Below are positions 1-64,000 of a stretch of 64,000 nucleotides of DNA, one piece after another. Position 1 is the first letter of the stretch, and each line of letters begins with the position of its first letter. Origin of the DNA: Coriobacteriales bacterium (GTDB lineage Bacteria; Actinomycetota; Coriobacteriia; Coriobacteriales; UBA8131); contig JAISLY010000060.1 in the NCBI GenBank assembly GCA_031277035.1, forward strand, positions 1 to 64,000, given 5' to 3'. Position numbers and translations under genes: made by a program. The notes beneath the pieces are model-generated. The model did no database searches. It saw only the letters and a program-made list of their open reading frames with translations, and was not told the DNA's origin.

Positions 1-549
1 CCCTCCCAGATATACGCCTACCTCGACGACCCTTCAGCAACCGCAGCATTCATCAAAGAGGTCGAGCGAGGCCACAAGGACTCCCTCCATCTCAGCCTGA
101 ACCTCCAGGAGCTTGCGACGGCGCAACTTGGCGCCTACGGTGCCATCTTTGCGGCAGTGACCGTCGTCATCGGCGTGGTTACGATGCTCGTCATCATCGG
201 CGTGCTCTACCTCGTGCTGCGCACGGCGATACTGCGGCAGCGCCGAGAGCTCGGCATCCAAAAGGCGCTCGGCTTTACCACCTTCCAGCTCATGAACCAG
301 CTCGCCCTCTGCTTCCTGCCCGCCGTCACCCTTGGCGTGGCGCTCGGTGCTGCGGCCGGTGTGCTGGGCTTCAACAACGTCTTTCTCGCGCTGACCCGCA
401 CCTTGGGCATCATGGACGCTTCGATGCCCGCCCCGCTCGGCGCGACCCTTCTCGTATGCGCAGGCATCCTGACACTTTCCTACGCCGCCTCCCTGCTCAT
501 AGCGCTCACCATCCGCCGCATAAACCCCTACCGCCTGATCAGCGAGTGA
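1..549 (+). CDS. FtsX/MacB-like ABC transporter permease, C-terminal part (5' end outside window)
   Basis: Frame 1 is open from base 1 (PSQIYAYLDDPSATAAFIKEVERGHKDSL...); TM segments and the typical FtsX C-terminal pattern 'RRELGIQKALGFTTFQLMNQ...LTIRRINPYRLISE'. Confidence 0.8.
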   Translation, partial: PSQIYAYLDDPSATAAFIKEVERGHKDSLHLSLNLQELATAQLGAYGAIFAAVTVVIGVVTMLVIIGVLYLVLRTAILRQRRELGIQKALGFTTFQLMNQLALCFLPAVTLGVALGAAAGVLGFNNVFLALTRTLGIMDASMPAPLGATLLVCAGILTLSYAASLLIALTIRRINPYRLISE

Positions 550-554
550 GGGCG

Positions 555-583
555 GACACAAGGGGGACGTTCTCTTTTGTGTC
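555..583. repeat. REP-like palindromic repeat (gacacaagggggacgttctcttttgtgtc)
   Basis: Imperfect hairpin ACACAAgggggacgttctcTTTTGTGT; same family as copies flanking the RAYT gene and elsewhere in the window. Confidence 0.85.
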
Positions 584-593
584 GCATCGTGGT

Positions 594-1343
594 TCACGCC
601 TTTCGCACAACCCCAAAGGGGACACCGGTCAATCTCACGATTCGACGGATTGACAGTCCCGCCGCCTTGAGTCTGCCGAGGTTTAAGTCGCGCTCGCCTG
701 CAGGCAGCGCCTGGAACTGGGAGGCGCTGCCCACTCCGTAGAGCTTCTCCATACGCTCTTTGCAGAGCGCATCGGTATTGCTGTCAACGTCAAGGTGCCC
801 CTCTCCCTCCGCAGCCATGAACTCGCAGAACTCGTCCTGCTGCCGTGAGGGTATCGAGGAAAAGAGCGGGAGGATGTCGTCGGCATCTGCAATGCCATCG
901 CCTTTCCCGGCATAATCGGCATAGCTGCTCCAACGATAGTCCTCCGGCTTGGCGCAGATACCTGCCTTGACGGGGTTCTGGTGGATATACCTGAGTACCG
1001 AAAGCAGGTAGCGCTCGTCTTCGACTGCCTCGCTCCTGTACCGACCCTGAAAGAGGGGGCCGCACCTGCCGTACTTCTTGTTGTACCAAGGAACGTAGCG
1101 CACGCCGATACGCTTGAAAACGGTTGCGAGGGGCTCGTCTTCGATGCGCACCAAAAGATGAACATGGTTGTCCATCAAGCAGTAACCAAACAGGAGAAAC
1201 CCACTGACCGACTTGACCTCAGCAAGGACATCGATAAACCGTTCCCGGGCTTGCGAACTTTCGAATATGTTCTGCCTGTTGATGCCGCGCACCATTGCGT
1301 GGTATACGCCGGAACTGCTTGTATTTCTCGCCTGTCTAACCAT
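594..1343 (-). mobile_element. REP-associated tyrosine transposase (RAYT, Y1/HUH, IS200-like Transposase_17 family)
   Basis: 249 aa; 'YHAMVRGINRQNIF', HUH-type 'DNHVHLLV', 'GPLFQGRYRSEAV', 'LRYIHQNPVKAGI.....YRWSSYADY' are hallmark RAYT motifs; flanked by REP repeats on both sides. Confidence 0.92.
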
Positions 1344-1402
1344 AGTTTATCAGTATACTAGTTTCTGATCTAGATTGCTAGTCACAAAAGGCAAAGCACA
1401 GA

Positions 1403-1456
1403 ACACAAAAGAGAACGTCCCCTTTGTGTCCCAAAAGAGAACGTCCCCTTTGTGTC
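1403..1456. repeat. Two tandem REP units (acacaaaagagaacgtcccctttgtgtc / ccaaaagagaacgtcccctttgtgtc)
   Basis: Direct reading; inverted relative to the 555-583 copy, bracketing the RAYT gene. Confidence 0.88.
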
Positions 1457-1540
1457 CTCTGAGCGCAGACAGTGCGCGGAATATGGTTTATAGTAGGCAA
1501 CAGGCGCGTCAGAGCAGCGAGGTGGACAAGAGGAGGAAAG

Positions 1541-1918
1541 ATGGCGGGATATGGTTTTACGGTAAGCGGAGATGCGGCGGCGGCTCGTGACACGGTCTAT
1601 CAGGTGCTTCAAGGCCAGGGGTTTACCGTTGCGCCAAAGGACGAGTGGTCGGCCTTCGCCGAGCGCGGCGGCCAGGGCGTGTCTGTGGTGCTGGGTGCCT
1701 TTGCTGGCAAGAAGGGCAGGCATGTCAAGCTCGACATCAGCTGCGCCGGCAACGGGCAGGGCAATACGTCCATCCAGCTTGTCCAAGGCACCAGCGGCAT
1801 ATCCGGCGGCCTAATCGGCAAAAGCCAGGCCGACAGCATCTACAACGAGATGTATGGCTTGATAGCGCAGGCATTCCAAAGCAGCGGCATACTGTTGGCA
1901 CAAGGCAAGACACCCTAG
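1541..1918 (+). CDS. Hypothetical protein (125 aa)
   Basis: Start MAGYGFTVSGDAAAARDTVYQVL preceded by AGGAGGAAAG; shorter than the listed ORF start at 1472. Confidence 0.6.
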   Translation: MAGYGFTVSGDAAAARDTVYQVLQGQGFTVAPKDEWSAFAERGGQGVSVVLGAFAGKKGRHVKLDISCAGNGQGNTSIQLVQGTSGISGGLIGKSQADSIYNEMYGLIAQAFQSSGILLAQGKTP

Positions 1919-2037
1919 GGAAGCACCGATTAATGACAAAGACCGACGTAGAGTGTCGCAAAAATTGATAAAGCAGATAAACTGCTTGATTTTTTAGCAC
2001 TCTCTCGCTTTTTACCGGTAGATTAGAGAATTCCAGG

Positions 2038-2768
2038 CTACAGTCTCAGCCATAAAGCGGGGCGGACACCAAAGTCGGCACCAAAATCGACGTGGCTGCC
2101 ATGAGTGTCCACGTTGCCGTCACAACAGACGTATACAGCATAGAACACAGCGGCACCAGGCGAACGCAGCCACCACCGCCCGCCCGCGCCTTCGTGCTCT
2201 GCCGCTCGATCGTCGTTGCCTGTGAAGTATCGCATGGCCTCATCTATGCTTAAAAGGAACACCTTGTCATAGGTGGGCGATCCGCCTGCAATACAATGGT
2301 GCGGGTTGTCCGGGTTCTGGTTGAGCACCTCGAGCATCCGCGACTGGACATGGGCGGGAAGGGTGTCATAAAACTCGCCGTTCAAAATACTTTCAAGCCG
2401 CTTTAAGGCAACACCGGCCTTGGTTTTTGGCGTTGCTCTTCATCCCAATTCTCCCGTACCCTTGCGTTGTAACCCTCAAGCCTTATCCTCAAGCCGCCAT
2501 CACCAAAACGCATGGCCTTCTGATAGTTGCCGCGCTGGGATAATGGCTCATAGGTGACAAGCGCGCCCAGCTGCTCCGCATGGCTGCACTGGCACTCGGC
2601 CATCAGCGCGGCCATGTAGGCGTCGCCGCTCTCCGGGTTGATGTCCAGCGCTTGACGGACAAATTCCCTTGCCTTGGCAAAATCGCCATTCTTGCACATC
2701 AAGCGGGCGCGCCTGACGAGGAGCGAGGCGGGGTCGAGGGGCGACTTATATACTTGGTCTTTTCCCAA
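2038..2768 (-). pseudogene. Remnant of TPR + DUF6273-type protein (two broken ORFs 2403-2768 and 2038-2385)
   Basis: 2403-2768 has a TPR-like segment (AREFVRQALDINPESGDAYMAALMAE); 2038-2385 has a DUF6273-like C-terminus (LNGEFYDTL..., RWWLRSPG..., DFGVRPALWLRL) but lacks the usual N-terminal part of that domain. Confidence 0.55.
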
Positions 2769-2805
2769 ATTGCTTCACCTGCAATCGCGTGGCATCCGCA
2801 CTTCA

Positions 2806-3261
2806 CTATTCTTCTATCACCAGATTATATTCTATTTCCCCCCTGTGCACTTTTACCAGGTAGTCGTTTTTTGTGTTCTCCTCCGACAGGTACACCTCTT
2901 TGCCCAATAGCTCAGAGACGCTTTTCATATAGTCCAGTATGCATGCATGGTCATATTCCGTATTCACTTCCCTGGGGTCTATGTCATTCTCAAAATCCCC
3001 AAAGAAATGAGTGTTTATCTGTATGTTCCCTATAAACAGCTTCGCCGTTCCCGGGCTCTCATGCTTCTTCCAACGAGCCTTTATGACTTCATAATCCACC
3101 TTGTCCTTATCGTCCCAGTCGATTTCATAGGCGGCATTTATGAAGTCTACCCACTTCCCCCACTCGTCTTCAGTAATATCATTGACAAATATATCCCGTA
3201 AGGAACCATCTACAAAGTAGGTGTTTGCCTTGATTACGTCCCATGTGTATCCAGCAGCCAT
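2806..3261 (-). CDS. Hypothetical protein, lower-GC region
   Basis: ORF 2806-3303; internal start MAAGYTWDVIKANTYF at 3261 is more plausible because the upstream part overlaps a palindrome. Confidence 0.5.
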   Translation of the reverse strand: MAAGYTWDVIKANTYFVDGSLRDIFVNDITEDEWGKWVDFINAAYEIDWDDKDKVDYEVIKARWKKHESPGTAKLFIGNIQINTHFFGDFENDIDPREVNTEYDHACILDYMKSVSELLGKEVYLSEENTKNDYLVKVHRGEIEYNLVIEE

Positions 3262-3281
3262 GATATGATTGTGCAGAAAAG

Positions 3282-3328
3282 CCCCCACTGTGTCAACCGA
3301 CACAGTGGGGGCGTTCTCTTTTGTGTCC
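3282..3328. repeat. Perfect 13-bp inverted repeat fused to a REP half-unit
   Basis: CCCCCACTGTGTC-aacc-GACACAGTGGGGG followed by cgttctcttttgtgtcc. Confidence 0.8.
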
Positions 3329-3348
3329 TACGGGGGCGGTGTCGCCTG

Positions 3349-3588
3349 CGCGATGACCGTAGAAGGCTACCAGCGCATACGCCCGGCTACTACCCTTCCC
3401 AGATATATGCCTGCCTCGATAACCCTTCAACAACCGCAGCATTCATCGAAGAGGTCGAGCGAGACCACAGGGATTCCCTCAATCTCAGCCTGAACCTCCA
3501 GGAGCTTGCGACGGCGCAGCTCAGTGCCTCCCTGCTCATAGCGCTCACCATCCGCCGCATAAACCCCTACCGCCTGATCAGCGAGTAA
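3349..3588 (+). pseudogene. Internally deleted duplicate of the FtsX-like permease end at 1-549
   Basis: 3393 onward matches positions 1-~133, then jumps to the sequence at ~487-549; frame shift near 3385 between MTVEGYQRIRP and GYYPSQIYA. Confidence 0.8.
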
Positions 3589-3644
3589 GAGTGCGGAGGG
3601 ACAGACACAAGGGGCGATTTCGCTTAGTCGCTTGAGCATAAAGT

Positions 3645-3756
3645 TGCGCATCACGCAGAATCGGCCTCCCAAAATCCTGCGCATCGTGCAGATTTAATAT
3701 CTTAAATTTTTGCGTATCGTGCAAAATATGGGTATAATAGTTCTGCGCATCGTGCA
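3645..3756 (+). promoter_or_regulatory. Four direct repeats TGCGYATCRYGCA at exact 33-bp spacing over a sigma70-type promoter
   Basis: Repeats at 3645, 3678, 3711, 3744; -35 TTGCGT 3710-3715, 17-bp spacer, -10 TATAAT 3733-3738. Confidence 0.75.
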
Positions 3757-3836
3757 ATTGGCTGTTAGATCCGGACTCGGTGAGATTGGATGTATGCTAA
3801 ATCAAAGTCTCAGGCAACCACCCGTAAGGAGAGCGC

Positions 3837-5198
3837 GTGCTAAAAAGAAAAGCTTACGACAGGCTTGTCCAATGGAAGCAAGCCAGCAACGGAAGTACGG
3901 CGCTGCTCGTAGAGGGCGCACGACGGGTTGGGAAAAGCACGCTTGTCAGCACTTTCGGCACGCATGAATACCGTTCATATATGGTTATAGATTTTTTCCT
4001 GGCAACAGATGAAGTGAAAGACTACTTCCTGGAAATGCGTAACGACCTGGATTCCCTTTTCCTCTATCTGTCCACATACTATGGGGTCGAGCTGTACGAA
4101 CGGGAGAGTTTGATTGTCTTTGACGAAGTGCAGGCTTTCCCGCAGGCTCGCGGCCTTATCAAGTACCTTGTCGAAGATGGGCGCTATGATTACATCGAGA
4201 CCGGGTCCCTTCTGTCGATCAAACAAAACATCAGGGGCATCCTCATCCCGTCCGGGGAAGAAACCTTCGAATTGAATCCTTTGGATTTTGAGGAGTTCCT
4301 TTGGGCCATGGGCGAGAGGCAGCTGGCTGACCTTATCCGCAGTTGCTTTGAGAAAAGCAGGCCGCTGCCCAACAACCTGCACTCAAGAGCGATGCGGCTG
4401 TTCAGGGAGTATATGCTTACGGGTGGTATGCCCAAACCTGTGGATGTTTACGTCCAACAAAGGAAGTTCGCCCCAGTAGACCGGGAAAAACGACAGATAC
4501 TCTCGCTCTATCGCAACGATGTTGCCCGTTTTGCGCATGGCTACGAATTCAAAGTCACCTCTGTGTTCGACGGCATTGCGGGACAGCTGTCCAAGCATGA
4601 AAAGAAATTCACATTGGCCTCTTTGGATAAGTCTGCCAGGATGCGCAGCTATGAGGAAGCGTTCTTCTGGCTGGCAGACGCCAGGATTGCCGACATTTGC
4701 TACGCATCCAATGACCCCAGCGTGGGCCTCGGGCTGAGCCAGGATCAGACAGCCCTGAAATGCTACATGGCAGATACCGGGCTATTGGTTTCGATGGCGT
4801 TTTCGGATACATCGGAGACTGATGATGGGGTTTACCGGGCTATCCTCCGAGGAGATATCGGCTTAAACGAAGGCATGTTCACAGAAAACATCGTCGCGCA
4901 GATGCTTCGTGCTAATGGACATCGTCTGTTTTTCTATTCACAGTCAGGCAAAAAAGATGGGGAGGAGCGCATGGAGATCGATTTTCTCATCGTTAGACCC
5001 TACGCTGATGCTGCGATGAAGCCGCGCATATCTCCCCTGGAAGTCAAGTCCCCCAGGCAATATGGGACAACTTCGCTCGACAGGTTCAAAGAGCTTTTCA
5101 AAAAGCGCGTTGGTACGCAATACGTACTACACACGAAACAGATGAGCGTAGAGGGCAGCAGGATATATCTGCCGCTCTATATGGGATTTTGTCTTTAG
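3837..5198 (+). CDS. AAA-family ATPase with DUF4143 C-terminal domain (copy 1)
   Basis: Walker A GARRVGKST, Walker B LIVFDEVQ, 'ETGSLLSI', C-terminal 'EIDFLIV......PLEVKS' nuclease-like motif. Confidence 0.88.
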   Translation: MLKRKAYDRLVQWKQASNGSTALLVEGARRVGKSTLVSTFGTHEYRSYMVIDFFLATDEVKDYFLEMRNDLDSLFLYLSTYYGVELYERESLIVFDEVQAFPQARGLIKYLVEDGRYDYIETGSLLSIKQNIRGILIPSGEETFELNPLDFEEFLWAMGERQLADLIRSCFEKSRPLPNNLHSRAMRLFREYMLTGGMPKPVDVYVQQRKFAPVDREKRQILSLYRNDVARFAHGYEFKVTSVFDGIAGQLSKHEKKFTLASLDKSARMRSYEEAFFWLADARIADICYASNDPSVGLGLSQDQTALKCYMADTGLLVSMAFSDTSETDDGVYRAILRGDIGLNEGMFTENIVAQMLRANGHRLFFYSQSGKKDGEERMEIDFLIVRPYADAAMKPRISPLEVKSPRQYGTTSLDRFKELFKKRVGTQYVLHTKQMSVEGSRIYLPLYMGFCL

Positions 5199-5213
5199 AG
5201 AATATCGGCGCTG

Positions 5214-5272
5214 CACAAAAGGGACGCTCTCTTTTGTGTTTTCCGACACAAAAGAGACCGTCCCTTTTGTGT
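5214..5272. repeat. Inverted pair of REP units (BIME-like)
   Basis: cacaaaagggacgctctcttttgtgt (5214-5239) and gacacaaaagagaccgtcccttttgtgt (5245-5272). Confidence 0.88.
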
Positions 5273-5339
5273 TTTCTGTGTCCTCGTGTGCGTAGGCATC
5301 CTTTTGTGTTTATCTTGTTGCAATTTCCCAAGAAATTCT

Positions 5340-5373
5340 CTATAATTTCTTGTAATTTTACAATAAATTATAG
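5340..5373. promoter_or_regulatory. 34-bp near-perfect palindrome immediately upstream of DUF4143 ATPase copy 2
   Basis: CTATAATTT-c-TTGTAA-tt-TTACAA-t-AAATTATAG; overlaps the likely promoter/RBS region, ATG at 5382. Confidence 0.75.
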
Positions 5374-5381
5374 GAGTTTCA

Positions 5382-6737
5382 ATGGAACGCTCTATCACTG
5401 AGGAACTGCTTGCGTGGAAGAATGACCCTCGGCGCAAGCCGCTCATCCTACGGGGGATGCGGCAATGCGGCAAGACTTGGGCGCTCAAGGACTTTGGCAG
5501 ACGGCACTACCGCAACCTCGCCTACCTCAGCTTTGACGAGCATCCTGAGTACAGTGATTTTTTCAAGACGAGCAAAGACCCCGCCCGCATCGTGCAAAAC
5601 CTTACCATCGCTCTTAGGCAACCCATCGACCCGGGCGAGACCCTGCTGGTGCTCGACGAAATTCAGGAGTGCCCTGAGGCGCTGTCTGCCCTCAAATACT
5701 TCCAGGAGAAACACCCCGAGTACCACGTAGCCTGCGCCGGCTCGCTGCTGGGCATACGACTCAGTGGCGGTGTATCGTTTCCCGTAGGAAAGGTCGACTT
5801 CCTCTCGCTTTTTCCCCTGACCTTCTCCGAGTTCCTGCGCGCGGCAGACGACGGCGCGCTTCTCGGCTATCTCGATACAATCGAGGCCCTCGATCCACTG
5901 CCAGCGCCGTTCTTCACAACCCTGCACGAGCGCCTGAAGCTCTATCTTGTCACGGGAGGAATGCCCGAGGCAATCGCAGAATGGCTCGACAGGGGCAACG
6001 TGGATAAGCTCGAGCGCGTCCTAAGCGGCATTCTGGCCTCGTATCGGATAGATTTTACAAAGCACCTCCCTGCAACGCTGCTGCAGAAGGCTGTCGCCGT
6101 GTGGGACTCCCTGCCTGCGCAGCTGTCAAAAGAGAACAAGAAGTTCCGATACAACATCATCAAGAACGGGGCCAGCGCGCGCGAGTACGGAGAGGCCCTC
6201 GCTTGGCTGTGCGACGCCCAGCTTGTCCATCGGGTGAGCCGGGCAAAGACGCCCGGCCTGCCGCTTTCTGCCTACGACGACCCAGCGGCGTTTAAGCTCT
6301 ACGCTGCGGATGTTGGCCTGTTGCGCCAGCAGTCACATCTCGACCCGAGCGTGTTTGCTGAGGGTGACCGTCTGTTCACGGAGTTCAAGGGGGCACTGGC
6401 CGAGAACTTTGTCCTGCAATCGCTTGCCGCAAGAGCCGCTGTGCCCTTGCGGTACTGGTCGGTCACAAATCCCAACCATGAGGTCGACTTCATCCTGCAG
6501 CACAAAAACGCGCTCATCCCCATCGAGGTAAAGGCCGGGGCGGATAGCCGAGGCAAAAGCCTTGCCGCCTACAAGGGGCGCTTCGCCGCCCAGACGCCAC
6601 TGCGCGTACACTACTCGCTTCTCAACCTCAAGTTCACCGACGACCTCCTCAACATCCCTCTTTTCCTCGTCGACCAGACGCCCCGGCTCATCGACCTGGC
6701 GCTCACGCAGCAGCGGACCTTCCATATTACGGCATAA
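5382..6737 (+). CDS. AAA-family ATPase with DUF4143 domain (copy 2)
   Basis: RGMRQCGKTWAL, LLVLDEIQECP, CAGSLLGI, EVDFILQHKNALIPIEVKAG. Confidence 0.9.
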   Translation: MERSITEELLAWKNDPRRKPLILRGMRQCGKTWALKDFGRRHYRNLAYLSFDEHPEYSDFFKTSKDPARIVQNLTIALRQPIDPGETLLVLDEIQECPEALSALKYFQEKHPEYHVACAGSLLGIRLSGGVSFPVGKVDFLSLFPLTFSEFLRAADDGALLGYLDTIEALDPLPAPFFTTLHERLKLYLVTGGMPEAIAEWLDRGNVDKLERVLSGILASYRIDFTKHLPATLLQKAVAVWDSLPAQLSKENKKFRYNIIKNGASAREYGEALAWLCDAQLVHRVSRAKTPGLPLSAYDDPAAFKLYAADVGLLRQQSHLDPSVFAEGDRLFTEFKGALAENFVLQSLAARAAVPLRYWSVTNPNHEVDFILQHKNALIPIEVKAGADSRGKSLAAYKGRFAAQTPLRVHYSLLNLKFTDDLLNIPLFLVDQTPRLIDLALTQQRTFHITA

Positions 6738-6840
6738 GAAATCAGAAAGCGGGAAGAAATGGAGATTACAATGAGGGCCAAAATGAAGGCCGCAGCTGTG
6801 CTAGACTGACGTTTTGAGAAACCCAACGGATGGAGATACC

Positions 6841-8220
6841 ATGAAGGTTAAAAGAAGTGCGCGCGATGACGGGCGCATTGAGTTAAACGTCACCGCACCG
6901 CCCGAGAAGGTAAACGAGGCGATTGCCTTCCTCGAGTTTCGGTTGGCGCTGGAAAACCGCATCAATCCCTCCAAGGAGGCCGATCTGACAAAGGCAGTAA
7001 AGGAGAAGGTCGGCGAGGCCTACTACAACTCCTTCATCGAGTTTCAGGTACCCCACTTCCTGGCTCCCTTTGCTGTGGAGAAGGAGGGTCTGGACATCAT
7101 CATGGCCCCAGAGGTGGTCTCGGGCGCAGCGGCGGCGGCAGCGGCCGGCAGCGCGGGCAAGGAGACTCCCAACGCGGACAAGGCGAAGGCCAAAACGGCA
7201 CGTATTGCAAAACCGGCACCCGGCAAGGCATTTGAGTTTACCGTGTTGGTCACGCCCAAACCGGCCTATGAGCTCGACGACTACAGCCCGGTGAGCATCA
7301 AGCTGCCCAGGGTGCAGGTCTCAGACGCGGAGATCGATCAACAGCTGCTCAAGATCGCCGATACCTACGCGACCTACGAAAAGGACCAGGATCGTCCCGT
7401 GCAGGCTGGCGACCACATCCTCTTTTCCATCGAGGCAAAGAACGCCTCGGGCGAAGTCATCAAAGGCTTTACCGCCGATCGCCGCCTCTACTCACTCGGT
7501 GAAAATTTCATGCCCGAGGAGTTTGACCAGGCCATTCTCGGCATGGACATCGGCGAGAGTCGCACCTTCGACGTAACCGGCCCCAACCTCTCGCGCACAA
7601 GCCTCGACGACGCAGAGACCGAGACGCTCACCTTCAGCGTTACCCTGCTGGAGATACAAAAACGCGTTATCCCGGCCATCACCGACGCCTGGGTGGAGAA
7701 GAACATCCCCGGCAAGAAGACTGTGCCCGAGCTGCGTGAGGCCATCCGCGAACAGGGCCTCAAAGAGCGCGAGAAGCAGGCGGAGGGCATGAAGGCCTAC
7801 CTTGCGGCCTCTGAGCTGGCACAACGCTTCAAGGCCAAGATACCCGACGAGTTCTACGAGTTCACGCGCGACGAGTTGATGCAGAACCTGATGCAAAACC
7901 TTCGTCGCCAGAACAAGACCCTTGAGGAGTTCGTCGAGGCCGAGGGTGGTCAACAGCAGTTTTCCATGCAGTTGATGATGCAGACGCGTGCGGTGCTGAC
8001 ACAGACCTTCAGCCTTGACGCGCTGGCGCGACACCTTGGCCTGACGGTGGAGCCGGCCGACATCGAGGCAACCTATGCGGTCATGGCACCCGGCCATGAG
8101 AAGGAGGCCCGAACAGAGTTTGAGAAGACCGGCCGGGTCTATCTGATACGTGAGGCTGCCCTGCGCAACAAGGCCAACCGATGGCTGGTCGAGACCGCGA
8201 ACATCGAATACTATGAGTAG
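6841..8220 (+). CDS. Trigger factor-like peptidyl-prolyl isomerase/chaperone
   Basis: N-terminal ribosome-binding-like segment (KVNEAIAFLEF...), FKBP-type middle, C-terminal helical domain; poly-Ala insertion AAAAAAAG; ATG at 6841. Confidence 0.75.
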   Translation: MKVKRSARDDGRIELNVTAPPEKVNEAIAFLEFRLALENRINPSKEADLTKAVKEKVGEAYYNSFIEFQVPHFLAPFAVEKEGLDIIMAPEVVSGAAAAAAAGSAGKETPNADKAKAKTARIAKPAPGKAFEFTVLVTPKPAYELDDYSPVSIKLPRVQVSDAEIDQQLLKIADTYATYEKDQDRPVQAGDHILFSIEAKNASGEVIKGFTADRRLYSLGENFMPEEFDQAILGMDIGESRTFDVTGPNLSRTSLDDAETETLTFSVTLLEIQKRVIPAITDAWVEKNIPGKKTVPELREAIREQGLKEREKQAEGMKAYLAASELAQRFKAKIPDEFYEFTRDELMQNLMQNLRRQNKTLEEFVEAEGGQQQFSMQLMMQTRAVLTQTFSLDALARHLGLTVEPADIEATYAVMAPGHEKEARTEFEKTGRVYLIREAALRNKANRWLVETANIEYYE

Positions 8221-9196
8221 CCTCCACAAAAGCGGGCGAGAAGCGCTCAGCCTGGTGGTGCTGGCGGCCGGGCGCGGATCCCGATTCGGCGGCCTCAAGC
8301 AGTTTACCCCCGCCGGCCCAAATGGAGAGGCGCTTCTCGAATACTCGATTTTCGACGCCATACGCAGCGGTTTTGACCGTCTGGTGGTCCTTCTCAGGCA
8401 TACGGAAAACCAGGATTTTGAGACGGCGCTGCGCGAACGTCTGTCAGGCCAGATTGAGCTGCGCTTTGCCTACCAGGACGATTTTGCCCAGGAGCAGGGC
8501 CTGGCACGATCCAAACCCTGGGGCACGGCGCACGCGATACTGTGCGCCGCTCAGCAGACGGCAGGCAGCTTCGCGGTTATCAATGCCGATGACTACTACG
8601 GTAAAAACACCATACGGACAATCGCTGATTTTCTCCAATCGGGACACGCGTCTCAATCGAGCCACGAGCTCGGACAGGAGGCGGACAGGGGCCACGAGGC
8701 AGGCGGTCTCCGCGAGGCGGACAGGAGCCACGGCATGGTTGCCTTTCCTCTCGAGAACACCGTCTCGACTCATGGCGACGTGACGCGGGGAGTCTGCCGG
8801 CTCGACGAAAGGGGCCTTCTCGTCAGCATTGAGGAGACCGTGATTTCCCCTACGGATGAGGGTTTGAGGGGGCGTCGTCTTTCCGATGGCCAGACGAGCA
8901 TAGTACCGCCAAAAACCCCCGTTTCCATGAACATATGGGGCTTCAGGCCCTCCATCACCGCGATTATCGAGAAGGCTTGGGCAGAGTTTCTGCAGGATAA
9001 CCGACACAATGACGACGCCGAGTTCCTGATCCCTGCCGTGGTGCACGACGCCATCAAATCCGGCGCAGCAACGTGCAGGGTGCTTCAGACCCAGGACGCG
9101 TGGTTTGGCGTCACCTATCGAGACGACCTCGCAAAGGTGCGCACGGCCATCGCGCAGCTGCACGCCGACGGGCTGTATCCAACGCCGCTGTTCTGA
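8213..9196 (+). CDS. NTP-transferase (sugar-phosphate nucleotidyltransferase-like)
   Basis: LVVLAAGRGSRFGGLKQF signature; start ATG overlaps the stop of the upstream gene (ATGAGTAG). Confidence 0.8.
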   Translation: MSSLHKSGREALSLVVLAAGRGSRFGGLKQFTPAGPNGEALLEYSIFDAIRSGFDRLVVLLRHTENQDFETALRERLSGQIELRFAYQDDFAQEQGLARSKPWGTAHAILCAAQQTAGSFAVINADDYYGKNTIRTIADFLQSGHASQSSHELGQEADRGHEAGGLREADRSHGMVAFPLENTVSTHGDVTRGVCRLDERGLLVSIEETVISPTDEGLRGRRLSDGQTSIVPPKTPVSMNIWGFRPSITAIIEKAWAEFLQDNRHNDDAEFLIPAVVHDAIKSGAATCRVLQTQDAWFGVTYRDDLAKVRTAIAQLHADGLYPTPLF

Positions 9197-9199
9197 GGA

Positions 9200-9290
9200 G
9201 TGCGCCACAAAACGGCCGCGCTCCTTGCGCAAAACGGCCGCGCTCCTCGGCCGCGCTCCTTGCGCAAAACGGCCGCGCTCCTCGGCTTTA
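9200..9290. repeat. Mosaic tandem repeat (gcgcaaaacggccgcgctcctcg-type)
   Basis: Direct reading; lies in the convergent intergenic region. Confidence 0.75.
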
Positions 9291-11054
9291 CTCCTCGCAG
9301 ATCAGTTCGCCTGGCAACTGCTCGTAGAGGATGCTTGCCAGCGTGTCGGCATCGATGGGTTTGGAGATAAAGCCGGTAAAGCCCGCCTCGGCAAACATCT
9401 GCTGCACGCCACTTATGGCATTCGCAGTCAGCGCGACGATGGGCACCTGAGCCATCGGCCCGGGAAGCTGTCGGATGCACATGGTCGCCTCAACACCATC
9501 CATCCTCGGCATCATATGATCCATGAGTATCAGGTCAAAATGCTCCTCGCTGACCTTCTCCAGCGCCTCCTGACCGTCCAGAGCCCTTACGACCGTCATC
9601 TGGAAGGGCTCGAGCATGAACTCGGCAATCTCAAGGTTTACCTCCACGTCGTCCACGACGAGAATCCGCGCATCGGGCGCGGTAAACCGGGTTGAGCTCT
9701 TTGAGGCCTTTGGCATATCGCTCAAGCTGCCCTCGGTCAGCGGAATCTCGATGGTAAAGGTCGACCCTTCGCCATAGACACTGTGCACCTTAACGCGTCC
9801 GCCCATCATCTCGGTCAGGCTGCGCGTTATCGCCAGGCCCAGGCCGGTGCCCACGATGTGCTTGTTGCGCACCACATCAAGCTGCTCAAAGGCAACAAAA
9901 AGCCGACCCAGCTCCTCCTCCCTGATGCCGATGCCCGTATCGGTGACCTCAAAACGCAGCCAGGTCGCGCCGTCGTTTGCGTCAAGGCGCCGCACCGAGA
10001 AATCCACCTCGCCGCTCTGTGTGTACTTGTAGGCGTTATTCACAATGTTCGTGATTACCTGGCGAATGCGCTTGGGGTCGGCATAGACGATATGCGGCAG
10101 GTCCTCGGCAAAGGAGGTGTTTAGTTTCAGCGACTTTTGTGAGAGCATCAGCTCGAAGAGCGAGACCAGGCTGGCGAGCAATTCGTGCAGGTCAAAATAT
10201 TCATAGATCAGCTCAAGTTTTCCGGCCTCAATCTTGGAGAAGTCCAGAATATCGTTAATCAGCGAAAGCATCACGTTGGAGGAGGCCTCGATTTTTGAGA
10301 GAAGCTCGCTTTGATGTTCGTCGAGGTCGGTGACTCCCAGCATCTTTGCCAGGCCGATGATGGCGTTCATCGGCGTACGTATCTCGTGTGAGATGGTCGC
10401 CAGAAAGTCGGACTTGGCGGCGTTGGCCTGGTCGGCCTCACGCTTTGCCTGCATCAGATCGGTCGTGTCGTAGATAAAAATCAGCCAGCCCTGCTTCTCG
10501 CCAGCCTCATTTATCATCAGCGAGGCATCCACCCGGTAATCGCGCTCACCCTCAAAGTCATACAGATCGGCTCGTATCTGCAACTCCAGCCCGCAGGTGC
10601 GCGCCCTGGTGGCATCTGTTTGCGCAGCTCTGGCCGAGGTGGCCATAAAATCTTCAATCTGAGCGATAACCTCCTCGTCAAGCAGGCCCGCAAACACCTC
10701 GCGGAAGGTCCGCGTCGCAAGCAGCCCAAAGCCGGCGACGCCCACCGCCGCGATGAGCGAATCGGTCGCAAAGGCGAGCTTCTCGTCTGCATCGAAGAAC
10801 AGGATGAGGTCACGGCTGTTTTGTAGCAGAAGGTTCATATTGCGTTCAAGGTGCGAACGCTCGGCCTGGACGACCTCCAGAAACTGACGCTTTGCCTCGT
10901 TGGCGTCCTGGATTCGCTGGAGCCTGAGCTGCTCATCACTCAGGGCGCGCTCAGCCTTGCGCACCTTGACGGTCATCCTGCGGTTCTCCTCGCGCAGGGT
11001 CTCCATCTCAGTGAGCAGAGCGCTGACGTCCAGAATGTCGCTTTGCTCCAGCAT
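9288..11054 (-). CDS. Hybrid sensor histidine kinase / response regulator
   Basis: PAS-like region, HisKA 'FLATISHEIRTPMNAIIGL', HATPase 'VVRNKHIVGTGLGLAIT', REC 'ILVVDDVEVN...LILMDHMMPRMDG'; start MLEQSD. Confidence 0.92.
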   Translation of the reverse strand: MLEQSDILDVSALLTEMETLREENRRMTVKVRKAERALSDEQLRLQRIQDANEAKRQFLEVVQAERSHLERNMNLLLQNSRDLILFFDADEKLAFATDSLIAAVGVAGFGLLATRTFREVFAGLLDEEVIAQIEDFMATSARAAQTDATRARTCGLELQIRADLYDFEGERDYRVDASLMINEAGEKQGWLIFIYDTTDLMQAKREADQANAAKSDFLATISHEIRTPMNAIIGLAKMLGVTDLDEHQSELLSKIEASSNVMLSLINDILDFSKIEAGKLELIYEYFDLHELLASLVSLFELMLSQKSLKLNTSFAEDLPHIVYADPKRIRQVITNIVNNAYKYTQSGEVDFSVRRLDANDGATWLRFEVTDTGIGIREEELGRLFVAFEQLDVVRNKHIVGTGLGLAITRSLTEMMGGRVKVHSVYGEGSTFTIEIPLTEGSLSDMPKASKSSTRFTAPDARILVVDDVEVNLEIAEFMLEPFQMTVVRALDGQEALEKVSEEHFDLILMDHMMPRMDGVEATMCIRQLPGPMAQVPIVALTANAISGVQQMFAEAGFTGFISKPIDADTLASILYEQLPGELICEE

Positions 11055-12316
11055 CACAGAACCAACATGCAAAAGGTGTTGTTATGAAAGCGCGTTGTCA
11101 TCTTGCCCGGATTGACATGGTTTGCAAGCGGGCATATCTCGCCACCGGAATAGACAACCGCGTACGGAATACGACTGCGATCAAAGCGCGTGCGCACCTC
11201 GACCAGTTCGCGCTTTGGCTCAAAGCCAAGCGTCAAAAAGCGTCCGAGACAGGAGAATATCAGGATGCCGTTGATGGCCGGCGCGGCCGAAGTGGCGGCG
11301 TGAGCGAGCGGCGCGGCCGGCGCGGAGGCCGGGGCGGAGGCCGGCGCGGCCGGGGCGGAGGCCGGCGCGGCGAGGGGCACTTTTTCCAGCGTGCTTTGCG
11401 TAGACTTGAGTATCTCCGTGTCGTCAAAGTAGCCGACCGACAGCGTCGAGCCTTCGGGGATGTCGCCAAGACAAACGGCGCCACCTTCCTCGGTCGTCGC
11501 AAAGATGACTCGAACAACCGGGTCGCTGCCATCGTTGTAATCCACGATATAGGGAAAGGAGTCCAAACCCTGGATAACGCCCCTGTCATCGGTCGCCAGC
11601 CCCTTGCCGATAAGGAACTGCACAGCGGGGGCACCGTCAATCTCCAACACCTGGTTGCCCTGACTTCTGGTGACCACACCGGTTCCGCTGAATATCTTCT
11701 CGTTTGAGATGGTCGCCAGATAAAAGCGCGGCTTAAACTCACCGTGTATGAGGAGGTAGGCGACACGATCCGCGTAGTCCTCACCCCGGAAAAGGACGCG
11801 CGCTTTGCGGTAATCAAGCGTGTTGTCCACCGCAAGCGAACCAAAGACGGGCACGCCGCCCGAAGCCGCATCAAAGGCGCGCACGAAGTAGTCTCCACCA
11901 ACCGTAAGCAAAAGCGGCGCATAGACAAGTATCAGCGAAACCGATGGCCTGTCCTGCGCAAGGGCCATCGTGTGTTCGTAACTGCTGATGATAAGGCGCT
12001 CGTCCTCCTCCGTAATCGGTTCGGTGAGGGCGACAGAAAAGCTCAGGTCATCGGAAGTAAGGATGAACAGGCTGAGGATGTTGAGATCCTCCGAGCCGGG
12101 CACCGCCCCCGCGATGGTCGTCTGTCCGACGAGATCAAAGGGCAAGGCCTCGGCCAGGGCCGCGTAGACGCCGGTCTCGATGAAGGCGGGCAGACAACTT
12201 ATCAGGCCAATCGAGTTGGCGAGCAGATCCCTGTTCTCAATCTGCCGTTTGATGTCAGAAACGGCGCCCTCAACGTCGTCCATCTCCTCGGTAAAAGCGC
12301 TGAAAGTTCTGATCAT
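11054..12316 (-). CDS. FIST-domain signal-transduction protein
   Basis: FIST N/C-like architecture ('TTIAGAVPG', 'VFGSLAVDN', 'AINGILIFSCLGR', 'GFYSGGEICP'-like end); directly upstream of and overlapping the histidine kinase; Ala/Pro minisatellite in the C-terminal half. Confidence 0.75.
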   Translation of the reverse strand: MIRTFSAFTEEMDDVEGAVSDIKRQIENRDLLANSIGLISCLPAFIETGVYAALAEALPFDLVGQTTIAGAVPGSEDLNILSLFILTSDDLSFSVALTEPITEEDERLIISSYEHTMALAQDRPSVSLILVYAPLLLTVGGDYFVRAFDAASGGVPVFGSLAVDNTLDYRKARVLFRGEDYADRVAYLLIHGEFKPRFYLATISNEKIFSGTGVVTRSQGNQVLEIDGAPAVQFLIGKGLATDDRGVIQGLDSFPYIVDYNDGSDPVVRVIFATTEEGGAVCLGDIPEGSTLSVGYFDDTEILKSTQSTLEKVPLAAPASAPAAPASAPASAPAAPLAHAATSAAPAINGILIFSCLGRFLTLGFEPKRELVEVRTRFDRSRIPYAVVYSGGEICPLANHVNPGKMTTRFHNNTFCMLVL

Positions 12317-12582
12317 CGTGAAGCGTCCCCTATCCGAAATCAAACCGTATCATCTGTCAATCAGGCAACTTGCCTGCAACCGGGTCGGGCAGCGAATGCA
12401 GGGCCCGATTAACGCAGTACACAGTATATACCTCGGCGCGGCCATTTTAAAACACGTTGGCACCGCCAGGGCAGCATGTGTGAAGCTGTACGAAGTCTGC
12501 GCTATGGGAGCGCGAGGTGAACACTGCTATTATGAAGGGCGTTCGGCTCAGACGCAAGATGAGCAGGGAAAGGCGGTCGAAT

Positions 12583-13674
12583 ATGCGTATCAGGGCAGCG
12601 GTCATCAGGGAGGCGGGCGGAGCCTTCTCATTTGAGGAACTTGAGCTCGATGAACCAAAGGCCGGGGAATTGCTGGTGAGGGTCGTGGCCTCGGGCATCT
12701 GTTCAACTGACGAGGCGGCTCGCCAACAACACGCACCAGTGCCTCTGCCTGCCGTATTGGGACATGAGGGAGCGGGCATTGTGGAGCGCATTGGCGCGAA
12801 CGTGAGCGCCTTTTCTCCCGGCGACCGAGTCTGCTTCTCCTTCAGTTCCTGCGGCTGCTGTGAGCCCTGCCAGGAAGGAAAGCCCTACATCTGTGAGGAG
12901 TCGGGGCGCCTGAACTTCGGGGGCGTCCTGCTCGATGGCACCCGGCGACTGCATAAGGGCGACGAAACTCTTTCGGCCTTCTTCGGACAGGGGTCTTTTG
13001 CAACCTGGGCTGTTGTCAGCGAGCGAAACGCGATTCCTGTGGATAAGGATATCCCCCTTGAGGTCGCGGCGCCTTTTGGCTGCGGTATTCAGACTGGTGC
13101 GGGCACCGTCTTAAACGTACTTGACGGACGCGCAGGCGAGGCGATTGCCGTCTTTGGCATGGGAGCTGTGGGCATGAGTGCCATCATGGCCGCCGCGCTC
13201 GCGGGGCTTAACCCCATCATCGCCGTCGGCGGCAACGCACAAAGCCTCGCGCTGGCCAGAGAGCTCGGAGCAACACATGCCCTGAACCGCCACGAGGTAG
13301 ACGACCTCGCCAGGGCCATTGTCGCACTCACCCGGACAGGCGCCCACTACAGTATTGATACCACCGGAGCAAAGCCTCTGATCATGAGCGCACTGCACTG
13401 CCTGCGTCCCGAAGGCAGCCTGGCACTGCTCGCCCCCTGCGAAGAGCTCACGCTCGACGTGGTCTCAGACCTCATCGGCCCCACGCGTCGCATCCTGGGC
13501 GTCACCGAAGGTGCGTCAAACCCCCCGGTGTTCATCCCTCGGCTTTTGCGTCTGTATCGAGAAGGTCGCTTTCCCGTAGATCGCATCATCAGCTGCTACC
13601 CCTTTGCAGACATTGACCGAGCCTTTGCCGATTCCCTGAGCGGCAAGGTTATCAAGGCCGTTGTGCAAATGTGA
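12583..13674 (+). CDS. Zinc-dependent NAD(P) alcohol dehydrogenase (aryl/benzyl-alcohol dehydrogenase-like)
   Basis: GHEGAGIVERIG, C-x2-C-type structural zinc site (CGCCEPCQEGKPYIC), Rossmann VFGMGAVGMSA. Confidence 0.88.
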   Translation: MRIRAAVIREAGGAFSFEELELDEPKAGELLVRVVASGICSTDEAARQQHAPVPLPAVLGHEGAGIVERIGANVSAFSPGDRVCFSFSSCGCCEPCQEGKPYICEESGRLNFGGVLLDGTRRLHKGDETLSAFFGQGSFATWAVVSERNAIPVDKDIPLEVAAPFGCGIQTGAGTVLNVLDGRAGEAIAVFGMGAVGMSAIMAAALAGLNPIIAVGGNAQSLALARELGATHALNRHEVDDLARAIVALTRTGAHYSIDTTGAKPLIMSALHCLRPEGSLALLAPCEELTLDVVSDLIGPTRRILGVTEGASNPPVFIPRLLRLYREGRFPVDRIISCYPFADIDRAFADSLSGKVIKAVVQM

Positions 13675-13765
13675 CCTTTAGTGAACAGAAAGGTTTCTCG
13701 GGGCGGGTTTCGACTATTATGGGAGCGGCACTGCGGTGATGGGTAAGAGGTGATGGGAGCGTATC

Positions 13766-14443
13766 ATGGCTTTTTCGGATCTTTCGTATCTGTGGCTTAT
13801 CGTCATTACCCTTGTTCTGGGTTTTGGAACGCAGATCTTTATCAAACTTACTTATAAGAAATGGAGCCGGATACCCATAACGTCCGGCTTGACGGGCGCA
13901 CAGGCCGCTCGCAGGATGCTTGATGCCTACGGTCTGTCAAATGTCGCGATCAACATGGTCAAAGGAAAGCTGACGGATCACTACGACCCCAGGACAAACG
14001 TCGTCTCCCTCTCCGAAGAGGTCTACAACACGCAGAGCGTGGCGGCCACCGCGATAGCCTGCCATGAGTGTGGCCACGCGGTTCAACACGCGTACAACTA
14101 TGCGCCAGCGCGTCTGCGCAGCACCCTGGTGCCGGTAGTCAATTTTGCGGGAAACGTCTGGATTGTCGTCCTGTTTGCCGGCATCTTCCTGTCGATGATC
14201 GGCATGATATACCTGGCCATTGCGCTGTACGCAGCGGTAATCCTCTTTCAGCTGGTGACCCTGCCGGTCGAGTTCGACGCATCGAGCCGGGCGATGGCCT
14301 ACGTCAAAAGCTACGGCTTTCTCCCTGCAACCGAGACCGGCGGCGCACGCTCGGTACTCACCTCCGCCGCACTGACCTATGTCGCGGCCGCGCTCATATC
14401 GGTCGTCCAGCTCGTCTATCTGCTTGGCGTCGCCCGCCGCTGA
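13766..14443 (+). CDS. Membrane zinc metallopeptidase, YugP-like
   Basis: HECGHAVQH zinc motif, TM segments, typical family length. Confidence 0.88.
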   Translation: MAFSDLSYLWLIVITLVLGFGTQIFIKLTYKKWSRIPITSGLTGAQAARRMLDAYGLSNVAINMVKGKLTDHYDPRTNVVSLSEEVYNTQSVAATAIACHECGHAVQHAYNYAPARLRSTLVPVVNFAGNVWIVVLFAGIFLSMIGMIYLAIALYAAVILFQLVTLPVEFDASSRAMAYVKSYGFLPATETGGARSVLTSAALTYVAAALISVVQLVYLLGVARR

Positions 14444-14559
14444 GCGCGCGTTGCGTCATTGAGCGCGCCTTGCGTCGTAACGTTGAGAATAGAGGGATAT
14501 CCTTGTTGATTTCAGAGGCTGAGGTCAAACTGACTATAGCGGTCACGTTTCGCGACGGC

Positions 14560-16062
14560 TCATGACACGCTGTCTCGTTCCGATTCAAACAGATCGAGAA
14601 GCTGCTGACGACTCGTCACCTGCGCTTTTTGAAAGATATGGGTGGAGTGGCTTTTTACCGTACCCGATGTCACATAAAGACGCTCGGCGATATAGGGGAT
14701 GTTCCTCCCCCTGACAAAGTAGGCAAACACCTCCTGCTCGCGTTTGGACAACCCGTGCCTGCAGGCAAAGCGCTCAATGGCGCCTTCAAAATCCTGATCC
14801 TCCGCCACCCCCTCTGCAAGGCTGTCCTCATCGCCGACCTCAAGCTGCGCCTCTTCCGTATCGCCCCCATATATCAAAAAGCCCGTCGAAGTGCTTAAAA
14901 TCAGAACAGCGATCAACGCGAATACGCCCATGAACTCATCGCTTGCAACCCATTGGCCCATAAGTTGCAGGGCACGTCCCGCAAGGTTTCCAGCTATCTG
15001 CAGCACCGTTACCAGAAGACCGCCCACTCCAAAGGCGATGAACGGAGACAGCCCCTCTTTGACAGAGGTCTGCGCAAGCTGAATCCAGATAACAACCTGG
15101 AGCAGATAGGCACTCCCTGCGAGCACCCCACAGGAAAGCACAAAGAGCTCTCCGCCCAACAGCACAATGAGAAGCAGGGCAAGCGTCGCGACAGGAATGA
15201 GGAGCAGATAAGCGCTCTTGATTCCCGGCCACGGCCCCCTTTGGGCGAGGAGCGCCACATAGATAAGACAGAGCACAATTGCGGTCAAAAAAGAGATTGC
15301 CTGTGGGCTTGCCTGAAGAGTGGCAAAAGACGCAGACGAACTGAAGAAGCTGGCCAGAAAGCCCACGATGGAAAGCACCGATATCGTACGCCAGGGCAGC
15401 AGCGCAGGGCTGACATCGCCGATGAATATTTCCCCGGAGTTGCCCCCCTTGTCATCCTCAACGGAACACGCATTGTTGGCCTGCCTTTGCCTGTTGACGG
15501 CATCGATGTGCCACATGAAGGTCGAGGCGATGGGAAATATGACAACGAGAATGGCGCTTGAGGGGTACGGGAGGAGTTCGAAGACGATATTGATGATAAA
15601 CGCAAGCAGAAACGAAAGCACGATGGTGATGCTCGCCTTCCTGCCGCTGATGACAAACCGTGTTCCCCAGACGAGGGTCAGGCACAGCAGGCAGACGCCA
15701 TTGATGAGGCCTATGCAGACCATGGCCACAAAGTAGCCCCAGTCGTCATGCAGGAGATGCGGCACGAGAATCTCGGCCAGGGTCGCCGCAGAGGCAAGCG
15801 CGGTGAATATGAACACTCCCCTGCGCGTGAGTGTAGCGCCGCCGTTTACGAATCGACGCAATAAGACAAGGGCAGCGATGACATACGCAATGGTCGAACT
15901 CAGATATGCGCTATCGGCACCTGCCGCCCCTGCTGGCAACACCGCCCTGTTCAATGCCCAGGCAAAGCCCCATGCACAAAACATCGCCGATCCAAAAATC
16001 GGCAGGAGCACCTTCTGCGCCTCAACAATGGCACCACCGAACTTGCCATCGATACCTGAAGG
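14560..16062 (-). CDS. LuxR-type regulator with N-terminal multi-TM domain
   Basis: C-terminal HTH 'GLSKREQEVFAYFVRGRNIPYIAERLYVTSGTVKSHSTHIFQKAQV'; about 12 hydrophobic segments upstream. Confidence 0.88.
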   Translation of the reverse strand, partial: PSGIDGKFGGAIVEAQKVLLPIFGSAMFCAWGFAWALNRAVLPAGAAGADSAYLSSTIAYVIAALVLLRRFVNGGATLTRRGVFIFTALASAATLAEILVPHLLHDDWGYFVAMVCIGLINGVCLLCLTLVWGTRFVISGRKASITIVLSFLLAFIINIVFELLPYPSSAILVVIFPIASTFMWHIDAVNRQRQANNACSVEDDKGGNSGEIFIGDVSPALLPWRTISVLSIVGFLASFFSSSASFATLQASPQAISFLTAIVLCLIYVALLAQRGPWPGIKSAYLLLIPVATLALLLIVLLGGELFVLSCGVLAGSAYLLQVVIWIQLAQTSVKEGLSPFIAFGVGGLLVTVLQIAGNLAGRALQLMGQWVASDEFMGVFALIAVLILSTSTGFLIYGGDTEEAQLEVGDEDSLAEGVAEDQDFEGAIERFACRHGLSKREQEVFAYFVRGRNIPYIAERLYVTSGTVKSHSTHIFQKAQVTSRQQLLDLFESERDSVS

Positions 16063-16366
16063 CATTTCGCAGTCTCCAAATCTGACAGCCTGGGGAGGTG
16101 CCCAGGAAAGCGCCCGCACTCCTCGCCCTACGTCTCGATTTCATTTTTACACATGCTTCTTTGGAATTAAATCAACCTTTTGGTATATGTCAGCCACCAG
16201 TTTGGTTGATGCGCGATTCGTCAGGCACGCAAACAATGCCGACAGGGAGAAAGGGTGGCACCATGCCGCAGACGCTCTGCGAAGCCCCACGGGCATGCGC
16301 AGGCGTGCGCAGGGCATTTTTGTCGATTTCTCCGACATGCCAAGCCCGTACGACAAAGGAGGACAC

Positions 16367-18034
16367 ATGGAACTTGACAAAAAGTTCGACCACAGACTCG
16401 ACCGGGGGCTCGACCGGAGAGACTTCCTCAAAGGCAGCGTGGCAATCGGTGGCCTGACAGCCTTGGCCGGACTCGCGGCATGCGCGCCGTCCGACGGAAA
16501 CGATGCGAACCTCGATGGAGACGCGCAACTGCAGGCACCAGAAGCCAGCTTCGAAACTCCGCCAGAGCCCATTGCCGATTCTGCCATCACCGAGACTGTC
16601 GAGGCCGATGTCGTCGTCGTAGGCTCCGGCGATGCGGGCATCATGGCAGCACTGGCGGCCGTCGAGACAGGCGCCCGTGTTGTCATGATCGATAAGCACG
16701 AATTCTTCATGGCGCATGGCCTGGCCAATGCCTGTATCAACACCAAAATACATAAAGAAGCCGGCATAACGCTTGACCCTCAAAAGATTATCTCCTATCT
16801 GATAGAGCAGTCGGGCAATCAGGCCAACCAGCAGCTTCTGTGGCTCTGGGCCAATAAGAGTGGTGAGGTCTATGACCATCTGCTTGAACTGGTCAGCGAC
16901 AAGGGCATCACGGCCATACCGATGGGCAGCTCAAATCCTGATGATGTGATGTATCCCGAATTTGATGCCGCCCTGCTCTTTGTCGGCGACACTGAATATG
17001 AGATGGACGAGGCCATCGGCCACAGCCCACAGACCGTGCTTCTGGGCGCGATTGTTGACAAGATACAGTCCGAGGGCTGCACAGCCTACTATCAGACCAC
17101 TGCCGAGCAGTTGGTGCGCAATCCAGATGGCCGCGTTGATGCTGTTATCGCCAGAACTGCAAGCGGCGACTACACGAAATTCACGGCAGCAAAGGCGGTC
17201 GTGCTGGCAACGGGGGACTATGGCAACAACCCCGAGATGGTGGAGAAGTGGTGCCCTTGGGCGGCGCTTGCCGATGTGAACCTCTACGCGCCCCCGATCA
17301 ATACGGGCGATGGCCATAAGATGGCGCTTTGGATTGGTGCCGGAATGCAGCTTGAGCCACACTGCCCTGCCCTGCATCCAAATACCGGCCCGAGCGGGGA
17401 TCCGCCCTTCAGTGCAAGCCCCGTGCTTCGCGTGAATGCGCTGGGTGAGCGCTACGAGAACGAGGAGATGCCTGCACCCTATGTCTGCACTTCGCGCATC
17501 CGACAACCGGAGAATAAGGCATGGGCCATCGTCGATGCAAACTATGCAGAAGATGCCCCCAGAGGATCAGCCGGCCTGTTAAGGACGACAGCGGTGGATG
17601 ATGCGGGCAGGGAACTTCTCGAATCGGTCGCCCTCAAGGCTGATTCCATTCCTGCCCTTGCAAGCGCCATGGGTGTCCCCGCCGATACGCTGGAGAAAAC
17701 CGTCGCGCGCTATACCGAGCTTGCCAAAGCTGGCAGGGATGAGGATTTTGGTAAAAGCCCCAATAATCTGTGGGCCATTGAACAGGCGCCCTTCTATGCC
17801 ATACCCGTCCCTGTGGGCTTCATGAACACCCTGGGCGGCCTGCGGATTAACACAAACATGCAGGTCCTCGACAATACCGAGAGCGCACAGCCCATACCGG
17901 GGCTTTACGCTGCCGGCAACGTCTCAGGTGGCTTGTACGGCACCGTATACCCGAGCGCAGTCAGCGGAATCAACAAAGGCTGGTCAGTCACTGGTGGCTA
18001 CCTGGCCGGGCAACACGCGGCCAATGACAATTGA
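16367..18034 (+). CDS. FAD-dependent fumarate reductase-like oxidoreductase with Tat signal
   Basis: RRDFLKGSVAIGGLTALAGLAACA signal; VVVVGSGDAGIMAALAA FAD motif; GLYAAGNVSGG...; ATG 16367 after AAAGGAGG (listed ORF start 15803 is too far upstream). Confidence 0.88.
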   Translation: MELDKKFDHRLDRGLDRRDFLKGSVAIGGLTALAGLAACAPSDGNDANLDGDAQLQAPEASFETPPEPIADSAITETVEADVVVVGSGDAGIMAALAAVETGARVVMIDKHEFFMAHGLANACINTKIHKEAGITLDPQKIISYLIEQSGNQANQQLLWLWANKSGEVYDHLLELVSDKGITAIPMGSSNPDDVMYPEFDAALLFVGDTEYEMDEAIGHSPQTVLLGAIVDKIQSEGCTAYYQTTAEQLVRNPDGRVDAVIARTASGDYTKFTAAKAVVLATGDYGNNPEMVEKWCPWAALADVNLYAPPINTGDGHKMALWIGAGMQLEPHCPALHPNTGPSGDPPFSASPVLRVNALGERYENEEMPAPYVCTSRIRQPENKAWAIVDANYAEDAPRGSAGLLRTTAVDDAGRELLESVALKADSIPALASAMGVPADTLEKTVARYTELAKAGRDEDFGKSPNNLWAIEQAPFYAIPVPVGFMNTLGGLRINTNMQVLDNTESAQPIPGLYAAGNVSGGLYGTVYPSAVSGINKGWSVTGGYLAGQHAANDN

Positions 18035-18057
18035 TGTCGACAACAGCAACAATTGAG

Positions 18058-18082
18058 CCGCGACGGTCAAGGGCCGTCGCGG
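18058..18082. terminator. Strong hairpin CCGCGACGG-tcaaggg-CCGTCGCGG between the two FAD reductase genes
   Basis: Perfect 9-bp stem; no following T-run, so may be a processing/stability element rather than a terminator. Confidence 0.55.
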
Positions 18083-18119
18083 CGCGACGATGGCAATTGA
18101 AATACGAGGAGGTTTTGAC

Positions 18120-19799
18120 ATGAGATTTCTGGATGAGAAGAAGGGCCTGTCGCGCAGGACGTTCCTGAAAGCGGTAGGCATGGGTGCGGCGGGTGCGGCG
18201 GGCATTGGCAGTGCAGGCCTGCTTGCGGCCTGCAGCAAGCCTGTTGTCAGTGAGGAGGACCCTGCTCCAACGCAAGGTGTAACAGATACGCCTACCGGCA
18301 CCGCGCCTGCTGAAGCGAGCGACTGGCTCGGGTCGGCACCGGCAATCGCCGAGGCGGACATCGCACACATCGAGGACACGGATATTGTGGTTATCGGTTC
18401 AGGTGCCGCTGGCAGTTTTGCCGCTGTAGGCGCACTTGAGAAGGGGGCAAAAGTTGTTGTGCTGGAGAAGCACAGTACCTTTCATAACGGAGGCAGTTCA
18501 GTTTCGTTTCTCAACTCGAACTATCAACTCTCCCATGGCGCGCCAAAACTCGATCCCACGCAGTTGCTCTACGCCTACATCCGCGGCGTACAGCACGGCT
18601 GCGATTTTTCGCTGATTGCCAAGTGGGCCTATCAGAGCGGAGCGATCTTTGATTACATCGTAGAGCACATCATCGAGCCGGCTGGCGACAGACTGGAGAT
18701 TAAGCTTGTCGATCAGACAACAGGCGACCCCGAGCTTGACGACTTCTACAACACCTACCTTGAAATCGGTACTCCGGGCGGCAACTCGATGGCGGAAGGA
18801 CTGGGGCCCTTCCTGGGCGTCGTACACGAATTCATTGCCGGCAAAGGTGGCGATATTCGCTACAACACACGCGCTCACAAACTGCTGCAGGATGCCACAG
18901 GACGTGTGAGCGGCGTGATTGCCCAGGATGAGTCGGGCGCCTACTATCAGCTTAACGCCTTAAAGGCGGTTGTTGTCTGTACGGGCAGCTACGGCTCAAA
19001 TGAGGCGATGACCACCGAGTTTCAGTCGCCGCGCATCGCGAGTCTTTTTAAGGACATGAACGTCTACCCCATGATGATGCAGCAGCCGCCTGCCGAACCG
19101 CTCGATACCGGCGATGGACATCTGATGCTCTGTTGGGCAGGAGCTGAGATGGAGGAGCGCACGCATGGCTACAACGGTTGGGTCGTTGGCTCTGCGCCCG
19201 GCTTCCCCTTCCTCATGGTCAATCAGGCCGCAAGGCGCTTTACCAACGAGGCACAGTCTATTCTCATGCTGCCCCCGACGGTCGTTGAACAGCCTGGCAC
19301 TCCAATCAGCTCCTGGAAGATATTGGATGCCGATTACGCCACGGTGGGCATGGGGAATTGTATGGACCCCAATGAGACGATTAAGGAGGACCAGCTCGCA
19401 TCAGGCATTCAGGCAGACCATATCGAGGATCTGGCCGAAATGATGGGGGTCAATCCTGAGACCCTGAAAGCTACCGTGGATCGCTATAACGAGCTCTGCG
19501 AGAAGGGCTTTGATGAGGACTTTGGCAAATTGCCCAAATATCTCAAGCCGGTCAAAACTCCGCCTTTCTACGCTGATGTCGAGATGGCCATGATGGCGGT
19601 CACGCTCGGCGGCGTTAAGGTCGGGCATGATCTCCAGGTGCTCAACGCAGCAGGCGAGGCAATCGGTGGGGTTTATGCCGCAGGCAATACCGTCGGGCGG
19701 CGCTTTGGATGGAACTACGAGGCGGAGTGTTATGGCATGACGAACGCCCTTGGTATCACACACGGATTCATCGCTGGCCAGAATGCCGCGGGAGCCTGA
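18120..19799 (+). CDS. FAD-dependent fumarate reductase-like oxidoreductase with Tat signal (second copy)
   Basis: SRRTFLKAVGMGAAGAAGIGSAGLLAAC; IVVIGSGAAGSFAAVGA; GGVYAAGNTVGRRFG. Confidence 0.88.
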   Translation: MRFLDEKKGLSRRTFLKAVGMGAAGAAGIGSAGLLAACSKPVVSEEDPAPTQGVTDTPTGTAPAEASDWLGSAPAIAEADIAHIEDTDIVVIGSGAAGSFAAVGALEKGAKVVVLEKHSTFHNGGSSVSFLNSNYQLSHGAPKLDPTQLLYAYIRGVQHGCDFSLIAKWAYQSGAIFDYIVEHIIEPAGDRLEIKLVDQTTGDPELDDFYNTYLEIGTPGGNSMAEGLGPFLGVVHEFIAGKGGDIRYNTRAHKLLQDATGRVSGVIAQDESGAYYQLNALKAVVVCTGSYGSNEAMTTEFQSPRIASLFKDMNVYPMMMQQPPAEPLDTGDGHLMLCWAGAEMEERTHGYNGWVVGSAPGFPFLMVNQAARRFTNEAQSILMLPPTVVEQPGTPISSWKILDADYATVGMGNCMDPNETIKEDQLASGIQADHIEDLAEMMGVNPETLKATVDRYNELCEKGFDEDFGKLPKYLKPVKTPPFYADVEMAMMAVTLGGVKVGHDLQVLNAAGEAIGGVYAAGNTVGRRFGWNYEAECYGMTNALGITHGFIAGQNAAGA

Positions 19800-19879
19800 G
19801 GGCCCAGCTGTTGCTATACTGGTGATACCGTGGTGGCTCTGACCGCCAGAACCTGTATATGCCAGAGGAGTGGGCCGGT

Positions 19880-20587
19880 ATGAAGCGAATCGTAATCGTG
19901 GACGGGGGGCCACGCAAGACGTGGAACACCGCGCAGATGTTGGATAAGGTCGCCGAGGGAGTGCTTGCGGGGGCTTCAGGCGCTCGCCCCCAGGATGCCG
20001 GGGAGGATACGTCTCATCTCGCAGAGACCAACATTGGGGGCGACGTTGAGCTTGTGCGGTTTCGACTCTACGACCTGGACTTCAAGGGCTGCGTGAGCTG
20101 CTTCGCCTGCAAACGCGTAGGCGTGACCCTTACGCGCTGCGCCCTGATTGACGACCTCACGCCGCTCCTTGACGCCATTGCCTCCTGCGATGGCTTTGTG
20201 GTCGGCTCCCCCATCTACCTTGGCAATGTGACCGGCCTCACGCGTGCCTTCATGGAGCGGGTCTGCTTTTCCTATCTCTCCTACGACAAAAAACCGTCCA
20301 GCTTTGACCATCCGATTAAAACCGCTTTCGTCTACACGGCCAACGCACCGGAAGAAGCGTACGGAGAGATTGGCTACTGGGACCTCTTCCGACGCAACGA
20401 GGAACTCTTCGCCCGTATCTTTGGCGCTTCAAGCTGGGTGTTAGCTTCCGAGACCCTGCAGTTTGATGACTACGGCGCCTATGCGAGTGGGATGTTTGAT
20501 GCCGCCGCCCGCCAGAAGCGTCGCGAGACGGTCTTTCCGCAGGATCTGAAGCGGGCATTTGAGCTGGGCCGGTCCCTGGCCACATAA
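19880..20587 (+). CDS. Flavodoxin-like NAD(P)H-dependent FMN oxidoreductase
   Basis: KRIVIVDGGPRKTWNTAQML; CVSCFACKR; FVVGSPIYLGNVTGLTRAFMER. Confidence 0.82.
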   Translation: MKRIVIVDGGPRKTWNTAQMLDKVAEGVLAGASGARPQDAGEDTSHLAETNIGGDVELVRFRLYDLDFKGCVSCFACKRVGVTLTRCALIDDLTPLLDAIASCDGFVVGSPIYLGNVTGLTRAFMERVCFSYLSYDKKPSSFDHPIKTAFVYTANAPEEAYGEIGYWDLFRRNEELFARIFGASSWVLASETLQFDDYGAYASGMFDAAARQKRRETVFPQDLKRAFELGRSLAT

Positions 20588-20729
20588 GCGACGCGGCTGG
20601 GGCGCATCTGGGGCGCTCCCACCCGCGACGCATCTGGGGCGCGCCCATGCGCTCCCTGGCCTCCTGAGCGCCCGAATGCTCCTTGCGCACTCGGACGCTC
20701 ACCAAAAGACTCACAAACGCTCTCTGCTC

Positions 20730-22412
20730 CTATGACAGGGGCAGGGTACGCGCGGCGGAAAGATCGAGGCTCAGTCCGTTTTGATAGAAATAGCTATACT
20801 CGCTGATCTGTGCCAAGGTCTCGTCGCTGGCACCATAGTAGGTGGTGCTGATGACCAGCTGCCTGGTGGCACGATCATAATAGGAGGTCAGAAGACCGAC
20901 CTTATTATCGTCAGTGAAAATATCACCAAGCAGGGCATCGTCGTATTGCGGTGAGAGCTCAAAGTCAGGAACCTCGGGCACGTAGCCGTAGGGCGTAAGG
21001 CGCATGGTAACGGTGCCGTTGTTTATCGTGTACGCATCGACCGTATAACCGCCCACCTCGCTGATTGCTATGCGTGTCCCTGCCTGTCTGGGGTCCACGA
21101 TATGCCGCTCCAACGGACTTTCTTCAGCGCCGGAGAAATCACGATGCAGGCCAAGCACGGGAGTGAGCGTGAAGCTTTGAGACTGGGGGTCAAGGCCCAT
21201 AATCTCATGGGTTATCGAGGGAACCTGTGTAACGGCCGCTTCCTTAGATGCAGCAAAATCGGCAGCTTCCTGAGTATAGGCGGTCCTCGTATACAGGACT
21301 CCCGCGTTATCCTTCTCATCGGTAATCAGGAAGTCACTCATACTGAGAGAGCCCGCCGTGCCATCGACAACGGCTACCGTGCCAAAGGGGCCGACGGAGA
21401 GCTTGTCGAGCCCAAGCTCGGAAGTGCCCTCAGAAGTCGTAAAGGTATAGACGCCCGGCTCGGCCACCCGGTCCAGGGCCGCCGTCGTGCTTTTATCCAC
21501 ACTGAGATTGAACGCTCCCTCTACCGCGGCCTCGCGCATCGTGTCGCCTCCGTCGGCAACCCAAAGGCCAGCAGGCAGTGTAATCTTGAGATCGAACGTG
21601 TCCGGCAGCGCCACACCAAGAGTCTGATGGAACATCACCGTGATGGTGCGCTCGTCGATGTAGTAGGGGTCGCGCTCAAAGATTCCATTGGTGCCGGACT
21701 GCCCCACGATATTCTGCTCGTCCACGGTGCACTCGATGGCCGGCGGCAGGAGGCTCTGCAGGTCGTTCCATGCGGGCAGCCTCTTATCCGCCCAGTCGCC
21801 ATGAATCGTCTCTGCGCTGATGGCCTCGTCATAACGGATGGTAAAGAAGGTGTTGATAAAGTTGTCGTCTATCGCAAGCGCATCAAGCGTGATGCTGCCG
21901 CCGTCGAAGGAAAGCGTCTGCCCAACAGGGGCGTTGCCCTCCTCCAAAGCGTCCTGCATGGCCACGGAATAGGTGGGCGTATTCGCGTCGCTCAGATCGC
22001 CTGCGGCCTGCGTCGCGTTTCCCAGACCGCCAAAGAAACTGAGTTCGCCCGTACCCATCTTCACGAGCAGGCCGCCCACGGCATAGGCCGAAGGAACCCC
22101 CACAACAAGCACGATTGCCGCGACCAGCGCGACGGCGAACCTGCGCGGCATACGACGCGCGGGGCGCTCGGCGGCGGGGCGTGCGGCGGCGGGGCGTGCG
22201 GCGGCGGGGCGTGCGGCGGCGGGGCGTGCGGCGGGGCGTGCGGCGGGGCGCTCGGTGGCGGGGCGTGCGGCGGGGCGCTCGGTGGCGGGGCGCTCAAGCC
22301 CCAGCTTGGCAAAGGTCTGCTCGGTAAGTGCCTCGGCGTCAAAGGCCACGGGTTCAAGCTCTGCCAACTCGCTCATGTCAAACACCCTTGGTGTCGGTGT
22401 GTCGTTTCTCAT
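20730..22412 (-). CDS. DUF4179-type membrane protein, likely anti-sigma factor
   Basis: N-terminal cytoplasmic part, one TM (RFAVALVAAIVLVVGVPSAYAVGG), extracellular DUF4179-like domain; directly downstream of an ECF sigma gene; RPAA/ERPA repeats at 22161-22295. Confidence 0.75.
   Translation of the reverse strand: MRNDTPTPRVFDMSELAELEPVAFDAEALTEQTFAKLGLERPATERPAARPATERPAARPAARPAAARPAAARPAAARPAAERPARRMPRRFAVALVAAIVLVVGVPSAYAVGGLLVKMGTGELSFFGGLGNATQAAGDLSDANTPTYSVAMQDALEEGNAPVGQTLSFDGGSITLDALAIDDNFINTFFTIRYDEAISAETIHGDWADKRLPAWNDLQSLLPPAIECTVDEQNIVGQSGTNGIFERDPYYIDERTITVMFHQTLGVALPDTFDLKITLPAGLWVADGGDTMREAAVEGAFNLSVDKSTTAALDRVAEPGVYTFTTSEGTSELGLDKLSVGPFGTVAVVDGTAGSLSMSDFLITDEKDNAGVLYTRTAYTQEAADFAASKEAAVTQVPSITHEIMGLDPQSQSFTLTPVLGLHRDFSGAEESPLERHIVDPRQAGTRIAISEVGGYTVDAYTINNGTVTMRLTPYGYVPEVPDFELSPQYDDALLGDIFTDDNKVGLLTSYYDRATRQLVISTTYYGASDETLAQISEYSYFYQNGLSLDLSAARTLPLS
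22161..22295. repeat. GC-rich minisatellite within the DUF4179 gene
   Basis: Repeated gcggcggggcgt units encoding ERPA/ARPAA. Confidence 0.85.
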
Positions 22413-22477
22413 GGTGTCGTCTCTCATGGTGTACTCCTTGTCGATAAAGATACGTGCGGCAAACGTTCCTGCCCGGA

Positions 22478-23095
22478 TCAGCCAATCGCCTGATCATTGA
22501 GATGTCTGCGCAGGATTTTGCGGCTGCGGTACAAACGGCTCTTGACAGCAGGAACAGTCGTCTCGGCCGCAGCCGCAAGGTCGCGCAGACTTTCGCCGTC
22601 AAGGTAGTGACGCTCAAGCAGCTCTCGCTCCATGTGTGGAAGCGTTTCGAAGGCGGAGGGCGATCCGTCAGGGCCATCGGCCATCTCAAGGTGCGCCCTG
22701 TCAGCGACCGTGCCTGGGTGCTCCCTGTCAGCGACCGTACCAGGGTGCGCCCTGTCAGCGGCCGTGCCAAAGTGCTCCCTCTCGAGGTTCTCCATATCGC
22801 CAACCGCCAGTTCCGGTCGCAGTGAGCGCAGTCGTTTGAGGGCGGCGTTGCGCGTTACCACCGCAAGCCAGGGTTTCAGTCGACTGTCCCTGCGAAGCCG
22901 GGACGCGACCGTCCACAGCACGGTAAAGGTATCCGAAGCAAGCTCCTCGGCGTCCTGGCGGCTACCGGCCGTGCCAAGGGTGCGCAGCGCCACCGCCATG
23001 ACATAGCCGCCGTAGCGGGCAATCGCCGCCTCCAGGGCCCGAGGCTCTCGTTTCTGGAGGCCCTTGAGCAGCTTGCGCTCATCATCGAATCTCAT
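22478..23095 (-). CDS. ECF-type RNA polymerase sigma factor
   Basis: Sigma2 (LASDTFTVLWTVASRL...LKPWLAVVTRNAALKRLR), sigma4 (LLERHYLDGESLRDLAAAAETTVPAVKSRLYRSRKILRR); ATG 23095. Confidence 0.88.
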   Translation of the reverse strand: MRFDDERKLLKGLQKREPRALEAAIARYGGYVMAVALRTLGTAGSRQDAEELASDTFTVLWTVASRLRRDSRLKPWLAVVTRNAALKRLRSLRPELAVGDMENLEREHFGTAADRAHPGTVADREHPGTVADRAHLEMADGPDGSPSAFETLPHMERELLERHYLDGESLRDLAAAAETTVPAVKSRLYRSRKILRRHLNDQAIG

Positions 23096-23266
23096 ATGGG
23101 CGGACTCCTTTCCTGGACGAATCCCTCTGCGCTGCACGAATCGTTTCACGCTGGACGAATCCCTCTCAGAAAACGCCCCCAACGCAGCCTACTGCTTTGC
23201 CGGCACTATAGGAAGCCAGAAATGCCGCAAAAAGTAGCACGAGGCGAATCTGGTATCGACGGGATG

Positions 23267-23371
23267 ACGGCACGGCATCGCTATATGACAGCGTGGCGTC
23301 GCTACATAACGGCGCGGCATCGCTACATAACGGCGTGGCATCGGCATATAACAATGCGGCATCGGTACGGT
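23267..23371. repeat. Five tandem 21-bp units (acggcgcggcatcgctacata)
   Basis: Units start at 23267, 23288, 23309, 23330, 23351. Confidence 0.85.
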
Positions 23372-23425
23372 AGCATCCCCTGAAAGCGGGTGGCCTGCCC
23401 CCGCTGCTCCGATAGACTGGATAAA

Positions 23426-23458
23426 TGAACGTACGTTTATTTAATTGAGCGTGCGTTT
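23426..23458. promoter_or_regulatory. Direct repeat TGAACGTACGTTTATTT / TGAGCGTGCGTTTCTTT, possible TetR-type operator
   Basis: 20-bp spacing; first copy contains palindrome AACGTACGTT. Confidence 0.4.
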
Positions 23459-23560
23459 CTTTTATGGCCTTGTATGGCTTCCGGTATGGTTTCGTATGGC
23501 TTCCGATGTGGCTTCCAGTATGCTTGCCCGCGGATGCCGAAGCTCTCGAAAGGAGGGATC

Positions 23561-24550
23561 ATGGGGCGGACTATTCTGCAGACTCACGATCTCATCAAGC
23601 GATATGGCGACTTCACCGCGCTGAAACGCGTATCGCTGTCACTGTACGAAGGTGACATCTACGGCCTTGTCGGGCGTAACGGCGCGGGAAAGACGACCTT
23701 CTTCAAATGCGTGATGGGCCTTGCCCGGCCAAACTCGGGAAGCATCGTCATCGGAGAGGCGGGCGACAAGCTCAATGCCGCACGGCATCGTATGGGCTTT
23801 ATGATTAACGCCTCGTTTTTTCCCTACCTTGGCCCCCGGGAAAGCCTGGAGTATCTCTGCCGTGTTAAAAAGATACCAGCGCGGCGCGAGGAGGTCACCC
23901 GTCTGCTCAAACTCGTGGAACTCGACACCGTAAAAAAACCGTTTAAGACCTTCTCCCAGGGCATGAAGCAGCGTCTGGGCATTGCGGGAGCCCTGCTTGG
24001 CTCCCCTTCCATCGTGGTTCTCGACGAACCTATCAACGGGCTTGACCCCCAGGGTATCGCCGACATTCGCGACATCATCAAAAGCGCACACCAGGTCTCG
24101 GGCGCGACCTTTATCATCTCCTCACACATCCTCAGCGAACTCGACCTGGTGGCCACTCGCTTTGGCTTTATAGAGCAGGGCGTGCTGCTCAGGGAGATTA
24201 CGCACGAGGAGCTGCACGCGCAGACCAAAAAATCGCTGACGCTCAGGGTCAGCGACGCAGTGCGGGCGCAGGCGCTCCTCCAATCGCAGCCTGGCGGCAT
24301 TCAGGTAAGCAGTTCGGGAGACTGCCTGACCATCGAATCGCATCTCGATGAACCGCAGCTCATCTCCCGCATGGTGGTGGAAGGCGGAATAGAACTCTTT
24401 GAGATGCGCCACGCACAGACAACGCTGGAAGACTACTTTATCCATTTGATACGTACTGCCGAGGCGGCTGGCCTGACCAACGGTGAGGATGGGTCGGGCC
24501 TCACAAATCGAAGCGGCAAGAAGGGAAGGAGAGGTGCGCATTATGCTTAG
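23561..24550 (+). CDS. ABC transporter ATP-binding protein
   Basis: Walker A GRNGAGKTT, signature FSQGMKQRLGIAGALLG, Walker B IVVLDEPINGLDP; start ATG after AAAGGAGGG. Confidence 0.92.
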   Translation: MGRTILQTHDLIKRYGDFTALKRVSLSLYEGDIYGLVGRNGAGKTTFFKCVMGLARPNSGSIVIGEAGDKLNAARHRMGFMINASFFPYLGPRESLEYLCRVKKIPARREEVTRLLKLVELDTVKKPFKTFSQGMKQRLGIAGALLGSPSIVVLDEPINGLDPQGIADIRDIIKSAHQVSGATFIISSHILSELDLVATRFGFIEQGVLLREITHEELHAQTKKSLTLRVSDAVRAQALLQSQPGGIQVSSSGDCLTIESHLDEPQLISRMVVEGGIELFEMRHAQTTLEDYFIHLIRTAEAAGLTNGEDGSGLTNRSGKKGRRGAHYA

Positions 24551-25289
24551 TTACTTCCGAGGCGAAGTCTATCGTCTGCTCCACAAGCGGAGTATGTATC
24601 TCTACTTTGGCATCCTGGCAGTGGGATACTGCCTGCTCTCCTTCGCCCGCTCTGACACCTTTACTGCCGGCTCGATTCTCTCCGACGCAGAAAACCTCTA
24701 CTCATATCTCCCCGCGCTGGCAGGCGGTTTTTTGTTCGCGGCGGTGTTTACCGACGACCTGCAGTCAAAGAACCTTGCGACGCTCGTGGGCTTTGGTATG
24801 AATAAGGCCATGATCGTGGTGAGCAAATTCATCCTGATGCTTCTGCTCAGCGTCATCGTCTATGCAGGCGTCATGCTCCTTACCTGGGCGATACACGCCG
24901 CCTTTGGTTGGCCGCCTTCCGCAGACACGATGGGGCTCGTCGGCCTGTTTGCCCTGCGAAACCTGCTTACGACCGTCGCCTTCGCCGCAGTCGCGGGCAT
25001 CCTGGTCTACGGTCTGCAACGAAGCACCTTTGCCATCGTGTGCTACCTCATTCTTGTGCTGGGCATCGTCGACGGCCTGCTGGTTCAGGCCTTCATGCTG
25101 GACTTCTTTACGGCTATCGCCCCAGACCTTGGCAATCACCTCCTGGAAAGAATCGCAAACCGTATCCTTGGCGGATTGCTGGAGAGCGGCACGGTGCCAC
25201 TGCTTGCGGCCATTGAATACGTCATCTATCTCATTGTATCGATTGCGCTCTCGGTGCTCGTCTTCACCCGCAGGGAGCTGGAGTTCTGA
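24543..25289 (+). CDS. ABC transporter permease
   Basis: About 6 TM segments; overlaps the ATPase end; start MLSYFRGEVYRLLHK. Confidence 0.85.
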   Translation: MLSYFRGEVYRLLHKRSMYLYFGILAVGYCLLSFARSDTFTAGSILSDAENLYSYLPALAGGFLFAAVFTDDLQSKNLATLVGFGMNKAMIVVSKFILMLLLSVIVYAGVMLLTWAIHAAFGWPPSADTMGLVGLFALRNLLTTVAFAAVAGILVYGLQRSTFAIVCYLILVLGIVDGLLVQAFMLDFFTAIAPDLGNHLLERIANRILGGLLESGTVPLLAAIEYVIYLIVSIALSVLVFTRRELEF

Positions 25290-25536
25290 GAGGGGCGGGG
25301 GCTTCGCCTTCGCCCGCAGGTGAGCCCTCCGCTGCCCGGGGAAGTGCCGCTGTGTGCATTGCGCGCCCTCGTGCGGCCAGGCAATGAATCGGCACATCCC
25401 AAGGGAAGCGCCTGCAGATTATAATAACCGTTGATTTTGGGTTTCTCGTTATCGAAGAGGCAGTGTTGATAGGAGAACTCCCACAGAGCCCCAAAGAGGT
25501 AGGGTCAAGCGCGCTCCCTTTTTACCATCACAAGGG

Positions 25537-25600
25537 AATGTCGAGTGTAAGAGACACAGATATTCAATATGTGATAAAATGTCGAACATAAAAGACATCA
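25537..25600 (+). promoter_or_regulatory. Two direct repeats AATGTCGA-N6-AARAGACAY at 41-bp spacing upstream of DUF4143 ATPase copy 3
   Basis: Starts at 25537 and 25578; the second has internal dyad ATGTC-N10-GACAT. Confidence 0.65.
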
Positions 25601-25628
25601 TGTCCCAATTGTTTTGGAGTTTTGTCTT

Positions 25629-26828
25629 ATGGTCATCAGGGAGTTCTATCTGAGCAAGGTGCGGCCTTTTATCGACAAGGATGTCGTAAAGGTGTTGGTC
25701 GGTATGCGACGGTCGGGAAAGAGCACGCTGCTCGTGCAGCTGCGTGACGAGCTTGCCGCAAGGGGTGTGCCGGCGAAGAGCATCGTTTTCATGAACTTCG
25801 AGTCGGAAGCTCTGGCATCGCTGCGCCAGGACAAGGCGCTTTATCATCACATCCGCTCCGTTGCCGACAACGCGGAAGGCAAGCTCTATCTTCTTTTTGA
25901 CGAAATACAGATCGTCGAGGCGTGGGAGCGCTGCGTCAACTCCCTGCGGGTGGATATCGATTGCGACATCTACCTCACCGGATCGAACGCACGGCTCCTG
26001 GCAGGGGAGCTCGCCACTTTGCTGGCGGGGCGTTATGTCTCCTTTGAGGTCATGCCGTTCTCGTTTCGCGAGTTCCTGTTGGCCGCACCGAACATCCCAC
26101 CGCATGATGCTTTTGACATCTACCGCGTCTTTGGCGGCATGCCCTTCCTGCCGCAGATTCAGTTTGACCCCGAATCGAGTCTCACCTATCTCAACGATGT
26201 CTACAACTCCATCGTCCTCAAGGACATCGTCACTCGCCACGCCTTGCGCGATGTCGAGCAGCTCGACCGCATCGTGCGTTACCTGTTCTCTGAGGTGGGT
26301 ACGACGCTCTCAGTCAAAAACATCGTCAACCAACTTTTCAATGAGCGTATCGGCATCTCCCGCGACACGGTCTACCGCTACCTTAATGCTTGTGAGGATG
26401 CCCTGCTGCTCACGCGCGTCAAGCGCAAGGACATCATCGGCAAGGAGCTGCTGCGCGCCGCAGAGAAGGTATACCTCACAGACATCGGTATGCGTGAGGC
26501 ACTGCTGGGCACCAATCAGACAAGGGTCGACCTGATATTCGAGAACATCGTTGCAAACGAGCTGCGGCATCGTGGCTATCGCGTCTACATCGGAAAGCTG
26601 GGCAGACGAGAGATAGACTTCGTCGCCGAGCGCCACGACACGACCATCTATGTCCAAGTCGCCTACCTGCTGGCAACCGACGAGATGATTCGACGCGAGT
26701 TCGCCGCCCTACAGGACATACCGGACAACTTTCCCAAATACGTGGTGAGTGCAGACGAGGTCGATTTCTCCCAAAACGGTATCCGCCACCAAAACATCAG
26801 GGGCTTCCTCCTGTCAACAGAGTATTAG
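25629..26828 (+). CDS. AAA-family ATPase with DUF4143 domain (copy 3)
   Basis: GMRRSGKSTLL, YLLFDEIQIVEAWE, YLTGSNARLL, HTH-like middle (ISRDTVYRYLNACEDALLL), REIDFVAE. Confidence 0.9.
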   Translation: MVIREFYLSKVRPFIDKDVVKVLVGMRRSGKSTLLVQLRDELAARGVPAKSIVFMNFESEALASLRQDKALYHHIRSVADNAEGKLYLLFDEIQIVEAWERCVNSLRVDIDCDIYLTGSNARLLAGELATLLAGRYVSFEVMPFSFREFLLAAPNIPPHDAFDIYRVFGGMPFLPQIQFDPESSLTYLNDVYNSIVLKDIVTRHALRDVEQLDRIVRYLFSEVGTTLSVKNIVNQLFNERIGISRDTVYRYLNACEDALLLTRVKRKDIIGKELLRAAEKVYLTDIGMREALLGTNQTRVDLIFENIVANELRHRGYRVYIGKLGRREIDFVAERHDTTIYVQVAYLLATDEMIRREFAALQDIPDNFPKYVVSADEVDFSQNGIRHQNIRGFLLSTEY

Positions 26829-26864
26829 TAAACGTCAATCGCTGTTTTCGCCATGCTCACACCT

Positions 26865-26887
26865 TTCCATTGTGAGCAACAATGGAA
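26865..26887. terminator. Hairpin TTCCATTGT-gagca-ACAATGGAA downstream of the DUF4143 ATPase
   Basis: Perfect 9-bp stem, no clear T-run. Confidence 0.5.
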
Positions 26888-27032
26888 GGCATTTGCAGTA
26901 CATTGTTAAACACGCGACACGCTCAGCGACCTTCATTGATACGGCTCGATGGTAAGGTCATACAATGAATCGACACTTTCCCAGAGCGAGCTGGAGATAA
27001 AACGCAACATCGAATAGGTCAGGGAGGTGTCG

Positions 27033-27080
27033 ATTGAGCTCCGGATTGAGCCCCGGATTGAGCCCCGGATTTAGCCCCGG
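27033..27080. repeat. 12-bp tandem repeat (attgagccccgg x4) spanning the mutY stop codon
   Basis: Units at 27033, 27045, 27057, 27069. Confidence 0.8.
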
Positions 27081-28102
27081 ATAGTCCAGCCCTTTGCCTG
27101 CTCGACGATAAAACCCTCAGAGGCGAGGGCTGTGAGGATGGCCTGCAGCTCTTCAAGGGACAGGTCGGGGCGAGAGGCCCGGTGCTCGGCTCGGTTGAGA
27201 GAGACACACAACTCCTCAGTCGTCGCCTCGCCCAATGCCAGAAGCTCCCGCAGAAGCCAGGCCCGTTTCTGCCGCACCGAGCCCTCGAAGCGCGATTGTC
27301 GCGTGTGATGCTTTGAGGCACGAGAAGGGTTTGGCAGGGTCTTTTTGAGATGATTTCCGTAGTCGAGTAACGCGTAGTACCAGCCACGGGGGTCGACGCG
27401 GTCGCAGGTGGCTTCGATGAGGGGGATGATTTCGCGGTCATGCACCGGGCCGCGCGTTGCGTCGGGTTGTGAGTCGGGCACCGGGCCGCGCTCTGCGTCG
27501 GGTTGTGAGCCGGGCGTCGGGCCGCGCTTTGCGTCGGGTTGTGAGCCGGGCGTCTGGGCGGGTTGCGGGTCAGCCGTCGGGCCAGCCGTTGAGCTGCCCG
27601 ACGGGTCGAATAACAAGGCGGACTCCGTAAAGAAGTGATGCAGGAAGACCGCGCGGACATTGGTCTCCAGATAGACCTGGGGCTCGTTGAAGGCAAAGAT
27701 GCAGACACCCGAGGCGGTCGCGGGCCCCACTCCGGGCAGGGTAAGGAGGGTGTCGCGCGTCGCAGGTATCGTGCCCTTATGGTCGTAGGCGATACGCTCT
27801 GCGGCCCGTTTGAGGGCAAGTGCTCGACGGTTGTAGCCCAAACCCTGCCAGAAGGACAAAACGTCGGTGGTGGAAGCGGCAGCCAGTGCCTCAGCGGTCG
27901 GAAAGGCCGCCGAGAAGCGCGACCAGTGGCGCAACACGCGCGAAACCTGTGTCTGCTGCAGCATGACCTCGCTTAACAACACCAGCCAGGGGTCGCGCGT
28001 GTTGCGCCAGGGCAGGTCTCGATACAGACGCGCACCCTCTGCTCGCACGAGTGCACAAAACGCCACAAGGGCCTCTTCGGTCGCGCAAGTCGCCTGCGTC
28101 AT
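27071..28102 (-). CDS. mutY: A/G-specific adenine glycosylase (MutY family) with internal repeat insertion
   Basis: LPWRNTRDPWLVLLSEVMLQQTQVSRVL, LPGVGPATASGVCIFAFN, WYYALLDYGNHLKK; 12-aa repeats GSQPDAERGPVP within. Confidence 0.85.
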   Translation of the reverse strand: MTQATCATEEALVAFCALVRAEGARLYRDLPWRNTRDPWLVLLSEVMLQQTQVSRVLRHWSRFSAAFPTAEALAAASTTDVLSFWQGLGYNRRALALKRAAERIAYDHKGTIPATRDTLLTLPGVGPATASGVCIFAFNEPQVYLETNVRAVFLHHFFTESALLFDPSGSSTAGPTADPQPAQTPGSQPDAKRGPTPGSQPDAERGPVPDSQPDATRGPVHDREIIPLIEATCDRVDPRGWYYALLDYGNHLKKTLPNPSRASKHHTRQSRFEGSVRQKRAWLLRELLALGEATTEELCVSLNRAEHRASRPDLSLEELQAILTALASEGFIVEQAKGWTIRG

Positions 28103-30393
28103 GTGATGTTTGCCGCCGCATAGAACGCTTCGCGTACGGCCTTGGTGACCGTGCCCGCTCTTGCGTTGCAATCGCCCACATGAAAGGTCTGTGCGACCAG
28201 ATTGTCAAAGCGCGCGGCCTGCCGCTCCCTCGGCCGCACCCCGACAGAAAGCAGCACGGTGTCGCAGTCAAGCTTGCGGCGCTCTCCTGAGACATCGGCG
28301 AGCAGTACGCCGGCCTCAAGCACTTCCTCAAGCCGCATCTTCTCAAGCGTCTGCACTCCGGCATCGAGAGCCATCTGTCGCAAAGTCGCGCTGATGAGCA
28401 GGGAGGTCTGCGGATTTGCGTCAATCTCTGCGATGGTTCGCAGATCCACCAGCGTGACCTCATGCCCCTTTTGAGCAAGAGAGACGGCGGTCTCGGTCCC
28501 GGTCAGGCCCGCACCGATGATGACGACCCTGCCACCCGGCTGTACCAGGCCTGCATCCGCGTCCACCGCCAGTGCCACGTTTGCGCGATTTATGCCGGGG
28601 ATGCGGGGAATAATCTGCTCGGCACCGATTGCCACAATCAGCGCGCAGGGCTGCTCAGCAACAAGCGCCTCGGGCGTACCCGGCGTCTCCAGGCGGACGT
28701 CGATTGCCACGGCTCTCAGGGTCTCGGCCACCGACCAGTCAAGATAGCGTCGCAAATCTCCCTTGATTGGATTGGCCGAGGCCAGGCGCAGGGTGCCACC
28801 CAGATGGCCGGTGGCCTCGAGGAGGATGACGCGATAGCCGCGCTGAGCAGCCCTGCGCGCTGCCTCCATGCCCGCACAGCCACCGCCGATGACAAGAACC
28901 TTCTGAGTAGACACGGCTCGAATTGCGGGTGGGGCGAAGGCGAGAGGTGGGGCCTGCTCAACAGGTGGGGCGAGGGTGGGGGCGGATGCGAGAGGTGGGG
29001 CCTGCTCAACAGGTGGGGCGAGGGTGGGGGCGGAGGCGAGAGGCGGGGCCTGCTCAACAGCTGCGACCTGCTCAACAGCTGCAACCTGCTCAATGGACGC
29101 GAGGGGGCTCCTCTCAAAGGCATCGAACTCAAGATTGCGACCGCTTATCGGATTGACCGAACAGCGCAGGGGCTTTGGACAACCATGCGGGTCGTCCCCG
29201 GTGCAGATGCAGCAGCGGATACACGGTCGGATTCGCTCACCTTCGCCACGCCGCGCCTTGTTTACCTGCTCGGGGTCGGCGATAAAGGCCCGTATCATGG
29301 CGACCGCATCCGCCTTGCCCTCGGCCAGGGCCCGCTCGGCGAGCTCCATCGTAAAGGAGCCGACCGTGACCACGGGGATGTCCAGCACCTGCTTAAAGCG
29401 TGCGGCGTACGCCACATTGGTCGCAAGCGGCAGATAGGTAGGCTGGATGACCCGGCTGATTGTCTCCGGCGCCGTCATGTCGCCCACCGAGACGTGGATG
29501 AGGTCTATCTTATTTTGGATAATCTTGGCAAACGCCAGGGATTCGTCTACCCCGACGCCATCGGGCGTCAACTCGTCGGCGCTGATGCGCCACTCGATGG
29601 CCATCTGTGCGCCGATGCGCTCGCGCACCGCGTCGAGCAGCTCGTTTGCAAAGCGGCAGCGGTTTTCCATCGTGTCGGCCCCGTACTCGTCGTCGCGCTG
29701 GTTACGGGTGCGTGAGTAGAATGTGGAGAGCACATGGCCGTGCCCGCCATGAAGCATAATCAGGTCAAAGCCGCCCTTGTAGCAACGCTCTGCGCTCCGG
29801 GCAAAATCCGCGATGATTCCCCTGATCTGCTCGCGGCTCAGTTCGTGCGGCAGGCGTTCGTCGCGCAGGTTGAGTTCGATGGAAGCCAGGGCGCCATAGC
29901 GGTGGATGGCGTCGGTCACGCGCACGAGCCCATGCACGATAAAGGGATCCGACAGGTTGATGACGTAGTGATTGGCCTCGGCGTAGGCCTGATTGATGGG
30001 GCTGTCCCCAACGGTCACGATGCCGGCGCCGCCACGCGCCATCGCCGCGGTGAAGCGGATGAACTCCTCGGTCACCTGGCCGTCTTTGGTGGCGAGAAAG
30101 GGCTCCGCCGGTGAAACCTCGATACGGTTTCGGGCGGTGAGTCGGCCAAAGTGCAGCGGCCTGAAGACGTGTGGATAGTGCTGAGGGCTTGCGCTGTCGA
30201 GCGGATGGTGCTGAGGGCTTGTGTCAGGCCGCACATCGCCGCCATCACCGGGCCGCGCATCGCCGCCATCGCCGGGCCGCGCGTCGCCGCCATCACCGGG
30301 CCGCACATCGCCGCCATCGCCGGGCCGCGCCTTCTCTCCGTCAATCTGAACGCTTCCCCCGTCGCTTACGCGGCCTCTGTCGCTTTGCGTCAT
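28099..30393 (-). CDS. NADH:flavin oxidoreductase / 2,4-dienoyl-CoA reductase-like (OYE-type FMN + FAD domains)
   Basis: OYE barrel motifs (GGHGHVLSTFYSRTRNQRDDEYG), 4Fe-4S site CIRCCICTGDDPHGC, FAD VLVIGGGCAGMEAARRAA; N-terminal and linker minisatellites. Confidence 0.85.
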   Translation of the reverse strand: MTQSDRGRVSDGGSVQIDGEKARPGDGGDVRPGDGGDARPGDGGDARPGDGGDVRPDTSPQHHPLDSASPQHYPHVFRPLHFGRLTARNRIEVSPAEPFLATKDGQVTEEFIRFTAAMARGGAGIVTVGDSPINQAYAEANHYVINLSDPFIVHGLVRVTDAIHRYGALASIELNLRDERLPHELSREQIRGIIADFARSAERCYKGGFDLIMLHGGHGHVLSTFYSRTRNQRDDEYGADTMENRCRFANELLDAVRERIGAQMAIEWRISADELTPDGVGVDESLAFAKIIQNKIDLIHVSVGDMTAPETISRVIQPTYLPLATNVAYAARFKQVLDIPVVTVGSFTMELAERALAEGKADAVAMIRAFIADPEQVNKARRGEGERIRPCIRCCICTGDDPHGCPKPLRCSVNPISGRNLEFDAFERSPLASIEQVAAVEQVAAVEQAPPLASAPTLAPPVEQAPPLASAPTLAPPVEQAPPLAFAPPAIRAVSTQKVLVIGGGCAGMEAARRAAQRGYRVILLEATGHLGGTLRLASANPIKGDLRRYLDWSVAETLRAVAIDVRLETPGTPEALVAEQPCALIVAIGAEQIIPRIPGINRANVALAVDADAGLVQPGGRVVIIGAGLTGTETAVSLAQKGHEVTLVDLRTIAEIDANPQTSLLISATLRQMALDAGVQTLEKMRLEEVLEAGVLLADVSGERRKLDCDTVLLSVGVRPRERQAARFDNLVAQTFHVGDCNARAGTVTKAVREAFYAAANIT

Positions 30394-30507
30394 CGCGTAT
30401 CGCTCCCCTTCCCGTATCGCTCCCATTCGTCTCCCGCGGCTCTCTCTACTATAGTACTATGGAACCGAGCGTTGCCCCCTTGTCATTGCGTCACTGTTTG
30501 GGAATGT

Positions 30508-31164
30508 ATGCCCCGAGAGTCCAAAACAAACAGGCAGATTCGCGCCCTTGAGGTTGCCCGCCGCATGGATGCGCGCTACCCCCAGGCCGAGTGCGCCCTG
30601 CATTTCTCCGACCCCTTTACGCTGGTCATCGCGGTGCTCCTCTCCGCCCAGACAACCGACGTCGCCGTAAACAGGGTGACGCCTGAGCTTTTTGCCCGCT
30701 GGCCCGATGCGCCCGCGATGGCCGCCGCCGCCGCCGCAGACATCGCCGAGGTCATCCGCAGCATCGGCTTTTATCGCGTCAAGGCCGCCCATTGTGTGCA
30801 GCTTGCCCAGATGCTGCTCACCGACTACGACGGGCAGGTTCCCGCCACGATGGAGGAGCTCATACGCCTGCCCGGCGTTGGCCGCAAGACGGCAAACATC
30901 GTCCTCAACAACGCCTTTGGCATCGTTGAGGGCATCGCGGTGGACACGCACGTCTTTCGCATCGCCCATCTGTTGGGCTTCTCACCAAAGAGCTCAAACA
31001 CGCCGGAGAAGGTCGAGCGCGACCTGCTCAAACTGTACCCTCGCGAACTCTGGGGCCCCGTAAACCATCAGTGGGTGCTCTTCGGGCGTGAGGTCTGCAT
31101 TGCCCGCAGGCCACGCTGCTCTGAGTGCCCGCTGCGCGACCTGTGTCCCAGCGCCACCGGCTGA
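30508..31164 (+). CDS. nth: Endonuclease III
   Basis: LLSAQTTDVAVN, LPGVGRKTANIVLNNAFG, VDTHVFRIAHLLG, FeS C-x6-C-x2-C-x5-C end; ATG 30508. Confidence 0.93.
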   Translation: MPRESKTNRQIRALEVARRMDARYPQAECALHFSDPFTLVIAVLLSAQTTDVAVNRVTPELFARWPDAPAMAAAAAADIAEVIRSIGFYRVKAAHCVQLAQMLLTDYDGQVPATMEELIRLPGVGRKTANIVLNNAFGIVEGIAVDTHVFRIAHLLGFSPKSSNTPEKVERDLLKLYPRELWGPVNHQWVLFGREVCIARRPRCSECPLRDLCPSATG

Positions 31165-31189
31165 CGAAGCCGCGATGGGAAACGATGGG

Positions 31190-31375
31190 AAAGGGTGGCC
31201 TTCAGCTTCTGGATGCCCCTTGATGCCGCCGGGCGCCCCTGAATGCTGCGTCGGGCGCCCCTGAATGCTGCGCCGGGCGCCCCGAATGCCCCCAAATGCC
31301 CCTTGATGCCCCGCCAGGTACCCCGCCGGGCGCCCCTGAATGCTTCGCTGGATGCCCCCGAATGCTCCGCTGAGA
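31190..31375. repeat. Mosaic of short repeats (gggcgcccctgaatgc-type)
   Basis: Multiple variants of GGCGCCCCTGAATGCT/ATGCCCC, non-coding. Confidence 0.7.
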
Positions 31376-31402
31376 GAATTTCGCACCCGCGCTCCCTCAA
31401 TT

Positions 31403-31454
31403 AGTGTTACGATTATAAAAGTCGTAACACTCGCAGACACAGAAAACGTGTCTG
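31403..31454. promoter_or_regulatory. Two inverted repeats upstream of the solute-binding protein gene
   Basis: AGTGTTACGA-ttataaaag-TCGTAACACT (perfect 10-bp arms) and CAGACAC-agaaaac-GTGTCTG (perfect 7-bp arms). Confidence 0.65.
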
Positions 31455-31487
31455 TGGCATCAGGAAAGCATTCAGGAGGTACGCAGA

Positions 31488-33167
31488 ATGAAAGCATTTT
31501 CGCGCCGTCGCTTTATGGAATTTGCCAGCGTGGGTGCCCTGGGAGCAGCCCTGGCCCCGCTCCTCTCCGCCTGCCAGTCATCTACATCGGCAGACGGCAC
31601 GGGCGGCACGGGCAGCACGGGCACGGACGACGCTGCGGGTGGCACCGGCGGTGGCGCCGGTGACAAAGGCCAGGTCATCATCGCAATGGGGACGGGCAAT
31701 GAGCCGGCGGCCGGCTTTGACCCCTTCTTCGGTTGGGGGGCAAGCGAGCACAGCCACGAGCCCCTGATTCAGAGCACGCTCATCGCGACCACGGTCGACA
31801 TGGGTTTTGTCAATGACCTTGCGACCGACTACACCGTAAGCGATGACGGACTGCTTGCAAGCTTTACCATTCGCGACGACGTGAAATTCACCGACGGCGA
31901 GCCCCTGACCGCACGCGACGTGGCCTACACGCTTAACGGCATCAGGGCATCGGAGGGCTCTGAGATTGACCTGAGCATGATTCGTGAGGTGAGCGCCCCC
32001 AGCGCAACCACCGTCGAGATACACCTGGAGCGCCCCTACAACGCGCTGCTCTACACCCTGGCGGTCATCGGCATCGTGCCTGAGCACGCGCACGGCGCAG
32101 ACTACGGCTCCAGTCCCATCGGCAGTGGGCGCTATGTGCTTGAGCAGTGGGACAGGGGGCAGCAGGTCATCTTTGCCGCCAATCCCGACTATTATGGTAC
32201 GCCACCCAGGATGCAGCGCGTCATCATCGTGTTTATGGAGGAAGACGCCGCACTGGCAGCCGCGCGTGCCGGGCAGGTGGACGTGGCGGCAACCTCAGCG
32301 GTCTACAGCAGCCAGGCGATTGAGGGCTATGAGATACTGGCCTGCAAGTCGGTGGACAGCCGCGGCATCTCACTGCCGACCCCGCCTCCCGGCAACACCA
32401 CGGGCGAGGGAGCCGAACAAGTGCCGGCCGGCAACGCCGTGACCAGCGACATCGCTATCCGCCGCGCGCTTAATTACGCCGTCGACCGCGACCTTCTCGT
32501 ACAGAATGTGCTCAATGGCTATGGCACCGTCGCCTTTGGCGTCTCGGACGGGATGCCCTGGTCTTCGCCGGATATGCAGGTGGCAGGCAGCATCAACGAG
32601 GCGCAGCGCATCCTTGAGGAGGGCGGCTGGATTGCAGGAGCAGACGGAATTGTGGAGAAGACTGGCACTAAAGCGAGCTTTGAACTGTGCTATCCTTCAA
32701 ACGACAGCGTGCGCCAGTCGCTCGCCAACGAGTTTGCCAACCAGGTGCGCGCGGCAGGAATCGAGGTCATTCCCGTGGGTCTTGGCTGGGACGACCTCTA
32801 TCCGCGAGCCTATACCGACCCCATCCTGTGGGGCTGGGGCTCCAACTCCCCCGCCGAGCTGTATAGCCTCTACCACTCGCAGGGCAGTGGCAACTTTCCG
32901 CTCTACAAAAACGCGACCATAGATGCCTACCTTGAGGAAGCCCTCACAACGACGCCCATCGAGGAGAGTTTTTCCCTGTGGCAGAAGGCCCAGTGGGACG
33001 GCGCCGAAGGTGTTGCCCCGCAGGGCGCGGCGACCTGGGTGTGGTTTGCCAACATCGACCACCTGTACTTCAAACGCACAGGTCTTGTTGTGGCGGCGCA
33101 GAAGCTTCATCCCCACGGGCATGGCTGGGCGGTTGCCAACAACGTTGACCAGTGGAGCTGGCAGTAA
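31488..33167 (+). CDS. Peptide/nickel ABC transporter substrate-binding lipoprotein (family 5)
   Basis: Lipobox LLSAC; family-5 motifs 'TFTIRDDVKFTDGEPLTARDVAYTLNGI', 'PIGSGRYVLEQWDRGQQVIFAANPDYYG', 'ALNYAVDRD'. Confidence 0.9.
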   Translation: MKAFSRRRFMEFASVGALGAALAPLLSACQSSTSADGTGGTGSTGTDDAAGGTGGGAGDKGQVIIAMGTGNEPAAGFDPFFGWGASEHSHEPLIQSTLIATTVDMGFVNDLATDYTVSDDGLLASFTIRDDVKFTDGEPLTARDVAYTLNGIRASEGSEIDLSMIREVSAPSATTVEIHLERPYNALLYTLAVIGIVPEHAHGADYGSSPIGSGRYVLEQWDRGQQVIFAANPDYYGTPPRMQRVIIVFMEEDAALAAARAGQVDVAATSAVYSSQAIEGYEILACKSVDSRGISLPTPPPGNTTGEGAEQVPAGNAVTSDIAIRRALNYAVDRDLLVQNVLNGYGTVAFGVSDGMPWSSPDMQVAGSINEAQRILEEGGWIAGADGIVEKTGTKASFELCYPSNDSVRQSLANEFANQVRAAGIEVIPVGLGWDDLYPRAYTDPILWGWGSNSPAELYSLYHSQGSGNFPLYKNATIDAYLEEALTTTPIEESFSLWQKAQWDGAEGVAPQGAATWVWFANIDHLYFKRTGLVVAAQKLHPHGHGWAVANNVDQWSWQ

Positions 33168-33169
33168 GA

Positions 33170-33248
33170 GGGAAGCCGGGGTAAGCGGGAAGCCGGGGTA
33201 AGCGTGAACGCAGGGGTGAGCGGGAAGCCGGGGTAAGCGTGAACGCAC
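33170..33248. repeat. Tandem gggaagccggggtaagc / gtgaacgca repeats
   Basis: Direct reading between SBP and permease genes. Confidence 0.8.
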
Positions 33249-33268
33249 GGCGAGGCGCAAGGAGATAG

Positions 33269-34291
33269 ATGCGGTTTTTCGCAGGTCAACTGTTCAAGTT
33301 CATCATGCTCATGGTCGCCGTGAGCATGGTGTCTTTTGCCCTCGTAAGCCTCTCGCCCACAGACCCGGTGCAGATGAACGTCGGGCAGGTCGCCTATCTC
33401 AACATGAGCGAGGCAAAGCGTGCTCAGCTGGCGGAGTACTGGGGCGTGAACACGCCGCTTTGGGAGCGGTACGCCCACTGGGCGAGCGCGGCCCTGCACG
33501 GGGATTTGGGAACATCGCTGCGCTATAACGCGCCGGTTGTGCAGGTCATCGCTACACGCTTTGTCAACTCGGCCGCGTTGATGAGCGTCGCCTGGCTGAC
33601 GAGCGGCATCTTTGGCCTGCTTCTCGGCATCCTTGCCGCCGTGCGCCGTGGCGGCTGGCTCGATCGTGCCGTCAAAGCCTACTGTTTCCTGCTTGCCTCG
33701 GTGCCCACCTTCTGGCTTGCGCTGCTCGTTCTCATCGTCTTCTCCGTCTGGCTTGGCATCTTTCCCCTGGGCTTCAGCGTCCCCATCGGCGTAGCCCCCG
33801 CCGACGTGACCCTCGCAGACACGCTTCACCACCTCATGCTCCCCGCGCTCACCCTGAGTGTTGTGGGCGTCGCCAACATCGCGCTGCACACACGCGAGAA
33901 GACCATCGACGTCCTTGAGAGCGACTACGTGCGCTTTGCCCGCACGCGCGGCGAGTCCACCGCCACCATCATCTGGCGCCACGGCCTGCGCAACCTCGCG
34001 CTGCCGGCGCTCACACTGCAATTCGCATCCATCAGCGAGATTTTCGGCGGCTCGGTCCTTGTCGAGCAGGTCTTCTCCTATCCGGGCCTCGGCCAGGCGG
34101 CGGTCACGGCCGGCCTTGGTGGCGACGCCGCGCTGCTCGTCGGCATCGCGCTTATCAGCGCCGCGACGGTCTTTGGCGGCAACCTGATTGCAAACCTGCT
34201 CTATCGTCTCATCGACCCCCGTATGCGCCCCGCCTCCCGCCGCCCCGCCCTCAATCTGATGCGGAGAAAGACGGGTGCCTCCCATGAGTAG
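33269..34291 (+). CDS. ABC transporter permease, DppB/NikB type
   Basis: Family motifs 'LSPTDPV', 'FPLGFSVP', C-terminal 'VEQVFSYPGLGQ'. Confidence 0.9.
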   Translation: MRFFAGQLFKFIMLMVAVSMVSFALVSLSPTDPVQMNVGQVAYLNMSEAKRAQLAEYWGVNTPLWERYAHWASAALHGDLGTSLRYNAPVVQVIATRFVNSAALMSVAWLTSGIFGLLLGILAAVRRGGWLDRAVKAYCFLLASVPTFWLALLVLIVFSVWLGIFPLGFSVPIGVAPADVTLADTLHHLMLPALTLSVVGVANIALHTREKTIDVLESDYVRFARTRGESTATIIWRHGLRNLALPALTLQFASISEIFGGSVLVEQVFSYPGLGQAAVTAGLGGDAALLVGIALISAATVFGGNLIANLLYRLIDPRMRPASRRPALNLMRRKTGASHE

Positions 34292-34299
34292 GACACCCA

Positions 34300-34470
34300 G
34301 ACACAAAGGGGACGGTTTCTTTTGTGTTCCCTGAGAGGTGACAAGGCGACACAAAGGGGACGGTCTCTTTTGTGTCGCCCCGAAGCTGGGCAAAAGCAAA
34401 CAACAGAGTGTTCTGGGAACACAAAAGAGACCGTCCCCTTTGTGTCGCCCTTTGTGTCGCCCTTTGTGTC
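34300..34470. repeat. REP cluster (BIME-like) at the permease-permease junction
   Basis: Units 34300-34328, 34348-34376, 34419-34446 (inverted), then two truncated gccctttgtgtc copies; linker AAAGCAAACAACAGAGTGTT. Confidence 0.9.
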
Positions 34471-34549
34471 GCCCCTGTCCCCCTCGCAGCCGCTCCTGCA
34501 CGCTCCTCGCGCGAGTCGTGCCAACGTTGGCAACCGTCGCCGCACGCTT

Positions 34550-35371
34550 ATGACCTTCATCATCGCGGCGCTGCTGCTCGTCGCCATCGTTGTCACCGGC
34601 CGTCTGCTCACCGCACCGAGCTCTTTTGAGGTCGGCGGCCTGCCCATCGCAACCGCAACCGACTTCACGGCAAAAAACCTTGAGCCGGGCCTTTCCCACC
34701 CCTTTGGCACCGACTGGATGGGGCGCGACATGCTCGCCCGCACCCTCGCCGGGCTCTCGACGAGCGTACTCGTCGGCCTGTTTGCAGCCGGAGCCTCGGC
34801 GCTGCTCGCGCTCATTCTCGGCACCGTCGCCGCCCTCGGCGGCCGTCGCGCCGACGCGCTCATCACCTGGCTTATCGACCTCATGCTCGGCATCCCGCAC
34901 ATCGTGCTGCTCATCCTCATCTCCTTTGCCATCGGCAAAGGCTTCTGGGGAGTGGCCATCGGCGTAGCGCTCACGCACTGGCCCAGCCTCACGCGCGTCA
35001 TCCGCGCCGAGATACTTCAGTGCCGCGAGTCGGTCTTTGTCGCCCAGGCGCGCAAGCTCGGTGCCGGACCCTTTACCATCGCCCGCAAACACCTGTTCCC
35101 GCACGTTTTTCCGCAGTTCCTCGTCGGGCTCGTGCTGCTGTTCCCTCACGCCATCCTGCATGAGGCATCCATCACCTTCCTCGGCTTTGGCCTGCCGCCC
35201 GAGCAGCCCGCCATCGGCATCATCCTGAGCGAGTCCATGACCTATCTCAGTGCCGGTTTCTGGTGGCTTGCGCTGTTCCCGGGCATCGCGCTCATCGCCA
35301 CGGTGCTGCTGTTCGACCGCGCCGGCTCCAATCTGCGCCGCCTCATCGACCCCCATCGTTCGCAGGAATAA
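34550..35371 (+). CDS. ABC transporter permease, DppC/NikC type; ORF extends upstream through the REP cluster to 34322
   Basis: 'HPFGTDWMGRDMLARTLAG', 'ASITFLGFGLPPEQPAIGIIL'; original start probably ATG 34284, now followed by a stop within the REP (MSRTPRHKGDGFFCVP*). Confidence 0.8.
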   Translation: MTFIIAALLLVAIVVTGRLLTAPSSFEVGGLPIATATDFTAKNLEPGLSHPFGTDWMGRDMLARTLAGLSTSVLVGLFAAGASALLALILGTVAALGGRRADALITWLIDLMLGIPHIVLLILISFAIGKGFWGVAIGVALTHWPSLTRVIRAEILQCRESVFVAQARKLGAGPFTIARKHLFPHVFPQFLVGLVLLFPHAILHEASITFLGFGLPPEQPAIGIILSESMTYLSAGFWWLALFPGIALIATVLLFDRAGSNLRRLIDPHRSQE

Positions 35372-35385
35372 GGGAGAGGGACGCC

Positions 35386-36516
35386 GTGGTACCGCATGCG
35401 CACGAACACATCGACCACTCCGTTGAGCAGACGCATCACCACCATGCTCACGCGCAGACCTCCCATCACGTCGACGGACATCATCTGCTTCAGGTTGAGG
35501 GATTGAGCATCAGCTTCACGATGTACGAGTCCGCCGAGCCGCGTTTCTTCAGGGCACGGCGTATGCCGGTGGAGGTCATCAGCGACCTGCACATCGGCGT
35601 GCATGCAGGTGAGCTGGTCGCCATCGTTGGCGCGTCCGGCTCAGGCAAAACGCTGCTCGCCGACGCAATCATGGGCATCTTTGAGCCAAATGCCACGGTG
35701 CGCGGACGCATCTGGTTCAATGGTGTGGAGCAAAACGCCGCCTCCCTCGCAGCGCTTGCCGGCAACGGCATCTCGCTCGTGCCTCAAAGCGTGAACCACC
35801 TCGACCCGCTCATGAAGGTCGGGCGTCAGATACTGGGGCATGCGACACAAGGTGCGACACAAGGGGGACGGTCTCTTTTGTGTTCCCCCAAAACCGGGCG
35901 AAAGCAAACAACAGAGTGTTTTGGGAACACAAAAGAGACCGTCCCCCTTGTGTCTGGGAACACAAAAGAGACCGTCCCCCTTGTGTCGCACCCGCAGCCG
36001 TCCCGCGCCGAGCGTCTCGCTGAGCTGTTCAAGCACTACGATCTGCCGCCAGAAGTTGCGGACAAATACCCCCATGAGCTCTCCGGCGGTATGGCGCGCC
36101 GCGTCCTGCTCTGCTGCGCACTGATGGACGACCCCCAGGTCATCATAGCCGATGAGCCAACCCCGGGGCTCGACCTTGAGCTTGCCAGGCGCGCCCTTGA
36201 CGACTTTCGCGAGTTTGCCGACAGCGGCAGAGGCGTGCTACTCATCACCCATGACATCGAACTCGCCCTTCGCGTTGCCGATCGCGTGGCGGTGTTTGCC
36301 GAGGGCACCGTCATCGAAGAGACGGCCGTTGCAAACTTCGCCTCCCCCGACACTCTGGAGCATCCCTTCACGCGTGCCCTCTGGCATGCCCTTCCCGAAC
36401 ATGACTTTCAGGTTCCCGATGACGCCACAGATGCCGCGACGGCGACGGCTGCCGACACCACCTCCACCCCCATTGCCAGCGACACACAATCTGAGAAGAA
36501 CGGCGAGCCATGTTAG
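35386..36516 (+). CDS. ABC transporter ATP-binding protein (DppD/NikD type) with His-rich N-terminus and REP-derived internal insertion
   Basis: GTG start after [38 protein letters not shown]; Walker A GASGSGKT, signature LSGGMARR, Walker B VIIADEPTPGLD; insertion ATQGATQGGRSLLCSPKTGRKQTTECFGNTKETVPLVSGNTKETVPLVS. Confidence 0.85.
   Translation: MVPHAHEHIDHSVEQTHHHHAHAQTSHHVDGHHLLQVEGLSISFTMYESAEPRFFRARRMPVEVISDLHIGVHAGELVAIVGASGSGKTLLADAIMGIFEPNATVRGRIWFNGVEQNAASLAALAGNGISLVPQSVNHLDPLMKVGRQILGHATQGATQGGRSLLCSPKTGRKQTTECFGNTKETVPLVSGNTKETVPLVSHPQPSRAERLAELFKHYDLPPEVADKYPHELSGGMARRVLLCCALMDDPQVIIADEPTPGLDLELARRALDDFREFADSGRGVLLITHDIELALRVADRVAVFAEGTVIEETAVANFASPDTLEHPFTRALWHALPEHDFQVPDDATDAATATAADTTSTPIASDTQSEKNGEPC
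35842..35989. repeat. REP cluster (BIME-like) inserted within the ATPase ORF
   Basis: Units 35856-35884, 35927-35954, 35960-35987; same linker AAAGCAAACAACAGAGTGTT as the 34.4-kb cluster. Confidence 0.92.
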
Positions 36517-37100
36517 AGGCCCGCGACCTTCACTTTGCCTACCCGGGTCAGGCCGAGCTGTTCGGCGGACTTACGTTTTCTGCAAAGCCGCAGGAGCGTG
36601 TGGCGCTCGCCGCCCCTTCGGGCGCGGGCAAGTCCACCCTCTGCAAACTGCTTGCCGGCTACCTCACCCCGCAAAGCGGCGCCATACTCATTGACGGCAA
36701 GCCGCTGCCAAACAGAGGCGTCTGCCCTGTACAACTCGTCTGGCAGCACCCCGAACAGGCCGTCGATTCTCATATGCGTATGCAGGCCATACTGGACGAA
36801 GGCGGTACCGTCACGCCACAACTGCGCGAAGAGTTGGGGATACGCGACGAGTGGCTTGTGCGCCACCCCCACGAACTGAGCGGTGGTGAGCTGCAACGCT
36901 TCTGCATCGCCCGCGCACTGGCCGCCAATCCGCGCTATCTCATAGCCGATGAGATCAGCACCATGCTCGACGCGGTGACCCAGGCTCACGTCTGGCAGAT
37001 GCTGCTTCGCGCCTGCGACGCGCGCGGCATCGGCCTCATATTCGTCTCGCACTCCCCCGCCCTCACCCGCCGCCTCGCCACCCGGGTCATTGAGCTGTAA
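36510..37100 (+). CDS. ABC transporter ATP-binding protein (DppF/NikE type)
   Basis: APSGAGKST, LSGGELQRFCIARALA, YLIADEISTMLD; start overlaps the upstream stop (ATGTTAG). Confidence 0.9.
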   Translation: MLEARDLHFAYPGQAELFGGLTFSAKPQERVALAAPSGAGKSTLCKLLAGYLTPQSGAILIDGKPLPNRGVCPVQLVWQHPEQAVDSHMRMQAILDEGGTVTPQLREELGIRDEWLVRHPHELSGGELQRFCIARALAANPRYLIADEISTMLDAVTQAHVWQMLLRACDARGIGLIFVSHSPALTRRLATRVIEL

Positions 37101-37344
37101 CGTCCTGGCCTGCTCTGACCGGTTCTACCCGGTTCTGCCCTGCCCGTCCCGTCCTGTCCTGGCCCTGTCCTGACCGGTACCGTCCTGCCCGGTCCGGCCC
37201 TGCCCTGACCGGTTCCCTCCTGCCCGTCCCGTCCTGTCCTCTCTCCCCAAGGGTTTAACGAAGCTGTAATAGGTGGGTAACGAGGGCGTTTTTCTGCGCC
37301 CCTATAGTTGGACTTCCAAGACTCAAGACGGGAAGGGACGGACT

Positions 37345-37653
37345 ATGATCGCACCGAAACATCACATCCTCATCTGCGCTGGCACCAAGTTCGTAGGCGA
37401 TACGCTCGGAACCTGCCATTCCCGCAACGCAGCGGGGCTCGTGCAGCATCTCATCATGGAGCTTGAGGACCACGACCTCGCAAGCGATGTCATCGTGAGC
37501 ACCACAAGCTGCTATGGCATATGCGACAAGGGGCCCATCATGGTGGTCTATCCCGACGGCGTCTGGTACGGCAGGCTTGACACCGATGCCATTGAGGCCA
37601 TCGTCGAGGAGCATCTTGAGGGAGGCAGTCCGGTGGCACAGTACCAGATATGA
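37345..37653 (+). CDS. Thioredoxin-like [2Fe-2S] ferredoxin-domain protein
   Basis: ILICAGTKFVGDTLGTC (C-x12-C) and CYGIC (C-x3-C). Confidence 0.78.
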   Translation: MIAPKHHILICAGTKFVGDTLGTCHSRNAAGLVQHLIMELEDHDLASDVIVSTTSCYGICDKGPIMVVYPDGVWYGRLDTDAIEAIVEEHLEGGSPVAQYQI

Positions 37654-37694
37654 CGAAGCATCAAACCAACGGGATGCGGGAGAGAAACGCGGCG

Positions 37695-37920
37695 CCCTGA
37701 AACGCGGCGCCTCTTTCTCTCTCCTCTTCCCCTGTCTCATCTCTCCCCTCTCCCTCTCTTCTTTCTCCTCTCCCTATCCCTCAAATCCCATTCCGCCCAT
37801 CTCTCCCTCCTACCTCCAAATCCCAACAAAACCATCCCTCCTCTCTCCTCTTCCCCTGTCCCGTTTCCCCCCCCTCCCTCCTATCCCAGTCCTCCTCTCC
37901 CTATCCCTCAAATCCCAACA
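37695..37920. repeat. Approximately 225-bp polypyrimidine-rich tract with internal direct repeats
   Basis: Nearly uninterrupted C/T on + strand; ctctcctcttcccctgtc and ctcctctccctatccctcaaatccc each occur twice. Confidence 0.85.
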
Positions 37921-37925
37921 AAATG

Positions 37926-37939
37926 AACAAACGTTTGTT
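37926..37939. promoter_or_regulatory. Perfect 14-bp palindrome AACAAACGTTTGTT
   Basis: Direct reading; TetR-operator-like. Confidence 0.4.
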
Positions 37940-38019
37940 TCTTCACAAAAAAATCACACCTTACCCCCTAGCAATGCGTTTGCAAACCTGTCATACTGTA
38001 CTCACCTTGACAGAGAGGC

Positions 38020-38130
38020 GCGCAGGATGCCTCGATGTAAACGAGGAAGAGCACATTGGTTGCGAGCAGGATTGAGAGATCCTGCTACGACGCCCCTCGC
38101 TTCCAGTGTGCTCTTCCTCGTTTTTTATTT
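38020..38130 (+). ncRNA. Candidate structured RNA with terminator-like 3' end
   Basis: 16-bp perfect stem AACGAGGAAGAGCACA (38040-38055)/TGTGCTCTTCCTCGTT (38107-38122) enclosing hairpin AGCAGGAT-tgagag-ATCCTGCT, followed by TTTTTTATTT; alternative CCTCG/CGAGG hairpin upstream. Confidence 0.5.
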
Positions 38131-38388
38131 CCTCACGCCTACACCCCCCTGGTACCGCCCTGACCGCGCCCTTAACAGCGCGCCCACTCCACCGCCCACG
38201 CTCCGGGTTATAGGAGGCTTATAGGGTTATAGGACAAAACGTGGGCTTATAGGACAAAACGTGTGTCCGATTTTGAGCTATATCTGCTGGTAAACCTTCA
38301 AAAATCAAGCGTTTATAATTTCTGGAGGTTTTAAACGGCGAACCACCGGGCGCCGGACAGCTCAGCTTGGCCTGCCGAATTCGGTTGC

Positions 38389-38664
38389 TCATACCTTATA
38401 CATGAACTCAAAGACGTCCTCACGTTGCAGCGTAATCTGCAGACCAAGCCTCTCGCCGTCGGCAGCCAGGCGCTCCTGCAGGTCGTTAAAGGCGCACTGC
38501 TCCTCATCCATCGTCACCAGCATCGTCATGGAAAACATCTCGCCCAGAAGCGTCTGCTGAATGTCGTCGATATTCGCACCGGCCTCATAAAGCGTGGTTG
38601 CGACCGCAGCGACGATGCCCCTGCGATCCTTTCCCAATACACTGAGCACGGTTTTTGTCTTCAT
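38389..38664 (-). CDS. ACT-domain protein (UPF0237-like)
   Basis: KTVLSVLGKDRRGIVAAVATTLYEAGANIDDIQQTLLGEMFSMTMLV. Confidence 0.9.
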   Translation of the reverse strand: MKTKTVLSVLGKDRRGIVAAVATTLYEAGANIDDIQQTLLGEMFSMTMLVTMDEEQCAFNDLQERLAADGERLGLQITLQREDVFEFMYKV

Positions 38665-38727
38665 GAGTTGCCTTTCTTCAATCGTCAAGACCCTCTGCCG
38701 ATGCCCTCCAGAGGCGGGCGCTCTCCC

Positions 38728-41517
38728 CTACTGCTTCGTTACCGCATAGTCCATGCGGTCGTTCAGGTCGATGCGCACCTCGTCGCCCTCGTGGATGCTT
38801 CCGGCAACAATCTCGTTGGCCAGCAGATCCACGATGTTGCGCTGGATCAGGCGCTTTAAGGGCCGTGCGCCAAAAACCGGGTCAAAGCCGTCGATGGCCA
38901 GCTGCTCGGCGGCGGCGCGTCCAATCTCGACCGTTATCTTGCGATCAGCCAGGCGTTTGCGTACATCGGCAAGCTGGAGCTCAACAATCGCGTCGATATT
39001 TTCCATAGCAAGCGAGTGAAAGATTATAATATCATCAATGCGGTTCAGGAACTCCGGACGGAAGGTTGCCCGAAGCGCCTCGTCGATGGCGCGTTCCAGC
39101 TGCTTCTCATCGTCAAGCTCAGTGTGCGTCTCCCGCTTTTTAGCGGGCTTCTTCCGGCCTTCAATCGACTGGCCCAACTCTTCCATCATCTCGTTCATAA
39201 GCGTGTCGATGCCGCCCTCGGCGCTCACTTTTGCCGCCAAATCGCCCTTGTCGCTGGTGGTCGCCAGACCCGCCAGCTTGCCACGGGCGCTCTTCTCGCC
39301 AATGCCGCGCGCGTTAAACTCACGGATAAACTGCGAACCAACATTGCTCGTCATGATGATAATCGCGTTGCGAAAACTGACGACCCGGCCCTGTCCATCG
39401 GTCAGGCGGCCATCGTCAAGCACCTGCAAAAGGATGTTAAAGACGTCGGGGTGCGCCTTTTCTATCTCGTCGAGCAGAATGACGCAGTAGGGCCGGCGCC
39501 GCACAGCCTCGGTCAGCTGGCCGCCCTCGTCGTAACCCACGTAGCCGGGAGGCGCACCGATGAGCCGCTGGACGCTGAACTTCTCCATATACTCGCTCAT
39601 GTCGATGCGCACCATCGCGCGCTCGTCGTCAAAGAGAAACTCCGCGAGCGTCTTTGCCAGCTCGGTCTTGCCAACACCGGTGGGGCCCAAAAACAGGAAG
39701 GTGCCGATTGGCTTGTCCGGGTCGGAGAGCCCTGCCCGCGAGCGGCGAATGGCCCCGGCGACGGCCGCGACGGCCTCATCCTGACCAACCACCCGTTTGT
39801 GCAGTTCGTCTTCGAGATGGACGAGTTTTTCCAGCTCACCCTGCATCATCTTACTCACGGGGATGCCCGTCCAGGTGGCGACAACCGCGGCAATCTCCTC
39901 CTCGGTAACCTCCTCCTTGAGCAGGCCGCCGCCCGCCTGCCGGTCTTCAAGCAGTTTTGTAGCAGCAGCAAGCTCGCTCTCCAGCTGCGGAATCGCGCCG
40001 TAGCGCAGCTCGCTTGCCCGCTGGAGGTCGTTTTCGCGCGCGGCGCGGTCATAGTCAATCTGCGCCTGCTCAAGCTCGGCCTTCAGAGTCTGCACGCGCG
40101 TGATGGCGTCCTTCTCGTTGGACCAGGTGGCCTTTACCGAATCAAGGCGGTTTTGCGTCTCTGCCATATCGTGGCGCAGGGCCTCCAGGCGCTCAACTGA
40201 GGCGGCGTCGGTCTCCTTGAGCAGTGCCTGCTCCTCTATCTGCATCTGAATCAGCTGGCGATCCACCGTGTCTATCTCCTCGGGCATCGAGTCGATTTCG
40301 ATGCGCAGGCGGCTTGCGGCCTCGTCCATCAGGTCGATGGCCTTGTCCGGCAAAAAGCGGTCGGCGATATAGCGGTTGGAGAGTTCGGCGGCCGCGACGA
40401 TGGCGGCGTCGGTGATGCGCACGCCGTGGTGGATTTCGTATTTCTCCTTGAGACCGCGCAGGATGGAGATGGTGTCCTCAACCGTCGGCTCGCCCACATA
40501 GACCGGCTGGAAGCGTCGCTCAAGGGCGGCGTCCTTCTCGATATATTTCCGGTACTCGTCAAGCGTCGTCGCGCCGATGGCGTGCAACTCACCGCGCGAG
40601 AGGGCCGGCTTGAGCATATTGCCCGCGTCAAGCGAGCCCTCGCCGCCAGCGCCTGCGCCGACGATGGTGTGCAGCTCGTCGATGAAGAGGATCACGCGGC
40701 CCTCGCTCTGCTCCACCTCGCGCAGCACCGCCTTGAAGCGGTCCTCAAACTCGCCACGGTATTTGGCACCGGCGAGCATCGCGGCGATGTCGAGCGCGAC
40801 GATGTCGCGGTCTTTGAGCGAGGAGGGCACGTCGCCGGCAACGATGCGTTGAGCCAGACCCTCGACGATGGCGGTCTTGCCGGTGCCCGGCTCGCCGATG
40901 AGCACGGGGTTGTTCTTCGTACGGCGGCTGAGCACCTGGATGGTGCGGCGAATCTCCTCGGCGCGGCCGATGACCGGGTCGAGCTTGCCGGCACGCGCCG
41001 CCTCGGTGAGGTTGCGGCCGTAGTGCTCAAGAGCCTCAAACTGCGCCTTGGCGTCGCGCTCAAGCACCCGGGTATCGCCGCGCAGCTCCTCGTAGGCCTG
41101 TTCGAGTCGGGAGCGCGTCACGCCCGCGACCGAAAGCGCCTTGCCTGCCGACCCCTTGTCCTCAGCAAGCGCGATGAGCAGATGCTCGGTCGTGGTAAAG
41201 CTGTCCTCCATTTTGGCCGCGACCTTCTCCGCAGCATCAATAACCTGCGTAAAGCGTGGAGAGGGCGGCGTGATGCCCATCACCTTGTTGCCGGTGACCC
41301 TGGGAGCAGCCTCCAGCTCAGCGGTGATGGCCTTGTTGAGGGCCTCGGGGTTGGCGCCCACGCGCTCGATGATGCTGTTGAGGTTGCCCTCATGCGAGTC
41401 AAGCAGGGCCTTGAGCAGATGTTCGGGCTCAAGTGCCGCAGCGTCGAGGTCGGAGGCGATGCCCATCGCTTCCTGAAAAGCCTCCTGCGAGGAAACTGCA
41501 AGTTTGTCCAAACGCAT
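38728..41517 (-). CDS. clpB: ATP-dependent chaperone ClpB
   Basis: Two AAA modules ([27 protein letters not shown]), coiled-coil middle domain, N-domain. Confidence 0.97.
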
Positions 41518-41654
41518 TGCCTACTCCTATCTACCAGGGCACAATCCACAAGAGGAAAGCCCACACAGAACCGCTTGCTCAATCCACACGATACCCACAC
41601 GAGGCCCACACGAGGCCCGCTCGGCGCCCCCACAGAGGCGCCCCCACAGAGGCG

Positions 41655-42041
41655 CTATTCCTTCCAGAGCCGGATGGCTCGCGAATCGCTGCGTGCAAGC
41701 GCGGTGATCTGCTCGCGCATCCGGTGTTCATGTACCCGCGCCTCAAGGCGCACGACGCGCCGACGCAGGTTCTCGATTTCAGCTTCCTTCCTGGCCAGGC
41801 GTCGTTCGAGATCGATAATCCGCATCACCCCGGCGAGATTGATGCCTTCGTCGGTGAGTTGGCCAATCAGTTCGAGCTGTTCGATGTCGGCCTGCGAATA
41901 GAGGCGCGTGTTGCCCGAGGAGCGCTTTGGTGTCACCAGGCCCTTGGTCTCATAGATGCGCAGGGTCTGTGGATGCACGCCCGCGAGTTCGGCGGCCACG
42001 CTGATCATATAGAGTGGACGGGTGCGGTCATTTGGGCTCAT
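41655..42041 (-). CDS. hspR: MerR-family heat-shock regulator HspR
   Basis: [46 protein letters not shown]; start overlaps dnaJ stop. Confidence 0.92.
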
Positions 42042-43084
42042 TGTGCGCCTCCTTCGATACTTTTCACGATGCCCGGGCGTATGTCGGCGCCCGTCGGGTC
42101 GCTCGCGGCCGCAAAGGCGCAAAGCGCCTCCTTCTGCTTCTCGTTCAGTTCGGCGGGCAGGCTGACGCGTGCCCGCACCTTGAGATCGCCCGAACCCTTA
42201 CCCTTCACGCGCGGCGCGCCCTTGCCCTTGACAACGAAGGTCTTCCCATCCTGCGTCCCTGCGGGGATGCGCAGCTTGACTTTTGAGCCGTCCGGCGCGG
42301 GCACGACAATCTGGGTACCCAGCGCGGCCTCGGCTATCCCGATAGGCAGCTCAAGGACAACATCGGCGCCCTTACGGGTATACAGCGGATGCGGTTTGAT
42401 GGCGGTGACAATCAGCAGGTCGCCCCGCTCACCTCCGTTTACGCCCTCAGAGCCCTTGCCCTTGTATCGCAGTTTGCCGCCTTCGACCGCACCGGGAGGC
42501 ACCTTGACCTCTATCTGTTGCTCGCTGCCATCACCCGTGCGAATCGTCACGCGCTTCTGCGCACCGGAGAAGGCCTCCTCGAAGCTGACCTCAAGGGTCA
42601 CCTGTACCTCGCGGCCCTTTGTGCTGCGCTTGCCACCGAAGTCCCACTCGGTGCCAAAAGCGCCCTCCCCATTCGCCATGCGTGAGAAAATATCCCCGAT
42701 GCCGCCCAGCCCACCAATATCGACACCGTTTACGACCGTGCGCCAGGAGCCGCCGGGGCCGCCCGCACCGGGGCCACCGGGGCCGCCCCAGCCAAAGCCG
42801 CCGGGGCCACCCGCGCCCCTACCCGCGCCCCCACCCGCGCCCGCGCCGCCTGCCCTGCCGCCCGCAAAGGCGCCGTATTTGAGCATGGTGTCGTACTCCT
42901 CGCGCCGCTGCGCATCGGAGAGGGTCTCGTAGGCCTCGCTGATCTCCTTGAATTTGGCCTCATCGCCACCGGCATCGGGGTGATGCTTGCGCGCCAGCTT
43001 CTTAAAGGCCTTTTTTATCTCATCGGTGGAGGCGGCCTTCTTGACGCCGAGCACCTCGTAATAATTCTTCTCAGCTGCAACCAT
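42038..43084 (-). CDS. dnaJ: Chaperone DnaJ (CbpA-like, no Cys-rich zinc domain seen)
   Basis: J-domain [36 protein letters not shown]-rich linker, CTD. Confidence 0.92.
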
Positions 43085-43109
43085 GCCTACCACCTCCTGT
43101 CATCATGCC

Positions 43110-43766
43110 TCATCGATCGCTTCTATCGCTCGCCTCACGCTTCGGGCCCCCACTTGAGACGGCCACCGTAGCCGGGCGCAGCACGCGATTGGCCATTCGG
43201 TACCCCTTCTGATACACCTGGGCCACGGTCTCGTCCGGTACCGTCGTATCCTCCAGCGTGCCGACCGCCTGATGCACGGTCGCGTCAAAGGCCTCGCCGA
43301 GAGGATCGATCGCCTCAAGGCCCTCCTTTGCCAGCACTTCGTTGAATTTGGAGAAGACTGCCGTGATGCCCTCTTTGAGGGAGGCCCCGTTGACCGTATC
43401 GCTGTGGTCGACGGCACGCTCCAAATCGTCGAGAACCGGCAGCAGTTTTTCCACCAGGCGCTCGGCTGCGCGGCTGCGTTCCTGTTCGCGTTCGGTGGCG
43501 ATGCGCCTGCGGAAGTTGTCCCATTCCGCCTGCAGGCGGGCGTAGCGATCGCGCAGTCGCTCAGCCTCAGCCTTCACCGCGTCAAGTTCCGTAAGCTCCG
43601 CAACAATCTCTGACTCGACAGCTTCAAAGTCGCGGGCCAGGTCTTCTATCGCTGCTGCGTCAGCGAGGATGGAGTCGTCTGCGGCCGCAGCTTCGCCTGC
43701 GGCTGCGGCCTTATCTGCGGCCGCAGCTTCGTCCATACCATCCTCATGTTTCTTTTTCGCAACCAT
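43110..43766 (-). CDS. grpE: Nucleotide exchange factor GrpE
   Basis: RYARLQAEWDNFRRRIATEREQ..., LPVLDDLERAV, operon context. Confidence 0.93.
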   Translation of the reverse strand: MVAKKKHEDGMDEAAAADKAAAAGEAAAADDSILADAAAIEDLARDFEAVESEIVAELTELDAVKAEAERLRDRYARLQAEWDNFRRRIATEREQERSRAAERLVEKLLPVLDDLERAVDHSDTVNGASLKEGITAVFSKFNEVLAKEGLEAIDPLGEAFDATVHQAVGTLEDTTVPDETVAQVYQKGYRMANRVLRPATVAVSSGGPKREASDRSDR

Positions 43767-43917
43767 GCTCACCTACCCTTTCGTCTACCCGGACTACCGT
43801 CACAACCAAGCTCGCCGCTCTCAGGCAAGCCAGTGGACGGGGGGGAGTTGTGGGGGTCGCACAGGAGGAAAAGAGGGGAAGCGCCCTCTCGTTCCCCCCT
43901 GTGTCCGCCGGAAGGCC

Positions 43918-45855
<1,938 letters not shown>

Positions 45856-45943
45856 TTTTGCCGCATCCTTTCTGTTGGTTGCCTTCTCCTGCAAACGGTT
45901 CGCGCAGGGCTCAGCGGCCCTGCGACTCATGTGCATACCAGAC

Positions 45944-45973
45944 AGTATAAAATCTAAGTGCGCTATTATCAAG
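45944..45973 (-). promoter_or_regulatory. dnaK promoter with degenerate HAIR-like element
   Basis: On - strand TTGATA-N17-TATACT; overlapping TCTAAGT-N7-TATCAAG (+ strand) matches 9/14 of HAIR CTTGAGT-N7-ACTCAAG. Confidence 0.5.
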
Positions 45974-46084
45974 TTTTGTAACCGATGCGTTGATAAGTAT
46001 GAGGGCGAAGGCGGGGGGACGAGGGCTCATCAGGCGAAGGCGGAGGGGCGAAGGCTCATCAGGCGACGGCGGGGGGACGAGGGC

Positions 46085-46173
46085 GGAGGCGGAGGGACGG
46101 TTCATGCGTCCCTCCGCCTCCAACTGCGTTCGGCTTCGTAAACGCCCCTGTCCGCAGGACGCATGAACCGTCC
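46085..46173. repeat. Overlapping long inverted repeats (14-bp and 17-bp perfect arms)
   Basis: GGAGGCGGAGGGAC-n9-GTCCCTCCGCCTCC (46085-46121); GGACGGTTCATGCGTCC (46095-46111) vs GGACGCATGAACCGTCC (46157-46173). Confidence 0.85.
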
Positions 46174-46174
46174 A

Positions 46175-46705
46175 CTAAGCTGTCTGGAGAGTGAGCAGAG
46201 CATCGCCGACTTTGATAGTGACCCCCTCTCCAACTCCTCGCGTCCCGCTTAGAGGAATACCGTCGATCAGCGCAGGATGCGTCGAACCATGATCCTCAAG
46301 CCAAAGCTGCCCCTGGGCATACCGCAGGGTCAACTGGTGACGGCCGACCTCGGTCTGCGGAATGATGATATTGTTATCTGCGGCGCAACCGATTCGAAGA
46401 CTCGCCCCGTCCTGCTGAACGATATAGGTGTCGTAGAGAAAGTGGCCGGGGAATTCCACGCGGACACGACAGGCAGGCGAGACAGACGATGCCTCCTGGC
46501 CTACATCGGGCAACGCTTTGAAAAGGCGCTCGGCCTCGACGGGTAGCGGCAAGGCGCCCAGCAGGACGCCCGGCAAGACGCCCGGTTCCTCCACCTCTCC
46601 CAGAAGCTCCAGATCCTCCCCCGCTTCCATAAAGGGATTCAGACAGCCAAAACAGACGTCCATGTCATCAAAGGCGGTCGCGCCACACTGCAAACAGGTC
46701 TTCAT
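46175..46705 (-). CDS. Zinc-ribbon/FHA domain protein
   Basis: N-terminal CLQCG...CFGC; FHA-like 'RIGCAADNNIIIPQTEVGRHQLTLRYAQGQLWLEDHGSTHPALIDG'. Confidence 0.82.
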   Translation of the reverse strand: MKTCLQCGATAFDDMDVCFGCLNPFMEAGEDLELLGEVEEPGVLPGVLLGALPLPVEAERLFKALPDVGQEASSVSPACRVRVEFPGHFLYDTYIVQQDGASLRIGCAADNNIIIPQTEVGRHQLTLRYAQGQLWLEDHGSTHPALIDGIPLSGTRGVGEGVTIKVGDALLTLQTA

Positions 46706-46745
46706 GGCCTTCTCCTCTTCATGGCCTTCTCCCTTGCCTACTGCT

Positions 46746-47060
46746 TCACGTACTGCTCAAACGGATCAGGTCACCGGCTTCATACCAGGCAGCCTGCGGA
46801 TTGGCGCGGCGTTCAAGCGTTCCGACCGCCTTGCGACACGCGAGGAGACGGTTGGGTGGCAGATCGCGTGCGACAGAAAGCACCCTGCCCTGCGAGTTGA
46901 CGAAGGCGACGTCGATCGACGCATCCATACCAAAGGTATGGATGCGAGAGCAGGGCGTCAGCAGCAGCGCCTCCCCATCACGGCATACCTGTTTGCGCAA
47001 AAGCCCACACAGGCGCTCAAACATCGTCGATGCGATTCGGAAGCGTCCCGAATAGCTCAT
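46746..47060 (-). CDS. DUF192-domain protein
   Basis: ERLCGLLRK...LLLTPCSRIHTFGMDASIDVAFVNSQGRVLSV. Confidence 0.8.
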   Translation of the reverse strand: MSYSGRFRIASTMFERLCGLLRKQVCRDGEALLLTPCSRIHTFGMDASIDVAFVNSQGRVLSVARDLPPNRLLACRKAVGTLERRANPQAAWYEAGDLIRLSST

Positions 47061-47061
47061 C

Positions 47062-47670
47062 TCATAACACCTCCACAATCACAGAGCTTCCTGTGGGAAT
47101 GCTTACACATTGCACAAGCAGAAACGCAGATGCGCCACTCGCAGAGGGATAACTGAAGCTCAGCGGCACACCGGCCTGCTCACCGAGAGCACCCTGCCCA
47201 TCTGCATCCTCCAAGTTTCCGCCCCCCAGACCCGCATCCTCCAGGTTTCCCGCAAACATATCCCCGTCAAGCCGATACCAGCCCTGCGAGAGCAGGAAGT
47301 TGGTCACGAGCTGCGTCGCTTCCCCCCGTTGCCAACCGCAACTGTAGCCGATGACGGATCCGCCTGGAGCAACACCAATCAACTCAAAGCCCAAACCTGC
47401 CTGGGCAAGTCCGAGCGGATCTGTGTCGCCTGTCGCAATCGCCCCATAGGCCCCATGATTCTCACTTGAGCCATACGCTCCATGCGTCTCGCTGTATAGC
47501 GCATCGCCTGACATCGCTTCCAGCAGCGACGGCTGTCGCTGGTTAATGCGACTTTGCGCCGCCAGCACAAGCAGAAACGCCACGAAGGCCGCCAGGAAGA
47601 GCCCTGCGACCACAAGGCGCCTGCCTGTGCGTCTCACAGGAACACCCCCGGCCGATAGGGGTCGATGCAA
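47062..47670 (-). CDS. Hypothetical membrane-anchored protein of the Tad locus
   Basis: Single N-terminal TM (LVVAGLFLAAFVAFLLVLAAQS); position in operon. Confidence 0.6.
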   Translation of the reverse strand: MHRPLSAGGVPVRRTGRRLVVAGLFLAAFVAFLLVLAAQSRINQRQPSLLEAMSGDALYSETHGAYGSSENHGAYGAIATGDTDPLGLAQAGLGFELIGVAPGGSVIGYSCGWQRGEATQLVTNFLLSQGWYRLDGDMFAGNLEDAGLGGGNLEDADGQGALGEQAGVPLSFSYPSASGASAFLLVQCVSIPTGSSVIVEVL

Positions 47671-48137
47671 AAGATACGACTGTGCTCGATGCCGCTGAAA
47701 CTCACGCCGAAGAAGCGGTCGCCAAAGCCCCAGGGACGATAGCGCATACGACAGGTGAATTCCTCCTGGTGCGGCAGAAGCGAGAAGGAGGGGCCGCTCG
47801 ACGTGTCGCCCCCGCCGCCCTCACCGCTACCGCCGCCAAGGATGGCAGACTCCCGCGCATCCACCTCAAAACTGAGCCAGCCCCGCCCCTCAAAGGACTG
47901 CTCAATACGGGCTTGCACCGCCTGCGCACGTGAGATGGTGCCGTAGGCACCAAAGCCCGGCGAGGCCGCCTCAGTACGCACCGCCTCAGCCGCAACCCGG
48001 TCAAAACGCGCACAGTCCCCTAAAAAGACCATCAGATTAACGGCGATGCCAACGACGGCCAACAACACGGGAATGGTCACAGCGAGCTCCACCATCATCT
48101 GCCCACGAGTAGACAGACTTCTCACGCCCAACATCAT
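47634..48137 (-). CDS. TadE-like pseudopilin
   Basis: STRGQMMVELAVTIPVLLAVVGIAVNLMVFLGD. Confidence 0.82.
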   Translation of the reverse strand: MMLGVRSLSTRGQMMVELAVTIPVLLAVVGIAVNLMVFLGDCARFDRVAAEAVRTEAASPGFGAYGTISRAQAVQARIEQSFEGRGWLSFEVDARESAILGGGSGEGGGGDTSSGPSFSLLPHQEEFTCRMRYRPWGFGDRFFGVSFSGIEHSRIFCIDPYRPGVFL

Positions 48138-50239
48138 CTCGCCACCTGCTCGGGAAGTCGGATGGTGACCGGAATGCTTGGCGCTCCCGGCCAGTCCCCG
48201 AGACTGATTGTGAAAAGCCTTACCTCGCGTTCCAGAACTCCGGTGCCCGGCCGCTGCACCTCCGCAAGCACACCGTCGAGAACATCTGTCGTAAAGTCCC
48301 CAGCTCCCGTACCCGGCAGGGAGCCGTAGGCCTCCTTAACCGTACCCAGTGCGGCCAAGGCCTGGTTGTCGCCCGCGCGAATGACATGGATACTGTTTAC
48401 GATGACCGGTTTGGGAGCACCGAGGGCGACTCCCTCGAGCCCGACTCCCCGTATCGCCGAGCGCAGGGTTTCCTCCGCCCATGAGGCCAGCGGCGTAGCA
48501 TTTACCAGTGGTATCGCACGCAAAACATCTCCAACTCCCCGGCAAAGACCCTCCACCCCCTCGCTGTAGGCCAGAAGCGTATCGCCCCAAATACCAAGGA
48601 TGCCATCGAAGATGCCAAGCCCCGAACCCCAGGCACTGCCTTCGGAATTCTCTTTGGCGCGATCGAGGAATGCGGCGAGCACCGTGTTTCCTTCAGAGGC
48701 CTCGTCGAGCGCAAGAGCCGCCGCCGAGATCGCCATGCGTGGTGGTAAAGCAGCATCCCCGGAGACGAACGAACTGCCAAAGGCATCCGGCATTAACCGT
48801 GCGCTGAGATCGAAGGCAATGGCAATGCAGCCGTTACGTCCCGGCGGCTTGGGATGGATACGAGGTGTCTCAAGCGCGGCGAATGCCTCCTCAAAGCTGT
48901 CGAAGGCATCCTCAGCCGACTCCTGTGCCGCGCCAGTCGCGTCTGCAAAGTCGCGCGAGGCAGTCTCATAGCGTTCGGCCGCTGCGGCGACGATGCGATA
49001 ATGGTACTCAAACCCGTTCTCGATGGACGTTGAGGCACTCGCAACCCGTCCAATCGAACTGGCGCTCAGGCCGCATAGCTCACAGGAAGTGTAAAGACCT
49101 GATTCGAGCTGGGAGATTGAGCCCCATCCCGCTGCGCCTGCTTCCTGGTATACGGAACAGGATGTGACTCCATGTAAGACCCCGTTCGCATCCACTGGAT
49201 AGACGGCATCGGTATACAGGCGTGTCTGCCGTATCTCGGCCGTATTACGCGCCAACAGCGGGAAAAACCCCTGGTAGATGCCGTCGGCAGAGGTATGGGA
49301 ATAGCCCCTCTGCATCTCCTCGATGGCGTAGTGGTAATACTGACTGCGGATATGAGAGCGCACCTGCTCCTCAAGTGATGTATTGGCAGGTCCTTCCGTC
49401 GCAGCGCGCTGACGATAATAGGCCTGTGCCCGTGCCAAGGCATAATCAAACTGCCAGGTCTCAACCGAACTGAAAAAGGGGTTTTGCGCGCCGCTGAGAT
49501 GGGCCAGATGCCCGGCGCGTTCGTACATGCAGTAATTGGGGTTTGATCCGCAGTCCGCAAGATAGGCCTCGAGCTTCGCCTGTTCCATCCGTTGACGGGC
49601 ATCCTCGGCCTCGTCGCTCAGTTCGGCGGTCTCTTCGTTTTGCTCCCCCACCTCCTGCGCCTTTGCCTCCACTGCTGCGTCGTCGGGAAACGAAAGCTCT
49701 TCCCCTTCCCAGGGAACGAGAATCGCCAGTCCATGATAGTCGCTTGCTCCCTCACGCGAGAAACCGTTTGCCTCAATGGTGGCAACCGCATTGACCGCAG
49801 CCAGGAACGGTAGCGCCTTTTGAAGGCCGTTTAACGCTTTTGAAGCCTGCCGGGCACAGTCGTCTCGCGCCTTGAAGACCTTCTGACCAAACTCCATGAG
49901 CTTGGCTCCTATCTCCTGACAATAGGGAATGCAGCTGACAACGATGGCAATACCATAGATAAGCAGGCCAAAAAGACTGAGCGAGAGGACAACCGCATCG
50001 GCTGTCTGCGCAATGATGTAATACTCCGCGACAAGGTCTTCGGCCGCCAGCGCGCCCGCATCCGCAGCGAACTGGACGTCCCCGGCCGTCGAGTTCACCC
50101 AGTAGACCTGCGCCGAGGTGAAGAGCAGGGCAAGCGTGAGCATCAGGGCAACCACCACGCCCACACTGCTGAATCCTCCGTCGCCCTCGACAAACCAGAA
50201 GGAGCGTGAAGATCTCTGCGCGAGTCGGAATTGAAACAT
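48134..50239 (-). CDS. TadG-like pilus assembly protein
   Basis: GGFSSVGVVVALMLTLALLFTSAQVYWVNSTAGDVQFAADAGALAAE; overlaps neighbouring tad genes. Confidence 0.78.
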   Translation of the reverse strand: MFQFRLAQRSSRSFWFVEGDGGFSSVGVVVALMLTLALLFTSAQVYWVNSTAGDVQFAADAGALAAEDLVAEYYIIAQTADAVVLSLSLFGLLIYGIAIVVSCIPYCQEIGAKLMEFGQKVFKARDDCARQASKALNGLQKALPFLAAVNAVATIEANGFSREGASDYHGLAILVPWEGEELSFPDDAAVEAKAQEVGEQNEETAELSDEAEDARQRMEQAKLEAYLADCGSNPNYCMYERAGHLAHLSGAQNPFFSSVETWQFDYALARAQAYYRQRAATEGPANTSLEEQVRSHIRSQYYHYAIEEMQRGYSHTSADGIYQGFFPLLARNTAEIRQTRLYTDAVYPVDANGVLHGVTSCSVYQEAGAAGWGSISQLESGLYTSCELCGLSASSIGRVASASTSIENGFEYHYRIVAAAAERYETASRDFADATGAAQESAEDAFDSFEEAFAALETPRIHPKPPGRNGCIAIAFDLSARLMPDAFGSSFVSGDAALPPRMAISAAALALDEASEGNTVLAAFLDRAKENSEGSAWGSGLGIFDGILGIWGDTLLAYSEGVEGLCRGVGDVLRAIPLVNATPLASWAEETLRSAIRGVGLEGVALGAPKPVIVNSIHVIRAGDNQALAALGTVKEAYGSLPGTGAGDFTTDVLDGVLAEVQRPGTGVLEREVRLFTISLGDWPGAPSIPVTIRLPEQVAR

Positions 50240-50289
50240 CCTGGGTTTTCGCGCTCCGTTGCAATCGTGCACAGTATGGCCTGCTTTCC

Positions 50290-50976
50290 TCAGTCCCATT
50301 GCGTCGTCCAATCCGCTGGGCCACCGCCGCCGTTGTTTAACACCCAGGACGGTTGGACAGGTGCCCGAAGCTCGACAGTCTGCGTAAGATAGCCCTCAGC
50401 GTCCGTCTGCCCCGCCAGCCTGGCACCCCAACCGAGAAGCGGCAGGGGGCGCAACCGGTTGACAATGCGAACACAAACCTCTTCACTTCCCTCTCCACCT
50501 TCAAGCGTTATATCCCAGGAACGCACGCCTGTTCCCACATGGAAGATGTCCGTAAGCGGAATTGCTGTCAGACGGCGAAGAACATATCCTTCGTATTTAT
50601 CCGCGCTGAAGCTGCCGACATCGGCTCGGGTCGATAACAGGCGGCAGGCCTCTGCGGCGGCATTTTCCATAACCAGACGGTTGTAGAGAAGGATTGCCGG
50701 CTGACAGAGCACCAGGATGAGAAGCATTGTGACCGGCAACAGCACAGCGGCCTCAACGGTTGCCTGACCGCGAGAAGAGCGCACGGCCCGCATGCCTTCA
50801 GGCGGGCAGAAGGTCTTCGTCGTCTCAGGCGGGCAGACGGTCTTCGTCGTCTCGGACATACGTAATACTTGTAATCTATTAGTAAAGTAAAACATCGCCA
50901 ACCGTCCCCCAGATGTTTCCCCCCACTGCGTGCGAGGCGCCATCAGCCGCACGGCTGACAAACAGTCCATCGCCAA
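50290..50976 (-). CDS. TadE-like pseudopilin (start uncertain)
   Basis: SSRGQATVEAAVLLPVTMLLILVLCQPAILLYNRLVMENAAAEACRLL; 27-bp repeat near 5' end. Confidence 0.78.
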   Translation of the reverse strand: MAMDCLSAVRLMAPRTQWGETSGGRLAMFYFTNRLQVLRMSETTKTVCPPETTKTFCPPEGMRAVRSSRGQATVEAAVLLPVTMLLILVLCQPAILLYNRLVMENAAAEACRLLSTRADVGSFSADKYEGYVLRRLTAIPLTDIFHVGTGVRSWDITLEGGEGSEEVCVRIVNRLRPLPLLGWGARLAGQTDAEGYLTQTVELRAPVQPSWVLNNGGGGPADWTTQWD

Positions 50977-51151
50977 GGCGCCCCGCCAACAGGCCGAGTG
51001 TCGCTATTACCACCATCAGGGCAAGACCAATAATCAGGTACTCAACCGTGGCCTGCCCCCTGGTATTACCGCATCGCGCACACACTGAATCCTCCTTAGC
51101 GTTTGGGGGGACTGATACGCACAACACTGATTTGCAGACGATTGTTTTCAT
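50879..51151 (-). CDS. Small Flp/TadE-like prepilin
   Basis: RGQATVEYLIIGLALMVVIATLGLLAGRLGDGLF. Confidence 0.65.
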   Translation of the reverse strand: MKTIVCKSVLCVSVPPNAKEDSVCARCGNTRGQATVEYLIIGLALMVVIATLGLLAGRLGDGLFVSRAADGASHAVGGNIWGTVGDVLLY

Positions 51152-51788
51152 TGCGGCCCTGCCCCAAAGCCTGGGGCACCAGCGAAATGACCTGCGAACT
51201 GCCATCCGCGCAGGCTACGGTGCAGCCCCAGGCCTCTCCACTCAGGTCAAGATAGCCCGCCGTAACAAGTTCAACGCCCGCAGCCTGAAGATTCTGGAGA
51301 ATTCCGCGCGCAACCTCCTCGCAGCCTCCTTCACTCAGGCCACGCCATCTCTCGGTCGTCGAAGTTCGCTGATATTCAAGCGCCGTCGTGTCCGGAGGCA
51401 TCGCCACCGGACAGGGGGTCATGGCAAACGAAGCGCTGCCTGGGACGGACGATGTGTCGCCGGCGTCTGCGTCGCGGGAGACGGTACCTCCGACATCTGC
51501 GTCGCGAGAGGCACCGACACCATCTTCGGCGGCACCGGCACCATCTCCGGCGGCACCGGCACCGGAGGCTGTTTTGTCGGAAGCCTCACGGTTGTCCTCC
51601 ATCCCAGAAAGAGCGCCCTGGGCAAGGCAGATCGATACCACGAGCGACAGCACACAGGCGCCAAGCGGCAGAAATGGCCGTGGCGCATGGGATGGTGCTG
51701 CGCTGCTGTCTGCCGTGCGCCTCTCAGAAACCGTCTCCAGCGATTCTGCTGGGTGCAAAACGGGTATGTTGCCCCCACGCTTCACAGT
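51096..51788 (-). CDS. Hypothetical Tad-locus protein with TM and G/A-rich linker (start approximate)
   Basis: FLPLGACVLSLVVSICLAQGAL...; ORF extends to 51932 but upstream part overlaps flp gene. Confidence 0.55.
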   Translation of the reverse strand, partial: TVKRGGNIPVLHPAESLETVSERRTADSSAAPSHAPRPFLPLGACVLSLVVSICLAQGALSGMEDNREASDKTASGAGAAGDGAGAAEDGVGASRDADVGGTVSRDADAGDTSSVPGSASFAMTPCPVAMPPDTTALEYQRTSTTERWRGLSEGGCEEVARGILQNLQAAGVELVTAGYLDLSGEAWGCTVACADGSSQVISLVPQALGQGRNENNRLQISVVRISPPKR

Positions 51789-52126
51789 CCGTTGATCCCA
51801 TCTGATATGTTGCCCCAAAGTTCTTGAAGCTTGCCTCTGAAGGCGACGACCGCAATGATCGCGATGACAACCAGCACGCCGACGAGAATTGCGTATTCCG
51901 TTGTTCCCTGACCCCGTGCATCCCGCAGACAACGATCTCCTCGCATCACCACGGTCTTGAGGCCAGCCTGCCAGCGCTCACACAGCGCCACATACCAGGC
52001 ATGCGCCTTTGCATATGTGGATAAGCCAGTCCTTACCACCGCCGTCTCCGCGCACCGTGCGCGTACCTTCGCGCAGTGCTCTTGCAGGCGCATAAGCGTA
52101 CGATTCCCTGTAAACATCTTTCTCAC
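51782..52126 (-). CDS. Flp-type pilin with long leader
   Basis: RGQGTTEYAILVGVLVVIAIIAVVAFRGKLQELWGNISDGINGL. Confidence 0.82.
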   Translation of the reverse strand: MRKMFTGNRTLMRLQEHCAKVRARCAETAVVRTGLSTYAKAHAWYVALCERWQAGLKTVVMRGDRCLRDARGQGTTEYAILVGVLVVIAIIAVVAFRGKLQELWGNISDGINGL

Positions 52127-52953
52127 CCTATCCTTTCCATCAAATCCAATACGATTGGGCCCATCACCAATAACAACATCGCCGGCAAAATCAGTGCGCC
52201 GGTTGGCAACAGCATCTTTACCGGAGCCTTTGCCACCAGAGCCTCGCGCTTGGCCCTGTAGTCCTTGCGAGCCTCGCTTGCCAGGTCCCCAAGCAGGCGC
52301 GTCATCGGCGCCCCGTACCGTAAACTCCGAAGCACCGTCGCCACGAAACGTCCAAAGAACGGAGTGGCCACCTGCTGCCCCAACTCCCGCATACCCGCCT
52401 CACGGCTTACCAGACCCCGCTGCCATATCTCCAATGGGCCCTTGCAGAGACGGGCAAGCGGAGTCTCAAAGCGACAGGTATAGAGCTCAAACGCCTGGTC
52501 AAAGCCCATGCCCGCACGCATGCCAAGCGCGATTACCTCAAGCATCGCAGGCAAATCCCGTTCGTAATTTGCCTGCATACGATTCTCTGCCTGGCGCTGA
52601 GAGAGACGTGCCTGAAGGAATCCGAGGAGAGGTATGCGAGCACGGCCAGTCGAGAACGCGGCTCGCGAGGAGGGCATATCTGCTGTGCCCAGAGCTGCCG
52701 TATCGCGGGCTGCCGTATCGCGGGCTGCCGCGTTGAGGGCTGCTGTGTCCGAAGCAACCGTGCCCGCAGATTGCGTCGTCGTGGAGCCAGCAGAGAGGGG
52801 CAGGCGTCCCAGGCCTCCCAGGCCTCCCAGGCGTGCGTGCATCTGTTGGCGATTGCGGATGCGCATGCGGTGTTTCAGCAGCTCACCACAACACAGGTAT
52901 ACGGCAACAGCTCCGCTGCCAAGCGCTATCGACAGACACACAGACAACCACAT
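52123..52953 (-). CDS. tadC: TadC-like type II/IV secretion F-family membrane protein
   Basis: T2SSF domain (LPAMLEVIALGMRAGMGFDQAFELY..., C-terminal TM); 15-bp repeat in linker. Confidence 0.82.
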   Translation of the reverse strand: MWLSVCLSIALGSGAVAVYLCCGELLKHRMRIRNRQQMHARLGGLGGLGRLPLSAGSTTTQSAGTVASDTAALNAAARDTAARDTAALGTADMPSSRAAFSTGRARIPLLGFLQARLSQRQAENRMQANYERDLPAMLEVIALGMRAGMGFDQAFELYTCRFETPLARLCKGPLEIWQRGLVSREAGMRELGQQVATPFFGRFVATVLRSLRYGAPMTRLLGDLASEARKDYRAKREALVAKAPVKMLLPTGALILPAMLLLVMGPIVLDLMERIG

Positions 52954-52981
52954 CAGACTTCTCCTTTCTTCTCCCCTTGCT

Positions 52982-54061
52982 CTATTCCAGGTCGATTCCC
53001 AGGATTCGGCGAATGGAAAGTACCCCTGCAAGCTCCATGCCCAAAGCGACGACAAGAATGGCCAGACCTGCGAAGCTCGAGAAGAAGGCCTGGAGATACC
53101 CTTCCATCGCCAGTGAGAGCACAGCGATCAGAACAAGCGGCATAAGGGCGACAATCCGTGCCGAAAGACGGGCTTGAGCGGTCTGCACGCTCAGCTGGCG
53201 ACGCAGGTCGCCAGCTGCCAAGACGGCGCTGGCTGCGCTCTCCAGAAGTTCCTGAAGGCTTCCTCCCGTGCGATGCTGCACCTCCAGGGCGACGATGGCA
53301 AAGCGCAGTTCCGCAGCGCTCGTCCGCTGTTCAAGGCTGCCCAGAGCCTCCTCGATGCTTCGCCCCGCAGCAACATCGCAGACCGCTTGCCACAGTTCTG
53401 CGCCCAGAGGGTCAGGCGTCTCAGCCGCTGTCTGTTCCAGCGCCTGTTGCAGGGAGTACCCGGCTGAGAAGCACAGACCGATGGAGCGCAGGGCCTCGGG
53501 TATCTGTTCACGAAGACGGCTTTCCCACTCGCGAAGCGTCCGTTCGGCGATGTTCGCAGTCAACATGACGAAAAGCACTGCCGCGCAAAGCCCGACGAGG
53601 GCAATCCCACTCAAAAGCCAAACGAGGATGAACCCTGCCAATGCGATAAGAAGCAGCAGTTCACAGACCTGTTGTGTTCCCGATACGAAACCTCGAATCC
53701 GCAGAGCGGAGACCTCCCTCTGCAAAACTCTTGCCACCCGCGCGCTCCTTATGAGCGCTTGCGCGAGAAGACGAAACGGTCGCACGCCGTTTCTCAACAG
53801 GTCGCTGAGCACGATGCCACATCCCGCGGCCACCACACCAATCATGCCTTTTGAGCGAGCGCCCAGGTTCCGTACCAAGCTTGCCTGTCGTGTGTCTGCA
53901 GCGCCCGCGCTGCCAGGAATACGGGCTCCCTCTTCAAGAAAACGCGCCCGGGCCTGGGCAATGCGGGCAAACCGTCGCAAGGCAAAAAGCGAGGGTGGGA
54001 GAAGGAGCGCTCCGCACGCCCCGGCGGCGGCAATCGAGAGTATCAACAGCAGGTGAGACAT
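52982..54061 (-). CDS. tadB: TadB-like secretion F-family membrane protein
   Basis: EALRSIGLCFSAGYSLQQALEQTAAETPDPLGAELWQAVCDVAAGRSIEEAL. Confidence 0.85.
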   Translation of the reverse strand: MSHLLLILSIAAAGACGALLLPPSLFALRRFARIAQARARFLEEGARIPGSAGAADTRQASLVRNLGARSKGMIGVVAAGCGIVLSDLLRNGVRPFRLLAQALIRSARVARVLQREVSALRIRGFVSGTQQVCELLLLIALAGFILVWLLSGIALVGLCAAVLFVMLTANIAERTLREWESRLREQIPEALRSIGLCFSAGYSLQQALEQTAAETPDPLGAELWQAVCDVAAGRSIEEALGSLEQRTSAAELRFAIVALEVQHRTGGSLQELLESAASAVLAAGDLRRQLSVQTAQARLSARIVALMPLVLIAVLSLAMEGYLQAFFSSFAGLAILVVALGMELAGVLSIRRILGIDLE

Positions 54062-55590
54062 GCTCGCCACCTTTCCAACTCCTTCGCCTCAATCTCATCA
54101 ATCGCAGGAGGCAGAGCAGCATCTTCCAGCCAGGGCGGCACAGCCCGCCAGAGATAGGCAGCCTGCCTCACATTCCACGAGACCAACGTCTGCAGCTCGA
54201 CACCAGAACGACCGTGTCCATGTTGCCCAGCGCCCGCGCCCGCAGCGGCGCCCGCAGCGGCGTCGCCCGATTGCCCAAAAGCGGCGTCGGATGGCTCGGC
54301 TCCAGCATCAGCACCGGCGCCGTCCAAACGTCTGGCGTCAGTGCCGCCTGAACAAAGGCAGACGCTTGTTACTCTTCGTACGCCGTCGGCAGCCCGGTCT
54401 ATCTGCACAATCAAATCGAAGGCCGTCGCAATCTGCTGCTCGATGACCTCGACAGGCAGATCCATGCCAAAGCGCGCCATCATCACCAGGCGGTTTATGA
54501 CGTCGCCCGGCGAGTTTGCGTGCAGCGTGGTCATCGAGCCATCGTGGCCGGTGTTCATCGCCTGGAGCATGTCGAGCGCCTCGGCACCACGACATTCACC
54601 GACAACAATGCGATCAGGCCGCATCCTGAGCGCATTTGCGACCAGGTCGCGGATGCTCACCTCGCCCGTACCCTCCGCATTACGCATCCGGGCCTCAAGT
54701 CGCACCACATGAGGATGCGTGAGAAAGCGCAGCTCGGCGGCATCCTCAATGGTGATGATGCGTTCATTGGAGGGAATTTCAACAGAAAGCGCGTTCAGCA
54801 ATGTGGTCTTGCCCGCGCCGGTGCCTCCGCTGACGGCGATGCTCCTGCGACAGATGACCGCCCACCTCAGCAACTGGCTCAACTCAAGGCTCATGGTGCC
54901 GCGCCTGACCAGCTCCCTCAGCGTATAGGGCGCGTCGCTGAACTTCCGTATAGTGAGAACCGGCCCGTCGACAGCAAGTGGCGGAATGACAACATTGATG
55001 CGATGCCCCTGGGGTAGACGGGCGCTGACAAGAGGGCTCTGCTCATCGACCCGCCGCCCCAGCGGCCCGACGATGCGGTCGATAACCATGCGAAGCTGCT
55101 GCTCATCGGCAAAAGTCACCGAACTGGGCGCTATCTTGCCTTCGCGCTCATAGAAGACCGCGTGAGGGCCGTTGACCATGATTTCGGTCACTGAGGGGTC
55201 GATGAGCAGCTCCTCAAGCGGACCGAGGCCCAGCGTGAGGTTCAGTACCTCCGAGATCAACTCTGCGCGACCGCCTGCCTCCATATGCGCGTATTCCTGA
55301 CCCTGGGCGATCTGTTCAAGGACGGCACTGACCTCCCGCTGGGCACGCTGCCGGTCTTCGGCCAGAAGTGCCGCAATCCGTTTGCTTGGCAGGCGTCGAT
55401 AGAGCAGGTCGCGCAGGCGGGTGCGCTGTTCGGTGCGCTGCGTTCCCGCGACAAGCTGCGGCGTATCGCAGCCTGGCTGCTCCAGATACTCAAGAAGGGA
55501 CATGGCCAAGCCTTCCCAAGCCGGAGAAAAGCCCGCCCAGACCAGCAAGGCGCCGCCCAAAACCTCTGGCCTCATCCGTACTGCCATCAC
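54043..55590 (-). CDS. tadA: TadA/CpaF secretion ATPase (start uncertain)
   Basis: GGTGAGKTTLLNAL, RIITIEDAAEL, RMRPDRIVVGECRGAEALDMLQAMNTGHDGSMTTLHANSP. Confidence 0.93.
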   Translation of the reverse strand: MMAVRMRPEVLGGALLVWAGFSPAWEGLAMSLLEYLEQPGCDTPQLVAGTQRTEQRTRLRDLLYRRLPSKRIAALLAEDRQRAQREVSAVLEQIAQGQEYAHMEAGGRAELISEVLNLTLGLGPLEELLIDPSVTEIMVNGPHAVFYEREGKIAPSSVTFADEQQLRMVIDRIVGPLGRRVDEQSPLVSARLPQGHRINVVIPPLAVDGPVLTIRKFSDAPYTLRELVRRGTMSLELSQLLRWAVICRRSIAVSGGTGAGKTTLLNALSVEIPSNERIITIEDAAELRFLTHPHVVRLEARMRNAEGTGEVSIRDLVANALRMRPDRIVVGECRGAEALDMLQAMNTGHDGSMTTLHANSPGDVINRLVMMARFGMDLPVEVIEQQIATAFDLIVQIDRAADGVRRVTSVCLCSGGTDARRLDGAGADAGAEPSDAAFGQSGDAAAGAAAGAGAGQHGHGRSGVELQTLVSWNVRQAAYLWRAVPPWLEDAALPPAIDEIEAKELERWRACLTCC

Positions 55591-56917
55591 CGGCGTTACG
55601 CGCGTCGCGTCTGCCGTCGCGTCTGCCGTCGCGTGGCCCGTCGCCGACCCTGCCCACCGCGCGACCGCCCTCGACGAACAGGCACTCGACGGTCAGCTGC
55701 TCGAACAGGGAATCGAGTGAGGCGACAAAGGCGTTTTTGCTGTGCGCAAGTTCTTTCGGGCAACCGAGGGAAAGCAGTTCGTCTACCAGGGTGCCCCCAT
55801 CGGCAAGCTCGCAGACGTCCGCCCCTCCCAGGGCCAGAGAGACATCCTGAACGCCGAGGGCCGCATAGCGTCCACAACCGTTGAGGGCGTACAGGAAGCG
55901 TGCCTGGGGAACCTGCAGGCGGATGCAGAGATCAGCCGCCTGCCTGCAGGCGTTTACCGAGGTAGAACGCTGGTCCATCAGAAAGACAAGATGGCTGCAC
56001 CTGCGGGCGAGCACGGCATGGAGATCGCTCCAGAAAGAGCCGGTGTTGGCGATGACCAGATCGAAGGCAGACGTAAGGCAGTCGAGGAAAGAGGGGATGT
56101 CGGCAAGGAGCACCTCGGCCTGCTCCGGCTGCGATGGAGCCTCGACGATGAGTAACTCACCGGTATCGACTCCGCCAGCAGAGAGACGACTGAGTTCTCC
56201 CAGGGGAATTTTGCGCAGATGTCCCCGCTCCTCTTTTCCCGCCAGATAGGCGATGTCCCCAAACTGCAGGTCAAGGTCGATAAGGGCCGTGCGCAGGCCT
56301 CGCCTTTGCGCCACCAGGGCAAGCATCAGGGAAACGGCGCTTTTGCCAACGCCACCACGCCCTGAGAAGATGCCCGCCAACAGTCCTGGTGACGCTGAGA
56401 GCGCGGAGCTTTCTCCAGAAACAGGCACGGCAGAGGGGGCGAGAGGTGCTGCCGGTGCGGCAACCTGGGGGGAGGTCTTTTCCCGGGAGATGTGCGCCGG
56501 GGGTTGTGCAGGAGCAGGCTGCGTTGAGGGTTGTGCAGGAGCAGGCTGCGTTGAGGGTTTTTGCGTTGAGGACGCCGGCAGCGTGGACTGCCGCTCTCCC
56601 GGGAGGAATGGCTCGAGGAGTTGTTCTGCCTGTGCGGGGCTTATCACCTCCCGAATGCCCGCAGCCCGGGCCCGACCTACAAGAGCATGCGTCGGTGCCG
56701 CTTCAGCAAGATACACGTCACGCTCCGGCGCATCGGCACAAAGCGCGGCCGCAAGGTTTATGGGAGTAATCTCTCCGCCGGTGCAGACAATTACCGGTGT
56801 GGAGGAAGGTTCATTTCGCAGAGCCTCGCGACAGGCGGCGCTGGAGATAAACGTGCGGGCCTCTCGCAGGGTATCGACCTCGGGGTAAAACGCATAGGCC
56901 GCCACAAGACTATTCAC
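55490..56917 (-). CDS. CpaE/TadZ-like MinD-superfamily ATPase
   Basis: GRGGVGKSAVSLMLALVAQRRGLRTALIDLDLQFGD; GTG start overlaps cpaB stop (GTGAATAG). Confidence 0.82.
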   Translation of the reverse strand: MNSLVAAYAFYPEVDTLREARTFISSAACREALRNEPSSTPVIVCTGGEITPINLAAALCADAPERDVYLAEAAPTHALVGRARAAGIREVISPAQAEQLLEPFLPGERQSTLPASSTQKPSTQPAPAQPSTQPAPAQPPAHISREKTSPQVAAPAAPLAPSAVPVSGESSALSASPGLLAGIFSGRGGVGKSAVSLMLALVAQRRGLRTALIDLDLQFGDIAYLAGKEERGHLRKIPLGELSRLSAGGVDTGELLIVEAPSQPEQAEVLLADIPSFLDCLTSAFDLVIANTGSFWSDLHAVLARRCSHLVFLMDQRSTSVNACRQAADLCIRLQVPQARFLYALNGCGRYAALGVQDVSLALGGADVCELADGGTLVDELLSLGCPKELAHSKNAFVASLDSLFEQLTVECLFVEGGRAVGRVGDGPRDGRRDGRRDARNAGDGSTDEARGFGRRLAGLGGLFSGLGRLGHVPS

Positions 56918-57923
56918 GGTCAATCCCACCCTCGCCACCAGCGAGGCCAGCGCCCTCGCCACCGACGCCACCCTCGTCGCCGACGCCACCCGCAAGGCCC
57001 ACACCCGCGCCACCAACGCCACCCGCGCCCGCCGCACCATCAGCCGCGCCCTCGTTCGCGTCATCCGCGCCTGTGAGACCCGCGCCGCCAACGCCACCAG
57101 CGAGACCAGCGCCCGCGCCGCCCTCGAAATCGCCATTGCTGCCAACCGTTCCACTATCGGCGTCTTTGAGCTCCTCTTCGGGGTTACCTGGCTCAGGGTC
57201 ATCACCGGTCTCAAGATCCTCCAGGCCAATCCCAGTACCGGGCAAGACGAGATACAGGCTTTTGTCGCGTGAGGCGGCAATCAGTTCCTGCACCCGATGC
57301 GGCTCGATGGCAAGAGTCACCCAGGCAAGCGCTTTTCGTGTGGCAACGTCTCCAAAAAGGCGAGACCCTGACGAGGTCGCCGCCGATGTGCCATCGATTG
57401 CTCCGTTGCTGGTCTCAAGTACCAGAACATCCTCAGCAAGCAGCTCAACTGCCGAGGGGCCGGCGGCATAGACCATGATGATCGAACCGACACGGATAGC
57501 GCCGCCCACCGCAAGCACGTCGTCGGTGGGAATGCTGACCGCACAGAAGCCCGCGGGCACGCTGAGTGCCTCAGCCGAAGCGCTCCCGTCGCCAAGTTTG
57601 GCTGCAACCACCGGTTCGTTGCACAGAAGAGGCAGTGCCAGCATCTGTCCGAAGACCTCCTTCTGCTCGCCCAAGGCACCCTCGGGCAGCAGATCGCTCA
57701 GCCAGAGCTGTGAACTCACGTTATCGGCACTCAGCGTCTCTCCTGCCGCTATGTCGCGCGTTGCCACAAACACCTCAATCTGATCGCCTCCATAAGAGGT
57801 AAGTGCCCGTTGCCTCGACTCGGTTGCCTCAGCACGTATTCCAGAGGCGTAAAGCGCCATCGCCAACGCAGCTACTGCGGCACAAAGCAGGGCCAGTGCC
57901 GTCCTCTTTCTCGACCAGCTCAT
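56910..57923 (-). CDS. cpaB: CpaB/RcpC-like SAF-domain protein with Gly/Ala-rich tail
   Basis: VFVATRDIAAGETLSADNVSSQLW...; C-terminal GGAGAGLAGGVGGAGL repeats. Confidence 0.85.
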   Translation of the reverse strand: MSWSRKRTALALLCAAVAALAMALYASGIRAEATESRQRALTSYGGDQIEVFVATRDIAAGETLSADNVSSQLWLSDLLPEGALGEQKEVFGQMLALPLLCNEPVVAAKLGDGSASAEALSVPAGFCAVSIPTDDVLAVGGAIRVGSIIMVYAAGPSAVELLAEDVLVLETSNGAIDGTSAATSSGSRLFGDVATRKALAWVTLAIEPHRVQELIAASRDKSLYLVLPGTGIGLEDLETGDDPEPGNPEEELKDADSGTVGSNGDFEGGAGAGLAGGVGGAGLTGADDANEGAADGAAGAGGVGGAGVGLAGGVGDEGGVGGEGAGLAGGEGGIDRE

Positions 57924-58445
57924 ACCGCTCCCCCTTCTTCTCTCAATTCTTGCCTGTCGTCAGGCGAATGAACGGGCGGAGGGCGAAGTATGAAGCACGG
58001 GCCTTTCCCAACTCTGAACATCGTCCAAATCGAATCTGACCGAAAGCCGATGCGTATCCGAACAGAGCCTGTCAGAAGACCGAATCTGCAGCCTCGAAGC
58101 GTGAATGCCCTGGCCAACAGGAAGTCTGGCCAAAGAATCAGTTTTTTACTTTTATACTAGCTTATTGCCAGCTGGTCTATTTGAGGCGCCGAGCGGTTTT
58201 ACGGCTCGCCCCTCTTGCCAGGCTTCGTGCTTTCGGCTATATTCGCGGCGAACCGTATGAGCCGCATCCCTGAACCCCTTGGGGGTACCCGGTGGACTGG
58301 GCTGCGGCCTGTGTGGAATGACGCGTGTGGAATGACGCGTGTGGAATTGCACACATGGAATGACACGGTATCCCTGAAACCCCTTGGGGGTACCTTTTGC
58401 CTGAGGCTCGTTGAGGGGTCCACCCTCAGTTGAGAGGAGCACGAG

Positions 58446-58634
58446 ATGCCACATCCGATTATCAACACCGATGAGTGTTCAGCCTGCGGGATCTGCGTTG
58501 ACGCCTGCCCACAGGATGTGCTTGACATTGTCCGTGACGCGGCGGCCGTCGTGAACGAAGACAACTGTATCGGCTGCGGAGACTGCATGGAAGAATGCCC
58601 GATGGGCGCAATCGAAGAGATTGAGGAGGACTGA
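58446..58634 (+). CDS. 2x[4Fe-4S] ferredoxin
   Basis: CSACGICVDACP and CIGCGDCMEECP. Confidence 0.95.
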   Translation: MPHPIINTDECSACGICVDACPQDVLDIVRDAAAVVNEDNCIGCGDCMEECPMGAIEEIEED

Positions 58635-58648
58635 ACACCTGTGCTATC

Positions 58649-58663
58649 GGGGGCTTTGCCCCC
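58649..58663. terminator. Hairpin GGGGGC-ttt-GCCCCC after ferredoxin
   Basis: 6-bp GC stem; weak T content downstream. Confidence 0.45.
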
Positions 58664-58842
58664 GCAAACCCTCCCCTATTCTCCCTATTCCTCTCCTACC
58701 CGAAGTGCTAAATGAGGATTCTTCCGCATTTTCGCCCACTTCTCTGCGGTACTATGTTCACAGACACAAAAATGCTCTGAGAAAAGCGGCTTGAGTGCCG
58801 TGCGCCCTGTTGTGGGCGCGCAATCAGAAGGAGGTCGGGAAC

Positions 58843-61248
58843 ATGGCAATGAGCAGGGAATGGAGACGGGAGAACCCGGACGGCTCAGTCACCGTACGGA
58901 GCTGTTGCTGGTCGCCCCCGGGCGATCATCCGGTGGGCTGTGGGCTTCTGTTGACGGTCAAGGACGGCAAGTTGATCAATGTCGAAGGCGACGAGGAACA
59001 CAGCATCACCAATGGCCGCCTGTGCATCCGCGCCCTGTCGCTACCCGAGATTGTCCACTCACCCGAGCGCATTCTGTACCCCATGAAGCGCGATCCAAAG
59101 GACCGCGGCAAGGACGCGTGGACGCGCATCAGCTGGGACGAGACTTTTGACCTGGTCTGCGGCAAGGTCAATTACTTTAAAGACGAGTACGGGGCGCAGT
59201 CCATTCTGGTCTTTGGCGGTACGGGACGCGAGGCCTGCATCTACTACTACCCTCTGGGCTTTTCCACCCTGCAGACGCCCAATGTCTGCTACGGGCAGTC
59301 CGGCTGGTCGTGTTACGGGCCGCGCTGCTCCATCACCGACTATATCCTCGGCGCTGGCTACCCTGAGATAGACTTTGCCGGCTATTTTGAGGATCGCTAC
59401 AACAACCCTGAGTTCGAACTGCCCAAGTATGTGGTCTGCTGGGGCAAGATGCCGCTGGCCTCAAATGGCGATGGGCTGTTTGGCCATGCCCTTATCGACA
59501 TGATGCGCCTGGGCACCAAGATTATCATGATCGACCCGCGTATCACCTGGCTGGGCGCCATCGAGGGCAATATCAACCTCCAGATCAAGCCCGGCTCGGA
59601 CGCCGCCGTGGGCCTCGGTCTGGCAAACGTCATCATCGAGGAAGGCCTGCAGGACCAGGAGTGGATTGACGCCTGGTGCTACGGCTGGGACGAGTTTGTC
59701 GAACGCGCAAAGGAGTACCCGCCCGAGCGCGTTGAGGAGCTGGCCTGGTGTTCGGCTGAGCAACTGCGCAAGGTTGCCCGCTGCATGGCAGAAAAGCCCG
59801 TGTCCATCGCCTGGGGCCTGGCCGTCGATCAAAACCCCAACGGCTCACAGGTCGGCCACATCACCATCATCCTTCAGGCCATTACCGGCAACATCGACAT
59901 CCCCGGTGGCCTGACACTCGGGCCGCCCTCCGCCCTGCTGGGAAAGTGGCGGATGGAGACGCGCAAGGACCTCGCCCCCGATCTTTGGGACATGCGCCTT
60001 GGAGCCGCGGAATATCCGGCGCTCTCAAACGCGATGGCCACAACCCATCCCGACTTCACGCTCGATGTGCTTGAGACCGGCAAACCCTACGAGATTAAGA
60101 TGTGCTGGTTTAACTCCTCCAACCTGCTGGCCCCCACCTGCTCGGCCGCGCCGACGCGCTGGCACGACGCGCTTATCAAGACCGAGTTCAACGTGGTGCA
60201 GGATCTCTTCATGACCCCGACGGCCATGGCCTGCGCAGACGTCTTCCTCCCCCTGCCAACCGTCGCCGAGCACGATGGCGTCGTCATCACCCACTACGGA
60301 CGCAACACGGTCTTTCTGGGGGCGATGAACGAGGCGCTGCGCCTTGGAGAGACCAAAAGCGACATCGAGGTCTGCATCGAGTTTGGTAAGCGACTGAACA
60401 ACGCAGGGCCCGACGGCAGTTCGACCTGGAATGTCTTTGAGGGCGATACGCGTGATCAGTTCGTCCCGGACTTCTTTACCAAGCAGCTTGAGCCGGAACT
60501 TGGCTTTGACTTTGACGAGTTGCGCAGAATAGGCTTCTATCAGCCCGGCTATACCTATCGCAAGTATGAAAAGGGTATGCTGCGCTTTGATGGCGAGCCC
60601 GGCTTTAACACGGTCACCGGTATGGTGGAGCTCTACTCCACGCTCTTTGACGCCTGGGGCGAAGACCCCCTGCCCTACTACGAAGAGCCGCGTTGGAGCC
60701 CCGTCAGCCATCCCGAGTTGGCCGAGCGCTATCCGCTCATGATGACCACCGGCTCGCGCGAGTACAGTTCCTTTCACTCCGAGCATCGCCAGATACCGAC
60801 CCTGCGCCACTTCCGCACCTATCCCGACATCGAGATACATCCCGATGTGGCCGCACAGTATGGCATCGAGGAGGGCGACTGGGTAGAAGTCGAGAACCCC
60901 TTTGGTCGGGCACGGCAGAAGGCTCATCTGGTTATCACCATCGATCCTCGCGTCGTCCATTGTCGTCATGGCTGGTGGTACCCCGAGCAGGATGGTGAGG
61001 AACCAAACCTCTTTGGCACCTGGAAGTCCAACGTCAATACCCTCGTGCCGCACTTCGATATCGGAAGGCTCGGCTTCGGAGCACCGTTCAAGAGTGTTTT
61101 CTGCTCCATCAAAAAGGTCGATGACCTGGACAGCATCGTGCCCAAACGCTCCTACGACATCGTCAAGGAGCAGGACAGGCTGGCAGAGGTCGAGGGTGTG
61201 GACCCTGCGAACATCGTGGATATCCACAGAGAGCATCGCATCTATTGA
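58843..61248 (+). CDS. Molybdopterin-dependent (bis-MGD) enzyme, DMSO-reductase superfamily; acetylene hydratase/transhydroxylase/catechol-dehydroxylase-like
   Basis: N-terminal FeS-like Cys/His motif, 'ERILYPMKRDPKDRGKDAWTRISWDETFDLV', 'IIMIDPRITWLGA', 'PGGLTLGPP', C-terminal molydopterin-binding domain; no Tat signal. Confidence 0.88.
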   Translation: MAMSREWRRENPDGSVTVRSCCWSPPGDHPVGCGLLLTVKDGKLINVEGDEEHSITNGRLCIRALSLPEIVHSPERILYPMKRDPKDRGKDAWTRISWDETFDLVCGKVNYFKDEYGAQSILVFGGTGREACIYYYPLGFSTLQTPNVCYGQSGWSCYGPRCSITDYILGAGYPEIDFAGYFEDRYNNPEFELPKYVVCWGKMPLASNGDGLFGHALIDMMRLGTKIIMIDPRITWLGAIEGNINLQIKPGSDAAVGLGLANVIIEEGLQDQEWIDAWCYGWDEFVERAKEYPPERVEELAWCSAEQLRKVARCMAEKPVSIAWGLAVDQNPNGSQVGHITIILQAITGNIDIPGGLTLGPPSALLGKWRMETRKDLAPDLWDMRLGAAEYPALSNAMATTHPDFTLDVLETGKPYEIKMCWFNSSNLLAPTCSAAPTRWHDALIKTEFNVVQDLFMTPTAMACADVFLPLPTVAEHDGVVITHYGRNTVFLGAMNEALRLGETKSDIEVCIEFGKRLNNAGPDGSSTWNVFEGDTRDQFVPDFFTKQLEPELGFDFDELRRIGFYQPGYTYRKYEKGMLRFDGEPGFNTVTGMVELYSTLFDAWGEDPLPYYEEPRWSPVSHPELAERYPLMMTTGSREYSSFHSEHRQIPTLRHFRTYPDIEIHPDVAAQYGIEEGDWVEVENPFGRARQKAHLVITIDPRVVHCRHGWWYPEQDGEEPNLFGTWKSNVNTLVPHFDIGRLGFGAPFKSVFCSIKKVDDLDSIVPKRSYDIVKEQDRLAEVEGVDPANIVDIHREHRIY

Positions 61249-61325
61249 TCGTCGGCTCATCTCTGGGGTCGTGTCCAAAGCGGCCGCACCCGGAGAAAGG
61301 ACTCGAAGAGAGAGGTTGAGGGACT

Positions 61326-61697
61326 ATGTCTTACGAGAACTACGGCCTTCTGGTCGATTACCGGTACTGCTCGAACTGCCATACCTGCGAGGTCGCCTGC
61401 AAATACCATCTACAGCAGACCCTTGGCAGAGAGATAGATTTGGATAAGACCCCGGGCATTGTCGTGCTGGAGAAGGGGCCCTTCCACCTGGAGGAGGGCA
61501 ACCCGGATGCCTGGGACTGGAGCTATATCCCCATGCCAACGGCGCTCTGCGACCTGTGCGTCGACCGTCTGGAACGAGGAGAGAAGCCGTCGTGTGTCAA
61601 GCAGTGCCTGGCCGCCTGCATGGAGGTTGGCCCGCTGGACGAACTGGCCCGGCGTGCGACCGAGATTGGCCACAGGACCCTGATTGTTCGGCCATGA
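61326..61697 (+). CDS. 4Fe-4S ferredoxin-like electron-transfer subunit
   Basis: CSNCHTCEVACKYH, CDLCVDR...CVKQCLAACMEVGPLDEL. Confidence 0.88.
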   Translation: MSYENYGLLVDYRYCSNCHTCEVACKYHLQQTLGREIDLDKTPGIVVLEKGPFHLEEGNPDAWDWSYIPMPTALCDLCVDRLERGEKPSCVKQCLAACMEVGPLDELARRATEIGHRTLIVRP

Positions 61698-61699
61698 GG

Positions 61700-61860
61700 C
61701 GGAGTGGGGCGTAGGGCGTGGGTTGCGGGGCGGTTGCGGGGCGGTTGTGGGGTGCAGGTTGTGGGGTGCGGGTTGTGGGCGGGCCGCGGGGTGCGGGCCG
61801 AGCGCGAGGTGCGGGCTGTGGGGTGCGGGCCGAGCGCGGGGTGCGGCTTTGGGCTATGCC
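61700..61860. repeat. Degenerate tandem repeat (ggggtgcgggctgtggggtgcgggccgagcgcg-type)
   Basis: Direct reading. Confidence 0.75.
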
Positions 61861-61914
61861 TGGTTTTGATCGCAGAACGATGCGTGCCTTTGGACTGAAG
61901 ACAGGAGGTTTGGG

Positions 61915-62178
61915 ATGACTTTGAATGAACTGCTCGAACTCTCGACCGCCGAACAGGAGAAGTGGCTTGCCGACCAACTCGCTGGCGGCAAGACTCCCGA
62001 GGAGGTGTATGCCGCACTGGGCACCGACAAAGGTGGCCTGGGAAAGGTGGGTATCTTCTACGTCCCGCCCAAGAAGGCGTTCATGATCAAACCGATGCGC
62101 GGCTATCAGACCACTCGTCTGAGTGGCAATGAGAAGACCGGCGACGCTGGCATCCAGGGAGGCCAAACCATCGGATAA
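61915..62178 (+). CDS. Small hypothetical protein (87 aa) in molybdoenzyme cluster
   Basis: MTLNELLELSTAEQEKWLADQLAGGKTPEEVYAALG...; preceded by GGAGG. Confidence 0.7.
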   Translation: MTLNELLELSTAEQEKWLADQLAGGKTPEEVYAALGTDKGGLGKVGIFYVPPKKAFMIKPMRGYQTTRLSGNEKTGDAGIQGGQTIG

Positions 62179-62297
62179 GGCCTTCGGAGAGACTTCGGAG
62201 GAGTTCACGGGGATCCAGGCAGATCTCACACGTAGCTCCGAAGCGCCGTGGGATAGGTTTTGAGAACGACGAGACAGAAGTTTTGGAGGATCAGCGT

Positions 62298-62603
62298 ATG
62301 TGTTTCAGACCAGCAGGTGTTGATCTACCCGATCCCGTATGCCCCGAATGTGGCAAGAAGATGCAGATCATCGGGGGCGTCGTGATGAAGAAGTGCCCAT
62401 TTTGCAAGGCGGATTTGACCAAGTATGCCGAGCAGTTCGGCTACACCGCCGGTGGCGCACAAGCCCCAGGCGCCCCAGGTGCCCCCAAAGCTCCCGGTGC
62501 CCCCGGTGCCCCCAAAGCTCCCGGTGCCCCCGCGGCGCCACCAAGGCCTCCCGCGCCACCGGCGGTGCCTGGAACTCCCGGCACGCCAAAGCCGCCTGCG
62601 TAA
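62298..62603 (+). CDS. Small zinc-ribbon protein with collagen-like GAP/KAPGAP tail
   Basis: CPECGKKMQIIGGVVMKKCPFC then (A)PGAPKAPGAPGAPKAPGAP. Confidence 0.7.
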   Translation: MCFRPAGVDLPDPVCPECGKKMQIIGGVVMKKCPFCKADLTKYAEQFGYTAGGAQAPGAPGAPKAPGAPGAPKAPGAPAAPPRPPAPPAVPGTPGTPKPPA

Positions 62604-62690
62604 CAAAGCCTTTTGCACAAACGTCCTGCGTGTGCGGGAGCGCACCGGCGGAACTCTTTGCAAGACGGATGACGAAACGGAAGTTTACCG

Positions 62691-62873
62691 ATGTGTGGAT
62701 ACGGCTGTTCAGGGTGTGGGAGATGCCAGGGGGGATTCGAATCCAAGATTATCCCCAAGGGCTTTTGTGACCGGTGCCAGACCTTTAACAGCCCTTCTGC
62801 AACCGTGTGCAAAAAGTGCGGAGCGCCCATAGACAACGCAAAGGCCCGGAAGGTGACTCCCGGCACTCGATGA
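62691..62873 (+). CDS. Small Cys-rich zinc-ribbon protein (60 aa)
   Basis: MCGYGCSGCGRC...FCDRCQTFNSPSATVCKKCGAP. Confidence 0.65.
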   Translation: MCGYGCSGCGRCQGGFESKIIPKGFCDRCQTFNSPSATVCKKCGAPIDNAKARKVTPGTR

Positions 62874-62900
62874 GGGACGACGACAGCACGGAGAGGCTTT

Positions 62901-64000
62901 ATGACTGAGACAAAACCTGGCTCTGCCCTTCGAACCCGGCGGCTGCTCTACCTGGCCTTTGCCACCCTGACCCTGCTGGTGCTTGGCCTTATCTATGCCT
63001 GGTCGATCTTCGCAACCCCCATTGGTGCGCAGTTCGAAACATACAAGCCGATGCTTGGACGGGTCTTTCAGGTCTCGATGTTCGCGTTTTGCCTCTCCGC
63101 CCTGGCGGGTGCCCAGATAAGTCGTCTGGCATCGTTTCGGGTCGCCCTCATTGTGTCGGCCGTCCTCCTTGGCGTCGGCTTTGTGACCTGTGCCCTGTTC
63201 GCCGCACACGGAGTCTGGGTGCTGTTCGTCTGCTATGGCGTCCTGGCGGCCTCCGGGGTCGGCATCGCCTATAACGCCATCATATCGCTTGTTAATCCCT
63301 GGTTTCCCGACCGCGTGGGCCTCTCCTCAGGCTTCATGATGATGGGCTTTGGCGTCTCCTCTCTCGTCTTCGGCTCCCTGGCCAGCCTGCTGATAGCGCG
63401 GCTGGGGGGTTGGCAGGGGGTCTTTTATCTGGTTGCAGCCGCGGCCATTCTGGTCATACTCGTCCTGGCATTCATGGTACGGCCGGCCCCGCACAATCTC
63501 GAAAAACTTCTTGCCGGTGAGACTGCGGTGGGCAAGGCGGAGGAGCACGCCTCGCTCAGTGCAAAAAGCGTCAGAGACGCAGGCGAGCCTGGGCAAGGCG
63601 CCGCGCCCGCCTTGCAGCCTACCTCGCCGCCCGCCCTGCAGAGTGCGACACGCAGCCAGCATATCCTGAAAACCAGGGCATTTTGGCTCTATGTGGTCTG
63701 GTCCATCGTCGTTGTTGCCTGTGGGCTGATGCTCATCGGCACTGCCCGGCAGGGTGCCGAAGCACTTGGGGTCGACACTATGAGTGCGGGTCTGCCAATC
63801 CTGCTGGTCGGCCTCGTCTCGACGATGAACGGGCTGGCGCGTCTTATCAACGGGGCACTTTTTGATAAGGTGGGCCTCGTGCCGGTGATGGTAATCTGCG
63901 CGCTGCTCTCCTTTGTGGCGATGCTCGCGCTGGCTCTCTCCTTTGCCAGTGCTCTGCCGGCGCTCTACGTGGTGGCCGCCATTCTGATCGCCTTTCCCTA
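62901..64000 (+). CDS. MFS transporter, OFA (oxalate/formate antiporter-like) family; 3' end outside window
   Basis: Open frame from ATG 62901 (MTETKPGSALRTRRLLYLAFATLTLLVLGLIYAWSIFATPIGAQFE...), multiple TMs; absent from supplied ORF list because it is unterminated. Confidence 0.85.
   Translation, partial: MTETKPGSALRTRRLLYLAFATLTLLVLGLIYAWSIFATPIGAQFETYKPMLGRVFQVSMFAFCLSALAGAQISRLASFRVALIVSAVLLGVGFVTCALFAAHGVWVLFVCYGVLAASGVGIAYNAIISLVNPWFPDRVGLSSGFMMMGFGVSSLVFGSLASLLIARLGGWQGVFYLVAAAAILVILVLAFMVRPAPHNLEKLLAGETAVGKAEEHASLSAKSVRDAGEPGQGAAPALQPTSPPALQSATRSQHILKTRAFWLYVVWSIVVVACGLMLIGTARQGAEALGVDTMSAGLPILLVGLVSTMNGLARLINGALFDKVGLVPVMVICALLSFVAMLALALSFASALPALYVVAAILIAFP

Follow-up and report, generated by a model that had tools for sequence, protein, structure and literature searches.

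Do the transposase gene near the beginning of this DNA and the palindromes around it belong to one system? In the window, i.e. the whole stretch of 64,000 nucleotides that was analysed, the gene lies between inverted hairpin repeats, and related repeats are found further away. The original prediction placed a REP at 555–583 and two inverted REPs at 1403–1456 on either side of the gene at 594–1343, and both its coordinates and its orientations proved right. The elements concerned are the following.

555–583, plus strand: flanking hairpin downstream of the gene, GTT form, GACACAAGGGGGACGTTCTCTTTTGTGTC; its core reads towards the gene
594–1343, minus strand: RAYT gene (Y1/HUH transposase, 249 amino acids), with the catalytic Tyr119 in Y-IHQ-NP, HUH at H60/H62 and an HTH-like C-terminus
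1403–1430, minus strand: flanking hairpin upstream of the gene, GTT form; its core reads towards the gene
1431–1456, minus strand: second upstream unit, GTT form, head-to-tail with 1403–1430; the end of its 3' arm is missing

The open reading frame at 594–1343 is intact and its product matches the Pfam Y1_Tnp domain (7e-13). With the NCBIfam model for REP-associated tyrosine transposases it scores 77.2 bits, which is 2.8 bits below the cut-off of 80, versus 15.2 bits with the IS200 model. The HUH residues H60 and H62 as well as Y119, N123 and P124 are conserved in the family. A profile of the family (27 relatives) gave a single match in the PDB, the E. coli TnpAREP structure 4er8. The AlphaFold2 model of the protein has a mean pLDDT of 90, and the closest structural counterpart of this predicted fold is likewise 4er8, which was solved with a REP hairpin, followed by the ISDra2 and IS608 transposases. 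Judged by its HUH and Y---NP motifs and by its being nearer to the RAYT than to the IS200 models, the protein can be considered a RAYT. Its C-terminal part (residues 191–248) is helical with an HTH-like consensus; Pfam HTH matches to this part are weak, and any one HTH family is matched by at most 7 of the 27 family members. The residues W94, Q95, E100, H101 and R104, with which E. coli TnpAREP reads GTAG, correspond to F, Q, S, E and E here, the serine at the E100 position being invariant across the family.

All three gene-adjacent copies (555–583, 1403–1430 and 1431–1456) have the form GGGACGTTCTC. Folded as single-stranded DNA, the units at 555–583 and 1403–1430 give stems of 12–13 bp (z of -2.8 and -3.2). 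No GTAG or GTGG foot was found on the 5' side of the three hairpins, and GTGG is present only 3' of the 555 unit. The upstream permease gene (window 1–549) has a partial copy at 3394–3597, 89–96% identical and with an internal deletion. The similarity breaks off at the point that corresponds to the beginning of the 555 hairpin, and next to it, at about 3604–3617, the copy carries a half-hairpin relic. This paralogue was considered as an empty site and rejected, because of the relic at the junction. Neither a mobilisation event nor a clean empty site was observed.

To what extent such an arrangement is typical of the gene family was judged from 27 relatives of the same family and order and 80 from other genomes, mostly Clostridia and Bacilli with some Actinomycetota. 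An inverted repeat scoring at least 14 between upstream and downstream flanks was found in 79 of the 94 relatives with enough flank (84%), compared with 3.8% when the upstream flank was paired with the downstream flank of another gene and 0% for shuffled flanks. With slightly wider flanks, the inverted repeat was present in 81 relatives, 77 of which have a core oriented towards the gene. Almost all relatives with a flanking repeat have GGGGACG or a close variant as this core. The arms around it complement each other when taken from one locus, and not when taken from different loci (mean score 5.7 versus 3.7, z of 15.9, 20,000 permutations). A constant core in gene-specific, self-complementary arms is thus what these loci have in common. 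Arm similarity rises with protein identity (Mantel r of 0.20, with none of 5000 permutations as high), a rough figure given shared ancestry and the loose alignment of the arms. In the closest relative, at 54% protein identity, the ACACA...TGTGT arms are kept. One single-contig genome of 1.4 Mb (G186) has ten homologues of the RAYT, far above the rest of the class sample.

Near-copies of the hairpin are dispersed well beyond the gene. The genome to which the window belongs is a draft of 1.82 Mb in 62 contigs, 72.7% complete, and the genome-wide counts given here come from pattern searches together with selected stretches of contigs. In the window, GGGACGKTCTC with at most one mismatch occurs 12 times against 2.4 expected, and none of 100 shuffles reaches 12. 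Dispersal over the whole genome, also part of the original prediction, is borne out by 27 matches to GGGACGKTCTCTTTTGTGT with at most three mismatches in the draft, about 24 of them clear units; the reversed control gave 0. As in any REPtron, the family is dispersed largely as dimers: seven inward dimers were counted, with a gap of 6 bp in five and of 43 bp in two. The dispersed copies in the window are listed below.

3299–3327, plus strand: degenerate dispersed unit, GGGGCGTTCTC
5213–5272: inward dimer with a gap of 6 bp, made of 5213–5239 (plus strand, GCT form) and 5246–5272 (minus strand, GGT form)
34300–34446: unit at 34300–34327 (plus strand), then inward dimer 34348–34376 (plus) and 34419–34446 (minus) with a gap of 43 bp, where a permease gene begins
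35856–35987: inward dimer 35856–35883 (plus) and 35927–35954 (minus), with a unit at 35960–35987 (minus), in frame within an ABC-transporter ATPase open reading frame

The dimer at 34.35–34.45 kb folds as a single strand far more stably than its shuffles (z of -9.7). Within the ATPase reading frame (35263–36516), the hairpin cluster at 35845–35989 adds about 50 codons in frame; the linker that holds it is absent or variable in length among relatives. A further cluster, at 34284–34475, is found where a permease gene of this transporter operon begins. Translation from the ATG at 34284 would run into a stop inside the cluster, so the true permease start may be downstream. Many dimers of this genome are nested in further mirrored half-units, as if repeatedly inserted mid-way into older palindromes. 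Several contigs end at hairpin repeats, and some of the copies at contig ends could be assembly fold-backs.

Dispersed copies and flanks of the gene share their arms and differ by one core base. The split into two REP subfamilies that had been proposed on the basis of this base stands: the gene-adjacent copies are GTT in three out of three cases, and 17 of the 21 clear dispersed copies are GGGACGGTCTC or a near form (GGT). One of the remaining copies is GCT and three are degenerate with GTT (at 3308 in the window, at 29243 on contig C30 and at 45184 on contig C43). Distinct mobilising events behind the subfamilies, as also proposed, are possible. Most likely, the GGT copies were spread by the lineage of this enzyme, or by a close paralogue that has since disappeared or lies in the part of the genome that the draft lacks, and the flanking GTT copies are most likely their sisters and not their immediate source.

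A second RAYT homologue, about 39% identical to the first, is encoded on contig C2 of the same genome. It is flanked by GGGGACGGTTCCATTTTGTCA in inverted orientation, and the genome's three exact occurrences of this sequence lie without exception on that contig. Most of the other 36 matches to the second repeat pattern are of a sister form, GGGGACGGTTCCAAATTGTCA, and 16 inward dimers with gaps of 45–47 bp were counted in the genome stretches sampled. Each of the two RAYTs thus has its own repeat, the C2 homologue having its own flank and its own dispersed sister family. For both, flank and dispersed copies differ by 1–2 bases.

Whether repeats follow genes from one genome to another is less clear-cut. 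In G213, the dispersed copies are identical in sequence to the flank of one of the resident genes. The single-contig genome G130 has 11 matches, of which two exact ones adjoin the gene and most others are one base off; two congeners without this gene's flank type have zero matches. Flank and other copies differ by one base in G001, and in G154 dispersed and flank copies share arms and differ in the loop. The gene of G076 and the four genes of G204 that were examined have flanks unlike the dispersed repeats. According to the original prediction, repeats equally abundant in relatives lacking any RAYT gene would speak against the coupling. The results divide on this point: genus g48 has the repeats only in the genome that carries the cognate gene (11 versus 0 and 0), but repeats are present with no gene found in G005, G010, G019, G025 and G167, the latter assembled as one contig. 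Among 61 relatives, many of them partial MAGs, gene presence and repeat abundance showed no clear association, and the eight genomes with at least nine matches comprise four with the gene and four without. Large populations of related hairpins for which no matching RAYT flank was found occur in the same family (149 in G014 and 63 in G019 with the first pattern, 28 in G005 with the second); in these genomes core and loop letters vary from one to the other and the arms are often shared. As a proxy, the 12-mer GGGGACGGTTCT was counted in 200 genomes of the class; the genome of the window has zero copies. All four genomes with at least eight copies have the gene; the ten with at least three copies split 5 to 5, so this proxy does not decide on coupling. 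Since agreement between flank and dispersed copies is mixed and presence and abundance are not clearly associated, the coupling of gene and repeats has good support when judged by locus and family and only partial support when judged by genomes.

This could mean that gene and repeats lie side by side through descent alone, the repeats being spread by another enzyme or process and the RAYT being a domesticated nuclease that uses the hairpins otherwise, e.g. in regulation or repair. Such a history would fit the fact that flanking and dispersed copies are not identical in G130, in G154 or in either gene–repeat pair of this genome, and also the repeats without a detected gene. We nevertheless find it unlikely, because 84% of relatives have gene-specific hairpins on either side and because flank and dispersed copies agree in G213 and nearly so in G130. 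The locus could also be an ordinary insertion sequence of the IS200/IS605 type with hairpin ends, the dispersed hairpins being solo ends or deletion derivatives. The protein has the Y1/HUH fold in common with IS608 and ISDra2, hairpins stand at both gene ends, and the inverted dimers look like MITEs. However, the protein scores 77 bits with the RAYT model versus 15 with the IS200 model, the hairpins exceed the genes by more than 10:1, and the two genes of the genome, at about 39% identity and with different ends, give no indication of recent copying; as the draft is incomplete (73%), identical gene copies could be missing from it. An ordinary insertion sequence thus seems improbable. A third reading, in which the palindromes on either side serve the gene and its neighbours as transcription terminators and resemble each other by chance, can practically be set aside: terminator-like calls do overlap the 1403–1456 units, but terminators are not expected to share one sequence on both gene sides that changes together from gene to gene, and cognate and non-cognate flanks (84% versus 3.8%), core matches above chance and a dimer within an open reading frame all contradict it.

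In our view, the locus is probably REPtron-like and of the TIRtron type, with a group-1 (subclass 2.1) RAYT between inverted copies of the hairpin it recognises, and with hairpin dimers mobilised in trans. The assignment to group 1 (subclass 2.1) is based on the locus layout and the HTH-like C-terminus, which fit the published descriptions. E. coli TnpAREP binds to REPs in single-stranded form, cleaves at a CT close by and joins the DNA again (PMC8266576). By analogy, the RAYT would use core and stem to bind its hairpin, folded in single-stranded DNA, Tyr119 would cut and rejoin the DNA next to the hairpin, and hairpin dimers (REPIN-like units) would be copied or moved in trans, the gene itself staying put. 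More tentatively, and with somewhat less than an even chance in our opinion, group-1 RAYTs may use a two-part code, in which a constant GGGGACG core near the hairpin top replaces the GTAG foot and the stem evolves with each enzyme; flank variants of 1–2 bases might prevent the enzyme from mobilising its own gene. If true, each lineage would hold a private enzyme–hairpin pair. The locus by itself is the expected kind of thing, and the family-wide regularity is the more interesting part. With nearly 80 natural enzyme–hairpin pairs, the joint change of a HUH nuclease and its hairpin becomes directly testable.

Compared with known systems, the locus shares with IS200/IS605 elements (IS608, ISDra2) the Y1/HUH fold and the hairpins at both ends, but there is no sign here of the gene transposing, the motif is of the RAYT type and the hairpins far outnumber the genes. 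CGTC-tagged REPs are also short palindromes, mostly in head-to-head dimers (PMC3733652). This class was rejected for the present repeats, in which the CGTC string lies within the palindrome and is not an unpaired end tag; moreover, those REPs are without an associated transposase gene. GTAG REPtrons (TnpAREP groups 2 and 3, in E. coli, Stenotrophomonas and Pseudomonas) likewise combine a Y1/HUH enzyme with Y---NP, flanking hairpins and dispersed inverted dimers, and they depend on a GTAG foot together with residues for reading it. The original prediction had appealed to the coupling established for proteobacteria, and the locus cannot be filed there: a GTAG or GTGG foot is absent 5' of the hairpins, so the GTAG class was rejected as well, the GTAG-contacting residues of TnpAREP are replaced, and there is an additional HTH-like C-terminus as in subclass 2.1. 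The RAYT biochemistry that we found was done on groups 2 and 3 (PMC8266576).

Among described systems, the TIRtron comes closest. Di Nocera et al. (2013) defined TIRtrons as RAYT-like genes between inverted repeats, many with GGGGWSAS, some of them with dispersed repeat families in dimers or clusters (PMC3733652). Of 26 TIRtron/TIRYT elements, 20 belong to subclass 2.1, the largest RAYT subclass of the 2018 survey, characterised by a C-terminal HTH (PMC6006769). The present locus resembles them in its RAYT-like Y1 gene between inverted repeats, its GGGG-type motif, its dispersed dimers and clusters and its C-terminal HTH. It differs in the core, GGGGACG(G/T), one position off the published motif: counted strictly, GGGGACGT agrees with GGGGWSAS at 6 of 8 positions and GGGGACGG at 7 of 8, and some relatives have GGGGACAG, a full match. 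The core sequence was not found in a RAYT context in the literature searched. The 2018 survey reported no REP-like sequences near subclass 2.1 (PMC6006769); we find otherwise, with gene-specific inverted repeats in 79 of 94 relatives. Subclass 2.1 RAYTs thereby gain a concrete candidate substrate in most members sampled. To the description of TIRtrons, the present comparison adds that the repeats are hairpins whose core is constant and whose arms are specific to each gene, as seen in most of the relatives sampled.
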